64,000 bases of DNA. It comes from Ulva prolifera. Lineage: Eukaryota; Chlorophyta; Ulvophyceae; Ulvales; Ulvaceae. Below are positions 1-64,000 of the stretch, one piece after another. Position numbers and translations under genes: made by a program. Where the stretch lies: contig CM041204.1 in assembly GCA_023078555.1 (NCBI GenBank), positions 1,708,923 through 1,772,922 on the forward strand. Direction: 5' to 3'. The notes under the pieces are model-generated. The model was given only the letters and a program-made list of their open reading frames with translations. It was not told the origin of the DNA and did no database searches. The stretch's first letter is position 1. Each line of letters begins with the position of its first letter.

Positions 1-729
1 CCGCAGCTGCTGGACCGCTTTGGGCTCGCGGTGAATGTCGGCACCCTGATCGATACTGAGACGCGGCTCAAGATGGTGCTCGACCGCATGAAGTATGACG
101 CCAAGCCCGCCGAGCTGCTCGCGGAAGCGGTGCCCGAGATGGAGGACCTCACGGTGCGCCCCCACATCGCGCCCCCCCATGCAGTGCGGCATAGCACAGC
201 ACGGCCCAGCACGGCACAGCACATCATGACAGGCTGCCGCGATACAGCACAGGGAAGGGTGGTGGCTGTCCCACATCGAGAGCGGCACACATGCGTCACC
301 CAACACAGCACAGCACAGCACAGCACACCATACCACCGCACAGCACAGCACACCATACCACCGCACAGCACAGCACAGCACACCATACCACCGCACAGCA
401 CAGCACACCATACCACAGCACAGCACAGCACACCATAGCACAAAGCACAGCACAGCTGGAGAAGACATCGGCACACGCTGCGCACGTGATCCAAACCCTG
501 CCCTTCTGTGCTGCTGCGAATCCAGCTGCTGAGCCTGGGGGCCGTGCTGTGTGCAGGACAAGATCACCAAGGCGAAGGATCTGCTGCCCAAGGTGAAGTT
601 GTCACGGGACATCAAGATTAAGATCGCGACGGTGTGCTCGAACCTCAACATCGACGGCCTGCGGGGTGACCTCGTGGTGAATCGCGCCGCCCGTGCCCTC
701 GTCGCCTTCGAAGGCCGCACAGAGGTGCT

Positions 730-760
<31 letters not shown>

Positions 761-1360
761 TCTCCCTCCCCGTATCAGCCCCCTCTCTACATCTCCCCCC
801 TCCACATCCCCCATCTTCCCCTCCCCTATCTCGTGCCCTGTGCCTATTAGTGCCTTGTACTTGAGCTCAAGTGAGCGGCAAATGTCTGATACGAGCATGG
901 CCTGTCACTGGTCAGTCCATGGTTGCTCCGCCAACCATGCCATGCCATTCCATTATTACACAACGAGCCCAGCATGGCCTGCTGTGGCCGTCTTGCGGTG
1001 CAGACACTCTTTTCAGAGACGTTCCGCGATATCAGCCGCGCCTGTCTCGGCGCGCAGTGAAGCGCCGTCCCATGCGGTTCTGGCCGTTCCCGAGTGATCG
1101 CGCCCGACGCCGCTGCGCAGGTGACGGAGAAGGACGTGCGGCGGGTGCTCGGCGTGTGCCTGAACCACCGCCTGCGCAAGGACGTCATGGACGAGATCGA
1201 CTCCGGCATCAAGGTGCTGCTCGCGTGGCAGCGCGTAACCGACCCCAAGGCTGCTGAGCGCGCCCGCGTCGCCGAGGAGGCCGCCAAGAAGAAGGCAGAG
1301 GCCGCCGCCGCGGGCGCCGGGGAGAAGAAGGCCGGGTCGTGGAGCGGGCTGCCGATCTAA
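1..1360 (+). CDS. CHLI: Magnesium chelatase ATPase subunit I, C-terminal part (partial, 3 exons)
   Basis: ChlI is the AAA+ subunit that, with ChlD and ChlH, inserts magnesium into protoporphyrin IX in the chloroplast, the first committed step of chlorophyll synthesis. The exons read here are 1-153, 557-724 and 1121-1360 (stop 1358-1360), all joined in phase 0. The window opens inside the gene at PQLLDRFGLAVNVGTL. Next come NIDGLRGDLVVNRAARAL and VCLNHRLRKDVMDEIDSG of the C-terminal helical domain, then a Lys/Ala-rich tail ending GSWSGLPI. This layout and the tail match green-algal ChlI1. Both introns carry simple repeats: a CACAGCA tract in the first and a 28-base C run in the second. The 5' part, with the Walker motifs and transit peptide, lies outside the window. 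Donors are GTGCGC and GTGCTC. The family assignment is firm; whether it is the I1 or I2 paralogue is inferred from the tail only. Confidence 0.95.
298..456. repeat. CACAGCA/CACCATACCACCG microsatellite in CHLI intron 1
   Basis: Irregular tandem copies of CACAG and CACCATACCACCG fill most of the first CHLI intron (154-556). They create spurious His/Thr/Ala-rich open frames. No function is evident. Confidence 0.9.
730..757. repeat. Poly(C) tract, 28 C, in CHLI intron 2
   Basis: An uninterrupted C run begins five bases after the CHLI intron 2 donor at 725. Its complement is a G run able to form G-quadruplexes. Similar runs lie at 7098-7121, 12734-12776, 27659-27685, 38435-38461 and 60687-60716. 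Confidence 0.95.
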
Positions 1361-2823
1361 ATGCATGGCAAACATGCACTGACAATTCCGCACAGTGCCA
1401 TGGGGCAGGCTGCACTGCATGCTGCGCTCTGCGGTCGTTACAGGGGGTGTTGATCAACAGGTCGGCTGAGGCGGTGTGGCGTGTGTGGGCGATGCATGCG
1501 CCGTTGAGGTGGCTGCATGCATGAGCTGTGCGCGCTGGTTTGTGCTGTGCCAGCCTGGTCGCCTGCTGTGAGTGCGACCGTGCTAGGCCCTGCCGGGCAC
1601 GCCCACTGTGCTACCCGAGTGCATGAGCTGCGGTGAGCAACGGTCCTCGGCCGCTCAGCGCGGCCGGTGCGCGCGCATCTGCGGCACTGCCGCTCACCTT
1701 CTTCTGCAGAGGGTATTGCTAGAGGCGGTGAGGTTGCCTGCATGCGGCGGGCCTCCGGCTGCACGGTCGGCAGGTCCCAGTGGCAGTCGGCCCCCTCGTA
1801 AGCGCAAGCTCTCTCGAGGACGGCGCGGGGTGCCGTGGCGTGAGCGGCTGCGTACCTGCCGCACCAACAGGATCCATGCATGCTGTCGCGAGCTCGCAGC
1901 AGATTCCGGGCTGACCAGGCGTGCACGGCACATCACACTGTGCCTGTGCAGCGCAGCACAGTCTGCGTGCTATGTGCATGCTTTGTGTGTTGTCGGTGTG
2001 CAAGCGTGTGACCACAGGGGGCACCTGCCAGCCTGCGAGTGCGTTTACTTCTGAGTGTGTAACTGGCGAGAGGCGTTCGTGTAACAGCAGTGTCAGCCGC
2101 TGTTCTGAGGTTGTTTGGGTGTGTGCCCACATGACTTGTTGCCTGGCTGAGCATCAGGCAGGGCATGTTTGGGGTACCCAATGGCTGAACTTCACGGCTC
2201 TGTGGCATCATGACTCTGCCCCCAGAGTCTGCAGGCGTGGGCTGTCACCTGGTCTTGTAATTGGTTCTACATTGAGACATGCCTGTGCGCTCATTCTGCC
2301 CAGCCACGTCCGTGCCAGCAGTGGGAGACGCATAGTGCACATCATAAATTGCATCTTCATCAAAATGGCAATCATTGGAGTTGGCATCAATACAGCCATC
2401 TGAAATACCTTTTCGGTACTCTAATCATGCCGGTAATTATGGAATCGGTGATCTGCTTACCATAGTCATCCATACTGTCACGCGGCAGGGGGGAACCCTG
2501 ATCAACCTCACTGCCACTGCTATGGCAGACCACAACCGCTAGAATGCTGTGTGGTGTGTCCCGTCCTCAGGGCACCTCCGCGGCTGACCATGCCTGTCGT
2601 CCAACTGATCATCACGCTGCTCCGTCTGTCCGGCAACATCACACTGTTCGAACGTTCAAATAAAAATAAAAATAGCGAACCTCTCTAGGACAAGTGCATG
2701 CTCCGTAGAACAGATTCTTCTTCCTACGGGGAGCTCAGGTAAGCTAGCACCAGCTTAAGCTTCGGACTAGAAAGGAAGACTTGGACCGGGAAGAGAGGCT
2801 TGGACCGAACGGACACTGCACTG
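1361..2823. other. Intergenic, no gene recognised
   Basis: The sequence downstream of CHLI shows only scattered open frames that overlap on both strands and have no recognisable domain. Around 2400-2680 the base composition becomes A/T-rich. No RNA gene was recognised. Confidence 0.6.
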
Positions 2824-2925
2824 CAGCGTTGGGTAGCTTTGCAGCATTTCCAGATCTGCCACCCAAACATTAGACCTGAATATTTGGGATTGCTACATAT
2901 GATCATGCCCGACTACCCAATACTG
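2824..2925 (+). mobile_element. hAT-type miniature element, family 1 (102 bp)
   Basis: The copy starts CAGCGTTGGGT and ends ACCCAATACTG, so it has terminal inverted repeats. Its interior matches the copies at 26416-26517, 27370-27471 (inverted) and 41422-41531, including TTGCAGCATTTCCAG and TTAGACCTGAATATT. No clear target-site duplication remains here, unlike the copy at 27370. It is too short to encode a transposase. Confidence 0.85.
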
Positions 2926-3319
2926 CGGCGCCGACACCGGTCTCTCGGGCTGTGCCAGCCCCGACTCGAGTGGCCACTGACCATGCACGTGTGAAGCAGC
3001 TACGAGGGAGACAGTGGCGCTGGCGCTGCGTAGAAGTGCCCTGGTAGCCACCTGCACTACAGGCCATGTCACTCACACGCACCCGCGTGCATTACCTGCT
3101 GTTCACGCATGTACGTCATGCACATGGGTTCAGGGCACGCTTGTCTAGAGGGGAGCTCCCTCGCACTTAAGGAATTCCGTGTAATTACTATAGTAACATG
3201 CAGCGGTGTGCATGTCGGTATATATGCAGGACGGCACGGAGCCACGTGTGACGCGCACCGGTACCGCCGTGGGCGCCATGCATGCTCCTTACGGCGCCGC
3301 GCTCCCAGCAGCTGCGCAC
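2926..3319. other. Intergenic or unseen 3' exons of the minus-strand gene
   Basis: No kinase motif or other domain is visible on either strand. If the minus-strand gene at 3320-5849 continues past its last exon described here, its remaining exons would have to lie in this direction. Confidence 0.4.
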
Positions 3320-5849
3320 CGGCCTCCATCCTTGCCTGGATGTCTCCGGCGCTGAGCGTCCCACTGCCGTCGAGCGATTGCGAGCATCATCGCCACCGCA
3401 GCGAATGCCGCGAGCAGCATTCCCACTATCGCCGCAGCAGCCCGCGGCCGGGCATGCACATGCATACCATCCCACACGGCACCGCGTGCATACGCGCTCG
3501 CAATCGCAGGTCCCCCTTTGGGTGCGGAGTGTGGCAGCGCCGCCAGGCGCCTGGAGGAGGCCGGAGGTGAGCCCGGGGGGGCAGAGGGCTCGTAGCAGGA
3601 CCCTGCGACGGCCACGGCGCCTGTGGCCACCGGCCACACTGCCGGGCGGACGCTTGTCGGTGCTGAACCCATGGCTTCATCGCGACTGTGCTGCGGCAGG
3701 TCTGCCCTCAGCTCGGCGAGCCACGGGTCGCCTGGCTCCAGAAAGGGCTCCGCTGGGAGGTCCAGCTCATCTGCACATGCATCGTGTACATGCATGTGTG
3801 TACAAGCGCCAATTCATACGGGCAGCGCAAAAGACAGGATGTTTGTATTATGTTGCGGAGGATCCTCCGGAGACGGAGGAACGGAAGACCGGACTTGCGA
3901 TCATCAACTGTCTAGACCAGATCTGGTATGGCACTCTGAGACCGCAGCTACCACACGCAAACAGCAGGTACACATTCCGTACGAAGGGGTGCCGCTATAA
4001 ACATGCACATGCCACACATACAACAGCTGCGCACCAACGTTGTAATCGTAGTCAAACAGCGCATACAGCTCATCATACACCAGCGCATCATCCACGTAGA
4101 AGTATTCATCGCAAACCACGTCGACGCCCCTCTGCCTCACCACCACCGGCATCCGTGGCACGTCCGAGTTCGCTGGCGTGAGGTCAAACCCGTCAATCAC
4201 CAATCCGTCGTCCGCCGCGGCGGCCACCCAGGCGTCGCCGGGAACGCGGATTTTGCGGAAGATGGCAGCATGGAAGTGCACAAGGCCTCCGCTGCCGAGG
4301 TCAACGACGGCGGCGGCGGCGGTGATGTCGTGGAAGACGGCATGGGAGAAACGGGCAGAGGCCTCGAATTGGAGGTGGAAGGGCATCGTCTCGCAGTGTA
4401 CGTGTACGAACTCGCAGTCTGCGCTAAATACGGAGGGTTCAACGTACGTTACGCACACACCGCAACATCGCGGTGAGATGCGGATGAGTGAAGATTCACC
4501 CAGCTGGCGAGACGGTGATCACCGTCATGACCCCCCATGGCGCCATAGCATTAGTGCAGTTGTACACGCGGCCATGTTCCAGCCCAGGGCACAGATGTAA
4601 TGTACAGTTAATGTGAGTTTACTGAGCTCTCACTTGCCATATCCTGAAGAGGACATTGCCGACATTCGTGCGTCCATGCATTGAGAAGCTGGTACACGCG
4701 GCGTTGAGCAAGCAATCTGGTGTCAAAGGAACAGCAGCCACCGCTCTGGGTGGCTCTCCACAAGAAGTGCGGCCTCAGCCTACACAGCCATATGCCACGT
4801 GTTGACTCAAGCTCAGAGCCCGTGAAAAGCAGCACCTGAGGCTCGGAGACGAAAAGTTGCCAGGGCTGAACAGATGTAGAGTAACAGCCATTCATCATAC
4901 AGAGAGAGATTTACAAAAGAGTGATGAAAGAGATTCATCATCATGATACATGATCGCACCTTCCATCAGTGCCTTGGAGCCTCTGCTTGCCGCGAGCACC
5001 TGCGCCGGAGCACGGGCGTCGCCGTGGACCGTGACGTTGGTGAAAAACACCTCTGCGGCAGGCACTTCTGCGCGGATTTCCTCATTGCTCCGCGGCGCGT
5101 TCCACCCAAGCTCCAGCAGCACGACACTCAAGTTGGGGCCGGCGGCTGTGGGGGGCTGCAGGCGGAAGAGGAGGTTGTCGAGCCACTGGCGGCCACCCAG
5201 GAACTGCATCATGGAGTCGCCGATGGCCACAGCGCACTGCCGCGGCTTCAGGGGCACTGCGGTGTTTTTAGTCGCCGGTGGAGAGACGCAGTTGCCCTGG
5301 ACGTTGCAGAGTGTTTCCTGGTATGGCCGGGGTGTCAAGGCCAGTGTCTGCCTGGGCATGCATGACCATATGCATGATCATCGTGCACGAAAAAAGCACA
5401 TCACGAACAAGGTGAGGTGCGTTTGACAGCAGAGAGCGGCGAGAGCTGCCCTGTGGAAGGTGTTCATATGCTGTCAGACAGCTCCCAGTGGAATGGTTTG
5501 TAGGTTGGGCCAAGGCAGTTCCAATGTCGATAACAGCGCTGTCTGTCTGGCTGGCGCCAGACAGTCCTTCATGCATTTGATCAATTGCAATTTCAAGCAC
5601 GTGCAGTGCCGCAGCCTGGCAGCTAGCTGTGCCGCGACGCACTCGGATCGACCGTGTCGGGGCATCGACATACATCAGGTAGGCCGGCAAGCCATGCCGG
5701 GGGTCGTCTTCAACGTAGGGGGCCAGCGTGGGGGTGCGGTTGAGGGAGGAGAGGTCGAGGTGGCTGCGGATCTCGATGTCGCGCGCCCCTGTAGCCACGG
5801 CGGCCTGCAGCTCGGCCGCCGTGTGGACCACGGTCAGCCCCGCATCCAT
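3320..5849 (-). CDS. Membrane-anchored protein with beta-helix-like ectodomain, no kinase seen
   Basis: Four exons can be read on the minus strand: 5849-5643, 5296-4960, 4418-4035 and 3770-3320. They join in phase, with donors GTGCGT, GTGCGA, GTGCGC and GTGCGC. The predicted product begins MDAGLTVVHTAAELQAA and contains LKPRQCAVAIGDSMMQFLGG. It then has short strands such as VFFTNVTV and AVVDLGSGGLVHF, typical of right-handed parallel beta-helix (pectin-lyase-like) folds. The fourth exon holds a hydrophobic span, AAAAIVGMLLAAFAAVAMML, followed by basic residues, as expected of a single membrane anchor. It is a paralogue of the ectodomain of the gene at 39185-46319; exon 2 is 337 bases in both and the first three splice phases agree. 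No kinase domain is found to the left, down to CHLI. It may be a truncated gene or a kinase-less form. The signal peptide and 3' end were not located. The substrate or ligand is unknown. Confidence 0.7.
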
Positions 5850-6739
5850 TTAGATCTGCATGTACCAGATGTGCGCACGTCAACGCAGTGTGATTCTTTT
5901 CACATGCATGAATACTGTACTGACGCAAGGTGGCTTACTCCAGGGCCTGTGAAGAACTGCCAGGATCCTCGAATAGTTCACAATTCCTCGAATAGTTCAT
6001 AATTCGAGAATCGTGTTAGCGATTACTGCTGTGTTTTGTTGCGCATCATCGAGTCCTGCTGTTGCTGTTTCCTTGTGCTTGTACCCGTTTCAAGTAAGTT
6101 ATTGTCACATGTGCACCCTTCACGCATGAAATACATGCATGGCCATATATACATGACAGCCTGGGCACATCATGTCTTGCATCATACACAGACATGAGGC
6201 CCATTTAATTCAATACAGCCGCTCCCTGTCCATGTCCGAATGTATCATGGTGACCTTGTGATTGCTTGATGTGCAGGTGCCTTCCCTTCAAGCAATAAAA
6301 TGTTGTCTGTGCACGGGTACAGATAGCAAGCAAGCACAGGCATGCATCTAGGTATCTCTCCTCTACATCTGTACAGATGACTTCTCAGTGTGCATTAATA
6401 TTCAGTGTTGACAACCTGTTCACTGTTATGTATGAGTTCTCAGTACAAGCGTCAAAGGGAATTCCCTTCAAAGGTGTCAGGCTGGGGGTCATCCCCCCAG
6501 TGAAGAGGGGTTAGGCTCTCATATCCCCATGCATGTCCCTCAGCGAAGAGCCACCCTGCCCACACCCCCAGGTTACAGTGCTACTTGCCTCCGCCCGCTA
6601 CCGGCCTAAATTCGGGCCAGGGCGTCTGAAACACAATCCCAAAGTCAACATGGAAGCCGCCACACACTCGAGCTCACAGACACATGCACTTTAAAGTATA
6701 TCATTTTTTACACACACATGCACCCAATCTTGCTGTCCT
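5850..6739. other. Intergenic, no gene recognised
   Basis: The region is upstream of the minus-strand ectodomain gene and probably includes its 5' region. It is A/T-richer than the coding parts and has no domain-bearing frame on either strand. Confidence 0.6.
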
Positions 6740-7371
6740 TGTGTTACAAGGACAAAGCAAGCAGGGCAGGTGGCACCGCGAGCAACAACCAGAGGAACCC
6801 ACACCACCCACACCACGCAGAGAGCCACACGCAGCACACACCAACACACCCACGCAACGGGAGCAACGGCAGCACCCGCGCCGGCCACCGCCGCACCGCC
6901 ACACACCCACACAACCACATACATCCCCAAGCACACACAAGCAGCCCACCCCCTACCCTCAAGCACACCCCCACGCCCACCCCCACCCAAACCCCGCAAA
7001 TCAGCCAGGCGTAACAGCCCTGACAACACACGCAGCAGCCTTGACAAAACACTGCCCGCAGGCTGCCAAACAAAGAAAGAGCGAGACCCTGACAAAGCCC
7101 CCCCCCCCCCCCCCCCCCCCCTCCCCCAACACAACCCACCCCGCCCGGCCCCCGCACACCACCCGCAAACCCACACCGCAACCCCCAATGCCCAACCAGG
7201 CCCGCCCCAAATCCCCCGGTCGCGCCGCAGCGGCAGGCCACACGCAGACACATGGGTTAGACATGCCGCTGCAGCGGCGAAGCACGGCACGCCAGAGCCG
7301 CCAGTGTCCTTGTGCATGGTGGTACACATTGTGCTGTCAGCCTCTCCGGCTTTGTCATAGTAACACACATA
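6740..7371. mobile_element. Two opposed family B LINE 3' ends around a C-rich core
   Basis: The left edge reads TGTGTTACAAGGACAAAGC and the right edge CTTTGTCATAGTAACACACA. Both are versions of the family B 3' terminus, pointing outward. Between them lie CACACC-rich sequence and a 24-base C run (7098-7121). The arrangement mimics a miniature inverted-repeat element. Each single end also occurs alone elsewhere (23.9, 27.9, 36.2 and 60.4 kb), so two truncated LINE copies, or one inverted during integration, is the better reading. Confidence 0.7.
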
Positions 7372-7502
7372 CACTCCTTGGCATGCTAGCCCTGCACGAC
7401 TAGCACCGTTCTTTGTGACATTATTTGCACCGTGATCTGCATCATCTATGACAGTGCAATGATTATTAATCAGTATTGCCCAGTCACAAACTGGCAAGGC
7501 GC

Positions 7503-7532
7503 ATGCATGCATGTGCCGGCACATGCATGCAT
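7503..7532. repeat. Perfect 30-bp palindrome
   Basis: The arms are built from ATGCATGCATGTGCC and its exact complement, with no spacer. Similar ATGCATGC tracts are scattered through the window, so it may be simple-sequence in origin. Confidence 0.9.
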
Positions 7533-8582
7533 ACACAGCTGCCTTGATTCACTTTTCTTTATGAACTACTGAAGCACGTGTTTCAGCTGCAACCTGTGTG
7601 TGTGCATGTGTGTCACACACGTTGCCCCGTGGACTTTTCTTTAACACCAGGAGGTGATTGATGTTCATGATGTGACAGCAATATGAACATTCCTAGGAAG
7701 ACCTGGTCAAAGACAGCATAAGGATCTGTGAACTTTGTTTCCAGCCATGGTCACCATGCAGACAGGCCGTACCGCAGCCAGCACCACCACCGTCAGTATC
7801 GCACATGTGTTAGAAGGACAAATTCAGGGAGGCCGGCCATGTGTTACATGTGCCACTGATGCGCACACTGACCCCTTGATCCAGTCACACAGTGGATTGA
7901 ATCACAGACATTCTGATTTGCCTGTACCCTTTCACTGTTCTGTAACGTCATTGTAACAAAGGAGGAGTGGGCTCAAAGCAACACAGCACAAAACTGTCCT
8001 GTGTTTGTTTTGTCCGTTCACCCATCTGGACAGTGTGGCTATCATAGCCACATTTCCATGATAGAAACGGCAGTTCTGAAGTTGATGGATGCATGATCAT
8101 GATCAGGTTCAATTGACATGCTGCACATTAACTTCTGTGCCCCAGTGAAGATGATACGTACTTTGTAACTAGCAGATTGGGAAGAAGCCTTCACTAGGTT
8201 CCTGGGTTGTGTTTTGCGTTTGTCTCAGCTGACTTGCTCCTCTGTAACACTTGACAACCATCTGCTTCGGCAAGTGAGGTCGAGTCGCAAGAGAGCCTTG
8301 TGCTGAGCTTGTTCAAGCCCTTTTCCTTCTGAGATAGACACTTGCGGCTATGGTGTTGTGCCATACGCTTGCCCGTATGGGCCGGGCAGATGTGCAGCTG
8401 TGTACACGTGGATATAATATATAACTGATAATGTTGAGTGCCACGCAGCCTGCACGTATCTCGGCCCGAGATACACCGTATTAATAATAAAGCCGCATCG
8501 TCATGACGGCACCCACGGCGAACGCCTGGCGAGACAGAGGTAACAGCATGTATGACACACGAACGAGACAGAGGGAACTGGA
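7533..8582. other. Intergenic, no gene recognised
   Basis: A roughly 1 kb stretch between LINE B debris and the MULE element has no recognisable domain or RNA gene on either strand. Confidence 0.6.
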
Positions 8583-8590
8583 GACATATG

Positions 8591-8701
8591 CCCCCGTGTT
8601 ATTTTCCCCGACGGTTATACACCACGCCACCCTCGCTAGCTTGCAGTCTCAACAAAACTCAAAGCGAAAGCATCAGGGCCACCACAGAGACACACTAAAT
8701 C
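8591..8701. repeat. Left terminal inverted repeat of the MULE
   Basis: It is 111 bp long and pairs with 12413-12523. The outer edge abuts the duplicated target GACATATG at 8583-8590. A few mismatches separate the two arms. Confidence 0.92.
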
Positions 8702-9089
8702 GATTGTTGGTTATCAGTTAGGACATCGTGGCCTTCGCGGCGTGATTGCGACTCGGTGGCTGCGACTCAATGCAGATGTGGCATTGGACGACCGTTTATG
8801 GACAGCACTCCTCGAAACTCCGTCGTAACTTTGCACAGCTACGTTTTAACACATATCTGAGCTTTTCGTGATGTATCTGGGGCCCACACAACTCGACCTG
8901 TTGGGTCGGGTGCCTCGACCTGCCACAAGTTCACGTCAGATACTCAATTTGTTGAAAGCTTGTCCTGTCAACGCCAATAGACGATAGCACTGGTGCATCA
9001 ATCGTAGCGGGACAAATGGCATTTGTAAGGTGTGCTGAACATTGCTACAGACGATGGCCAGCCCACAGCACTTACACTCTTTAACACTT

Positions 9090-12000
9090 CTACATACTGG
9101 ACATAGAATTCTGTATCCCATTTGTCAGTAAATACACCATGTCGTCCATCTCGACGCCCTGAGATTCGATTGTATCGGCAGCATCGTCGGCTATGATGGG
9201 CTGAAGAGGTGGCCTTGCACAGCTCAACGGGGCCTCGCGCACTGCAGCTGCGTTCTCCTTCTCCAAAACTTTATCCACCCACTTTGCTGAACGCTCATCG
9301 AATGTACTAGCTGTCTTCTTTGTGTCTGCTTTGATCTTCCTGCTGGTCTTGACAAACTTGGCACCCGAAGTAGGTCGAACACAATGGTTAGCCTCGACTG
9401 CATTCGATGATGTTTGTGGTCTGCTGCGCTTTCCAGCACAGTCATCTCTTCTCTGCAAAGCAGTTTTATGCCTTGTCACCTGTGGAACGTAACTCTGCAC
9501 ACAGTGGCCTTCTCGTGCAGCAATGTGGCCTGTAGCTACCACACTAGACCTCCGCGAGTGATGAAGGGCTTGCTTGAGCTCGGCCAAAACTGTTGTGAAG
9601 CTGCCGTAAATCCTCCTGCGGAGGTGCGCAGGGAGGTCACGATCACTGAACTGTTCAATAATCTCCTGTGCACCAGCCATCAGCTCTGAACCTCTCCTGT
9701 CTTGCTCGATCTTAGAAGGCGTTCGCTTTTCAGTGATCACTGCAGCGCTACTGACAGCAATGCCTTCAGTGTCGCAAGCAGCAGTTCCTGATCCTGCAGC
9801 TGCTTTGCAAGGCGTTCTTTGGGACGGTGCACACGTAAGCACTTCACAATCTTTTGCCTTTTCACCAGCCTGTGGCGTTTGCATCATACTCAGCGCTCGC
9901 ACAAGTGGTGCGATTCCACCCTTGCCAAGGTGACAGTGTCCCATTGCTCCGAAGTTAGAACCAGCATGCTTGACGCACATGTTCAAGAATGCATCTGTGT
10001 TCTTCTGAGCGACTTCTGGAAACATAGTAGCGAGCGCCAACATGTGGTGGACACAGAAGAGCTGCTGGCGGCCTGCATCGCAACTACAGCAGTTGTGGTC
10101 CTCATCACAAGCAGTGAGCATGTACTGCTTGCCCTGCACAGTGACACGAGCACTTGTTGAGTTCGTATGCTCATGAGTCAGCTCCACAAGCGACGTCGTC
10201 TGCATGCAATGCAGCTCCAGAATCTTTTTTACATCTGTAGCTATCTCAAGCAGTGCTTCCTCACGTTTATGATTGCGAACCAAGCCTGCACACACATGGA
10301 CAGTGACATACTGCATTTGCAGCAGGTTGACCTGTTGTGGCACATGGCACTTCATGCGCACCAGCTGCGAGTAGTGCTCTGGAGTTGTAGTAGTTTGGCA
10401 TGATGGTCGAAAACAGGTGGAGAATGAGCTGGTCCACTCGGAACAGATGTTTTCGACCGGTGACTCGGTCTAGCACACTCTTGGCGGAAGAGTTGAAGCC
10501 TTCACATACTCCAGTGGTCCTTTGTGCGGCGAAGCAAGTGAATGTGCATACACTCACCACCCACTTTCCTGCATACTCGGGTGCTTTCAGGATGCAGGGC
10601 CTTTGGCATGCTACAGATGTCAGTGAAGCGGCAAACTTACTGAGTTTTGGCTGCCATTGCTTCTTGACGTACTGCACGGCTCCAGGCTGTGTTTCAGACC
10701 ACCTGCAAATACCTCTGAGCTGATCTAGAAGTAGCGCCTCACACAAGTGACACATCTTGAGGATGCGCCTACCTTGTGCACCATTCATCAAGCATCTTTG
10801 ATGCAAGCGCAAGCGTCTGCTCTTCAGTGTCGCAGGCTTTCATATACATGATGGCCACAAGTCCTTTCTCCATGGCGTGATAGGCTTCTGCTCTTTCTGC
10901 CGGCCTGCCCGATGTTTTGCCTTGCAATTGCTGCTGCAAAGCTGCTCGGACATGATAGAGACATAAGCCTTGTACAGCATACGGGAAGACAGAGCTGGCA
11001 GCTTTCTGATTAGCTGCTGAATCATCCGTCAGAATGGAGGCAGGCTGCAAATTGCTGCTTCCTTCTCCACCCTCGTTCAATGCTTGTTTGAAAACTTGAA
11101 GCACCTTCTCGAAACTTGCTGCGTCCTCATGCATCATAATGGCGAAACAGACAGGCAGCCCTTTGCCCCGCTCATCGACTGCAAGCATCACGAGCAAAGA
11201 AAACCCATATCTGTTGGTTCCAAAAGTGGTGTCCATCACAAGGACTCGACCAGGAACGAATTCCCTTGCCCATTTCATCATCTGATCATTTGCTAGGATA
11301 ATGAGGCAGTCCTGCTCATTGTTGATCACCGGCTCTGCAAGAAAAATCCTTGGCTCGGAGCTGCCGTCCTGTCCATACTGCAAGGAGTCAAATTCTCAGT
11401 GATGAAAGATTGGAGTGGGCGAGTGAGTTATTCTTTGGACAGGCTTACCCTGATGGTCACAGAAATGGCATCCTCGGGATTCTTTTTAAACATAGCTGTC
11501 GCTATCTGCCTGCGCAAATTTGCAAGGAACGTGTTGTCGATCGTAGCGTCCTTTACGAAGGGTGTCTGCACAAGTTGTGACATCAACGTGTGAGGCTCTG
11601 CAGAAGGTAGTCCGGCTTCGGTTGCAAGCCGTTGCAGGTTGCCTGCACATGCGGAATCTTTCCAGTCCCATACATCAGACAGCTTAACCACACCATGTGA
11701 TGTAGATCGCACTCTGCAGTATCAAAGGATTTGGTACTCCATCTGTGATTCTGGCAGCACAGAATGCTCTTGTTGCATCGCTGACCTTCAAAGGCTGGTG
11801 TGCACAGCCCTTTTCATTTGGATCACTACTGTGCTTCCCATGATTATGCAAGACGATATACAGATCATTGGGATGATTGCGAAACACCCGACAGTGCATG
11901 CTGTACCGGCAAGCACAACATGTGGCACCAGTGCCCCTAGCATCTTTCCCTACTCGAGTAGGACATTTTTTGCCAGATGCCTGGCCTGAGTTCGTAGCCA

Positions 12001-12373
12001 GTTTGGCAGCGTTTGCGCCAACCAGCCCCGCACTCTGCTTCAGTTTAGCTGATTTTTTCCCAGCACCCGAGAAATTGCAATTGAACATTTGATTCAATGT
12101 AATTTTTTTACTGGCCTGATCCTTCTCCTTATATAGCTTGCAACCTCCCCGTTTTTCCTCAGAGAGAACAAAATTCGCAGCCGTGTTGTTGACATCGTCA
12201 CAGCGAAGACAAGCAGCGACGGCACCCCTGCGCGAATCCAGGGTCCAAACTATTTGATCATAAGTTGCGGACTCATAAGGCTGAGGTTCGAGGCGCAAAT
12301 CGCGTACATCCCACGAGATGGACAGGTCCGGCAGTACATTCGAATTTGGAAGCGCCATGGCATCTAAACGCAT
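9090..12373 (-). CDS. MULE transposase with SWIM zinc finger (5 exons, about 998 aa)
   Basis: Exons on the minus strand are 12373-11713, 11642-11449, 11377-10773, 10702-10362 and 10285-9090. The four introns are 70-76 bp with GT-AG ends. The joined length is 2997 bases, exactly 999 codons including the stop, which supports the splicing. The start is the first ATG of the frame; an upstream TTG was rejected. The MULE catalytic triad is visible: Asp in VMDTTFGTN (about residue 334), Asp in ILTDDSAANQ (about 403) and Glu in TTGVCEGFNSS (about 554). A SWIM zinc finger with C-x-C and C-x-H near residues 667-680 follows. A basic, low-complexity C-terminal tail ends the protein. The N-terminal part contains CCACRYSMHCRVF and HNHGKHSSD, which look like a FLYWCH-type DNA-binding finger. 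The protein should bind the 111-bp ends and catalyse cut-and-paste transposition in the nucleus. Confidence 0.92.
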
Positions 12374-12412
12374 CTCGACTGAACGCAATGCCAACTGATT
12401 TGAAAAATGATG

Positions 12413-12523
12413 GATTTAGTGTGTTTCTGTGGTGGCCCTGATGCTTTCGCTTTGAGTTTTGTTGAGACTGCAAGCTAGCGAGGGTGGCGTGGTGTACAAC
12501 CGTCGGGGAAAATAACATGGGGG
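12413..12523. repeat. Right terminal inverted repeat of the MULE
   Basis: It pairs with 8591-8701. Its inner end lies about 40 bp upstream of the transposase start codon, so the promoter is probably inside this repeat, as in other Mutator elements. The target duplicate GACATATG follows at 12524-12531. Confidence 0.92.
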
Positions 12524-12733
12524 GACATATGCATGATCGAGACACGTCGCATGTCACTGCTCGAGCAGTGCAGATCTGCACACGTACGCGACGTATCGCG
12601 TACCTCGAGATGCATAGAGCAGTCAACGTGTTCAACATGTTCAGAGGGTGCAGACACACATACCACATAAATCTCATCCGAAGCATCGTTCTCACACACA
12701 GCCGCTGCAGCAGCCCCGGCCCCCCGCCCAACG

Positions 12734-12776
<43 letters not shown>
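12734..12776. repeat. Poly(C) tract, 43 C
   Basis: This is the longest C run of the window. It lies directly upstream of a cluster of family A LINE 3' ends. Confidence 0.95.
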
Positions 12777-12778
<2 letters not shown>

Positions 12779-12784
12779 GCGGCG

Positions 12785-12977
12785 TGTATGTTGCTGTTGA
12801 TTCGGATGAGATTCGGTTTCAGCGTTTGTTTTCTCCCGTTCACTCTTTTGTAATCACATCGTGTGTGTCTGTACATACATGTGTTGTTGGCTCTTTTGTA
12901 AGTATTGATTTGGGTGGTTGTCTTCTCCCGTTCACTCTTTTGTATGGATTTACGTCTTCCGTTCACTCTTTTGTAAT
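12785..12977 (+). mobile_element. Cluster of nested family A LINE 3' ends
   Basis: A 3' terminus containing GATTCGGATGAGATTCGG and ending CCGTTCACTCTTTTGTAAT at about 12856 is followed by further partial ends at about 12900, 12943 and 12977. Each again finishes in CTCTTTTGTA. Repeated insertion of heavily 5'-truncated copies next to one another explains the pattern. The same terminus follows a reverse-transcriptase C-terminal coding remnant at 18815-19211. Confidence 0.75.
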
Positions 12978-13342
12978 ACCTTGCCAGATTGTGAGCAAGC
13001 AGCAGTCGTCTGCAGAAAAGCGCAGCTGCAGCTGCAGCATGTGGCCATATGCACACGTCGATCACACTGGGGGCATCGGAGCATCAACTGCGAGTCGTGC
13101 GCTCGGATGCCGCATGCTCGCACGGATGCCGTACGTACGGTGTTTCTCAGCTGTTGCGCATGCCAGTGCGTGACGCATGCCGCATGCTCGCACTGGGAAC
13201 TTTGCGCGGGCAATTTATCTGCAACGTTGCAGCGTAGGCCATGTGTATTATCTGATCAGATAGAATCTCATGACGTAGATTCCACAGGATGACGTAGCAA
13301 CAGATGCCGATCACGGACCGACGTCATAACCACTCAAGAAAT
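12978..13342. other. Intergenic, no gene recognised
   Basis: The stretch between family A LINE ends has CATGC-rich simple sequence and no convincing frame. Confidence 0.55.
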
Positions 13343-13585
13343 TACAAAAGAGTGAACGGAAGACGGCAAACACCAAAACCGAATCTCATCCGAATGAACA
13401 GCAACACATATGCACACGATCATACTGCTGCCGCGGGGAAATCGTCGTGGTCATGCCGCGCATTCGGATGAGCTTCTTTGTTGTATTTGTCGACGGAAAC
13501 AGGGCTTGTGGCAATTGCAATCCAGTGATATGGCCGCTATACCACTGGATTGCTACAGGTCTGTTTCCGTTCACTCTTCTGTAAT
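13343..13585. mobile_element. Pair of opposed family A LINE 3' ends
   Basis: The left edge reads TTACAAAAGAGTGAACGG and the right edge CCGTTCACTCTTCTGTAA, both facing outward and about 243 bp apart. The left part contains the family A stretch CCGAATCTCATCCGAAT. A palindromic mini-element at 13517-13553 lies inside. Confidence 0.65.
13517..13553. mobile_element. Palindromic mini-element (37 bp)
   Basis: The ends are GCAATCCAGTG and CACTGGATTGC around a core reading ATATGGCCGCTATAC. Its reverse complement is nearly identical to the element at 38319-38357. Longer relatives lie at 18783-19275 and 24428-24538. Confidence 0.75.
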
Positions 13586-13727
13586 ATGATTGCCGTGCGT
13601 GGAGATGGCTACCGGGGACGTCGTGCACGTGGTCACGCATGCATGTGCGACCGCCGGCGCCGCCGGCCTCGTACGACGGGTGGGACGGCGGAGCGGCCTG
13701 AGACCAGGAAGCGGGAAAGCCTTCGGG

Positions 13728-14165
13728 AGGACGTGCCTGATCATGCTGGGTTTGCCCCATTCCCTGTCGAGTCGCGTGGTTATCTGGAGATACATGGGCA
13801 AGGCTTCTGTGCGGTTCATCGGCCAGTTCGGGGACGTGACCAGTGCTCTACAGCTGGATTTTTTCCTGCCGGGAAAACCGACGGCTCGCTCCGCTCACCG
13901 TCGGGTTTTTGCCAAAGTCTCCGAATGCTGGCGGAAATACGATCGGTTTTCACCGCAAGACCCCACGCGTCGTTGGGAAAGCCGACGACTCGCTTCGCTG
14001 GCCGTCGGTAATTCGCCCCTATTTTCGTAATCTGTCGGGAAACCGATCGGCATGTAGAGCCCTGGACGTGACCGCTCTGCAGCAGTGCAGCACAGTGCTA
14101 GTAGTGGCCGTATTTCCAAAGGCGCGTTTGTCCGGCGGGCGCTGCGGTTGCTGTCTGTGTCGTTG
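13728..14165 (+). pseudogene. Family A LINE remnant: C-terminal reverse-transcriptase region, interrupted
   Basis: The conceptual reading is HAGFAPFPVESRGY, then after a frameshift MGKASVRFIGQFGDV. A 224-bp hAT-type miniature element (13841-14064) breaks it, and it resumes with SSGRISKGAFV and RLLSVSLQRG. The same order is seen uninterrupted at 18815-19080. This region is the conserved stretch after the polymerase domain in algal non-LTR retrotransposons. The copy is dead: frameshifted, split and truncated at the 5' side. Confidence 0.75.
13841..14064. mobile_element. hAT-type miniature element, family 2 (224 bp)
   Basis: It starts CAGTGCTCTACAG and ends TGTAGAGCCCTG, and is flanked by perfect 8-bp direct repeats GACGTGAC at 13833-13840 and 14065-14072. 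Eight-base duplications and CAGTG-type ends are hallmarks of the hAT superfamily. Internal inverted GACGGCTCGCT/CCGTCGG motifs occur. It sits inside the LINE remnant at 13728-14165. A second, more diverged copy is at 17759-18008. Confidence 0.9.
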
Positions 14166-14184
14166 CAGCGGGGTATATATATAT

Positions 14185-14192
14185 GTCCTTTG

Positions 14193-14272
<80 letters not shown>

Positions 14273-14280
14273 CAAAGGAC
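14185..14280. repeat. 96-bp palindrome with (TA)n core
   Basis: GTCCTTTGTAAC at 14185-14196 and its exact complement at 14269-14280 bracket an uninterrupted TA repeat. The right arm is the 3' terminus of the minus-strand family C LINE. The left arm is an inverted copy of the same terminus. It can extrude as a long hairpin and is likely unstable. Confidence 0.95.
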
Positions 14281-15149
14281 AGAGGCCGGGCAGCGAGCCG
14301 TTGCCAGGAATACACACGCAAATCCACTCACGCAGTCATGGCACTAGGCCGGGCACGAGCACGTACCACAGCTCGGCCGGTGATGCCAGCCAAAGATTGA
14401 AGCCCCGCACGGAGCACAAGAGCATTCCCCTTGCACAACGCCACACTCAACCGGCGCAGAGCATTCGTCACAAACAAAGCACGGTTCACCTTACCACACC
14501 GAGACGCAACCTCCGCCAGCCGATTCAAGTGATTCATGGCAGGCCGTCCCAAGCGACCATGCGTCTCATGCGATAACGGCACGAAACTATACGCATCAGG
14601 GTCGTACAACCGATAAGCAGTGCGTTTCTGCACGTCCCGCGTCTCCGCAGCACCCCCGTCCTCGCGGGCCGCACGGCCGCAATAGGAACCAGCACAGGGG
14701 TTCACAACCGACACATCCCCTATGCACAAAGGGTCACCCGGCGGCATAAACATGATGTCCCCCAGTTTCTCCTGGGCCACTGCCCTCAACACCTGCGCCA
14801 GCGCCGTTGCCTGCGCGGCAGCGGCCTGCTCCCCAGGCCCCGCCGGACCCTGGCCACCTGGCGCCGCTGCCGCCGCCAGGGCCGCAGCCTGCGCCGCGTC
14901 TGGCGCGTGGCGCCCCATATGGGCGCTGTGTCCGGCATCGGCGTCGGCGGCCGGAGCAGTCGCAGGTGCCGGCGCCGCGTCCGCACGCGCGACCGGCGGC
15001 GGCGGCGGGGCTGCAGGATCCGGCAATGGTCCACAGTCCGCCGGAAAGTCAGGGCAAAAAAATTCTTTGTAAAAAAATTCCGGGCAGTTTTCTGAAAACT
15101 GCCCAGAGTGCGTTTTTTTTGGGTGCTTGACGAATGTTCTGCTCTGCAT
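14266..15149 (-). pseudogene. Family C LINE, 5'-truncated, with C-terminal reverse-transcriptase coding region
   Basis: The minus-strand frame 15149-14328 (273 aa) has a Pro/Ala-rich linker, then DVSVVNPCAGSY, FVPLSHETHGRLGRPAM and LRRLSVALCKGN. This order matches the region behind the polymerase in green-algal non-LTR retrotransposon proteins. The stop is followed by about 60 bp of 3' untranslated sequence ending CTGTCCTTTGTAACTA next to a TA repeat. The polymerase domain itself is missing, as expected for incomplete reverse transcription. Further copies of the same 3' end lie at 20288-20365 and 20490-20590. Confidence 0.8.
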
Positions 15150-15475
15150 AAGGTTTGTGGCTGTGCACAGACGTACGTGGCGGCTGGCACGTTAGAGACT
15201 TGACATCATTTCGACAGTGCCAGCCGGCAATGCGTTGTATGCTCAAGCTCATGAAGAGGTGTGTCATGGTTCACAGCTTTAAACAGGAATTCCTGTGCAG
15301 CAAAAGGCATACCACTTCATGAGTGCTCCTGAAACATGAGTGGCTTGCCTAGACGCTCAGGCTGAGGAGCTCCATGAGCCAGAAGTCCTTAGTGGGCTTT
15401 GGCTTTAGTGCTGCAACAGCGTCAAAACGCACGCAGCAGTCCTCCAATGCACATATAGAGTCCGGATGAGAGAGT

Positions 15476-15829
15476 GTGTCTGTTGAAGGCAACCCGGAGC
15501 AGCGCGGGCTAGAGCCTATGTCTGATTCAGCGCTGTTGAAGTACACAGAGGCGTGCCCTTATGCTGCCTATGAAGGCGTAAGCAATGATACGAGTGGCAG
15601 GCAGAGGCATGTTTTCAAGTGCTCCGTCTGCAATGATGGATACTCACACAAATGGGTGTTTCTGAATGACGCGCACCGGCACGCGAAAACAAGTAAGACC
15701 CACCAGGCTGCGCTCGTTGCGTGTGACAGTATTTCTTCCGTGTATGGTAAGCGACGAGCGAATGCGCAGCGTAAGTCTCACGTTTGCGAGGAGCCCCACA
15801 CTCCGCGCACCAAAAACAGGTGCACCTGA
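15476..15829 (+). CDS. Hypothetical small protein with Cys/His cluster
   Basis: The 117-codon open frame contains FKCSVCNDGYSHKW followed by HRHAKTSKTHQ. That is a C-x2-C and spaced-His arrangement like the zinc fingers found in transposon proteins. No catalytic domain is visible, and neither neighbours nor codon use prove it is expressed. It could be a fragment of a DNA transposon, since all surrounding sequence is repetitive. Confidence 0.3.
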   Translation: MSVEGNPEQRGLEPMSDSALLKYTEACPYAAYEGVSNDTSGRQRHVFKCSVCNDGYSHKWVFLNDAHRHAKTSKTHQAALVACDSISSVYGKRRANAQRKSHVCEEPHTPRTKNRCT

Positions 15830-17469
15830 CACCCCGCGGCCGGGCAAATTGTCAAGGCAGAGCGGGTACTTCAATGTGAGATTTAGATTGCCAATCTGAA
15901 AGCCCGGGACAACCAAACTATTTTGTACACCACTGGGATCCGGAGCGAGGTGTTTGCGAGTGCTCTGCTGTAGTGTGGCCGGCCGTGCACGTGTTTGTGT
16001 ATGCTGATTCGGAAGAGACTTTCTTTTGTGTTTGTCTATATGTTCCCGTTCATTCGTCTGTACAGCACTTCTGAATTGGTAAAGTATCTTCAAAGCACAC
16101 CTAGATAGATTTAAGCCGGAACGTATGCCGCACGGGCGCATGACATCAGCACCGCAGCCCTTCTCCTCCCGTTGACTTCTTTTTGTAAACGACAGCCGAG
16201 CAGCACTGCCGCCTGTATATCCCCCCCTGCCCCGCCGGTCAGGCCAGATACATCGATATCGATGTTGAACATCCCTTGGCTAAATTTGCCTGGGCAATCA
16301 CTAGCTCCTGCTGAATCCAGCTTCTCAGGATGCGTCTGCGGGCAGCGCGGAACCATGCATGGCTGCAGTGCAAGATCACACCCACCAACCCGGTCCAACG
16401 CACACCCACACGGCCGAAACAAGCACACACAAAAAAGGGGGAAAAACGCCTCTACTCAGTTATAACAACCGACGTAAACGCCTAGATCGGATGCAGGCTA
16501 GACTAGCTCCCATGCATGCATACCGCTCGGTTGTCCCTGTAATCACAGCCAGAGCAGCCCAGGGTGAGCAGCCCTTTGCAATTGTAACACAGAGACTGCA
16601 GGCAACGATGGCAGCAGGGCTGACCTCGCTCTTTGTTTGCCGGAAGTATGGGCATGCTCAGATCGAGGAGTATAGCATGCGTTTAAAGCAGGAACACTGA
16701 GGTTCTGATGGGGTCTCCCGTATCACATGCGACGATTCTGCAGGGACTCGGGGTGTAGCACGAGTGTGCCACAGTACTGTGGCCTGCATGTGGCTGCAAC
16801 GCCCATATGCATGTATTGGTGCACATAGGCGTTGCATGCTTGGCATGCATCAAGTTCTCAGTGATGTACTTACGTTACCAGTTTGTCCAAGGTACCAAGG
16901 TCCCCGGGGGCCCCCTCAGTGGACCTTATCTCAATGAAGATAGGCCAAATTTTCCTGCAAAGGCCTTTGTCTGCAGATTCTGTCATGCCACAATGCACCT
17001 CCTACAGTCATGCTACGGTAATCCTTGTGCTCCAGTAATGCTTGTGCAGCTTCTTTGCAAGCATTCACAATCCACAAGGGTCCCAGAATTTGTACAGCCA
17101 GGGAGTCAGAAGTCCAGGCAAGCTTGTGGCGAGCGCGAAGCTGCCTCCGTGCACGGCCGTGGTACGGCGGATTTTCTGCCTAGGGTTGTGGCAGCTGCGT
17201 ATCGATATCGATATGCCCGACGCCCGCGGGACGTCCCCCAAACTTCACCCTAACCCGCCTGACCGCGACCAAGAGCTGCCGAGACTCGGCGTCGCGTCGC
17301 ATACGCCGTACATGCTATACGGGTATACGTCGTACGTGTGTACAAGTACATAATTATAAGCTCTGTATGTCTATTAAAAAACACACAGTATATACTTGAT
17401 ATATCAAGACAGGCCTCAGGCTGGGACATCACGCATGATGTAGTCTGAGGTATATATATACGGAGGCTG
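15830..17469. other. Repeat-rich intergenic sequence
   Basis: Degenerate family A LINE termini appear on the plus strand at about 16005-16075 (TTCCCGTTCATTCGTCTGTA) and at about 16160-16190. No protein domain is recognised in the remainder. Confidence 0.5.
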
Positions 17470-17526
17470 CTGATTCGGATGAGATTCGGTTCTGGTGTTT
17501 GTCTTCTTTCATTCCCTCTTTTGTTG
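17470..17526 (+). mobile_element. Family A LINE 3' end (solo)
   Basis: GATTCGGATGAGATTCGG is followed by TTTGTCTTCTTTCATTCCCT and CTTTTGT, a diverged version of the family A terminus. No coding sequence is attached. Confidence 0.65.
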
Positions 17527-17758
17527 AAGTTATACGGAGGCTGTTTACTGTAAAGACTGTGAGTCGGTGCGTTTTATTGAGGTGCCATGGCTAGTTGACG
17601 TCAATTTGTACACCGCGGTGCACAGTCACGAGGCACTCAGCGTTCACTTCACGCGCCATGGCGCGCCATTGGCGATGCGTTGCCTCGATCGGGGGGAGCC
17701 CAATCGTCGTGCGGCCCGCCTCCACCAGGTGCGATCGCATGCATGGACGTGCACCTGT

Positions 17759-18008
17759 CAGTGCTCTACAAACCAATCGGTTTCCCGACAAAAAAATGAC
17801 AAATACGGGGAAATCCCGACGGCCAGCGAGGGGAGTCGTTGGCTTTCCCGCCGACACGAAGGGGTCTCAGATCTCAGCCTCGAGGCTGGCTCGCGGTGCA
17901 AACCGATCGTTTTCCCGGCTGATTTCGAAAATTTTGGCAAAATTACGACGGCGAGCGAAGCGAGCCGTCGGGTTTCCCTCCAGATACAAATCCAACCGTA
18001 GAGCGGTG
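17759..18008. mobile_element. hAT-type miniature element, family 2 (diverged copy)
   Basis: It begins CAGTGCTCTACAAACC and ends near GTAGAGCGGTG. Like the copy at 13841-14064 it contains repeated CCGATCG and GACGGC(G/C)AGCGA motifs in inverted arrangement. The right terminus has decayed and no target duplication is visible. Confidence 0.75.
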
Positions 18009-18059
18009 CGTCTCGCTGCAGCTGCTGCGGCATGCTGTTGTCCCGGGCGAGCACACGCA

Positions 18060-18105
18060 CAGATACCTTACCAAACAGTGAACGGACTAAGACAAACACA
18101 CGTAC
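18060..18105 (-). mobile_element. Family A LINE 3' end (solo, minus)
   Basis: Read on the plus strand, ACCAAACAGTGAACGG followed by AAGACAAACACACG is the reverse complement of a diverged family A terminus. Confidence 0.55.
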
Positions 18106-18782
18106 AGATGCAACCATGGTGTCACGTATACCTATATCTAGTCTCTGTTGGGCTTCTGTATAAGCGTATACCTACCGGGCTCGACGATCCAACTGACGCC
18201 GCCGGCGGCTGCTCCTCACGGTGACACATCGATCCCGCCGATGCGCCGCCGATCATGCATATGAGTCACAATATTATAATTCACGGGGGACAGCCACGTT
18301 TGCGTTGCTCACATGCGCGCTGACGTGGCTGGAACCACGTACGTCACCAGGAAGCTCGAGGCCTGCTGCGAGCTCGCTGCGAGTCGAGGGATGCCAGAGC
18401 AGAGGAATGCATGCGAGCGGGCGCCCGGTAAGTGCCCAGAGGCTTGGCCCCCGGGCCGACTGCTGCGGCTGTTGCCTGGCTATAGGCGGCAAGCTCACCG
18501 TGGGCATGCGGGCGGGGGTTGGGATGGGGCGCTCAGCTGTCCGCGCGGATGGCGATTGCGGCACTGCGCCTAGGCGTCCAGCTGGACACTGCGCAACACG
18601 GGCGTTGGGCGTTGTGCATGTTGCAACAATTGTGCATGCTGTGCTTGTAGGGCGCAGGCTTCTTTGCTAGTGCATGTCATTGCCTGGCTTTGGAGGTCGT
18701 GGATGGTTCATACGCCGAGGTCGTGGATGGTCCATACGCCGGCGGTACGCAACTTTCAGGTAGGCAGGCCTCCTAGGCCTGT

Positions 18783-19275
18783 GGCAGTCCAGTACTAGTG
18801 ATATGACCACTTCCGGTGGGATGTGCCTGATCATGCCGCGTCCCGGTTTGTTCCGTTCGCCGTCGAATCGTGCGGCTTCAAGTTCATGGGCAAGGCTGCC
18901 GTGAGGTTCATCGGCCAGTTGCAGCCATGGGGGATGTGGCTGCTGCTAGTGGGCGCATCTCCAAAAGCGAATTTGTCCAGTGGCCGCTGCGGGTGCTGTC
19001 GGTGTCGTTGCAGCGGGGCAATGCACACATGTATCGGAAGTCTGGGCTTTGATCTCTCGTGAGCAGGGGTTGCGGTATGAGGCAGGCCTGGAGGACGCCA
19101 TCCTGCCGGACTGAGGTGTGGGTGCGGATGTACTGTGATCATGAGTCTATGTGTGTGTTGCTGATGATTCGGTGATGGGGTTTGTCTCTTCGCGTTCACT
19201 CTTTTTTAAAAACTCGACTATTTTAAAAGACAATTGTCTGCTAGCATCCGGTAGTGGTCATATCACTGGACTGCC
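18783..19275. mobile_element. Palindromic mini-element split by a family A LINE
   Basis: The left edge starts GGCAGTCCAGT and includes GTGATATGACCACT; the right edge carries GTGGTCATATCACTGG and ends GGACTGCC. The two edges match the halves of the short palindromes at 13517 and 38319. A LINE 3' fragment (18815-19211) lies between them. The simplest history is a LINE insertion into a palindromic element. Confidence 0.6.
18815..19211 (+). pseudogene. Family A LINE, 5'-truncated, reverse-transcriptase C-terminal region
   Basis: With one frame change the coding remnant reads FVPFAVESCGF, MGKAAVRFIGQL, GDVAAASGRISKSEFV, LRVLSVSLQRGNAHMY and finally GLRYEAGLEDAILPD before a stop at about 19110. 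A 3' untranslated stretch with GATTCGG and CGTTCACTCTTTTTT follows. This copy links the solo family A termini of the window to a non-LTR retrotransposon. Confidence 0.78.
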
Positions 19276-19606
19276 AAACATTCACACACATGGTCTGTCA
19301 ACGATGCATGGTGCTATGCATTCATTAGCACTCTAGATTTGTGAAAAGCTGCTAGCTTCCGGGAGCGCTCGAGCATCCGATCAGATGTTGCTTGTTCACA
19401 TTGCACGCCCAAAAAACAACAAACGCATGGCGGACCTACTTGCTTTTTTATGTCACATGTACAGAGTGCGCTAGCTATAGCTAGTACTGGCGATGTGGCG
19501 TGTGCTGCGATATAATATTCCGTGTGATTCCTAGCAGCTGCAGTACTGCTCGCGAATGGCGACATACGTGTATGACCATCATCAATTCGGAGGGGCGATC
19601 GCCTCT

Positions 19607-19660
19607 CCGATCTTTTTTATGATGGTCATACACGTGTATGACCATCATAAAAAAGATCGG
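19607..19660. repeat. Perfect 54-bp palindrome
   Basis: A 27-base arm containing CCGATCTTTTTTATGATGG meets its exact complement at ACAC/GTGT with no spacer. A third copy of the outer motif ACGTGTATGACCATCAT lies at 19566-19582. Between it and the palindrome is a small hairpin around GGCGATCGCC. Confidence 0.95.
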
Positions 19661-20287
19661 TGCGTACATGATGACGTACGTACAACGCCACTGCAGTGCC
19701 AGAAGGCGCAATATTAATGGCTACAATACGCACATGTTCACATGTACATGTGCACATATACATGTGAATCCCTACTACGTGTTCCTTCAACAGATCTACA
19801 GATCGGATTGTATGCCGGAAGGGGCATAGGACTTGTTCAGGAACGGCTGGTGCATGCCCATTGTGCTGCCCTGATCGATGCATGCCACAGCAAGCTTAAG
19901 CATCTGGATCAAGCCGAATTTTGTTCTGCGAAGTCGTGTAGACTCAAGCTGGAGATGCCAGAAGGGGCAGGCCTGTTTCTCGCAAGAGTAGCAGTACTGC
20001 AGGTGAATAGCACAAACAGCACTACACATGCTGTCCGACGTAGTGCAGCAGCAGTCGCAGCATAGTAATTACTGTCATTTTTGGGGGCATTGACAGGTAT
20101 GGCAAGCTGTTGCAGCTGATTTTGAAAACGCTGTATAATTTGGTACGCAAAAGGGCGTACGAGCACGTGTGTGAAACTTGTTTACTGAATCAAATCTCTG
20201 CACACATGGACTTGCACAAGGTCTCTGGCTGTGTCTCATGGTATTGTTCATGTCTTCATGCATATATCCACGCTGTGGTAGTAGTGT
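19661..20287. other. Intergenic, no gene recognised
   Basis: No domain-bearing frame or RNA gene was recognised. Confidence 0.5.
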
Positions 20288-20590
20288 CATGACTGCGTGA
20301 GTGGATTTGCGTGTGAATTCCTAGCAACGGCTCGCTGCCCGGCCTCTGTCCTTTGTAACTACATCCACGCATGACCTGTGTTTTCTAGAATAGAGCTCTA
20401 TTTGTGAAGATGCTTTTGTAGTTTCTCACGTGCCGTGCACTTGCCCGTAGTGGGCGTGCACGGAACTAGTCACGGAACTAGTACTGGTGAGTGAGTGGAT
20501 TTGCAAGTGCATTCCAAGCAACGGCTTGCTGCCCGGCCTGTGTCCTTTGTAACTACATCCACGCATTTGTAACTACATCCACGCAAGACC
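20288..20590 (+). mobile_element. Two family C LINE 3' ends in tandem
   Basis: Copies at 20288-20365 and about 20490-20560 contain GTGAGTGGATTTGC, AGCAACGGCT and GTCCTTTGTAACTACATCC. The first is the inverted counterpart of 14266-14341. A short duplication of TTTGTAACTACATCCACGCA ends the cluster, so the 3' tail and target have been repeated. Confidence 0.75.
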
Positions 20591-20916
20591 ACCTCCAGCC
20601 ACCCTAGTCGAGGCTGATAAGACGCGCCATGCACAGAAGTACAGCAGGCGACATGCTGTATACCACATGGGTAGCAGCACGCTGCGACTTCCCTGGGGCA
20701 CCGGATGTAGAATTCACTGTACTGAAATGTTATCATCACGGCGCTGTAAAGGCTCTGTCGCGGATCTGCACTTCCGGCGTGTTGTACCTTCTTTGCGACA
20801 CAGTGTCCGCAACGGTCTCTACACCCTCGAGGTGACCTATATATCACTTGATCTAATTTCAAGCACTGTCTTGACACACTGCGCGCCGTTTTGATATCGC
20901 CAACGCTGTCCAGTTG

Positions 20917-23042
20917 ATGACAGGTCAGCAGACTGCCACAGGCAACGACAACACTGTTTCGGACTCGCTGATTGATGCCTCATTCTTCAAGGTATGCTTC
21001 TTTACTCCAGGGATCATTCTGATCGCACTGCAGACTCCTGTCATGCGAAATGCTTGAGCGCAGGTTCCGTTCGAGGCACTCAAGCGGGAGGCAAGATGTA
21101 GAAAGGCAATCGTAGAAAATGTGCAAGAAATATGTGCCCGCATTAATGGATCGGTGACGGGAGACCAGTCAATCGACGCAGATTCCATAGAGAGCGCCCT
21201 GGTCAGTGCTTTGGCTGCAATTGAACAACTCAAAGAACAGGTCCGATTTGAAAATCCACTACAGCTGATCGTGCAGATGCTACTTTCACGATGCTGTACT
21301 GAGTTCTGAGCGTCACGTCATCTTGAACAGCGCTGTGGTGCTGGCTTTGTGCCTTGTCAGTGAAGTAGGCGTTCTCCTGGATGAACCATTTGTAGTGTTA
21401 TCGACACCAGCTGCTGGTAAAACAATATCGACTTGCAGAATGCTCGAATCACAGCCGTAGAAGATGAGAATCTAGACAGAACGGCCGCACGGCTGATGCA
21501 CGCCAGTGACACCAGTGCCAACGCTACCAGTCATGTCGAGTGCAGCCACTGGAGGCTACCCAGGCTGATAGTGGACTACATGCTACGGCATGGCCTGTTT
21601 ACATCGGCGTCCAAGCTGTCAGATGAAGCAAACTGCCGGTCACTCTGCGATTGGCACATTTTTGGCAGTGCCAAGGCCACAATCCAGTGTCTGAAGGAGC
21701 AAGACTGCTCAAGCGCATTGACATGGTGAGCTCCTATGTTGTCCGCCATCCGTTTTCGCCGCTTCTGTAAGCTATAGAGTTTAGCTGCGCATGCCCGGGC
21801 CAACTGGAACGTCACTGTGCTTGCTTGTGCCATCGCAGCAATTGCAATGGCTCCTGGACGATGTACAGGTGTAAAGCAAACTCAAGCCGCCTCAAGCAGG
21901 CCAAGAGCGATCTCATGTTCCAATTACACCTGCAAGAATTTGGTGAATTCATCAAACGAGACGACACTCTGGGTGCTCTACAGTATGCCAGGTCAAATCT
22001 GGCACGCTTTTCCGACACCCAGTTCACAGACCTCAAGCGAGCCATGGCATTACTTGTCTTCCGCAAGCGCACCAAGTGTGCCAGGTACCTGCCTCTACTG
22101 GCAGACACGAGGTGGGACGACCTCGCCACGCTGTTCCTGCAAGAGCTGCTGAGGATTCACGGGCTGCTGGAGCTCCCCCTGCTGGAAACGCAGCTTCAGG
22201 TGCGCTGGCCGAAAGATCCTTGCATGCTTCACGTACATGCTGCGTGCATGAGGTAGCCGTGACGGCACTTGATGCACGAGTGGCGGTAGTTGTCAGAAAA
22301 TCAGGCCTGAAATACACCGCCACTTGATCAACGGGGAGAGGATCCCCGTCACTACCTCCAAAACCATCCGTGGACATGCGTTCCTTGCTTGTCCAGTCGG
22401 TCGTGGTTCAGATGGAGTTGTAGCACATCGTGCAGACACCGGTCACAGCTGCTATACCCTGCACTGCACTCTGCTATGTATCAGAACCCTTGGGCATGGC
22501 CTCTGTCATATCATATCACAGACATGCACACACGTATGTACATGCCCAGAGGTGCTGCCCGGTTCCCGGTGCTGCCCGCCCTGCCGCCTTCATCCTTGCC
22601 ACGCATGTATGTACATGTTCATCGCTGGCCTCTCAGAGAAACCTCCCTAAGATGGCGGAACGCCCGCCCAGTGCGAGGCCCTTGCAATGGCAGGCTGTGT
22701 CTTCCAAGCACCCGTGTGCCGCTGCAGGCCGGCCTGACCGCACTCAAGTGCCCGCTGAGCTACGACAAGGAGTGCACCCCGGAGGACCCCCTCCACATGC
22801 CGCTGCTGCAGGAGCTCGCGGTGCACCTGCCGTGGGCGAAGCACGTGAAGAGCAAGCTCGTGTGCTCGATCTCGAAGCAGCCGATCGACGACGTCAACCC
22901 GCCGCTCGTGATGCCCAACGGCTTTGTGTACGCGCAGAGCGCGCTCACGGCCATGGCCGCGCGCTCGCACGGCCACGTCACCTGCCCGCAGACGAAGCAG
23001 ACCTTCCCGCTGCAGGAGTGCGTCCGGGCGTACATCATGTAG
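20917..23042 (+). CDS. GID9: GID9/MAEA homologue, CTLH-complex E3 ubiquitin ligase subunit (5 exons, 394 aa)
   Basis: Exons are 20917-20991, 21064-21240, 21439-21725, 21869-22199 and 22728-23042, all in phase. The product is 394 aa, against 396 in human MAEA. Domains in order: an N-terminal helical part with KVPFEALKREARCRKAI; LisH (RLIVDYMLRHGLFTSASKL, about 126-150); CTLH (CKANSSRLK to QEFGEFIKRDDTLGALQ, about 181-240); CRA; and the degenerate Gid-type RING, LVCSISKQPIDDVNPPLVMP, ending in the invariant C-terminal YIM. In yeast and animals this subunit pairs with the Gid2/RMND5 RING protein in the GID/CTLH ubiquitin ligase, which in yeast destroys gluconeogenic enzymes. The intron 3 acceptor at 21868 was chosen because it restores ALTWCKANSSRLK, which aligns with MAEA. 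The family call is secure; the algal substrates are unknown. Confidence 0.95.
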
Positions 23043-24427
23043 CGCGGCGTGGCGGCGCATGGCCGGCATGGCGCCGAGGCGCGCACGCATGTGCGCTCTG
23101 GGCTGCCCTCCGGTGTGTTACATTCAGAGTGGGCCGCGTAGGTAGCATCGCAGGTGCTGCGCTGCTGTGTGAGCTGTGCACTGTCTGGAGTGGCACTGCT
23201 GTGTGCATTCCTGTAACTTGAGCGTGGGTAGCGGCGGCAGGGTCCCGCCGAGTCGGCTTGCTGACCCCTTGCTGCTGCTGCACACCCCCACGTATGTTTC
23301 GCTTGTGTACATGTATTTCCCTGATGCATTTTAGCGTACTGTCTGGGCCTCGTGGCTGAGTCATACGCACGTCCGCGGGCGACTGGTGTGTCGTAACGGG
23401 GCGACCGCAGACTGCCACATCTTAGTCCACGCCAGCTTCCTGGTGTGGGCTGCAGCAGCCATGATGTCGTCCCAGGCTGCCTCATGCCGGAGCTGTGCTG
23501 CAGCTCTCGGGTCCCGCCATTGCTGCGGAATGGGAACCTTGCAATGCTTCCTGCTGCACTGCCAGCGACACCTCGCAATTCAGTGTCCTTAAAGAGACAG
23601 AAACACTGACGCAATGCAGCTCCTTGGACGAGACCCCGCCGTGGCCAAAGGCAATAGTGTGGCTGGCACATGTTTGACAGGCCCGTGTACGTGCTGTTTT
23701 GTGTGCTCTGTGGGTGGCAAAGCCGGACAGGCAGGCAGCACCACAGGAACCGCACAGCAGCGAAGCACAGTCGGACCACACCGCAGCTGCCACCCAGCAG
23801 GAAACCGCTGCAAGGCACCACAGCCACATGACACCACCTGCGATCAAACGACAGCGGACCACGCGTCCCGCAAGCACAACAATCGTCGCATTGGCTCCCT
23901 CGCATTGGCACCCTAACATACACAAGCACTCTCACACTCACGCACCGCCGCGCGGTGCTGCCCGCCTCCTCGGCATTGTCCTTGTAACACACACCTCCTC
24001 GCAGAATTGGCCCCTGCAACACACACTCAGATACTCTCATCCACAAACATGCACGTGGAGTCGTGCGTTCTGTCCTCTGATGCAGCTGCGCATGAGCCTG
24101 CACTGACCCATGCCGCACTGGCAGAGCATTTGAGGACTTCATGCTGCTGTGGCGTGGCCGCTGTCACTCGCTGTGTGTAAGTTTTTGCCTGCTGTGTCAA
24201 GGGCAGGGGGCAGCAAGCACTGGTCACCACCCCACCAGGATCTGTTGAACAGGGATACTACGAAGTCAGCGCACAATGTATACACCTAAGCCACAGCCAA
24301 CATTCCTGTACAACAAACATCCGCTCAGCGCCGGCCCCAAGCACAGCAGCCCGAAGCGAGCGTGAGGTGGCAATGCTAGTCCCTCCACGATTGCCTTGCA
24401 CAAATGGTGTGCCATCAGCGGGACACG
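23043..24427. other. Intergenic with LINE B debris
   Basis: No gene is recognised. A degenerate family B LINE 3' end, plus orientation, occupies about 23945-23992 and reads GGTGCTGCCCGCCTCCTCGG then TTGTCCTTGTAACACACACC. The long minus-strand open frame 22760-24142 is antisense to the last GID9 exon and has no domain. Confidence 0.55.
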
Positions 24428-24538
24428 GGATCCAGTGATATCACTGCTATAGAATTGGGTTCTATGTGTAGGGTCAACAGGCCCGATAGGCCTTGATCCG
24501 ATACTACTAGTGTATAGTGCTCAGATCACTGGACTGCC
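24428..24538. mobile_element. Palindrome-ended mini-element (about 110 bp)
   Basis: The left end reads GATCCAGTGATATCACTGC and the right end AGATCACTGGACTGCC, matching the edges of the elements at 13517, 18783 and 38319. The interior carries no coding capacity. Confidence 0.65.
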
Positions 24539-24840
24539 ACATACACACGTGGCTCGCAGAGATGACCGGCCTTGTGCTTGGTTGGCGCCGCGACGATGTG
24601 TGGCCCGCCGTCGGAGCGAGACTGGGGGCTTTGGGGAGGGCTAGGGTTTGGGATTGGGGGATCCGGATGTACGGGTGAGCGGGGTGGTGTGGGGTTTGGG
24701 GCCTGCTGATGGGCGGGGCGGGTTTTGCTGGGGGAGGCTGGGGCCTTCCCGGGGTTGTTGTGGGTGTCTCTATGCTTTTGCCTCTGCAGCCTGTGCTGCG
24801 TGTGCCTTTGGGGCTCTCGGGCCGGGGTGCGAGTGGGGGT

Positions 24841-25107
24841 GTGTGTTAGGACAAAGCCGGTGGGGCTCGTAGCACCGCCAGGACAACGATGGGGGCCTGT
24901 GTATTACAGGGACAAAGCCGGAGGGGCCGGTAGCACCGCCAGGGGGCATGTGTGTGTCTGGCTGCGGCCAGGGCGGGTGCTGACGTATGCAATTGCATGG
25001 GTGTGTTGGTCTGCGTTGCATGTTCATGCACGCCTGGGTGTGCGGTGCCCCTGTTAGTGCCCTGCGGTGCTACCTGCCTCGCTGGCTTTGCCGTTCCAAC
25101 ACATACA
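24841..25107. mobile_element. Cluster of three family B LINE 3' ends
   Basis: Two minus-oriented ends start at 24841 (GTGTGTTAGGACAAAGCCGG) and 24899 (GTATTACAGGGACAAAGCCG). Both continue with GTAGCACCGCCAGG. A plus-oriented end finishes at about 25107 (GCTTTGCCGTTCCAACACAT). All abut CA-rich sequence. Confidence 0.7.
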
Positions 25108-25229
25108 CACGTGGCAGGAACAACTTTGTAACATCCGTTGATCTGCACTGCCCTTGCCGAGCGAGCCTTGCCAGCTGTCATCGTGCTTTCTCTCTGGTCG
25201 TATCTCGCCAAGCTGTCCCCATTGACGTC

Positions 25230-26943
25230 ATGAAGAAAAAAATCAAGCGGGTGAAGCCAGGCAGCCATGTGAAGGAGTTCATCGAAAAATTGGAACTGCA
25301 TAGCAATTCGCCGTGTGCTTGCGTGACTAAAGCAGTTCCCGCGCAGACATCGTCGAGGGAAGGCACGCTCACCCTTCGCCAATGGCATTGTGATGACGGA
25401 CTTGGCATCAGCACACCTATCTCCATGCGACATTTGGAATTTGCAGACTTTCTGAGGACGTGATGTGCGGAGGGCGAGTACACGGTGTGCACTGCATGCT
25501 TAGTTTGTGTACGCCAGGCAACGCGCCAAGCATGAACTGCCTACATGCACGATCACAGACGGGTACACGTGCTGCAGCATGTGCAAGATGGCTTTGAGAA
25601 GCCGCTCGATGATCACGGATTGCGGATGGCTCTTGCACCAAAAATCCGGTCCCATTACTTCGATATCGGTGCACTCTCCTGGTGCGACTCGCACCGTCTG
25701 ATCAGCCTTGACAGCAGCTGCAGTTCAAAGCGAGAACCAGGCCGACTCTGCAGGAATCTTCTTCTGTTCCCTTTCGGATCAGTTTGCGACCGTACACAGA
25801 CGCCGGCCTTTGCAGTGTTTCTCCAGCTTGCAGACAGCTGGTACTTACAAAACTTTGATACAGCTGAAGTAACTTTCACACTGACTGTTGTGAACCGGGT
25901 CAGTGCCGAAGGCAGCATTTCGAAAGGTACGACTCCTGCACCTGAGCGTCATGTGTTTCATGTTGTATCATGGCTCATGGAGACACAACAGCCACTGCAC
26001 TTGAACGTAGATGCAGCCTCAGTTGAGGCATCATGCTGATAGGCACCATGCCCATGACCTGTCCAGATCTTAAACTTTCTTTCATATTATCTGCAATCTA
26101 ATTGAAATTTGGTGCTTGCAGAGACCGGTCATCACTTCACCACCGGGGGAAAATGACTGGGGTTTTGCACACTTCGTAAAAATCAGCTCCTGGATGACTG
26201 CCCGTGATGAATTCATGCCAGATGGTAAACTTCACATCAAGGTTAACGTGAAAGTCAAATTGGCAGAGAAGTACACTGCAATTGTTCGGCGCGTCAGCGA
26301 CAACCTGGGACTCAGGAACCAGGTGAGGTAGCCCCTGACCTTGCAGCGAAGCAGCGCATGGAGTGGGTTTGTGTTGCGCATTGTAGTCAAGACTACGCCA
26401 GTGTAGCACGTGCACCAGTGTTGGTTCGCGTTGCAGCATTTCCAGGGCTGCCACCCAGAAATTAGACCTGAATATTCGGAATTGCTGCATATGATCGAGC
26501 CCGACGACCCAACACTGAAGTGCACCAGGCATCGGTCTTGTCTGACAACCTCTGTGCCACCACAGCTTGTATCTGCCAGTCTTCATCGCATCAGTCACAA
26601 AGCGAAGGACTCCTGTAGCAGCTGCGCCACTGGAGGATGTTCATACCACATAGCCATGCGTTGCCTGCGGAGCCACCCGCATCGCCTTGTGTTGCACGCC
26701 GCCCCGGACGGCTTTGGCTTTGTCTGTCTGCCATCTCCACAGTCAAAGCAGCAAGGCATGATGCTGCAGACAGCAGTGGCCTCGCCCCCCGCAACAGCCG
26801 AGGAGGCCCGCTGTGCAATGCATGCGGCGCAGGCAGCGGGGGAGGTCGCGCAGCGGGAGGTGGCCGTACAGGCAGCCAAGTACAAGGCGGCGGAGGCGCG
26901 GCTGGCGATGCTGGAGGCCGAGGCGACGTGGCGGGCCGCATAG
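25230..26943 (+). CDS. MATH-domain protein with C-terminal Ala-rich coiled coil (multi-exon)
   Basis: Firm exons are 26122-26322 and 26743-26943, both phase 0. An exon from about 25579 to about 25960 and a first exon from the ATG at 25230 are likely but less certain. The middle exon reads IRSHYFDIGALSW, NLLLFPFGS, FAVFLQLAD and FTLTVVNRV. The next begins RPVITSPPGENDWGFAHFVK. Together these follow the order of a MATH (TRAF-like) beta-sandwich, including the diagnostic DWGF. The last exon, SKQQGMMLQTAVAS then an Ala/Glu-rich helix ending EATWRAA, is probably a short coiled coil. MATH domains bind peptide motifs and often recruit substrates to Cullin-3 or deubiquitinases. No BTB domain is seen here. 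Donors between the first three exons are unresolved. A miniature element lies in the last intron. Confidence 0.7.
26416..26517. mobile_element. hAT-type miniature element, family 1 (102 bp)
   Basis: Its ends are CAGTGTTGGTTCG and ACCCAACACTG. The flanks ACGTGCAC and AAGTGCAC form an 8-bp target duplication with one mismatch. It lies in the last intron of the MATH gene and leaves the splice sites intact. Confidence 0.88.
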
Positions 26944-27369
26944 GCAGTTGCTGACAGCGCCATGGCTGTGAAGCAAGTTGGGGACGGGGACGGGCATCAG
27001 GCCTGAGTCGGACACCGCGCGGCAGTAGTCGAGCAATTGCTGTTGCCGGAGCTATGCCGTAGCTCCTACCTCATTCGTGCGATCTCATGCGCTTGCCGCA
27101 TTTCACCCACATACCACGGAGTTGACTGCTGAATTCCACATTGCTGCTGGTTGTGGAGCGGCATGAACACGTTGCAGAGCCATGAGTGGTATGGGTATGT
27201 GTGATCCTGAGAATCATCGGCGAGGCTTCGCTCGGCGCATGCTCACCACGGAGGCTGCAACACCGTGAGTTGGCGTGAAGGCTTGTGCGAGTGACGTGAG
27301 ACGTACATCACTGGTTCGCGAGCTCAAGGACAAGTCAGACACGGAGGCAACACTCCCAGCACTGCACAG
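26944..27369. other. Intergenic, no gene recognised
   Basis: Presumed 3' flank of the MATH gene. No further frame with a domain was found. Confidence 0.5.
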
Positions 27370-27471
27370 CAGTGTTGGGTCATCTGGCCCGATCACATAG
27401 AACAATTCCTTATATTCAGGTCTAATTTCTGGGTGGCAGTCCTGGAAATGCTGCAAAGCGACCCAACACTG
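27370..27471 (-). mobile_element. hAT-type miniature element, family 1 (102 bp, inverted)
   Basis: CAGTGTTGGGT and CCCAACACTG ends are flanked by perfect 8-bp direct repeats CTGCACAG at 27362-27369 and 27472-27479. This is the best-preserved copy and fixes the family as hAT-like. Confidence 0.93.
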
Positions 27472-27658
27472 CTGCACAGTAATGTTTTCATGTCGCAGCA
27501 GATTTGCAACATTCGACTCTGCCTCACGATGTAGAACAGTATGCCATCACCCGTAACTTTCTGGCGTAGTCTCCACCCCCTGCATACCAGCCATGACACA
27601 TGGAAGACCCCGCTTTGAATATACACACGTCATTACCTAGACGCCACATGGGCCACAT
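27472..27658. other. Short spacer, nothing recognised
   Basis: Sequence between the miniature element and the LINE B copy shows no feature. Confidence 0.5.
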
Positions 27659-27893
27659 CCCCCCCCCCCCCCCCCCCCCCCCCCCACCACGGCCTGCGCC
27701 ACCGCCCTGCACACACAAGCCCGCACCCACGTGTGTTTTTGTGTGCCGTTGTGTGACTGTGGCCGGCGCGGGTGCTGGTATTGCGTGGGTGTGTTGGTGT
27801 GTGCTGCGTGTGGCTTGTTGCGTGGGTGTGCGGTTCCCCTGGTTGCTGCTCGCGGTGCTACCTGCCTTGCTTGCTTTGTCCTTGTAACACACA
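27659..27893 (+). mobile_element. Family B LINE 3' part with poly(C)
   Basis: A 27-base C run is followed by GTGTGACTGTGGCCGGCGCG and GCGGTGCTACCTGCC, ending CTTTGTCCTTGTAACACACA. The interior resembles the left part of 6740-7371 in inverted orientation. No coding sequence remains. Confidence 0.75.
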
Positions 27894-28190
27894 CGTACAG
27901 CACATGCATGACAATGACCAAGCGTTTCTGGTGTCGAAGCAGTGCCACATGGTGCAATGCGCTGAGGCATTTGGGCCAAGCCGTTTGGCGGGCGACATGG
28001 GCAACAACAACACAACCCTGCAGAGCTACACACCGGTCAAGCGGGAACTGACCTTCTATTCTAAGAGTGTTGATGCGTGGCGGTGCCCAAACCACCGAGG
28101 GGAATACTGAGACAGCTTGCAATATACCACTTGCTGATACACCATGTCACAGACGATCATGACTGTATTTTAGAAGCATTCGCGTACCTT
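27894..28190. other. Unassigned
   Basis: No domain seen. A short open stretch around 27910-28110 is not supported by splice sites or similarity. Confidence 0.4.
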
Positions 28191-28560
28191 CCAGCAGAAC
28201 CTCCGAGCCCCGCCTAGATTCCAAGGCGTGCACAGAGCCACGGCGGTCACCTTGCATTGTGACGTTTCTGACGTAAACCTCAGAGGTCTATTTGAGCTTG
28301 TCAGCTGGCACCTCTGCATCTCTCTCTGCTAATGATCGCGGAGCGCCGCAGCCAAGCTCAAATAGAGTGAAATCTGGGCGCACACGGCGTAAGAAATCAT
28401 TGTCAAGCCACTGACGGCCGTTGAGGAACTGCATCGTGGAGTCGCCAACAAAAACCACGCACTGCCGCGGCTTCAGGGACATACTATAGTATGCTGTTCT
28501 CCTCTGCTGTCCACGTCATCCATCAGGTCTCCAGGGAACGCAACATCACAGTTACCCTGC
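28190..28560 (-). pseudogene. Broken copy of the beta-helix ectodomain exon 2
   Basis: Read on the minus strand, LKPRQCVVFVGDSTMQFLNG, RQWLDNDFLRR and VYVRNVTMQGDR align with exon 2 of the genes at 3320-5849 and 39185-46319. The copy is preceded by a one-base frameshift before MSLKPRQC. It has an in-frame TAG after EVPADKLK. It ends at a GTACGC donor-like site after EVLLEG, like its intact relatives. No neighbouring exons are present, so it is a decayed fragment. Confidence 0.82.
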
Positions 28561-30169
28561 AGCATACATGTGCACATTCTACATGCAGGGAACAGGGGTG
28601 TAGCCATATGGACAACGACAGACCTGGCATCCGTTGAGAAGTTGTGGGGCTACAGATCAGGACTGCAGGCCAAGCTGTTGCTGCCTGCGATCACCTTCAT
28701 GATGGGCCCACATGCGTGTGCGAACGAACCCCATGCACTGGACATGTACCGTCGGGTCGCGTCGGGGCTGGACGCCTTCACACAGTCATGGCGGATTGCA
28801 GCCTCGGCGGCGATAAGTCCAGTATTAACTGTTGGAGATGATCAGCACTAGCATATACATGCATGCATGACCACCCTGTCCAAAGTCATGTCATGGTGTG
28901 GGCCTCGAGTAGGCGTGCCACTGCTGTGCGACGACTGGGGGGGGCGGGTTTGCACTCGGGCCATGCACACGTCCACCAGGAACGCAAGCCACTCAGACAT
29001 CCGAGTCGCCCAGGGCCCTGCGCGGTGCCTACAGACTTGCAATAACATAATGAATGCTGACAGGCGGTCGTCTCACGTCGCTGGGCAAAAGCAGCCTTTT
29101 TGTCGAAAAGAGCATGTATGTGCATGCCTCGGCAGAATGACCCATTTCGCCCAGGGACCGTCTACAGCGCCCAGCGCGTGCCCAGTGCACCCCCAGTGAG
29201 CCTAGGACCCTCTTGTTATGGATATATTCAGTGTTGTGACGTTCGCTTTGATGTTGTCGATTGTTGTGGCAGGCGTCCTAGCCGTTGTGGCGTGTGCACA
29301 AGTTTCATGTACTGTCACCTGTAGGCTGTTGGGCAGCTGCTCTGCACAATTGGAGCGCAGTCAAGAATCAATGCAAGTTTTGTTAATTCCTGGGGATGGG
29401 TTGTTTTGCTGCTCTGTGATTGATCGCGTCAGCGGCTCTGAACCCATTGCATTCTGGCTTATCCAGCATATGGCATGAGTATAAAACAACAGGCTTCAAC
29501 AGGCGTGCATGCTTACATCATGGCACAGTCGGGATACCTTCTGTTGTGTTGGTCTATTTCTGTTCACGCTTTTGTAAGTACCGCGGGGTCCCCTGACGTG
29601 ACTGAGGCACGCTCTACTGCAACATCTGCGGCGAAACATCACTGGATGACGCTACTAGTATGTACAGGACGCTCATGGACGGTAGTTTCGTCAAAGAACA
29701 GCATTTCCACAATTCGGCCTTGCCAGCTCTAGAAGGCATGAATCGCCCGCCGCCAGACCTGCCAACATACAGCCACCTAGGCCTCGGCTACAACCTCACC
29801 CCGTCACGGCGCCCGTGCTTTGCCTTCAAGCATGTGAAGAGGGCGGGCCACGAGGATAGAGCCATGCTGGCGCGGGCAGCTGACTCTGCACGGTGGGGCC
29901 GTCCAGTGATATTATTTAAGACCGCTCTACCACGTGACTGTTGCGAGCCCTGTCCCCGGAGCCTCGGCCCATTCCCAGACATACGTACTGTGCAGCACAG
30001 CCGAGACATACGTACTGTGCAGCGTAGCCCATATGCATGTGCCGGCGCGTAACCCGTCCCACCCGAGGCCTACGCCACAGCACACCGAGGCCATGCATGG
30101 CGCCCGCACCCCAATATTTGACCCCAAGGACATGCGTCCACGTGGGAAGCAGTGGCTCCCCAGGTGCAA
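28561..30169. other. Intergenic, unassigned open frames
   Basis: Plus-strand frames at 28570-28851 and 29218-29478 (the latter with a hydrophobic start) have no recognised domain, supporting splice signals or similarity to other parts of the window. At about 29553-29577 a CTGTTCACGCTTTTGTAAG motif resembles a family A LINE end. Confidence 0.4.
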
Positions 30170-30262
30170 GCGTGTCAGCTGTCACCTAGCGTGTCAGCTG
30201 TAACCTAGCGTGTCAGCTGTAACTTAGGGTGTCAGCTGTGACCACAGGTGTGACCTAGGGTG
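30170..30262. repeat. Short tandem repeat, about 19-bp unit
   Basis: GTGTCAGCTGTAACCTAGC and variants are repeated about four times, followed by a decayed unit with GACCTAGGGTG. Confidence 0.8.
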
Positions 30263-30310
30263 CACCAATACCACAATGAATGTGATGCAAGGTGGTATGG
30301 TATGTCCTTA

Positions 30311-30977
30311 GGCCGTGTTTAGTGGCGAGCGGTCACATTGGCGGTCAAAAGCGATGTGACCGGTCACATTGCCTGCCATGTTTAGTGGCGATTAGTGCAA
30401 CAAATATGAACTGCTCCTTGCCTGCAGAAACCGCTTTGAATTCAAAGGTGTTTATAAACACCTTCAGAACACTCTTACACTTCATATTGAATGCCTTCGG
30501 TGCTACATGATGTCCTGTGGGGTCTCGCGATGGAGCGGACGATGTGACCTGGGTCGCGACCGCAAATGTGACCTGGCCATGCGATCCCGGAACGTGGACC
30601 CCCCCTCCCCCCCTGCGCGTTCTGCAGCGGCGACGCGTGCCGCTCCCGCGGCTGTGCGTCCCCGAGCGCGACGGCGAGCCCCGATGGGTACCCCATCATA
30701 GACGTCCCCACTGCTACATGATGCCGATGCCGATGCCGATGCCGATGCCGATGCCGATGCCGATGCCGATGCCGATGCCGATGCGGGGGGGTCACATGCC
30801 CAGTCGTTCGCATTGACAGGTCACATCACGGATCGACAAATAACTCCCGAACAACATCGAACCAAGACAAACGAACAATGCAGCAATACTTAAAATATGT
30901 TTCTGAGTAACTTTCATGCCTCGGTCGTGCTTTTTACGATTTTTTTGTTTGCCGGCCACGCTCTACTCAACATGGCC
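30311..30977. mobile_element. PIF/Harbinger-type non-autonomous element (667 bp)
   Basis: It starts GGCCGTGTTTAGTGGCGAGC. Its far end reads, in reverse complement, GGCCATGTTGAGTAGAGCG. It is flanked by TTA at 30308-30310 and 30978-30980. Three-base TTA duplications and G-rich ends are typical of PIF/Harbinger and Tourist elements. A second GCCATGTTTAGTGGCG lies at about 30377, suggesting nesting. No transposase is encoded. Confidence 0.75.
30718..30783. repeat. Hexanucleotide repeat (ATGCCG)n
   Basis: About eleven ATGCCG units lie inside the Harbinger-type element. They give spurious Met-Pro and His-Arg repeat frames. Confidence 0.97.
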
Positions 30978-30980
30978 TTA

Positions 30981-32689
30981 GGGTCCGGGCTGGCCCGCGC
31001 TCAAACGTCAGCCCTTACTTACGAGCGCACATCATCGCATTCACGATACTGATCACTGTCGCGAACGTGAACATTTTTTCGGTTGGAACACGGGTGAATG
31101 TTTTGGCAGCGTGACAGAGCAACCACTCCATCATGCGAACATCATGCGAACATGTCGACATACGGTCAGTTCAACAGGATCAAACGACAGCGGAAACGCA
31201 TAAAGACGACGGCCCGTACCAGACGAGCCGAATAGTACGTTTCGTGCTTTGGTCAGTTTTCGTGAAGTTTCTAGTGTCGATGGAATCGGTGACCTGTGAA
31301 GCATTGGCATTTCAATACTCGCAAAACACCTTGACACTTCACCACAGCTAGTCTACACGAAACACTGTATACAATATTAAACTTAACTATCCGGTACTGA
31401 GAGCATGCGTGGTGAGTGTGCGTGTCCATTTTTGATGGAGACATGCAGCCGACGAGCTACATTGTTGCATGCTGACAACGACAGAGGCATGCTGGGAGAT
31501 ACAAGATCAGCAGAAACATAGCATGTGCCATTCATAACGTGGTCACTCCGTCGGCTACGGGGCTATGATTGACGGCGATGATGTTTGACTTCCGACGAAA
31601 CCATCAGCGTGAAACTTCATCCCATGATTGGCAGCTACTAAAAACATGGATCACAACCGATGCGCAGTTTGATATGAGTTGCTAGTATTCACAACTCATG
31701 ATGCTGAGAGACCGTGTGGAACTCGGGCAGTTCTTTAACATCGAAAGGTCATGTGCGCTTTTGCGCCGCAACATTGCACGGATCTGTGTCAATCTGTTAC
31801 ACGTAGGAATCATACCTTTCTCTGTTGTTTTCTGGCTGAAGATTGGCTGCCTAGGCAGCAGCCAAGCGGTCGTGTTGCTGCTGCTAACAAACGCTGCTAA
31901 CAAGTTCGCACGGACAACGAGCCCTACACCTACAGTGCGCCACATTGTACTTGCTTATCAACGAAGTGTAAACAAGTGACATGAGTACCGAAGCCGTATA
32001 GACAAGGTCGCTGCGCATGAAACTTCGGGAACCGGCCCTGCAGAACGTATACCGCAGGCATAAGAATACTTGCCATCACTGCGCACATGCGATGACCACG
32101 ATGTCAGTGTTGGTACATGTCAGCGCTGATAAGAGTTTCTTCTGCGCAGTACAAAGTTGTCTGCACGCTGCAGCGATGAGTAGCTGGGACAGAGCGGAGT
32201 ATGCATGCGTATGTGGCCACCAGGGCAGCCAACGTGACAACAGTGAGACACATGACAGACGGGCCTCGCAGCAGGCATTGAACCACATAGGTATCGTCCG
32301 GCAGCCCCATCAGAGCGACACTGCCCATAAATGCTGAACAATCCGGTGTCATGATGTTGCAATGCAGATTCACAGGAACACATAGAGGCCTAGGATGTGG
32401 CCACAAAGTCTTCGTCACAACTATGCACTGCACATTAGCTTAACATCCATATTGGCCCTACCAAAGGCATGACATAGAGCAGTGAGCCGGTCTTGCATGC
32501 GATCAGGATTGGAGTCAACCAGTGCCTTGTGCATTAAAGATTGAGCTTTTTAGGCTTGAGGAGGTTTAATCAGTCCCATCATGACCAAGCACTGATGCAG
32601 ATGGGCAGGGGTGCCCGCATACAGTGTTGAGGGCACAGATCTGAGGAGACTCCTCGAGGAGACTACGTACACGCCAGACTCCGTACACG
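30981..32689. other. Intergenic, no gene recognised
   Basis: Several frames of 60-110 codons overlap on both strands with no domain, splice pattern or similarity I can defend. The area may hold old DNA-transposon remains. Confidence 0.45.
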
Positions 32690-32695
32690 CCAGAT

Positions 32696-34666
32696 CTCTG
32701 CTGGCCAGAACACCAGTGGCTGCATGTGATCACATCACTGACATCCACAGGAGGGCTATCTCAGCACACCGTCAGGCACGAGCACTGGCATCACCAGCCC
32801 AGCTGTATTCGTGGCCAGTAAGCGTGACAACCCCTTTGCAAAGACACTGGTGAATAGTTTGATGTATCTCTGCTGGCCAGAGTGCCAGTGGCTGCATGTG
32901 ATCACATTACTGCCATCCACAGGAGGGCTATCTCAGCACATCGTCAGGCACGAGCACTGGCATCACCAGCCCAGCTGTATTCGTGGCCAGTAAGCGTGCC
33001 AACCCCTTTGCAAAGACACTGGTGAATAGTTTGATGTATCTCTGCTGGCCAGAGTGCCAGTGGCTGCATGTGATCACATCACTGACATCCACAGGAGGGC
33101 TATCTTAGCACACCGTCAGGCACCAGCACTGGCATCACCAGCCCAGCTGTATTCGTGGCCAGTTAGCGTGACAACCCCTTTGCAAAGACACTGGTGAATA
33201 GTTTGATGTATCTCTGCTGGCCATAATACCAGTGGCTGCATGTGATCACATCACTGACATCCACAGGAGAGCTATCTCAGCACACCGTCAGGCCCGAGCA
33301 CTGGCATCACCAGCCCAGCTGTATTCGTGGCCAAAACTTGTGACAACCCCTTTGCAAAGACACTGGTGAATAGTCTGATGTATCTCTGCTGGCCATAATA
33401 CCAGTGGCTGCATGTGATCACATCACTGACATCCACAGGAGGGCTATCTCAGCACACCGTCAGGCCCGAGCACTGGCATCACCAGCCCAGCTGTATGCGT
33501 GGCCAAAACTTGTCACAACCCCTTTGCAAAGACACTGGTGAATAGTCTGATGTATCTCTGCTGGCCAGAGTGCCAGTGGCTGCATGTGACCACATCACTG
33601 ACATCCACAGGAGGGCTATCTTAGCACACCGTCAGGCACCAGCACTGGCATCACCAGCCCAGCTGTATTCGTGGCCAGTTAGCGTGACAACCCCTTTGCA
33701 AAGACACTGGTGAATAGTTTGATGTATCTCTGCTGGCCATAATACCAGTGGCTGCATGTGATCACATTACTGCCATCCACAGGAGGGCTATCTCAGCACA
33801 CCGTCAGGCACGAGCACTGGCATCACCAGCCCAGCTGTATTCGTGGCCAGTTAGCGTGACAACCCCTTTGCAAAGACACTGGTGAATAGTTTGATGTATC
33901 TCTGCTGGCCAGAGTGCCAGTGGCTGCATGTGATCACATCACTGACATCCACAGGAGGGCTATCTTAGCACACCGTCAGGCACCAGCACTGGCATCACCA
34001 GCCCAGCTGTATTCGTGGCCAGTTAGCGTGACAACCCCTTTGCAAAGACACTGGTGAATAGTTTGATGTATCTCTGCTGGCCATAATACCAGTGGCTGCA
34101 TGTGATCACATCACTGACATCCACAGGAGAGCTATCTCAGCACACCGTCAGGCCCGAGCACTGGCATCACCAGCCCAGCTGTATTCGTGGCCAAAACTTG
34201 TGACAACCCCTTTGCAAAGACACTGGTGAATAGTTTGATGTATCTCTGCTGGCCATAATACCAGTGGCTGCATGTGATCACATTACTGCCATCCACAGGA
34301 GGGCTATCTCAGCACACCGTCAGGCACGAGCACTGGCATCACCAGCCCAGCTGTATTCGTGGCCAGTTAGCGTGACAACCCCTTTGCAAAGACACTGGTG
34401 AATAGTTTGATGTATCTCTGCTGGCCAGAGTGCCAGTGGCTGCATGTGATCACATCACTGACATCCACAGGAGGGCTATCTCAGCACACCGACAGGCATG
34501 AGCACTGGCATCACCAGCCCAGCTGTACTCGTGGCCAAACCTTGTGACAACTCCTTTGCAAAGACACTGGTAAATAATGTGAAGCATCTCTGCTGGCCAT
34601 AATACCAGCGGCTGCATGTGATCACATCACTGACATCCACAGGAGGGCTATCTCAGCACACCGACA
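32696..34666. repeat. 172-bp satellite array, 11 full units plus a partial
   Basis: Units start at 32696, 32868, 33040, 33212 and every 172 bp to 34588, each beginning CTCTGCTGGCCA. Diagnostic variants (AGAGTGCC or ATAATACC; GTGGCCAGTTAGC or GTGGCCAAAACTTG) are shared in a mosaic pattern between units, which indicates unequal exchange. The last unit breaks off after the GACAGGCA variant. There is no long frame, so it is a non-coding satellite. Confidence 0.95.
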
Positions 34667-35122
34667 GGCACTTGCATCATCTGCGCAGCCGTCCTCGTGT
34701 CCAGCCGGTGTTTCCATAACCACATGGCCAGGGAGACTGACCTCCAAAGCGGCCGTAGTGGCACTTTCGTTTAGTACGAAGAGCACAGGCATCAGTTGCC
34801 GCAAGCAGTGTCGTAAGAAGTCTGCAACTGTCCGTAGCCGTAGACGCTCGCGTCTGTGGTTCATACAGTTTCCAAAGTCTCCATTGCAGATTGGTGAAGC
34901 ATGATGTGCCCGAGCTTCCAAATGGCTATGTAGCAGCGATGGTTTGCCCTGCTCGTCCCTGAACACCGTTGCAGCCGTACATTGCCGATTTTCACATACA
35001 TATAGTTTGCGCTGTAGAATCAGATCGTGGCGCGATCTGTGCGTGTGGGGCCTGTTCATAGACCAGATGCTCCAGTAGCCCGCTTCGCGATGGCGCATGA
35101 TGAGCTCCGCTAGAGACAACAC
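34667..35122 (-). pseudogene. Possible transposase zinc-finger remnant
   Basis: The minus-strand frame, open to 35122, reads RKLYVCENRQCTAATVFRD followed by LLHSHLEARAHH. This is a C-x4-C and H-x-H spacing reminiscent of FLYWCH fingers at the N-terminus of MULE transposases. No catalytic part follows; the frame runs into the satellite. The call is weak. Confidence 0.3.
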
Positions 35123-36195
35123 GTCATAAAACTTTGAACAAATTGGTAAACATGTTGATAGTAGGTTTAATTTTGTATCACTGACGGATTAGCTTCTAGC
35201 GGTGACACGCAGCCGTCCTAAGCTCTGCCCAAGTGTGTCCTCAGGCTGATTGACCTCCAGAAAGGCCGCGAGTCTCCAGAGCCCAAGTTAAGCCTGAATG
35301 TAACCAAATATGTTCCCGTGAAAGGATATACACGCTTTGATCGCGCTGTTCGTGAGCATCGTAACAGCGCTGGCCGACCGAGTCATCCTCGAGACAGGCA
35401 CAGTGCAACTGCGTCCGTAGACCACAACGAACCGGATAAAGCATATCATGCGTCAATGTCATATTGAACATGGTCATTTCGGTTGAAATCACATCAAAAG
35501 GCGACTGTTTCTGCTCCGACCTATCCGCCCTTGTCAGGCCCGCCCTTGTAACATGAGCCAGGACGTGTACAGACGATGGTGAGGTCGCCGCTCATAACTC
35601 GCCACGTAAGGTCGCGCTCATGTGTTATGGGCGACCACCACAGTAGACGTCATGAGGTCACAAGTCCGCCCCTGAATGACCTTGTGCAGTTCCAATACTT
35701 GGCGCTGTCCGTCGCGCCAGCGGCCGTATGCACCAAGTATGCCCCGTGACATGCACCTGCATCATATGCGGTAGCAGCTACACAGACAAAAGGCCCCGTA
35801 CGCGTCTGACGAATTCGCGTCGCTCACAGGCCATCCGGCGTGAGCGGCGGGTTGCTCCTTGGAGTCCCCGTCCGTTCGGTTTGCTTGCCCTTTGGCCTTC
35901 ACCTCGGGCCTGCCTGGCTCACCCCAGCCCGTAGGGTGTGAGGCAGATGCATACCGGCCGCGCCTCAATCAGTGATTGAGGCGCGGCCGCGATGCGTCTC
36001 GTGCAGTTTGGGACTGGCTTTGGCACAAAGCCCGGGGTGAGATATCATATGGGCTGCACGGGGAGTCTGATATGCTGCGGTGCAGCTGCAGGCAGGGGCC
36101 GGGCATCTGGGGCTGGCGCCCCCTCGCAGTCATGTGGCATGGCCGGGCAGTCTCGTGTTGTGCCACTTTGTGCGTCACGGTGACTGCGCCGATGG
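35123..36195. other. Intergenic, no gene recognised
   Basis: Short overlapping frames only. A palindromic stretch, GCGCCTCAATCAGTGATTGAG, lies near 35960. Confidence 0.45.
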
Positions 36196-36209
36196 CTTGG
36201 TAGATGTGT

Positions 36210-36459
36210 TACAAAGGAAAAAGCCGGAGGGGCCGGTAGCACCGCCAGGACCAAAAGGGAGAGCACGAACAACGCAATGCGCACGCAGCAGGAGAGCAAC
36301 AGCCAACGCCAAGGCAGAACAAGCACCCACACACCCCCACGCTCCCACACACTACCACACGAACCACACACCGAAACCCGACCTACGCACCCACGCACCC
36401 GCACGCGGCCCAGACCCAAACCCAAACACACACCCAAGCACCCACAACCCACACGCCAA
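36210..36459 (-). mobile_element. Family B LINE, 250-bp truncated copy with target-site duplication
   Basis: In minus orientation the element ends GGCGGTGCTACCGGCCCC, then TCCGGCTTTTTCCTTTGTA. It is flanked by 14-bp perfect direct repeats CTTGGTAGATGTGT at 36196-36209 and 36460-36473. Long duplications of variable length mark target-primed reverse transcription, so this copy shows that the family is a retroelement rather than an inverted-repeat DNA element. Confidence 0.9.
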
Positions 36460-36473
36460 CTTGGTAGATGTGT

Positions 36474-38179
36474 GTGCGAATGGGCTGAGCTTACCTCAAT
36501 GTGGGTGTGTACATGGTGTTGGTTGTCTGGGTATGGGGGGTGAGGGGACTTGGCGTCTTCCTGCGTTGGTTCGGTCGCTCTGGGTTCTGCTTCTGCTGGC
36601 TGTGGCTTGGGTGTGATGTGCTGGACTGCTGGACAAATCTTACGCTGAAATTATTCACGCAGTTCTGACCGCCTCATTGTTTTATGGTGAAATGGCAGCG
36701 CTGGCCATGTATTTGGATGCCAGCATGCTATGGCCAGCCTGCAATTCACACACCAGTCGAGGAAGCAAGAGGACAACCAGCTGTGTCCACATGCGGCAAG
36801 CTTTTGATTGCTTCCTCATTCGAACATGTTCAGCCCATGCACAGGATTTTCAATATATTCAGCCCATGCACAGGTTGACTGAAATACACGACACCGACGG
36901 ACCGAGACATGTTACGGCCCTGTGGTGTGTACTCTGCGAATGGTTGTTGGGCCGCACGCGCTCATGCTTGGAAGGGTGTTCGAAGATCTGAAACCCGTCA
37001 GATCGAAGCCGGCTGATACCCATCACCAAATCGTGGCCGCCCTGGTCAGAATTCACTGTAGCGCCTGCTGCGCACGTCCTCACGGCTGGGCTGTTCTTAG
37101 TCGTTCATGTCAGTGCAGCGCGAACACATACCTTCCACAGCTGTCTCTAGATCTACAGATACATACCGTCCGTCCAAACTTCTGTAAAACAATGTCCAAC
37201 AGATAGATACTGCGGCATGCGCAGGCCCGTATGCCGCGGCCGCGGAGTAACTCGAAGTATTCACGGCAGGTGTCGCAGAAAGCATAACAAGAGTCTTTTG
37301 TGAGATATTTGTGGAGCAATGGTCGCCCTGCGCGATCACGTCAGAACAGCTGGACGTGATTCAATCGATGGTCTCGACTGTTTCAAGTGTACTCGAGCTC
37401 CACGGTGCGCAATGCTGGACATGCTCCACTCCCCAATCCCACTTGTAAATCGTTTGCGACAGCTTCTGTGTAGCTTGGCTCTTGCCTGCTCGAATGATGT
37501 TCACTCGCGCGCGGGATTGGGCTTGCAATTGCTACATGCAGCTCTTATCTTCGTGCATGCACACCTGCCTCGAGCTCGTCGTAGCGCACTTGGCTGGGCG
37601 CCGCGGACTCACGTTCCTACCTCACGCCTGATCTGCAGTACGTTTTTCATACCCGAGCCAGGCGTGTTTTCAACCATCAGGACGCCGGGAGCCGTCTCGG
37701 ATCCTTCTGGGTGCGTGCATCTCGATATCGTGACTAATCATCTTGTTGGAAGCTGCCTGGCCGGGGCTCGCACTGCTGTGCTGTGCGAGTTGATTTGTCA
37801 AGGCCCGTGTCCTCTTGTGTATCGAGTCAGTCATCAATACTGTCAGGTACTCTTTTAGGACCATGCAAGCAGAACAGTGGCTAAATATTGAGGTAACAGT
37901 TCGAACTGATCAGCCTGTGCAAGTGCGCAGTACTGTCTCAACATTGTATATGCTTCACCCGTTCAAATATATTCAGTGATCATGCTGAGGTCGCATTGTC
38001 ATGACAATTGCGTGGTGATGATCCAGGGCCTGGCGTGGGAAGCAGACCCATTGCATGCATGTCCAATGGGTGTGCACACCCCAAAACCGCAGCATACATG
38101 AATTGCAGCTGATGCTGGGCATGCTGGACATGCCACAGTGTAGCAGCATCCTACTCGGGCAGAACGCCTGACACTGTGA
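36474..38179. other. Intergenic, one unassigned open frame
   Basis: The plus-strand frame at 37319-37858 (179 codons) has no recognised domain. No splice signals or similarity to neighbours support it. The rest holds nothing I can name. Confidence 0.4.
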
Positions 38180-38223
38180 CAGGCAGTCACATCTACCTCT
38201 CGAGAGGTAGATGTGACTGCCTG
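38180..38223. repeat. Perfect 44-bp palindrome
   Basis: The 22-base arms contain GGCAGTCACATCTACCTCTC and its complement and meet at TCTC/GAGA without a spacer. Confidence 0.97.
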
Positions 38224-38228
38224 CCAAT

Positions 38229-38273
38229 GACAATGTGACATGCTTTGACAACCGTAAAGCATGTCACATTGTC
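38229..38273. repeat. Hairpin, 18-bp perfect stem and 9-base loop
   Basis: GACAATGTGACATGCTTT pairs exactly with AAAGCATGTCACATTGTC across the loop GACAACCGT. It lies 5 bp after the 44-bp palindrome. Confidence 0.97.
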
Positions 38274-38318
38274 TCTCGGGATCAACATGTTGGCCCACTC
38301 ATGTGGCAAGTACAGTGT

Positions 38319-38357
38319 GGCAATCCAGTTGTATAGCGGCCACATCACTGGATTGCC
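38319..38357. mobile_element. Palindromic mini-element (39 bp)
   Basis: GGCAATCCAGT and ACTGGATTGCC bracket TGTATAGCGGCCACATC. The element matches the reverse complement of 13517-13553 at about 35 of 37 positions. Confidence 0.78.
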
Positions 38358-38434
38358 CTATACAGAGTGTTGATTTGCAAGTTATCTTACATTTCATGAT
38401 TGATCAATTGGGGGGATGTTATCTTGCAATTATA

Positions 38435-38461
38435 CCCCCCCCCCCCCCCCCCCCCCCCCCC
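38435..38461. repeat. Poly(C) tract, 27 C
   Basis: An isolated C run, not linked to a recognisable LINE end. Confidence 0.95.
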
Positions 38462-39184
38462 AAGCCGCACAGACCTTGAAAGTGCCGCATTTGTCTGCGT
38501 AGCGTGAAAGTGCCGCATTTGTCTGCGTAGCGGCATGGCCATCACGACGGCATAGTGTCATAGATCAAGCCATGGCCATGCATGCATTGCCAGTGTTGCC
38601 GCATCAGTGTTACCCAAACTCATAAGCTCACGAGCTAGCCCCGGCTCACTGCATGCATGCAACTGCAGTGCACCAGTGGCAGTGCATCAATTACAACATG
38701 CAGTGGCTAAGGGCTTGCGCGGGGCACCGCCGCACATGTGCCTCAGGCGGGGCACACCAGCAGCGCTGCATGCATGCGATGCAGCTCACAGGCGCGCACA
38801 TGTGCCTCAGGCCTACGGCGAGTCCCCCTACAACATCATGATGCACCGAAGACCATGACCACTTGTCGCTCAAAACCTGAACATGAATCGCGCACAGCAT
38901 GTGCTGCTCTCAGACTCGTACCTCATAGGCCTAGGCCTGCTGGCATAGCTAGAGATGCTGTTCTGAGCCTTTTGTTGTGCATGCAGCGACCTCGTTTGAT
39001 CTGGCGGCAGGCACGTGCATGGGCCGAGCCAAGCGGATGCTCCGGAGACCCGGCCGGGTCTGAAACACAGGCCATCGCGAATCCGAGACCTCGAGAGGTG
39101 ACCCGTATACGTAGTGGACCCCTCACGCCACATATCTACAGGCGCTGCAGCTCCGAGGCTGACTGGTAGTACAGGTGTGCCCTG
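38462..39184. other. Upstream region of the receptor-like kinase gene
   Basis: A short direct repeat, AAAGTGCCGCATTTGTCTGC, occurs twice at about 38475-38530. A missing signal-peptide exon of the kinase gene should lie here, but none was recognised. Confidence 0.4.
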
Positions 39185-42100
39185 ATGGTGACGGTGGTGC
39201 GCGGCGCGCAAGAGCTGCAGGCCGCGGTGGCCGCAGGGGCTCGCGACATCGAGATCCGCAGCCACCTCAACCTCACCGCCCTCCAGCCCCTGGAGGACCC
39301 TGATGGATTTGACGCCCCTTCTCATCTGATGCATGTGGACAGCGCGATCCGATCGATGAGGGTGCGGCCTCGAACATGCAGACATGTGCGCGGGCTCTGT
39401 GGCCCTTTATACCTGTTCCGAGCTGCATGCCTGTCACTGCCACAGCGCCTGGGTAGCTGTAGGATTGGTGCCTCTGAGATACCTCATTAACACCGAGGCT
39501 AGTCCTGAGTTTTGGAGTTGTACACGGCAATGCCCAGCAGGTCGACCCCGGACACAGACCCCACGTCGAACCCGAAGACAGCATCACACCACAGCCACTC
39601 ACATCACAGCCACCCACATCACACCACAGCGCGCATGCTCTGGGGCACTGGTGTGCTTGTGCGTTTCCATGGCGGTGCCACCGGCCTCTATGACTTTCTC
39701 CTTTTGACACATATGACACATATGTCACATATACATGCATACCTGGCCATGGAATCATTGATGATGATCGTGCGTGCGGAGCCTGGCCGCGCCACCGCCA
39801 CCGCCACCGCCTCCGTGGCCCAGCACAATTCACAAAACACGAGCCCGTGTGGATCCCGGGGTCACATGCGGTCCCATTCACTCATATATAGTTGTCAACG
39901 CCATCTTAAGAATGCAGCTCATTGAATCATATGGACTTGACTTTACATTACTCTGTACACGATCAGAGGCCCCGCACGAGACTATTCTGCATGAGAAAGG
40001 GTCGACAGGGGCGCACATGGCTGCTGCGTGATGTGTACATTGAACTCAGACTAGGCTGCATATGCGCCGCTTTGCAAGGTCGCGATCGTGGGATAGCAGA
40101 TATCGAGGCCTTCCAGGGTCCATGCGTGCATATGTTTTGTACTAGTAGGGGTCACGTGCTGTGATGCGCACTCACTGTGCATGCAGGGAGTCTGCGAGGA
40201 GGCACCGCCCAGCATTGTCGGCGCAGACGCAGTCCACCTGAAGCCACGGCAGTGCGTGGTCACCGTTGGAGGCTCCATGATGCAGTTCCTAGGCGGCCGC
40301 CAGTGGCTCGACAACCTCCTCTTCCGCCTGCAGCGCACCCGTGTGGACCCCGGCTTCACCCTGATTGATGTCTACATGTCGGGGGCGTTCTCTTCGACCG
40401 GAGATTCCCCGGAGCCCGTGTCTCATGTGTATCTCACCAACGTGACGGTGCAGGGCGACCGCTTCCGCGCTGGATCGGCGGCTGTGCTCAACGCCACAAG
40501 CTCCTCGAGGGTGCTAGTGGAAGGTACGCGTGTGCTCGCAGCTTCTGCTATGCATGCATACAAGTCACACACATGCTCACGAACGAGGACATTCCTGTGG
40601 AGATCTTGATGTGAGTGTATTTTGCAGACTGTGAGTTCAAGGACATATTCGGCGGCACAATCGGCATGTTTCACCTGTCTGGCAGATCATCGGCCGCATT
40701 CGTCCGCACCAGCTTCCGCAACATCAGCCTGAATGGAGCGATCGTCGACGTCGGCGGCGGCGGCATCGTGCAGTTCACAAACACCACGTTCGCCGAAGTC
40801 CAGGTGCCAGATGACACCTGGGTCACCGCCAACTACGATGATTACACCGACTCTTGGGCATATGAGTTCAACCAATGGGGGAGCCTACGCGGCGTTTCTA
40901 ATCCGGATATTCCACTTGACAGCAACCAGCACGTCCCGCGCGTGCGTGCTCCACGGCCTGAGGGGCGAGGAGCGCCCGGCCCCGGTGATCCCGGCAGTGC
41001 AATTGGCGCGTGTGCGGCTGACGAGGCATACGTTGTGCCGTACGCCATGCTCTACAATGAGGCATATGCTGTAGGAGAGACGCTGTGGCAGAACTCCAAC
41101 AATGCCTACAGCTACACAGGGGACTACGAGGACAGTACTAGTCCTGGGCCTGGATCTGCAGTGACGCCTGACAACACTGCCGACAGCCCCAGCGACTCGC
41201 CAGCCAACGTTCAAGGTGTGCAGCCCACGAGCCAGGCAGAGTCGACATGTGGGCGCTGTATGCATATGCATGAGTCTCCCTGAAAACAGCGTCGGCCGAG
41301 GAGGGCTGCCAACATGTTCTCTGTACAGAGAACATGCTGTCCGAAGCGCGCTCAGTCACTGACTGCACTTGCTGATACAGAAAATATAAAAAATACTCAG
41401 CAGCCTGCAGGTGGCATGCAGCAGTGTTGGGTCGCTTTGCAGCATTTCGGGGCTGCCACCCAGAAATTAGACCTGAATATTCGGAATGGTTACATATGGA
41501 TTCATTAATGGGGCCCGACGACCCAACAATGACCTGCAGTGCAGCCGTGTCCAAATGTACATCTGCACATGCAGTGTTGTCGGAGATGCCGTTTGCCAAC
41601 AACAGTCTCGTGATGTCTGTCAGCCTTATAATCGGTGGCTTTCGGTCAGCATGGTGCTGATCTGCAATGCATGTCATACTTCAGAAAGCCCTTGATCTAT
41701 GCATGGGTCAGCATGAGAATGCGAGCGTACATGTGCATTGTATTTCTGTACATACAGCCCAGGGTGAACACTGGCAGCAAACTGTTGCAAGGCCCCGTCG
41801 GACTAGCTAGTCCTCTATAGATTTCGATCTGTCCTGGTCCTCCAAGGATGCACTGAGCAGGCGACATCTAGTTGCGATTGACTTCCGATCGGTGTGGTGT
41901 CGAAGAACTGGTGTACATGTGGTGACGGCAGTGGTGATCTTTGGTGCAGTTGAGCCTGAGAGTGGTGACGCCAATGCGCCGGCCAGTGCCGCCAACGTAG
42001 ATCCGTCTGAATGGCTGCCAGAGGTACCTTTTCTCACTCCAAATGACACCTGGATCATCGACACGCGCAGTAGCCTCCCGCAGTACCACTCACGAGACGC

Positions 42101-45100
42101 GCCCGCAAACACAACTGAGATGGAGGGCCCCAATTCTCCATCCAACTTGACCCAGATGTCTCCCTCAGAGGCCGCAACTCCAGCTTCAGCGCTTGACGGA
42201 AATGGCGACTCAGGAGCATCTTCATGTGTCAAGCTCATCCCAGTGCTCGACATGTCCGAGGTCGTCGAACATGGCGGTGATGTGTTTGTCGCTGGATTAA
42301 ATGGCAGCCCACGCCCTTCAGGGTCGCTGAGCCGGACCCAGACCATAATGGTGGCATCTGCGGCGGTGGTGGCGCTTGCTGTGATGATGGGTGCGGCTGT
42401 GATGCTCTGGAGGTCTCTGCGTGCGAGGCGGCGGCGACGGCATAGCAGACTCCTCGCCGCCGCGGACACGCACCATGTGGAAAGCAATCCCATACAGGAG
42501 GTGTGGGTGTACCTTGACCCTTTCTTTCCTACTAGGTACAGTGCATGATTAGAAATCATGCACTGTACCGGATGCGGATTGTATTCCTGCTTTCCCGGCA
42601 TGCATGTTCGCAGACCTGAACTTGTGAGGATGACCATTATATGATACTGCACTATCATGTGTTCATGTCAGGCTGCTTTGTGCGAACTGCAAGTTGCCCC
42701 AACCTGCCAGTGAGACTATCTCGAGATATTTAAAATGATACTCTCCGCATACAACATGGCTCATTTCGAATCTTCAACTAGCTATATATAGCTGCACATC
42801 TGAGACAGCTGGCCTAGGCGGACTGGCCTGGTGTGTTCTCAGTTGGGCACTACTACACATATCCAATGACTGCAGTGTCACCGCCAAACTTGCTTTAAAG
42901 CTATAGCTCATTGAAAGGAACAAGAATCAATTCACAAGGCTTCACCTGATAATGAGGAGTTGCATGCATGGCTGCGGCGCAGTCATGCGCACATGCATGA
43001 GCTCAGGCAGCGCAGGATACTGATTACTGGTAGTACAAAACACGAAAGCACGTACGCGTCTATGCCCTGCTCAATCGAACCCCTGCATTCACGGTCGGCA
43101 ATCTCCATTGCAGGCCCCCTCAAGCCACCACCGAGCACAGGCAATGCCAGACTCAGCGATGAATGCCGCGTACGAGTACCGGCTTCCCACCCACCTCGCC
43201 CTCATCTCCCGCACGCCAACACCCCTCCAGACAACCATGTCTGGGTCAATGCAGCCAGAATCCATGCAGATGGGATCAGCAGGCACATCAGAGGCAGTGC
43301 ATTCACAGCATGCATATGGCACGGTCAGCACCGGAGAGGACAAGCCAGATGCGACGGTCACATGGCCAGGGCCTCCTCAGCATGGGTGTCCGGAGCCTAT
43401 GCCGCCGCTGCTTCCGACTCCAGCCTCACTACCGCCAAGCTCTACGGCAACGTCACAGCTGCAGGATACGCCGCTGCCAGTGGATGCAGGCGATCCTGTA
43501 CGCGCACAGCATCACATGGGGTCTTCTAGCGTGCATGTTGATGATAATTGCACGCTGGCACATGTATATGTCCCACCCGCTGCGGCCGAGTGCAGAACTG
43601 TAGCGGTCACCACCTCCAGTACTACTGCAAGCGGCGCTCCCGATCTGCACATGCCCCTCCATCACACCGCTCCAGTAACATTCGAGGCCGCTGACAATGA
43701 CCACCGTGGCCAATCTCGAAAGGGTCTCGCAGTCCATATCGATGCCGGTCGAGCGCTGGACAAGCCTGGGCCGGCCTCAACGTCCCCTGGCAACACAGTG
43801 GTGCTGGCGCCATACACCTCCGCTTCGCATTCAGGCCAGCTGCAGCGGGGCGGCCAGTGCAGCGAGGTGGAGGCCTGCGACACCGATGCAGCCAAAGCAC
43901 CCCGGGTGGAGGCTGTGCCAATGTCTGATGGCAATGAGGCTGCCGTCTGGCGGCTCCACCGGCAGCTGGACGGCTTCGGGAGGGATGATCTGTTCTTGGG
44001 CCGCTACGTGATGCTGGGGCGCGCCCGCCGGCGCCGCGGAGGTGCGCCCCTACTCCTGCATGCGTACACCCAGTCGCTGCAGCCTACATGCTTGCAGTTA
44101 ACGTTTCCGCAACCCGCAGCCCCTGGGTACTTGCCCTGCACCTACTAGACTACTTCTACTGCTTCCAGCAGATGCAGGAATGACCTCCCTCACCTGGCCA
44201 AAAACACAGGCATGGTCACTGTGATGACAAGTATGCTGGGATGCATGTGCTGGCATGTCAGTGTCATTGGCGTACTAAAATAAACCGCGATATCGTAGAG
44301 CCACAGTTTTTGCGTGCGCATGAAATAAGATGCAGCGAGTGTGGCCACGCATTTGTCGCAGCCCTACTGCAAGTGCACACGACTTGATGCTGTCGGTCAC
44401 ACATGATTTGAGATCGGACACCTCAGGCAGCACGTTACATGCCGGGGTCGCGGTACAGCTGCAGCTCGCCTCGTGGCCTTTGTCTCTGTAGTGCATCTAC
44501 CGCATGCGTGTACAACTGTCAGTCGCACCATGATACGGAGCACCTCATGAGACACGTGACGCGGCACATTGACAGCGCAGGCCAGGCAGTTGTCCAATTC
44601 GCCCAAGACCCCGGCAGTGGGACTGAGTTTGCAGTGAAATTCTTCCTGGACCGCTCCGACTTCCTCACCGAAATTGCACTCTACGCAACCTCCGCCTCCG
44701 GAGGCAAACGTTCTGAGCTGGCAGCCGCACCAAGTGTACACGCCGAGCTGTCCAGGATCGTTGCGCTCAGCCACATGGCGTCTAGCGCTGTCCGCAGCAG
44801 CGGGTTGGGTGGTGCAGATGCCGTTGAGTCACTGCCGGCGGCTGTTGCCTTGTGCCTGCCTCATGTGGAGGCGGTCTGTGACGGGCAGGGCATCGGTTGC
44901 AATCCCACTGATCCAAGGGGACGGCCGCTGCCTCCATGCATTGTGATGGAGAAAGGGGAAAGCCTGCACGACTGGAGCGACCGTGCCGAGCCGGATCATT
45001 TTACCTCACTCGCCGTGCGCCCTTGTACCCATGGCATGCACCTATCGCACTAGCCTAAGGGTTACGCTATGATGCGGGCCTGGAGGACGCGATCCTGCCG

Positions 45101-45380
45101 GACTGAATTGTGAGTGCGGTTGTGGTGTTCGTGTGTGTGTGAGTGTATGTTGCAGTTGATTCGGATGAGATTCGGTTTCAGTGTTTGTTTTCTCCCGTTC
45201 ACTCTTTTGTAATAATCGCACTAGCCTGCTCTGTATGCGGCATGGTTTTGACATGCAGCCTGCAGCTGTCGTAAGAGCTGGAGGGAGTTGCATGCCCATC
45301 TTGTACAGGGTGTACAGCTGGAAGTTACTCTCTTGCAGGTGCTGTCAAATATCTCTGAGCGCCTCGCCGATCTACACGAA

Positions 45381-45416
<36 letters not shown>

Positions 45417-46319
45417 GTCATGTGGCTGCCGCGTCAGAACCGCTGGACGGTCATCGACTTTGGGTGCGTAGCCCGCATCGGGGAGGACGTACCTCTCAGC
45501 TTCACACTCACGTACGCTGCTCCAGAGGTCGTCCAGTCGTTCCTGTCAGGTGCGCGCCTTGTGCGTGCCGCTGCGGCACAGGACGCGTGGGCTCTCGGGG
45601 TGATGGCGCTTGAGCTACTGACGGGAGCACCAGCCTTCGACCTGGTGACGGAAGGGACAGATGCGGTTCGCATTTCCCCTGACAATGCTAGCAGTGCCAT
45701 TGCGCATGTACGTGTTGACTGCGGGAGCCGGCTTGCTTGCTTCGTCACCCCCTGCAACGTGGTTGTGTCATTTTACTGCGGCGCGCACTGCGGCGAAGGA
45801 TATTAGAACATACGTTTTGCATGCCATGCCTGCCAGTGCCGCATAGAGGCTGCAGTACACCGTGTGACTGTAGCGATATTGCTTGTGTTACTTGTCATGC
45901 ACATAGCTTTTTCCACATGTTAGTTCGTATGTACATGTAGATATGCTCACATTTATCAGCATGATTGCAACACCTCAGGCCTAGGCTACCAGGGCTCACG
46001 CCAAGATCCATACGTATCTCCACATTACCCCTGCTACTCATAAACTGCAGCTTTGTAAGCGCGTACGTGACAAATTCTGCATGAATACAGTAACAACTGT
46101 GAGGCGAGCATGTGAAACGTTCGTATCTACTCGCCGCAGGTGGTTGAGATGCTCAAGGGTGCGCGGCCTCTCCCATGGGAGACGGGCGTCAGCACACAGC
46201 ACACCCAGCGCGCCCAGCATGCGCGGACGGGGCCGCTGGGCACTACAAGAAACCTGACCGGCCCAAGGAAGGACAAGGTGCCCCTTATGACTTGGGGGCT
46301 CGTTGGCAGAGGGCTGTAG
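39185..46319 (+). CDS. Receptor-like protein kinase with beta-helix-like ectodomain (8 exons, about 1187 aa)
   Basis: Exons are 39185-39361, 40187-40523, 40628-41215, 41950-42500, 43114-44041, 44581-45014, 45339-45707 and 46140-46319, in phase throughout. The ectodomain (1-495) starts MVTVVRGAQELQAAVAAGAR. It has LKPRQCVVTVGGSMMQFLGG and strand repeats such as VYLTNVTVQG and GGIVQFTNTTF. A membrane span (TIMVASAAVVALAVMMGAAV, about 497-519) and RRRRR follow, then a 340-residue low-complexity juxtamembrane segment. In the kinase, FAVKFF carries the ATP lysine (about 880), VHRDLKPANV the catalytic loop (1024), DFG is at 1045 and APE at 1066, so it looks active. The glycine loop is degenerate (LGRARRRRGG). 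It should sense something outside the cell and phosphorylate cytoplasmic targets; the ligand is unknown. The ectodomain matches 3320-5849. An exon 4 start at 41932 is also possible, the sequence after PLPWE is atypical, and an upstream signal-peptide exon is probably missing. Confidence 0.85.
39660..39712 (+). mobile_element. Degenerate family B LINE 3' end in intron 1 of the kinase gene
   Basis: GGCGGTGCCACCGGCCTC then TTTCTCCTTTTGACACATAT is a diverged family B terminus next to ACACAT repeats. Confidence 0.5.
41313..41336. repeat. Perfect 24-bp palindrome
   Basis: CATGTTCTCTGT and its complement meet without a spacer, inside intron 3 of the kinase gene. Confidence 0.95.
41422..41531 (+). 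mobile_element. hAT-type miniature element, family 1 (110 bp)
   Basis: The ends are CAGTGTTGGGTCG and ACCCAACAATG. The interior matches the other three copies, with an 8-bp insertion near ATTCATTAATG. Flanks GCATGCAG and ACCTGCAG match at 6 of 8 positions. It lies in intron 3 of the kinase gene. Confidence 0.85.
42535..42569. repeat. Hairpin, 16-bp perfect stem and 3-base loop
   Basis: GGTACAGTGCATGATT pairs with AATCATGCACTGTACC, 35 bp into intron 4 of the kinase gene. In the transcript it would form a strong stem-loop near the 5' splice site. Confidence 0.9.
45055..45216 (+). mobile_element. Family A LINE 3' end inside intron 6 of the kinase gene
   Basis: The insert contains the end of the LINE coding sequence (LRYDAGLEDAILPD plus stop), then 3' untranslated sequence with GATTCGGATGAGATTCGG, and ends CCGTTCACTCTTTTGTAAT. 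It lies in the 324-bp intron between the N- and C-lobe exons of the kinase and does not touch the splice sites. Confidence 0.88.
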
Positions 46320-47718
46320 TGCCCCATGCTAGTTCAGGGGCGGTTTCAGGATTCGGCAGCTGGGGGGGGTTCCGGCTCCAGGGTCACTTTGAAAGTCAGG
46401 GGCACATATGGGCCCCACGATGAGGGGGTGTTTGCTTGGGCATTCACCAAGCTGCTCCATAAGGGGCCGTATTTGTGCCACCATGCCATGGCACATTGGT
46501 GAAACGGTGCGATGCCCTGCTATGGACAATCGGGTCGCATTGAATATTACTATCTTGACAGATAAGGCACATAATCGATTGAATGTGCGAACTGTGCACC
46601 GTGGGTGCTGATGACTGTTTCTGGCGGTTTGGTACATCGACGCACGGACATTGAGCAGGTGTCCCGTGGGTGGTGTGATGGGTCGGCTGTACAGATTCAT
46701 GAGTGCGTAAATCCTGGTCATGCTTTGCTTGATGTCGGCTTTCGTGGCGATCCTTGCGGCCGCCCGGAGGGAGCCAGCAGCGTTTGTAGCCGATGCATGC
46801 AGCTAACGCGGATGCGGCTTTGGGCTCGACATGATTATCGACTCGCGCAGGCCTGCACTGTGATCACGTTCCCACCGGTGCGTGTGCTCAGTCAGGTGAT
46901 CCAACGGATGGCTTATGTGCCCCTAGTCTTCTTCATGCGCGGAGAACGGACTTGATTAGTCGGCGTGGATTTCGCGATGCTGCGAGTGAATCAATTAGTG
47001 ACCAGCGTGCTTCCCCAGTGGCTGCCAGACGCCAATATCCGAAGCAATGTAGTACGTTCCGGTAGGCTACATGCTCATGCTTCATCTGCCTTGGCTTGTG
47101 TGTTGCGCCACAGTTGCTCGTGACTGGTGTTCCATGATGGCGCCTGTAGCAAAACGCCATTTGAGGTGTAAACAATGAAAACGATTCTTACACTGACATG
47201 CAGGTGATGATGCTCCACTGACGTATTCCTTCGGTGTATCGTGATCAGTGTTGCAGCGGCAGTTTGCTGCTACACTCCACCTAGCCCAAGACATCATGAT
47301 TATGGCAGCAGTAGAAGCTACTTGATCACAAGCTACTGAAGGTGTAGTTTACGGTGCAGTGGATAGCCCATTAACGATGAGGTAGGCTGCTGGCAAGTAT
47401 TATCTGTGAGTATCCACGCTGAATTCTTGATGTGTGGAGATGCTATGTCTAGCTAGGGCATGGAACTCGTGTCGTGTCCAAGTGATACAGCAAAATGCTT
47501 TGAACACCATGTGCTGGCTGCTCATGTAGGTGCTGCATTCCTGTTGGTTGTAGGTGATCTGTGCGATAAGCATGGACCTCTATAGAAATCACGTGTTGCT
47601 GTCTCGACTCATAAACTTCGTCCAGCTCGGGTAAGCCGCATTATCAGCACAAGTACCTATGGTGTTACATGGTCGTAACTTTTCAACCGAAGGTTGACAG
47701 CTTCAAAGTGGGAATGAA
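46320..47718. other. Intergenic between the kinase gene and the 175-bp satellite
   Basis: A plus-strand frame at 46605-46955 (116 codons) shows CNPGHALLDVGF-like and CSRC features but no recognised domain. Nothing else is supported. Confidence 0.4.
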
Positions 47719-50700
47719 AAACTGCACAGTTCACTGCACATGTGAGTTGCCGAATGGATTTGCAGCTCAGGTGTGCCAGTGGCTGCCTCAGCTCCTTCAC
47801 AAAAAATTCAGCATGCTCACAGAAGCGGGAAACCAGCATGCACGTGCGACGTATGCAGCCAGCACCCAACCCAGCCTTGGGCTGCTGGAGCTCAAACTGC
47901 ACAGTTCACTGCACATGTGAGTTGATGAATGAATATGCAGCTCAGGCGCGCCAGTGGCAGCCTCAGCTCCTTCACAAAAAAGTCAGCATGCTCACAGAAG
48001 CGGGAAACCAGCATGCACGTGCGACGTATGCAGCCAGCACCCAACCCAGCCTTGGGCTGCTGGAGCTCAAACTGCACAGTTCACTGCACATGTGAGTTGC
48101 CGAATGGATTTGCAGCTCAGGTGTGCCAGTGGCAGCCTCAGCTCCTTCACAAAAAATTCAGCATGCTCACAGAGCGGGAAACCAGCATGCACGTGCGACG
48201 TATGCAGCCAGCACCCAACCCAGCCTTGGGCTGCTGGAGCTCAAACTGCACAGTTCACTGCACATGTGAGTTGCCGAATGGATTTGCAGCTCAGGTGTGC
48301 CAGTGGCTGCCTCAGCTCCTTCACAAAAAATTCAGCATGCTCACAGAAGCGGGAAACCAGCATGCACGTGCGACGTATGCAGCCAGCACCCAACCCAGCC
48401 TTGGGCTGCTGGAGCTCAAACTGCACAGTTCACTGCACATGTGAGTTGATGAATGAATATGCAGCTCAGGCGCGCCAGTGGCAGCCTCAGCTCCTTCACA
48501 AAAAAGTCAGCATGCTCACAGAAGCGGGAAACCAGCATGCACGTGCGACGTATGCAGCCAGCACCAAACCCAGCCTTGGGCTGCTGGAGCTCAAACTGCA
48601 CAGTTCACTGCACATGTGAGTTGCCGAATGGATTTGCAGCTCAGGTGTGCCAGTGGCAGCCTCAGCTCCTTCACAAAAATTCAGCATGCTCACAGAGCGG
48701 GAAACCAGCATGCACGTGCGACGTATGCAGCCAGCACCCAACCCAGCCTTGGGCTGCTGGAGCTCAAACTGCACAGTTCACTGCACATGTGAGTTGCCGA
48801 ATGGATTTGCAGCTCAGGTGTGCCAGTGGCAGCCTCAGCTCCTTCACAAAAAATTCAGCATGCTCACAGAGCGGGAAACCAGCATGCACGTGCGACGTAT
48901 GCAGCCAGCACCCAACCCAGCCTTGGGCTGCTGGAGCTCAAACTGCACAGTTCACTGCACATGTGAGTTGCCGAATGGATTTGCAGCTCAGGTGTGCCAG
49001 TGGCTGCCTCAGCTCCTTCACAAAAAATTCAGCATGCTCACAGAAGCGGGAAACCAGCATGCACGTGCGACGTATGCAGCCAGCACCCAACCCAGCCTTG
49101 GGCTGCTGGAGCTCAAACTGCACAGTTCACTGCACATGTGAGTTGATGAATGAATATGCAGCTCAGGCGCGCCAGTGGCAGCCTCAGCTCCTTCACAAAA
49201 AAGTCAGCATGCTCACAGAAGCGGGAAACCAGCATGCACGTGCGACGTATGCAGCCAGCACCCAACCCAGCCTTGGGCTGCTGGAGCTCAAACTGCACAG
49301 TTCACTGCACATGTGAGTTGCCGAATGGATTTGCAGCTCAGGTGTGCCAGTGGCAGCCTCAGCTCCTTCACAAAAAATTCAGCATGCTCACAGAAGCGGG
49401 AAACCAGCATGCACGTGCGACGTATGCAGCCAGCACCAAACCCAACCTTGAGCTGCTGGAGTTCAAACTGCACAGTTCACTGCACATGTGAGTTGCCGAA
49501 TGGATTTGCAGCTCAGGTGTGTCAGTGGCTGCCTCAGCTCCTTCACAAAAAAATCAGCATGTTCACAGAAGCGGGAAACCAGCATGCACGTGCGACGTAT
49601 GCAGCCAGCACCAAACCCAGCCTTGGGCTGCTGGAGCTCAAACTGCACAGTTCACTGCACATGTGAGTTGCCGAATGGATTTGCAGCTCAGGTGTGCCAG
49701 TGGCAGCCTCAGCTTCTTCAAAAAAAATCCAGCATGTACACAGAAGCGGGAAATCAGCATGCACGTGCGCCGCAAGCAGCCAGCACCAAACCCAACCTTG
49801 AGCTGCTGGAGTTCAAACTGCACAGTTCACTGCACATGTGAGTTGATGAATGAATATGCAGCTCAGGTTTGCCAGTGGCTGCCTCAGCTCCTTCTCAAAA
49901 AAGTCAGCATGCTCACAGAAGCGGGAAACCAGCATGCACGTGCGACGTATGCAGCCAGCACCCAACCCAGCCTTGGGCTGCTGGAGCTCAAACTGCACAG
50001 TTCACTGCACATGTGAGTTGCCGAATGGATTTGCAGCTCAGGTGTGCCAGTGGCAGCCTCAGCTCCTTCACAAAAAATTCAGCATGCTCACAGAGCGGGA
50101 AACCAGCATGCACGTGCGACGTATGCAGCCAGCACCCAACCCAGCCTTGGGCTGCTGGAGCTCAAACTGCACAGTTCACTGCACATGTGAGTTGCCGAAT
50201 GGATTTGCAGCTCAGGTGTGCCAGTGGCTGCCTCAGCTCCTTCACAAAAAATTCAGCATGCTCACAGAAGCGGGAAACCAGCATGCACGTGCGACGTATG
50301 CAGCCAGCACCCAACCCAGCCTTGGGCTGCTGGAGCTCAAACTGCACAGTTCACTGCACATGTGAGTTGATGAATGAATATGCAGCTCAGGCGCGCCAGT
50401 GGCAGCCTCAGCTCCTTCACAAAAAAGTCAGCATGCTCACAGAAGCGGGAAACCAGCATGCACGTGCGACGTATGCAGCCAGCACCAAACCCAGCCTTGG
50501 GCTGCTGGAGCTCAAACTGCACAGTTCACTGCACATGTGAGTTGCCGAATGGATTTGCAGCTCAGGTGTGCCAGTGGCAGCCTCAGCTCCTTCACAAAAA
50601 ATTCAGCATGCTCACAGAGCGGGAAACCAGCATGCACGTGCGACGTATGCAGCCAGCACCCAACCCAGCCTTGGGCTGCTGGAGCTCAAACTGCACAGTT

Positions 50701-51840
50701 CACTGCACATGTGAGTTGCCGAATGGATTTGCAGCTCAGGTGTGCCAGTGGCAGCCTCAGCTCCTTCACAAAAAATTCAGCATGCTCACAGAGCGGGAAA
50801 CCAGCATGCACGTGCGACGTATGCAGCCAGCACCCAACCCAGCCTTGGGCTGCTGGAGCTCAAACTGCACAGTTCACTGCACATGTGAGTTGCCGAATGG
50901 ATTTGCAGCTCAGGTGTGCCAGTGGCTGCCTCAGCTCCTTCACAAAAAATTCAGCATGCTCACAGAAGCGGGAAACCAGCATGCACGTGCGACGTATGCA
51001 GCCAGCACCCAACCCAGCCTTGGGCTGCTGGAGCTCAAACTGCACAGTTCACTGCACATGTGAGTTGATGAATGAATATGCAGCTCAGGCGCGCCAGTGG
51101 CAGCCTCAGCTCCTTCACAAAAAAGTCAGCATGCTCACAGAAGCGGGAAACCAGCATGCACGTGCGACGTATGCAGCCAGCACCCAACCCAGCCTTGGGC
51201 TGCTGGAGCTCAAACTGCACAGTTCACTGCACATGTGAGTTGCCGAATGGATTTGCAGCTCAGGTGTGCCAGTGGCAGCCTCAGCTCCTTCACAAAAAAT
51301 TCAGCATGCTCACAGAAGCGGGAAACCAGCATGCACGTGCGACGTATGCAGCCAGCACCAAACCCAACCTTGAGCTGCTGGAGTTCAAACTGCACAGTTC
51401 ACTGCACATGTGAGTTGCCGAATGGATTTGCAGCTCAGGTGTGTCAGTGGCTGCCTCAGCTCCTTCACAAAAAAATCAGCATGTTCACAGAAGCGGGAAA
51501 CCAGCATGCACGTGCGACGTATGCAGCCAGCACCAAACCCAGCCTTGGGCTGCTGGAGCTCAAACTGCACAGTTCACTGCACATGTGAGTTGCCGAATGG
51601 ATTTGCAGCTCAGGTGTGCCAGTGGCAGCCTCAGCTTCTTCAAAAAAAATCCAGCATGTACACAGAAGCGGGAAATCAGCATGCACGTGCGCCGCAAGCA
51701 GCCAGCACCAAACCCAACCTTGAGCTGCTGGAGTTCAAACTGCACAGTTCACTGCACATGTGAGTTGATGAATGAATATGCAGCTCAGGTTTGCCAGTGG
51801 CTGCCTCAGCTCCTTCTCAAAAAATCCAGCATGCTTGTAA
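47719..51840. repeat. 175-bp satellite array with 11-monomer higher-order repeat
   Basis: About 23 full monomers of 173-175 bp plus a partial one run head to tail. Each has AAACTGCACAGTTCACTGCA, an A5-A8 run after CTCCTTC(A/T)C, and GAAACCAGCATGCACGTG. Two classes differ after GTGAGTTG: CCGAATGGATTTGC or ATGAATGAATATGC. Variants recur every eleventh monomer (about 1921-1922 bp): 49115-49850 repeats as 51037-51772, and 48453 corresponds to 50374. This makes an 11-mer higher-order repeat, present about twice. One frame per monomer has a stop, so open frames of 60-290 codons arise by chance. The array is best read as non-coding. Confidence 0.96.
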
Positions 51841-52774
51841 CAGCTGCCATGCGTAACATGTACATTTGCACCCAGGGAATGGTGGGACGTGTGGTTTGTG
51901 GACATGAAAGTGAACTCTGCGTATGGCAGGTGGACAGTGGAGAGGAGTCCATGCCGGTAGAAAAGGCAAATCTGTACAGATCAGTGTCACGAGTCGCGAC
52001 ACGTTTGGATTTGATGCAGTTTACATCCACGACTCTTTATTCTGAGCTAGAAAACTTTATCGAAGTATGATTTGGTGTGAAACACCGCGTCAAGCTGATT
52101 TAATTCCCACATACATTTCTGACTTGCTAGCTTTCGAGGTAAGCATCAGCAAGGCTGATGTCCCCAATGCTGGAAAAACTAATATTCGTGGAGGCAACCT
52201 TACTCCCCGCTTCCCTCTTAATTTGAGACCTGACGAATGGGAAATGGCATCGATTTTGCCCCTCGGCGAATGGACAGCGAGTTGGGTTTTCACCATTTCA
52301 GATTTATATCATGCTCGGATGCACCTGGCGCCTGCAAACACAGCCACAATACATTATAATTACAGCCTCTTGACTTTTTCAGGTTAGCTGTGGCGAGACA
52401 CAGGTCGTGTCATTGTCGAGTGCTAAAGGGCAGCAATCACAGACACATAAAAGGAGCAGCCACCATACCGCTCGTGCCATCTTTATGATGGCGTCGACGT
52501 TGACCTTTGACTTCAGCACGATGATGTGACGGCAGACATGGACCGTCGCGACTGGATGGCGGAGCTGGGGTCTGGTGCTGCCTACGCCATCGCTGTGGGG
52601 TATCCTCCCCCTACGCCACACGCACGCGGTGGCAACGCGCCTGGAGAACTTTGTCACGCCCAGCGAACGTCACTGAATCTGGCGACGGAATCCGGTCACA
52701 AGCGAGCGCATCTCCGCAGCATTGTGGTTTGACCGTCTACTCGTCGAGTGTGAGTTACTCCCAGATTTGCCACC
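51841..52774. other. Possible exons of an unidentified gene next to the satellite
   Basis: The plus-strand frame leaving the satellite reads MVGRVVCGHESELCVWQV to YSELENFIE and stops at a GTATGA donor-like site (52065). A second open piece ends CTTTCGAG before a GTAAGC donor at about 52139. Both look like exons, but no family is recognised and the first exon is not found. Confidence 0.35.
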
Positions 52775-53116
52775 ATGCAAGCCGGCCAAGACGCTCCCGG
52801 GCTCCGGCCGTATACACTGTCTATTAAGGTGATTGACATTTACTCAGATGGCAAACTCCTCGTGACAGCCGATACGTATACGAGCAAGCCACTAGGGGTG
52901 CCAGCAGATTGCCGCAGCCACGCTGAGGAAGTAATCTTGACTATATTGAGCGATGTCGGCAGGGCAGGGTCGAAGGAGTTCAGCGTGGAAGGCAGCTTGG
53001 AGAAGAAACAATTTAGTCTTCGGAAGATCATGGAACGAATCTACGCCATGAGACTCGAGGCAGCCGAGCCGGTGCACGAGGCGCTCACGCGACTGCAGAA
53101 CACTACCCAGATTTAG
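52775..53116 (+). CDS. Hypothetical protein, 113 codons, possibly the first exon of a longer gene
   Basis: The ATG at 52775 has a CACC context. The product reads MQAGQDAPGLRPYTLSIKVI and later LEKKQFSLRKIMERIYAMRL, a mix of predicted strand and helix with no known motif. The stop at 53114 overlaps an ATTTAG that could instead be an intron acceptor. The sequence directly after it is open and basic (TTKKKGRGKSRPK) up to a GTACGC donor at about 53200. It may therefore be joined to the downstream exons. Confidence 0.4.
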   Translation: MQAGQDAPGLRPYTLSIKVIDIYSDGKLLVTADTYTSKPLGVPADCRSHAEEVILTILSDVGRAGSKEFSVEGSLEKKQFSLRKIMERIYAMRLEAAEPVHEALTRLQNTTQI

Positions 53117-53365
53117 GGCCACTACGAATTACGTCTGACGACGAAGAAGAAAGGTCGCGGCAAAAGCAGACCAAAGGTCGATGCGCAGCAGGCCAAGTAC
53201 GAGGTACGCAGCCACTTTAAAGCTGGCATTTGCACCAAGCGCGTTTCACGTTCAATATTGGGCGCGCACTCGCGAGTGGTCGACAGTCGCATTCCGCGCC
53301 GTCTAACCGTTGGGTCTCTCGTAATGAATGGTTAACAGTGCCCCATATTCAACGTGCAGAATCCA

Positions 53366-54106
53366 GCAAGGAGGGAAGCTGGGCTGGCAACTATAGCGTA
53401 CATGCCATCAAGCCTGTCCAAGGTAGCTCTCAATGCAGCATTGAAGGCCGATCCCGAATATCGCGTCAAGGTCAAGTTTCTGCCAAAGGCAGTAACATTC
53501 TGGGGACCAGAAGACCGATGGTGGCTACCGGGAATGCCTGTTGCCAGGCTTGGGCTGCGGGCCAAGCTGAGCTCTGAACTGTTTATCGAGGTCCTCACCC
53601 TAGTCTGCCTTCGCTGTATTCCACAGAATTTACATGAGCAGTACTCAGGTGATCTCTGAACAATCAACTTTAGGATGCAATGGATTGCAAATGTCAGGTG
53701 CCACTCCTTGCAGAACATTGAAGAAGACGCCATCGTTGGCTTCCAGAAGTTGCTGGCGCTCGCCTCATATGGCGAGGCAATGCGGCGCGATTTGGCCACA
53801 AAGCATCTTGATTATCAGACGAAAAAGCTGCATTTGAAAGTGCTGTCCAAGTATGACATCTTTGCCCTTTCCATGTCGGTATCCTTCGCCAATGTCACGA
53901 TTCTGTCCTCTGATTACGAATATGCCTATGTAGGGCCACAGATCTCTAGAGAACATGCGCTCGAGATCCAGAGCAGCTTGTCTGATGGACTTTTTACTGT
54001 CTATTGGAGAGAAAGAAGCACTCGGTACACACCCAAGTGCATCCAAGTTGACAGGAGGGGGCCCCCTCCCGGGCACCTTCGGAGTGCAGTTCAAGGCTTT
54101 ATTTGA
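53366..54106 (+). CDS. Hypothetical exons (NPARREAG... and NIEEDAIVGF...)
   Basis: An exon from about 53366 follows a CGTGCAG acceptor. It reads NPARREAGLATIAYMPSSLS and LKADPEYRVKVKFLPKAVTF, and ends FIE before a GTCCTC donor at about 53590. A second exon, after TCCTTGCAG at about 53718, reads NIEEDAIVGFQKLLALASYG and YDIFALSMSVSFANVTILSS and is open to the stop at 54106. The even amino-acid composition and splice-like borders favour real coding sequence. I do not recognise the family. Confidence 0.4.
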
Positions 54107-55253
54107 CAGCAGCTGTATCAACAGCATACAGTCTAGCTGCCATGGGTACGGCCACTGCGGCGTGTGTGCTGTTCTTGCCCTAGCAGCAGCCTAGTGCACG
54201 TGGCGCCATGTTTGTACCCAAGATGACATGCTTCGATGTGCAGGTGCTGACATAGAATCCAACACAGAACAGTGCAACGCAGACCCACAGCTAAGCTTGC
54301 CATGTGCCAAGGTGTGTCACCAAACGTTGCATGTCCCCACTCCCTGCCTTGCAGCATAAGGCAGTCGGGGAGCGCAATGAGCATGCTTGCTCGCATTGAA
54401 TTCGCAGTTTTAACCATATCCAGGTTTGCTCACTGTCAATAGATGCTGTACGTAGTCGTGAGGCACTCTCTATGTCGCATTTCTGGTTTCCATTGCAATT
54501 ATGGCATTTGTTGGTGTATCCTTCCCTGGCCACATCTTTCTGCTACGGCGGTCCAGCTCTGTTGCACACAACTATATGCCAGCAGCAATGAGTTCTGATT
54601 TGGCATTTCATGCAGAGGAAGAGGACGTCAGGGCGGCAGAGGTCGAAGAAGTATTGAGGCTAGATGCAGAGGTGCAGAACAAGACCACAGCTCCAGAGAG
54701 AGGCTGCAGCACATTTGAAGATTTTGTTTTGGACCGTTTTGTGTTGCTTGCTGATTCATGTGTTGTTGTGATAGTGCAGCCCCCTCTCACCCTGCAGTGG
54801 CTTGTGCAATGGCGACCAGGTGTCATAGGAATGAGGGACGGGTATTAGCTGCCTCCAGCCTACAGATTGTAACCTTCACAAGCCATATGAGAACAGTAGG
54901 TCGCTTATCAGTACTGTACGGCTGCATGCTACATGTTTTCGAGCTCTGGAAGCACCACCATGATCTCCTCCTAGCAATGCAGAGGAATGTGACCCTAATT
55001 GCATCAGTGGCAGATTCTGCCACCAGCTTATAATAATTGGCCCTGATACCCGAGAAACTGCCATTGGGCCAAGGGCACTTCCAGCCCCTTGGTGGTAAGG
55101 GTCACTTCTGTGCTCACATAGGAGCAGAATCATGGTGATGTGCCACAGCCTCCTTCTGCCTACTTCTATGCCCTGAAGCACCATCTTATAGTCACAAGGA
55201 ACTCAAATTACACCAATGTTTGGTTGACACGTTTGCCACGATTTACTGCATAG
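54107..55253. other. Unassigned, possible acidic coding stretch
   Basis: A plus-strand frame reaching 54848 contains LAFHAEEEDVRAAEVEEVLR, an acidic, helix-prone segment. It lacks a recognised domain. The rest holds nothing definite. Confidence 0.35.
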
Positions 55254-56221
55254 GTGGAAGACTTCCAGCTCGATCCCGCCACGACAAACACCACCCACTT
55301 CGGCGACTTCCAAGCATGCATCCAGCCGTCCAGTGCCGAAATCCCGTACACCACACAACGCTGCATATACTTACGCAACTACCTACATCGCCCACTGCTT
55401 TCGCATCATTTATGCGTTATAAGCATTGCGCGTAGACCGGCTAACCATATAGTTATTGCCCCACGGAGCTAGGCTCTGTATGATCCGAAGCGATCGCTGC
55501 ACGCCAGAGTCGCCGCTTGCCACCACTAACGGACCTGTTACGTTTCATGTACTTGATGTATTGAATGGATCTTGTTTCTGTACAGAATAACGCCACTCAC
55601 GACCGCAGCCGGCTTCAGCCCCTTGCCAATGTCAGCCCCAGAGTTCAGGCAAATGTGCCCCCAGAGCTACACTCGGACTCATCCAACTGCACCAAGTGCG
55701 CCTCACAATGTGCCCCTTCTGTAAGTCTGGGCCAGTCAGGTTTCTTGTAGTGGGGGGGCCTCGTGCTGCAGCTGCTACACCGCGACCCCCGGCAGCGGCT
55801 GAGCACCCGCGGCTTCCATGAGCAACTGCTGGGCACCGACCTGCTCGGGCGTATGGCACCCCGGCCTGCGGTTTATATGTAGACCTGCAGTGGCGCAAGG
55901 CACACCGTGGTGACCACTCCGCGTGGCCGGTCTTGACTCTCGGCAGACCGAATTAATTCGAACGGGCGGGGGGTGTCTCCGATCCAGGTTGCAGACACTT
56001 GCACCGTGCTCGTACGCACACCGTGCTGCGACAGCGTCCACTGGCAGGAGGACGATCTCGGGGCAGTCTGCAGCGGCAGTGAGCAGGCCAACGCCCAGTG
56101 CGTAGCCGTTGTGAGCGGCCATATCCTAAAGGACACGGCTGTGCTGTGGGCAGACGGCTTGCGGTCCGTTCGCGTCTTGCTGCCAGCAGTGCACCAGCTC
56201 TGGATTCAGCTAGTGAACTGA
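55254..56221 (+). CDS. Unidentified gene fragment, three likely exons
   Basis: Candidate exons are 55254 to about 55430 (VEDFQLDPATTNTTHFGDFQ, donor not found), 55586-55720 and 55988-56221 (VADTCTVLVRTPCCDSVHWQ to QLWIQLVN and a stop). The middle exon is convincing: it has a CTGTACAG acceptor, a GTAAGT donor and 45 whole codons ending CTKCASQCAPS. Several Cys and Asn-x-Ser/Thr sites hint at a secreted or extracellular protein. No family is recognised, and the start lies upstream. Confidence 0.4.
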
Positions 56222-57261
56222 CCATAATTTCTGTTGAACAGTGGTAATGGTGAGGTGTAGTGTATGTTCTTATCAGGGCGGTTCATTGTTCATGTCGAGT
56301 CTGGTGCTCGCGTGAGGAGGGTCCGCCTGTGATGCGTCACGGTGTACATGTACCCTGCAGGGCATGAGGTCCGAGGCTGACAAGGGGCGCATGTATGCAT
56401 GGATGTAATGCTAGCTACAGGCTCTGCCTGTGCGCGAGCCCGGAGACCCGCATCTGGTGTGGTCTTTTCATTGGTCCATTCTTCCATGGTTCGTTGCCTC
56501 AGCCATATCTTCATCGGATCATGCCAACTCCATGCGCTTGGCCGAGCCCGCATCACAAAATGTGTCAAGAACGGCTAGGATTTAGATAACAGAGCCACAT
56601 TAACGGTCTCGTTGACACCAGTACAGGGGACAGTGGCATACAGTATACATCGCACATGCATCTGCTTCATCTCCCTCGGCAAGGCCTCACGGCGTGTGAA
56701 TTGCCTGTCCATGGAGATCTGAGCCCAAGGGCGTACTACTAGTAGCCTGAGTGCCAGGTAGCCCTGCAGGCGCCGCATAGAAACACCTCTCACCCCCATC
56801 ACAGCAGTTGCTGCCAAATGCAGCTGGTTGTGTTACATCATGATGGTGGGAGAGTCTCCGATTGTTTTAAAAACGGAGAACGATTGCAGTCTGTGCATAT
56901 ATTTATGCATGGCGCCTCCTCCACGACGTGACGGGTCTCTGGGTCAGTTGCACACACCTGCGCAGTACTGCATGCAGTACTCTGGATCACTGTATCGCAC
57001 ATTCAGCCTCGTATACCACCATTGCATAGGCCAGAAAACACCAGACACATGTTCACCCATGCCAAGGCTCACAGCTGCACCTACACACACGGTACTAGTA
57101 GAGGTACCATCAGCTAAACACGCGGCCGGCATGCATATGGCGCCGGGCTGCCGCACACCCTCCGCGCGCTCAGAAGATATTCTCTTTTCTTGCCCGAGAA
57201 CGTGACATGGACTAGCCCGCCCATTACTGCAGCTTGAATTGATCGATTGATTCGTCAGTAC
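56222..57261. other. Intergenic, no gene recognised
   Basis: The stretch between convergent genes shows no domain-bearing frame and should contain both 3' untranslated regions. Confidence 0.55.
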
Positions 57262-59639
57262 TCACGAGTGATGAAGGATGTTGAGAGCTACCAGCTCCAG
57301 TCCGGGTGCAGCGGCGCCGACAAAGGCGAGAAAGTGCTGGTGGACACCTGCACGCTCCTCTGTGCTCTGCTGCTGCCCATCGATCTTGACAATTTGGTAG
57401 GAGAAGCGCGACAGCGCCGGCAGTGCGCAGACAAAGCGAGACACCGCGTCGACTCTCTCACGGACCGGCGGCAGCGGCAGCGTGAGGTGCTGAAGTGCGG
57501 GCCATGACCCCTCCGGAGCATGTGCGGCGAGAGCCTCCGCCATCTGTCCGCCCTGAGCTCCGCAATCACTGGCAAACACGAGGCTTGTGAGCGAGGCCAG
57601 TGCGGCAAGGCAGAGGATGCAGTCTTGAACTTCGCCGTGGCGCACAGTGAAGCGCGTCAGATGCAGCTGCTGCAGGTGCGGCATGCATGTGACCGCTCGG
57701 AGGTCCGCGCTGCTCTGCACGCACCCCCAGCTGCGGACGTGCAGCCCCGTCAGCTGTGTCAGCGCCTCGAGAGAGGGCAGGCCCGTCACGTCATGGCACT
57801 GGCCGAGATGGAGATCAAGCTGGTGTAGGCCAGCCAAGCAGCTGCGGGTGAGGGCAGCAAGCGCCCGTCGCCATGAGAGCTGCTTGACAGATGCCCGACC
57901 GTCCCGGAATGTGAACTTCTGAGCATGTACCTCGAGGCTCAGGCTGCTGAGTGCCTGCGCGCCATCCGCCAGCAGCGGCAGGGCTAGCTCAAGTACGTCA
58001 TAATCTGCGGCGACAGTGACATGGTGCAACTGGGGCAGTGCCGCCAGTGTCAGTGGGACACACTCAGCGATGGCATCGCAAGTTGGGCGGACATCTACAG
58101 TCTGATAAAGGCCGCCGGCCTGCTGAGATCGCCGGAGTGCCAGACTTTGTAGCAGAGTGAAGTGTGCGAGGCGGCTGAGGAGGGCGTGGTAGCTGGATGC
58201 ACCACCTGGCGCGCCGCATAGGAGATGGTCAAGTGAAATATCGAGGCTTGTCAGCGGGGCTCGCAGGCGCTCAAGCAGAGATTGGCATGTGAGGTTTGGA
58301 CACATGCCTACGGTCGAGAAGGTAAGCTCGCAAAGTGCCGGCAAAGGGACTTGTTGTCTAGCGAGGAAGCATGCATCCCCTGGCAGATCAGTGCGGAGGT
58401 AGAGGGCCGTGAGGGTGGTGGCAGCGGCCAGCATTGCCGCGACGCCGCAGGCTTCGGCTTGTTGAGAAAGCATGTCTCGCGGCCGCTTGTAGGCTTCGAC
58501 GTCATGCCAGTGGGTCAGCACGAGATGCAGGGACTGAAGTCGAGGCCAGGCGGCGAACGTCTGCCGCAAGACGGCCAGCGTGGCTGTGCTGGCGGTGGAG
58601 TGCAGCTGGAAGCACTGAATAGAGCTGAGAGCGGCAAGAGCTGGGGAGAGCAGGCACACTGATGGCCCATCTATGCAGTGCACAGAGAGTCTCAGGCTGG
58701 TGAGGCCTGTGTGGTGGTGCAGGGCCTCGGCGAGGGCTGACGCCGCCTGTCGCCACGATTTCCTCGTCATGTTGTCTGGAGAGTCCGAGTTGGTTTGATC
58801 GTGATCTTCGGTGCTGAGGGACAGCACCGATGGCGGAGCGACGGAGAGCCCTGCCAGGGCTTCGACCAGCGGGAGGGAGTGGTCATCGAGGCGCAAGGTC
58901 AGCTGTTTGTCGGGCGTGATGAGAGTTTCTAGCACCGTTGGATGCAGGTGGCTTGGGAGGAAGGCGAGCAGCTGGCGCAGCGTGGGGCCCCGCCACGGCG
59001 TATGGCGGGGATCGTTGCGGGCGGCTTGCGAGAATACACGCTGCTTGCACGGCTGCGGCAAGTTGGACAGGCTCTCGAAGACGTCCTGGAGGGCGTCGTC
59101 TCGGTTGCCGTCGTCCGCAGATGCATGCTGCATTACTCGACACGCTATCATGTCCTCCCACGCATGCACATGCTTGTCATCCAAAGCGTCTGCGACCTGC
59201 AGCAAGCACCGTCGCACACTGTGTCACGGGTTTCTAGATGCCAGATCAGGGACAGGAATCCTCGTTGGGAAGGAGTGAAGTTCAGCGGTGTTGCCTTTAC
59301 AAGCGCTAGCGTGCGTGCGGGAGATCAACAGAGGTATGAAGAAAGCCCCACCTTCACGAGAGTGCAGAGGGTGGGCACGTCCATGCCCTCAAATGAATTA
59401 GCATCATCTATGGTGGTATTGATCCATGTCTTGAACTGGGGCATCGAGACGCTGTCCGGCAGCAGTGCTTCCCCCGCTGCAGCTTCTGCGACCGCCGACA
59501 GCACCCCGCTCCTGTCGCACACACGAGCGTCCAGAGCAATAGAATCGGTGCCATCATTGAAATGTAGCTTCACTGAACCATCCGATTGGATCGCTGTGCT
59601 CTTCACACATACACGTCGACGTCCCCCAAGTTCAACCAT
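57262..59639 (-). CDS. SKP1/POZ-like domain fused to leucine-rich repeats (2 exons, 740 aa)
   Basis: Exon 1 is 59639-59352 (96 codons) and exon 2 is 59196-57262 (stop 57264-57262), joined in phase 0 across a 155-bp intron (GTGGGG donor, GCTGCAG acceptor). The first 130 residues follow the SKP1/POZ layout: VKLHFNDGTDSIALDARVCD, then PDSVSMPQFKTWINTTIDD, then TLCTLVKVADALDDKHVHAW, which spans the splice junction and matches the SKP1 LFELILAANYLDIKGL helix region. The remaining 600 residues carry about a dozen LxxLxL repeats (LTSLRLSV, LQSLHLVL, LTALYLR, LTSLDISL, LHQLDLHL, LQQLHLTRF, LQHLTLPL), like RNI-type LRRs of F-box proteins. SKP1 normally bridges Cullin-1 to an F-box protein; here adaptor and substrate-binding parts would sit on one chain. 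No F-box is seen. The role is inferred from architecture only. Confidence 0.82.
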
Positions 59640-60130
59640 GCTGCAGCTACGCGATGCTCAGAGCGGCGCCAGTGTCACGATACTTTCTGATGAGCATGCA
59701 CTTCATTCACACGATTTCACTGCGTGAGGTAGTGTGCGGGGTGCTGTGTTCGGCACGGTTTGTGCAGGCTCGTCACGACGTAGTGGCGCTTTGGCCACGC
59801 CCTCTGTCGATCCTTTGTCAAACCTCTGCTGGTGCATGCAGGCAGCTGTCTGTACAGGAGTCACCAGCAGGTGGGACTGCCAGGCGAGACGGATGAGATA
59901 TGCATGCCTTGACACATGATGCGTGGAGAGCGCTAGCGTCACGGCGCAGGATCTCGAGATAGCTTGAAGAAAGCCACTTGACAGACCATCGAGACTTCAG
60001 GTACCATGTTTCAATTTCGCTCGGCAACAAGACGATCCCTCGTTCTGTGGACGCCAATGCAACGACTGAACCACTGCAACCCAGCTGTCACGAAGTGCAC
60101 TCTTTCACAGCCTGCCAAGCTTCATGTCTC
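59640..60130. promoter_or_regulatory. Upstream region of the SKP1-LRR gene
   Basis: The sequence 5' to the minus-strand start codon at 59639 has no coding support and presumably holds the promoter. No TATA or other motif could be singled out. Confidence 0.35.
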
Positions 60131-60175
60131 ATTATTACAAAAGAGTGATTGGGAGAAGACAAACAACAACACCGA
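60131..60175 (-). mobile_element. Family A LINE 3' end (solo, minus)
   Basis: ATTACAAAAGAGTGATTGGG followed by AGAAGACAAACAAC is the reverse complement of the family A terminus. Confidence 0.65.
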
Positions 60176-60379
60176 GCTTCCTGTCTTTATTCCCATGTCA
60201 CATTTCAGCTACCATGTTGGTGTGTGGTCCTGGTGCTACTGCATGCAATGCAAGAAGCGGCGTAGTGCATCTCAGCTGGCAACGATAGTAATAAAGTCAA
60301 CCAGTCTAACCCGTCAGTGCACTAGCTGCAGAAGGTACGATTCATGGTACGCACCAGCAATGCACCGGGGTCTTGTGTG

Positions 60380-60682
60380 TTACAAGGACAAAGCTGGAGT
60401 GGCCAGTAGCACCGCCAGGGCAAGGAACAAGCATCTCAACTCCCTAACGCATGCACGTCAAAATATGCTCACCCACGGCGAGCCCGGACTCGGTGCCCAT
60501 TCATCGTATGGCAGAAACCCACCAAACACGCACCCGCACACGCAGGCACACCACACCCGCGTACCCGCCCGTTCAACAGCCCCAGACACCCGCAGCCCCG
60601 GGCCGCATGCAAATTGATGCGAAGCCGCGGCAGCCCAAGCCAGCAGCCCAGCCGTCGCCGGACCAACGCCCCAGTTCCCGTG

Positions 60683-60713
<31 letters not shown>

Positions 60714-61852
60714 CCCAGCCCCTAGACCCCAACCCACTCCCCCTTTCGCAGCCATTCCCACCTCCACTTTCTCCAGGATCAGATCAGCCCCGAGCTGCAG
60801 AGCACCATAGCAGCGTCGCCACCGACCGGCCACCGGCCGGCACCAATAGGATATGTCTGGGCGCCGCGTGATGTGGAAGAGGCGGCGGTCAGCAAAGCAC
60901 CTGCGCCTGCGATCGGCGGCAGGCGAGCGAGGGCCAGGCGGGGATACGGCGGGCGGCTCGCCGCTCAGGCCGGGTGGCCAGTGACCGGCGAGAGGACATC
61001 GCATGGGACCGCGAGTCTCGTCAACTTGGCCTTGCCCGTGTGGCAAGCCATCAGTGGGGCAGCAGCGTGAATTTGATGCACGACGGCGCGGCAGTGTGTG
61101 GTGGAGATGTCGCGCATAGCGTTCTCCAGGAATCGCCGTCGAGAGACAGCTCCCGCCCGTGCAGACACATCAGCAGGCATGTTAATGAGCGCACATGCAG
61201 CTGGGCTAATGTGCCCATATGTTTCATGCAACAGCGGGATCAGGATGATTCCCCCGACACCAGAGCGGCCGTACTTGGCGCGCTTCCGGGAAGGCTGGTC
61301 AGCGGCCTCCACGCAGGCGCCGTCACACAATGCATATGCCGCTGCGTGGACGTGCAAACCCTCAAATGGGTGTTTGACACATACACCGCCGATAACCGGC
61401 GCGCCTGGAAAGAATGCAATTGCAAGTATGTCGCCTTCACGGGCGCCCTCACGCAACCTCAGGCTGGGGAGGGCGGTCGGTGGGGCGCCCTGCTCAGGGC
61501 TCACCTGCGGCTGTCTATCGCAGGCCTGCTGAATGGCCGTCAGCGCACAGGGGTGGTCTCTGGCGACTGCAGCAGAGCCGGCCGGGCCCGCAGAAGCCGC
61601 GGGTTTGCACGCCATCGCGGCGCCACACGTCAGCACGCCTGCTGCTGCATCGGTGGTTGGAGAGGGGGCCCGGGCGCCAAGAAGGGTTGCAGGCGCGCGC
61701 GGCCGAGGCCTGGGAGGCTGGAGAATTAGGATCTCTAGACATCCCGCAATGGGCTGCGGTACAGGAAAGTGGCCGAAGTGCCGTGGCATGCGCAGCGGAG
61801 GAGGCTGGAGGGGCCTGCGGGTCGAGCACAGCGGCTCTGAGCACAGCCGCAC
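60380..61852 (-). pseudogene. Family B LINE with reverse-transcriptase C-terminal coding region
   Basis: The minus-strand frame 61852-60965 (295 aa) reads GVCVKHPFEGLHVHAAAYAL, then ILIPLLHETYGHISPAACAL and FLENAMRDISTTHCRAVVHQ. These match the order in the family C fragment at 14328-15149 and mark the stretch behind the polymerase of algal LINEs. About 585 bp of 3' untranslated sequence, with a G run in the sense strand (60687-60716), ends GCTTTGTCCTTGTAACACAC. This copy ties the many solo family B ends to a LINE. The polymerase is missing. The 5' limit is uncertain; a weak match of the flank CTTGTGT near 62116 could mark it. Confidence 0.75.
60687..60716. repeat. Poly(C) tract, 30 C, in the LINE B 3' region
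   Basis: A C run on the plus strand, hence a G run in the LINE sense strand. Comparable runs lie in or near the family B copies at 7098 and 27659. Confidence 0.95.
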
Positions 61853-64000
61853 TCAGCACGGCGGCGTTGGAGCTGCGGGCGAGCGCGTCGGAGTTGGCAA
61901 TGGAGAGGGGGGGTTAAGCCTGGGCACCAGGAGGGGTTGCGTGCGCGGCCAAGGCTTTGGCGGGTCAGGAAGTGGTAGAGGGGAACGTGCGAGCCGGCGT
62001 CGAGCGAGCCGGGAGGCCGCGGCCGAGGCCCTTGGGCAGCCTGCTCAAATGCAGCTCCTTGCCTGCCTTTGTGTGCATGTTGCTGGTGGCTAAGCAGATA
62101 TCCACTCAGCGCAGGCTTGTGTTTATGTGTAATCTCTGTCAGCTACTTCCGTGGCCGCAGTAATGCCCGGCATGGGCCCGGCATATCAGATCTACCCTCA
62201 CCGATCAAACCTCGCCGATCAATTTTAATGCTGCCTTAAAGCTTGCCATCAGCTGGGTAGGGGCAAACACACGGCGGGCCACCCCGGGGGCAGCGCGTTG
62301 CGGAAGAACTGTGCACCGCTTTCTCACCTCGGGTTAGCGAGCCAATATTAATTTGGCCTGTTCATGATCAACTTCAGTGTAGCTGATCAGACGGGGTGCA
62401 GGGCAGACCACCTTCAAGTTGCCACCCCCCAGGTCCATCAGCTCAGTGGCTTTTCTGGCTCTTGTAGGAGTTGCATTTTTGGGCTGGTGTGATCCATGTG
62501 TGGTGTCGTGCACCTCCGTAACCGCCCCAAAAATGGCAATTAATTCCGGTGTTCCAGCTGACTGCAACTTTCAGCCCGCCCCTGCAACACCCCCAAGTGC
62601 ATTCTCAGTGAGGTTGTGTTGTGGAAATTGGCAGCCTCGAGGGCAAACAGCCAACATGCAGCTCGTCCAAAAATCGCCCGATCAGCGCTTCACATATACC
62701 TCATGTGATCTCCTGTTTGAATCTGAGCCTCATTCCTGGCGCACCAGCTCCAACAGCTATTCTGCGTGTGCTATCACCCCCGAATATGTGTGTGCTGCAC
62801 CATTCTTTATGCGGAAAGGTGCTATGCACTCAGTGCAACAAATTGAGAGCGATCACCAGCGATTTTTTTGCGTGCCTCGCGAAACTACGATCCAGTGGTC
62901 AACACTGCTGTCGTGAAGTGCATGGCGCAGCGGTGTGGTGAGGTGTGCCGCATGACGCACGCTGCATGCGTGCTCCCAACAACCCGAGCAAGGTTTGGTA
63001 CCGTTTTGCAGGTGTCCCGGAGCGGTCGTTGGATACAGCACACAATCCCGCTGCGTGGTCCCGTTCTGAATACACCCCGTGTATCTGGCGATGGCTAGTG
63101 CAAAGAACACTCTTACATTGTTTTTGCTTGCAACTGGCAACGCTTTTGTGATATCTATGGCGATGGCGCATAATTCGCTACCTTCTTAGATGCGGTCGAT
63201 CCCACGCGGCAGGGATGCATGCCAGGCTGAGAGGCTCACACCTGCTGGAGCTGACCCAAGACGTGGCGATGATACACGCACGCAACATCACACCTTCGTC
63301 GGACACTTAAATGCAGGCTGACACCCACTGGCATGTCCTTGTTTTGCAATAGTAACGTGCGGGTGATTACGCCGATCGGCGACAGCTGCAGGTAGTCGAC
63401 TGAGCAGGCGTTCCTCAGCTGACCCAGCTCGCGTCGCGAAGACATCATCTGAACGACGTAGAAGACTGATAGGATCTTTTGCTTATGGGGAATCTGGACA
63501 GCTCACATCCCGGCGCTGAGGCTGCTGTCGCGCAGACAACAGCGTGGGAGGTCGAGGGTGCGCTCGCGCTTCTGCACTGGCATCGTGAAGCAGATATTAG
63601 CATGATAATATTCATGATCGTGCCCAATTGCAGAGTTGCTGAGGACGGGGTGTGCGGAGGGCGAGTATACGGTGTGCGCTTCATGCCTAGATGTGCATGC
63701 TGTATACAGCACTACGTAGGCCTCCTGCATCTATAGCTACATGCACAGTGAGCGCTCGAGCTCCGACGTTCCAGGTACTACTGGTAGGTCGGTTAAAATT
63801 TCCCGATTTGAGCGGGCCTGAACATATGAATCTTGATGTTCCGGAAGTCCACCAGCGATCCGGAAATGTCCCGGGTCCAAGTCGCTGTCGTATCTCAGAG
63901 ATAGTGCTCAGTGTGAAAGTCGTGAACAGCTCGCAGTGCAGTTCCCACAGCTGCGATCACAACAGCGTGTAAATGTACTGTAGCACATTCAGAAGGGATT
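61853..64000. other. Unassigned right end of the window
   Basis: A plus-strand frame at 62419-62916 (165 codons) starts with a signal-peptide-like stretch (SVAFLALVGVAFLGWCDP) but has no recognised domain. At 63639-63689 about 51 bp repeats the sequence at 25452-25502 with roughly six differences. No complete gene is supported. Confidence 0.4.

Follow-up and report, generated by a model that had tools for sequence, protein, structure and literature searches.

A large, mostly tandem gene family of the green alga Ulva prolifera whose predicted proteins join a probable POZ-like domain to leucine-rich repeats

Roughly a hundred genes, most of them apparently in tandem arrays, make up in Ulva prolifera a family whose predicted proteins carry a probable POZ-like domain at the N-terminus and leucine-rich repeats (LRRs) behind it. 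This figure rests on the first exon; both exons were located for 55 matches. One member lies in the window, i.e. the whole stretch of 64,000 nucleotides that was analysed (contig CM041204.1, positions 1,708,923 to 1,772,922 of assembly GCA_023078555.1), to which all positions without a contig handle refer. The gene family matters more than the single gene, and its size and tandem arrays are the point missed by the original prediction. We suggest, with a probability of about 0.45, that its members are one-chain POZ-like adaptor-receptors, most likely of a cullin-RING ubiquitin ligase. In such a protein a divergent POZ-like domain (residues ~20-120) would be connected by a helical linker to an LRR solenoid. 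The POZ-like domain would dock on a cullin in the manner known for BTB and CUL3, the LRRs would choose the target, and the whole chain would thus act as substrate receptor of the ligase.

The gene in the window is encoded on the minus strand, as are all of its features given here. Exon 1 (59352..59639) codes for residues 1-96, from the start codon up to LVK in the VKVADAL helix, as delimited by reading frame and join. It is followed by an intron of 155 nt (59197..59351) with GT-AG borders, phase 0 and an in-frame stop, and by exon 2 (57262..59196), which includes the stop codon TGA (57262..57264). The start of exon 2 (59125..59196, residues 97-120) contributes VADALDD and the next helix, a delimitation based on the family alignment and a low-confidence model. 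Then come the helical linker (58870..59124, residues 121-205), which is conserved in the family and has no Pfam match, and the LRR region (57265..58869, residues 206-740) with about 15-16 repeats counted by eye. Joined in frame, the two exons yield a predicted protein of 740 residues. Exon coordinates and splice position of the original prediction were right in this respect, and the join, expected inside VKVADAL, is found at VK/VADAL.

The 30 best of the 63 matches to exon 2 were modelled, the window gene counted in, and 25 of the 29 other loci show the same aligned intron site with GT-AG borders and phase 0. L018 has GC-AG at the family site, and the modelled joins of L012, L020 and L028 lie 3 to 9 bases away from it. 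With an intron site common to so many loci, the splice that had been claimed as real is real as a gene model, and the reading as a lone gene or a mis-splice was dropped since the intron site is conserved and the exons co-diverge. The intron of L005, L009 and L016 contains no stop and has a length divisible by three, which leaves one open frame across both exons; its retention in these loci would insert about 40 residues into the predicted A4 helix.

Other features of the window were recorded as well. A tandem array with a 175-bp unit (10.5 copies, 95% match) was measured at 50000-51835 and may begin already at about 47.9 kb, as repeated open frames suggest (47933-52067). A MULE transposase domain (70.1 bits) is found at 10772-11395 on the minus strand. 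The open frame 40615-41280 on the plus strand resembles by eye a parallel beta-helix repeat protein and has no Pfam match at E <= 0.01.

The extent of the family was estimated with each exon separately. Exon 2 as query yielded 63 matches at E <= 0.01 in the 88.9-Mb genome, a number of matches and not of genes as some genes give two. Exon 1 gave at least 98 matches at E <= 0.1, the window gene included (97 further places), and this count is a lower bound with 100 candidates scored. A divergent exon 1 used as query adds 11 matches with E from 1e-13 to 0.37. A single contig, C9, carries 85 of the 98 exon-1 matches, or 86 of 109 with the divergent ones added. They span 1.47 to 4.03 Mb of this contig, with at most 18 of them in one array. 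Exon-1 neighbours less than 20 kb apart share the same strand in 59 of 65 cases. For 55 of the 63 exon-2 matches an exon 1 on the same strand lies at most 600 bp upstream. At least four of the other eight adjoin, by position, another match of the same gene; for C9:3270322 there is no exon-1 match nearby, and for C9:2080736 the distance to such a match is about 1.4 kb. A phylogeny of 23 full-length members places the window gene alone on a long branch (1.38), next to the array at 3.44-3.46 Mb of C9 (support 90/90).

Some copies of the family are probably relics, to judge from stops inside exon 2 in L017, L029, C9:3293916-3295481 and C9:3306441-3307229. Divergent exon-1 matches were observed also off the main contig, namely on C2 (10.4 and 11.3-11.6 Mb), on C5 (9.0-9.1 Mb) and at C4:1750394, and these may represent other branches of the family. 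The divergent locus L075 on C5 contains 14 LRR-type motifs in one forward frame versus 0 and 1 in the other two (counted without shuffle control), and downstream weak matches to the LRR part of the family are present. This locus probably combines exon 1 with LRRs, too. Among viral contigs no relatives were confirmed, either with the family query or with SKP1. A scan of bacterial and archaeal genomes by peptide pattern and family profile found none as well, which is weak evidence as the scan needs one conserved peptide.

Both exons have apparently evolved together. Pairwise distances of exon 1 and exon 2 correlate with r = 0.775 over 23 genes, a value reached by 0 of 5000 permutations; the nearest neighbour is identical by both exons in only 13 of the 23. 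dN/dS was determined for the 14 closest pairs, which overlap with each other and leave out the window gene. The POZ-like part ranges from 0.12 to 0.61, the linker from 0.27 to 0.61 and the LRR part from 0.34 to 0.63, with the POZ-like value below the LRR value in 13 of 14 pairs. In these relatives both parts are under constraint (dN/dS < 1). Exposed positions of the LRR strands gave 0.30-0.72 versus 0.35-0.63 elsewhere in eight close pairs. Positive selection on the LRR surface was considered and rejected, as the exposed positions exceed the rest in two of the eight pairs (0.72 and 0.67), fail to do so in the other six, and never have a ratio above 1.

Towards its C-terminus the protein forms an LRR solenoid with some 15-16 repeats. 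Behind residue 200 the motif L..L.[LIVF] occurs 14 times compared with 4.5 +/- 2.0 in shuffled sequences, and 0 of 5000 shuffles reach 14. The LRR Pfam match of exon 2 in the window is sub-threshold (15.3 bits versus a cut-off of 27). Six of ten relatives have LRR Pfam matches at E <= 0.01, with L007 (47.2 versus 40) and L003 (27.1 versus 27) above cut-off, and the other four have none. A Foldseek search with the LRR model retrieved NLRC4, NLRP9 and a chain of the mouse cytoplasmic lattice, six matches having E <= 0.001 among the best 50 of 696; the query is a low-confidence model (mean pLDDT 46) and TM-scores are 0.17-0.26. The about a dozen LRRs of the original prediction are therefore confirmed in kind and slightly undercounted in number. 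Its statement that an F-box is lacking agrees with our searches, which detected none in 24 N-termini (to residue 175), in ten exon 2 proteins and in exon 2 of the window.

The nature of the N-terminal part is more difficult to define. It comprises a conserved domain of some 100 residues, with 12 columns invariant in 24 sequences. Pfam searches of 24 N-termini (residues 1-175) gave no match to BTB, Skp1 or F-box, and four further family N-termini had none to BTB or Skp1. Single-sequence and profile searches of the PDB found no relative of POZ kind, and the matches of PF03931 (3) and PF00651 (5) in the alga's own genome comprise no family exon. AlphaFold, run on the single sequence of exon 1, gave a model (mean pLDDT 52) that shows, with E for strand and H for helix, the succession E7-14, E23-27, E33-36, a short helix 38-40, H46-54, E56-61, H66-82 and H88-95. 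After the extra strand E7-14 this is the order of the POZ core up to A4, without A5. In the low-confidence model of exon 2 a helix extends over residues 7-26, and residues 97-120 of the protein would form the last helices (A4-A5) of the POZ-like domain. Structure prediction had been proposed as a check on the original claim; for exon 1 it gives the POZ order up to A4, but with a mean pLDDT of 52 and with the last helices absent. A Leu-Pro pair is invariant (38 of 38 sequences) where the third POZ strand would lie.

Profile comparison by hhalign points in the same direction. A 38-row family profile was compared with a set of 17 sequences of SKP1, Elongin C and BTB, and the alignment covers 67 columns at a score of 22.07 and a probability of 6%. 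This score exceeds all 500 shuffled templates (best 21.38) and the reversed controls (11.9 and 12.1), and without the window gene it is 21.5. With templates realigned it falls to 15.9 without L062, to 17.8 without human SKP1 and to 15.4 without both; not realigned, it is 13.3 without both. When the templates were left out one by one (-M 50), 16 of 17 runs still aligned at least 63 columns, a statement on length and not on the register of each run. Against SKP1 and Elongin C alone the 38-row profile scored 17.8 (0 of 60 shuffles), and the alternative alignment A1 reached 17.5 (1 of 60) against this pair and 19.05 (1 of 60) against the mixed set. Templates of BTB only gave 10.2 with the 38-row profile (28 of 60), a chance-level score, and 15.7 with A1 (1 of 60). 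A first hhalign attempt against five SKP1 sequences returned no match, and a position-specific scoring matrix against nine targets gave z from -0.8 to 3.0, above 2 for two of them and mostly chance. A few shuffles had outlying scores of about 132, probably an artefact of the program. The clearest profile signal comes from sets with SKP1 and Elongin C; it is fragile and leans on few sequences. One of them, L062 (C2:4190860-4191132), is a Skp1_POZ-like exon of the same genome (22.4 bits, just above cut-off) that strengthens the profile link between SKP1/BTB and the Ulva family when used as template. As a sequence link to the family it was rejected, as the L062 exon fails to retrieve any member.

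Known POZ families are mostly less than 10% identical to each other and PSI-BLAST from BTB-ZF does not reach SKP1, according to the excerpt considered (PMC1257465). As these families also fail to find each other, absent sequence matches do not exclude a POZ fold in the Ulva proteins. On balance, the N-terminus is probably a POZ fold. Of the SKP1/POZ-type N-terminus originally predicted, the order of elements and the profile alignment speak in favour, whereas a sequence match in Pfam or the PDB is missing.

If the domain is of POZ type, a receptor of the BTB-CUL3 kind is the economical reading. Three cullin loci, one clear SKP1, four BTB exons and 17 F-box-like exons (counted with the model PF12937 only) above cut-off are present in the genome, so a cullin system exists on which the domain could dock. 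The five best PDB matches of this SKP1 are among chains named SKP1-like protein 1A, 1B and 20, which we take to be plant proteins. The family would outnumber the conventional receptors that the PF12937 and BTB models detect. It is the architecture from which cullin binding and ubiquitin transfer are proposed. Direct binding of a cullin in the style of SKP1, as suggested originally, was not supported. The Asn-Tyr of the AANY helix of SKP1 contacts Cul1, and at these positions, in the inferred register, Asp (35 of 38 family sequences) and Ala (30 of 38) are found instead. In CUL3-binding BTB receptors a phi-x-E motif is linked to cullin binding; it was found in the linker of 5 of 38 family sequences. 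SKP1 binds F-box proteins through its C-terminal helices, and in the Ulva protein a helical linker is predicted behind the POZ-like domain.

Other explanations have to be weighed against this ligase receptor. The POZ-like N-terminus might, with a good deal of doubt, bind no cullin and instead mediate oligomerisation or signalling in an intracellular receptor whose LRRs serve recognition. The cullin-contact residues of SKP1 and BTB proteins are not kept, the expanded and clustered LRR genes recall recognition repertoires, and POZ domains are described in the cited excerpt as self-associating and making heteromeric contacts as well (PMC1257465). However, nothing in the family points positively to an oligomer interface or to a signalling partner, and the exposed LRR positions are clearly higher in dN/dS in just two of eight pairs and never above 1. 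It is rather unlikely that the domain has a lineage-specific alpha/beta fold unrelated to POZ, its likeness resulting from a chance hydrophobic pattern and element order. The absent Pfam and PDB sequence matches would fit, as would a profile signal that hangs on few templates and weakens with A1 as query. But the 67-column alignment surpasses 500 of 500 shuffles and by far the reversed controls, at least 63 columns stay aligned in nearly all leave-one-out runs, the POZ order of elements is predicted, and known POZ families are likewise reported, in the part of the source considered, to miss each other by sequence (PMC1257465).

Very improbable is the assumption that exon 1 and exon 2 belong to different genes, or that one is a relic, and that their fusion is an artefact of reading. 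The stops inside exon 2 of some copies (L017, L029 and two more) could be quoted for it. It is opposed by the intron site kept in 25 of 29 other modelled loci, the co-divergence of the exons (r = 0.775), the open frames through both exons in L005, L009 and L016, and the constraint on both parts (dN/dS < 1) in the 14 pairs of other members.

The one-chain adaptor-receptor proposed here has precedents. BTB proteins are regarded as uniting adaptor and receptor in a single chain (PMC4107866, in part), and the closest architecture is that of the PEX1 family in chlamydiae that are symbionts of amoebae. In Protochlamydia it has 73 members, each with LRRs and all except three with BTB, as the consulted part of its description states (PMC4209131); 43 BTB-LRR proteins had been noted earlier in the symbiont UWE25 (PMC1257465, excerpt). 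Both families have an N-terminal POZ/BTB domain followed by C-terminal LRRs, and PEX1, too, is described as large, of the birth-and-death kind and with tandem arrays among its expansions (PMC4209131 and PMC1257465, in part). By the same partial descriptions it is set apart by its bacterial origin, a proposed role as effectors and a recognisable BTB domain, whereas the Ulva genes bear introns, reside in a eukaryotic genome and have an N-terminus unrecognised by BTB or Skp1 models. Of the single-chain shortcut receptor originally postulated, the one chain with LRRs stands, and the shortcut is not unprecedented. The family is apparently a eukaryotic variant of the known single-chain BTB-type adaptor-receptors and no new kind.

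Among eukaryotes, the passages considered of a ubiquitin survey list BTB together with ankyrin, Kelch, BACK and NPH3, and LRR together with F-box (PMC4327156). F-box-LRR (FBXL) receptors of SCF ligases are alike in the LRR solenoid as target reader and in the cullin role proposed here, but they use an F-box and a separate SKP1, and in the Ulva family an F-box was not found. MATH-BTB and BTB-BACK-Kelch receptors of CUL3 share the union of adaptor and receptor in one chain and, according to the excerpt used, lineage-specific expansions (PMC1257465). They differ in their MATH or Kelch receptor part and in domains recognisable by profiles; exon 2 of the window, 24 N-termini and ten exon 2 proteins gave no Pfam match to MATH, BACK or Kelch. 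SKP1 and Elongin C resemble the family in the profile alignment of the N-terminus, the Leu-Pro of the third strand and the pattern of the A4 helix. In contrast, the Asn-Tyr of SKP1 is replaced in the family and the sequence similarity is near chance, and SKP1 and Elongin C are made up of little more than the BTB fold (PMC1257465, as excerpted). LRR families of the NLR type are similar in their clustered tandem copies, LRR region and Foldseek matches to NLRC4 and NLRP proteins, but NB-ARC or NACHT were not matched here by Pfam, and the structural match concerns only the LRR shape of a low-confidence model. Among the literature matches listed, with subscription papers mostly outside the search, no algal POZ-LRR family was found.

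In its widest form the proposal is speculative, and we hold it to be rather less than an even chance. A eukaryotic, probably green-algal lineage would use about a hundred one-piece POZ-LRR receptors as its main set of ubiquitin-ligase receptors, perhaps for an immune-like recognition, and this type is otherwise reported, as far as the cited excerpts describe it, only from bacterial symbionts. If true, the POZ-LRR repertoire would be several times the exon counts above cut-off of F-box-like (17) and BTB (4) type. Such a tandem POZ-like-LRR family would be a different route to many degradation receptors, convergent with the BTB-LRR proteins of Protochlamydia. With most of its copies arrayed on a single contig, the family offers a ready test case for the origin of receptor repertoires.
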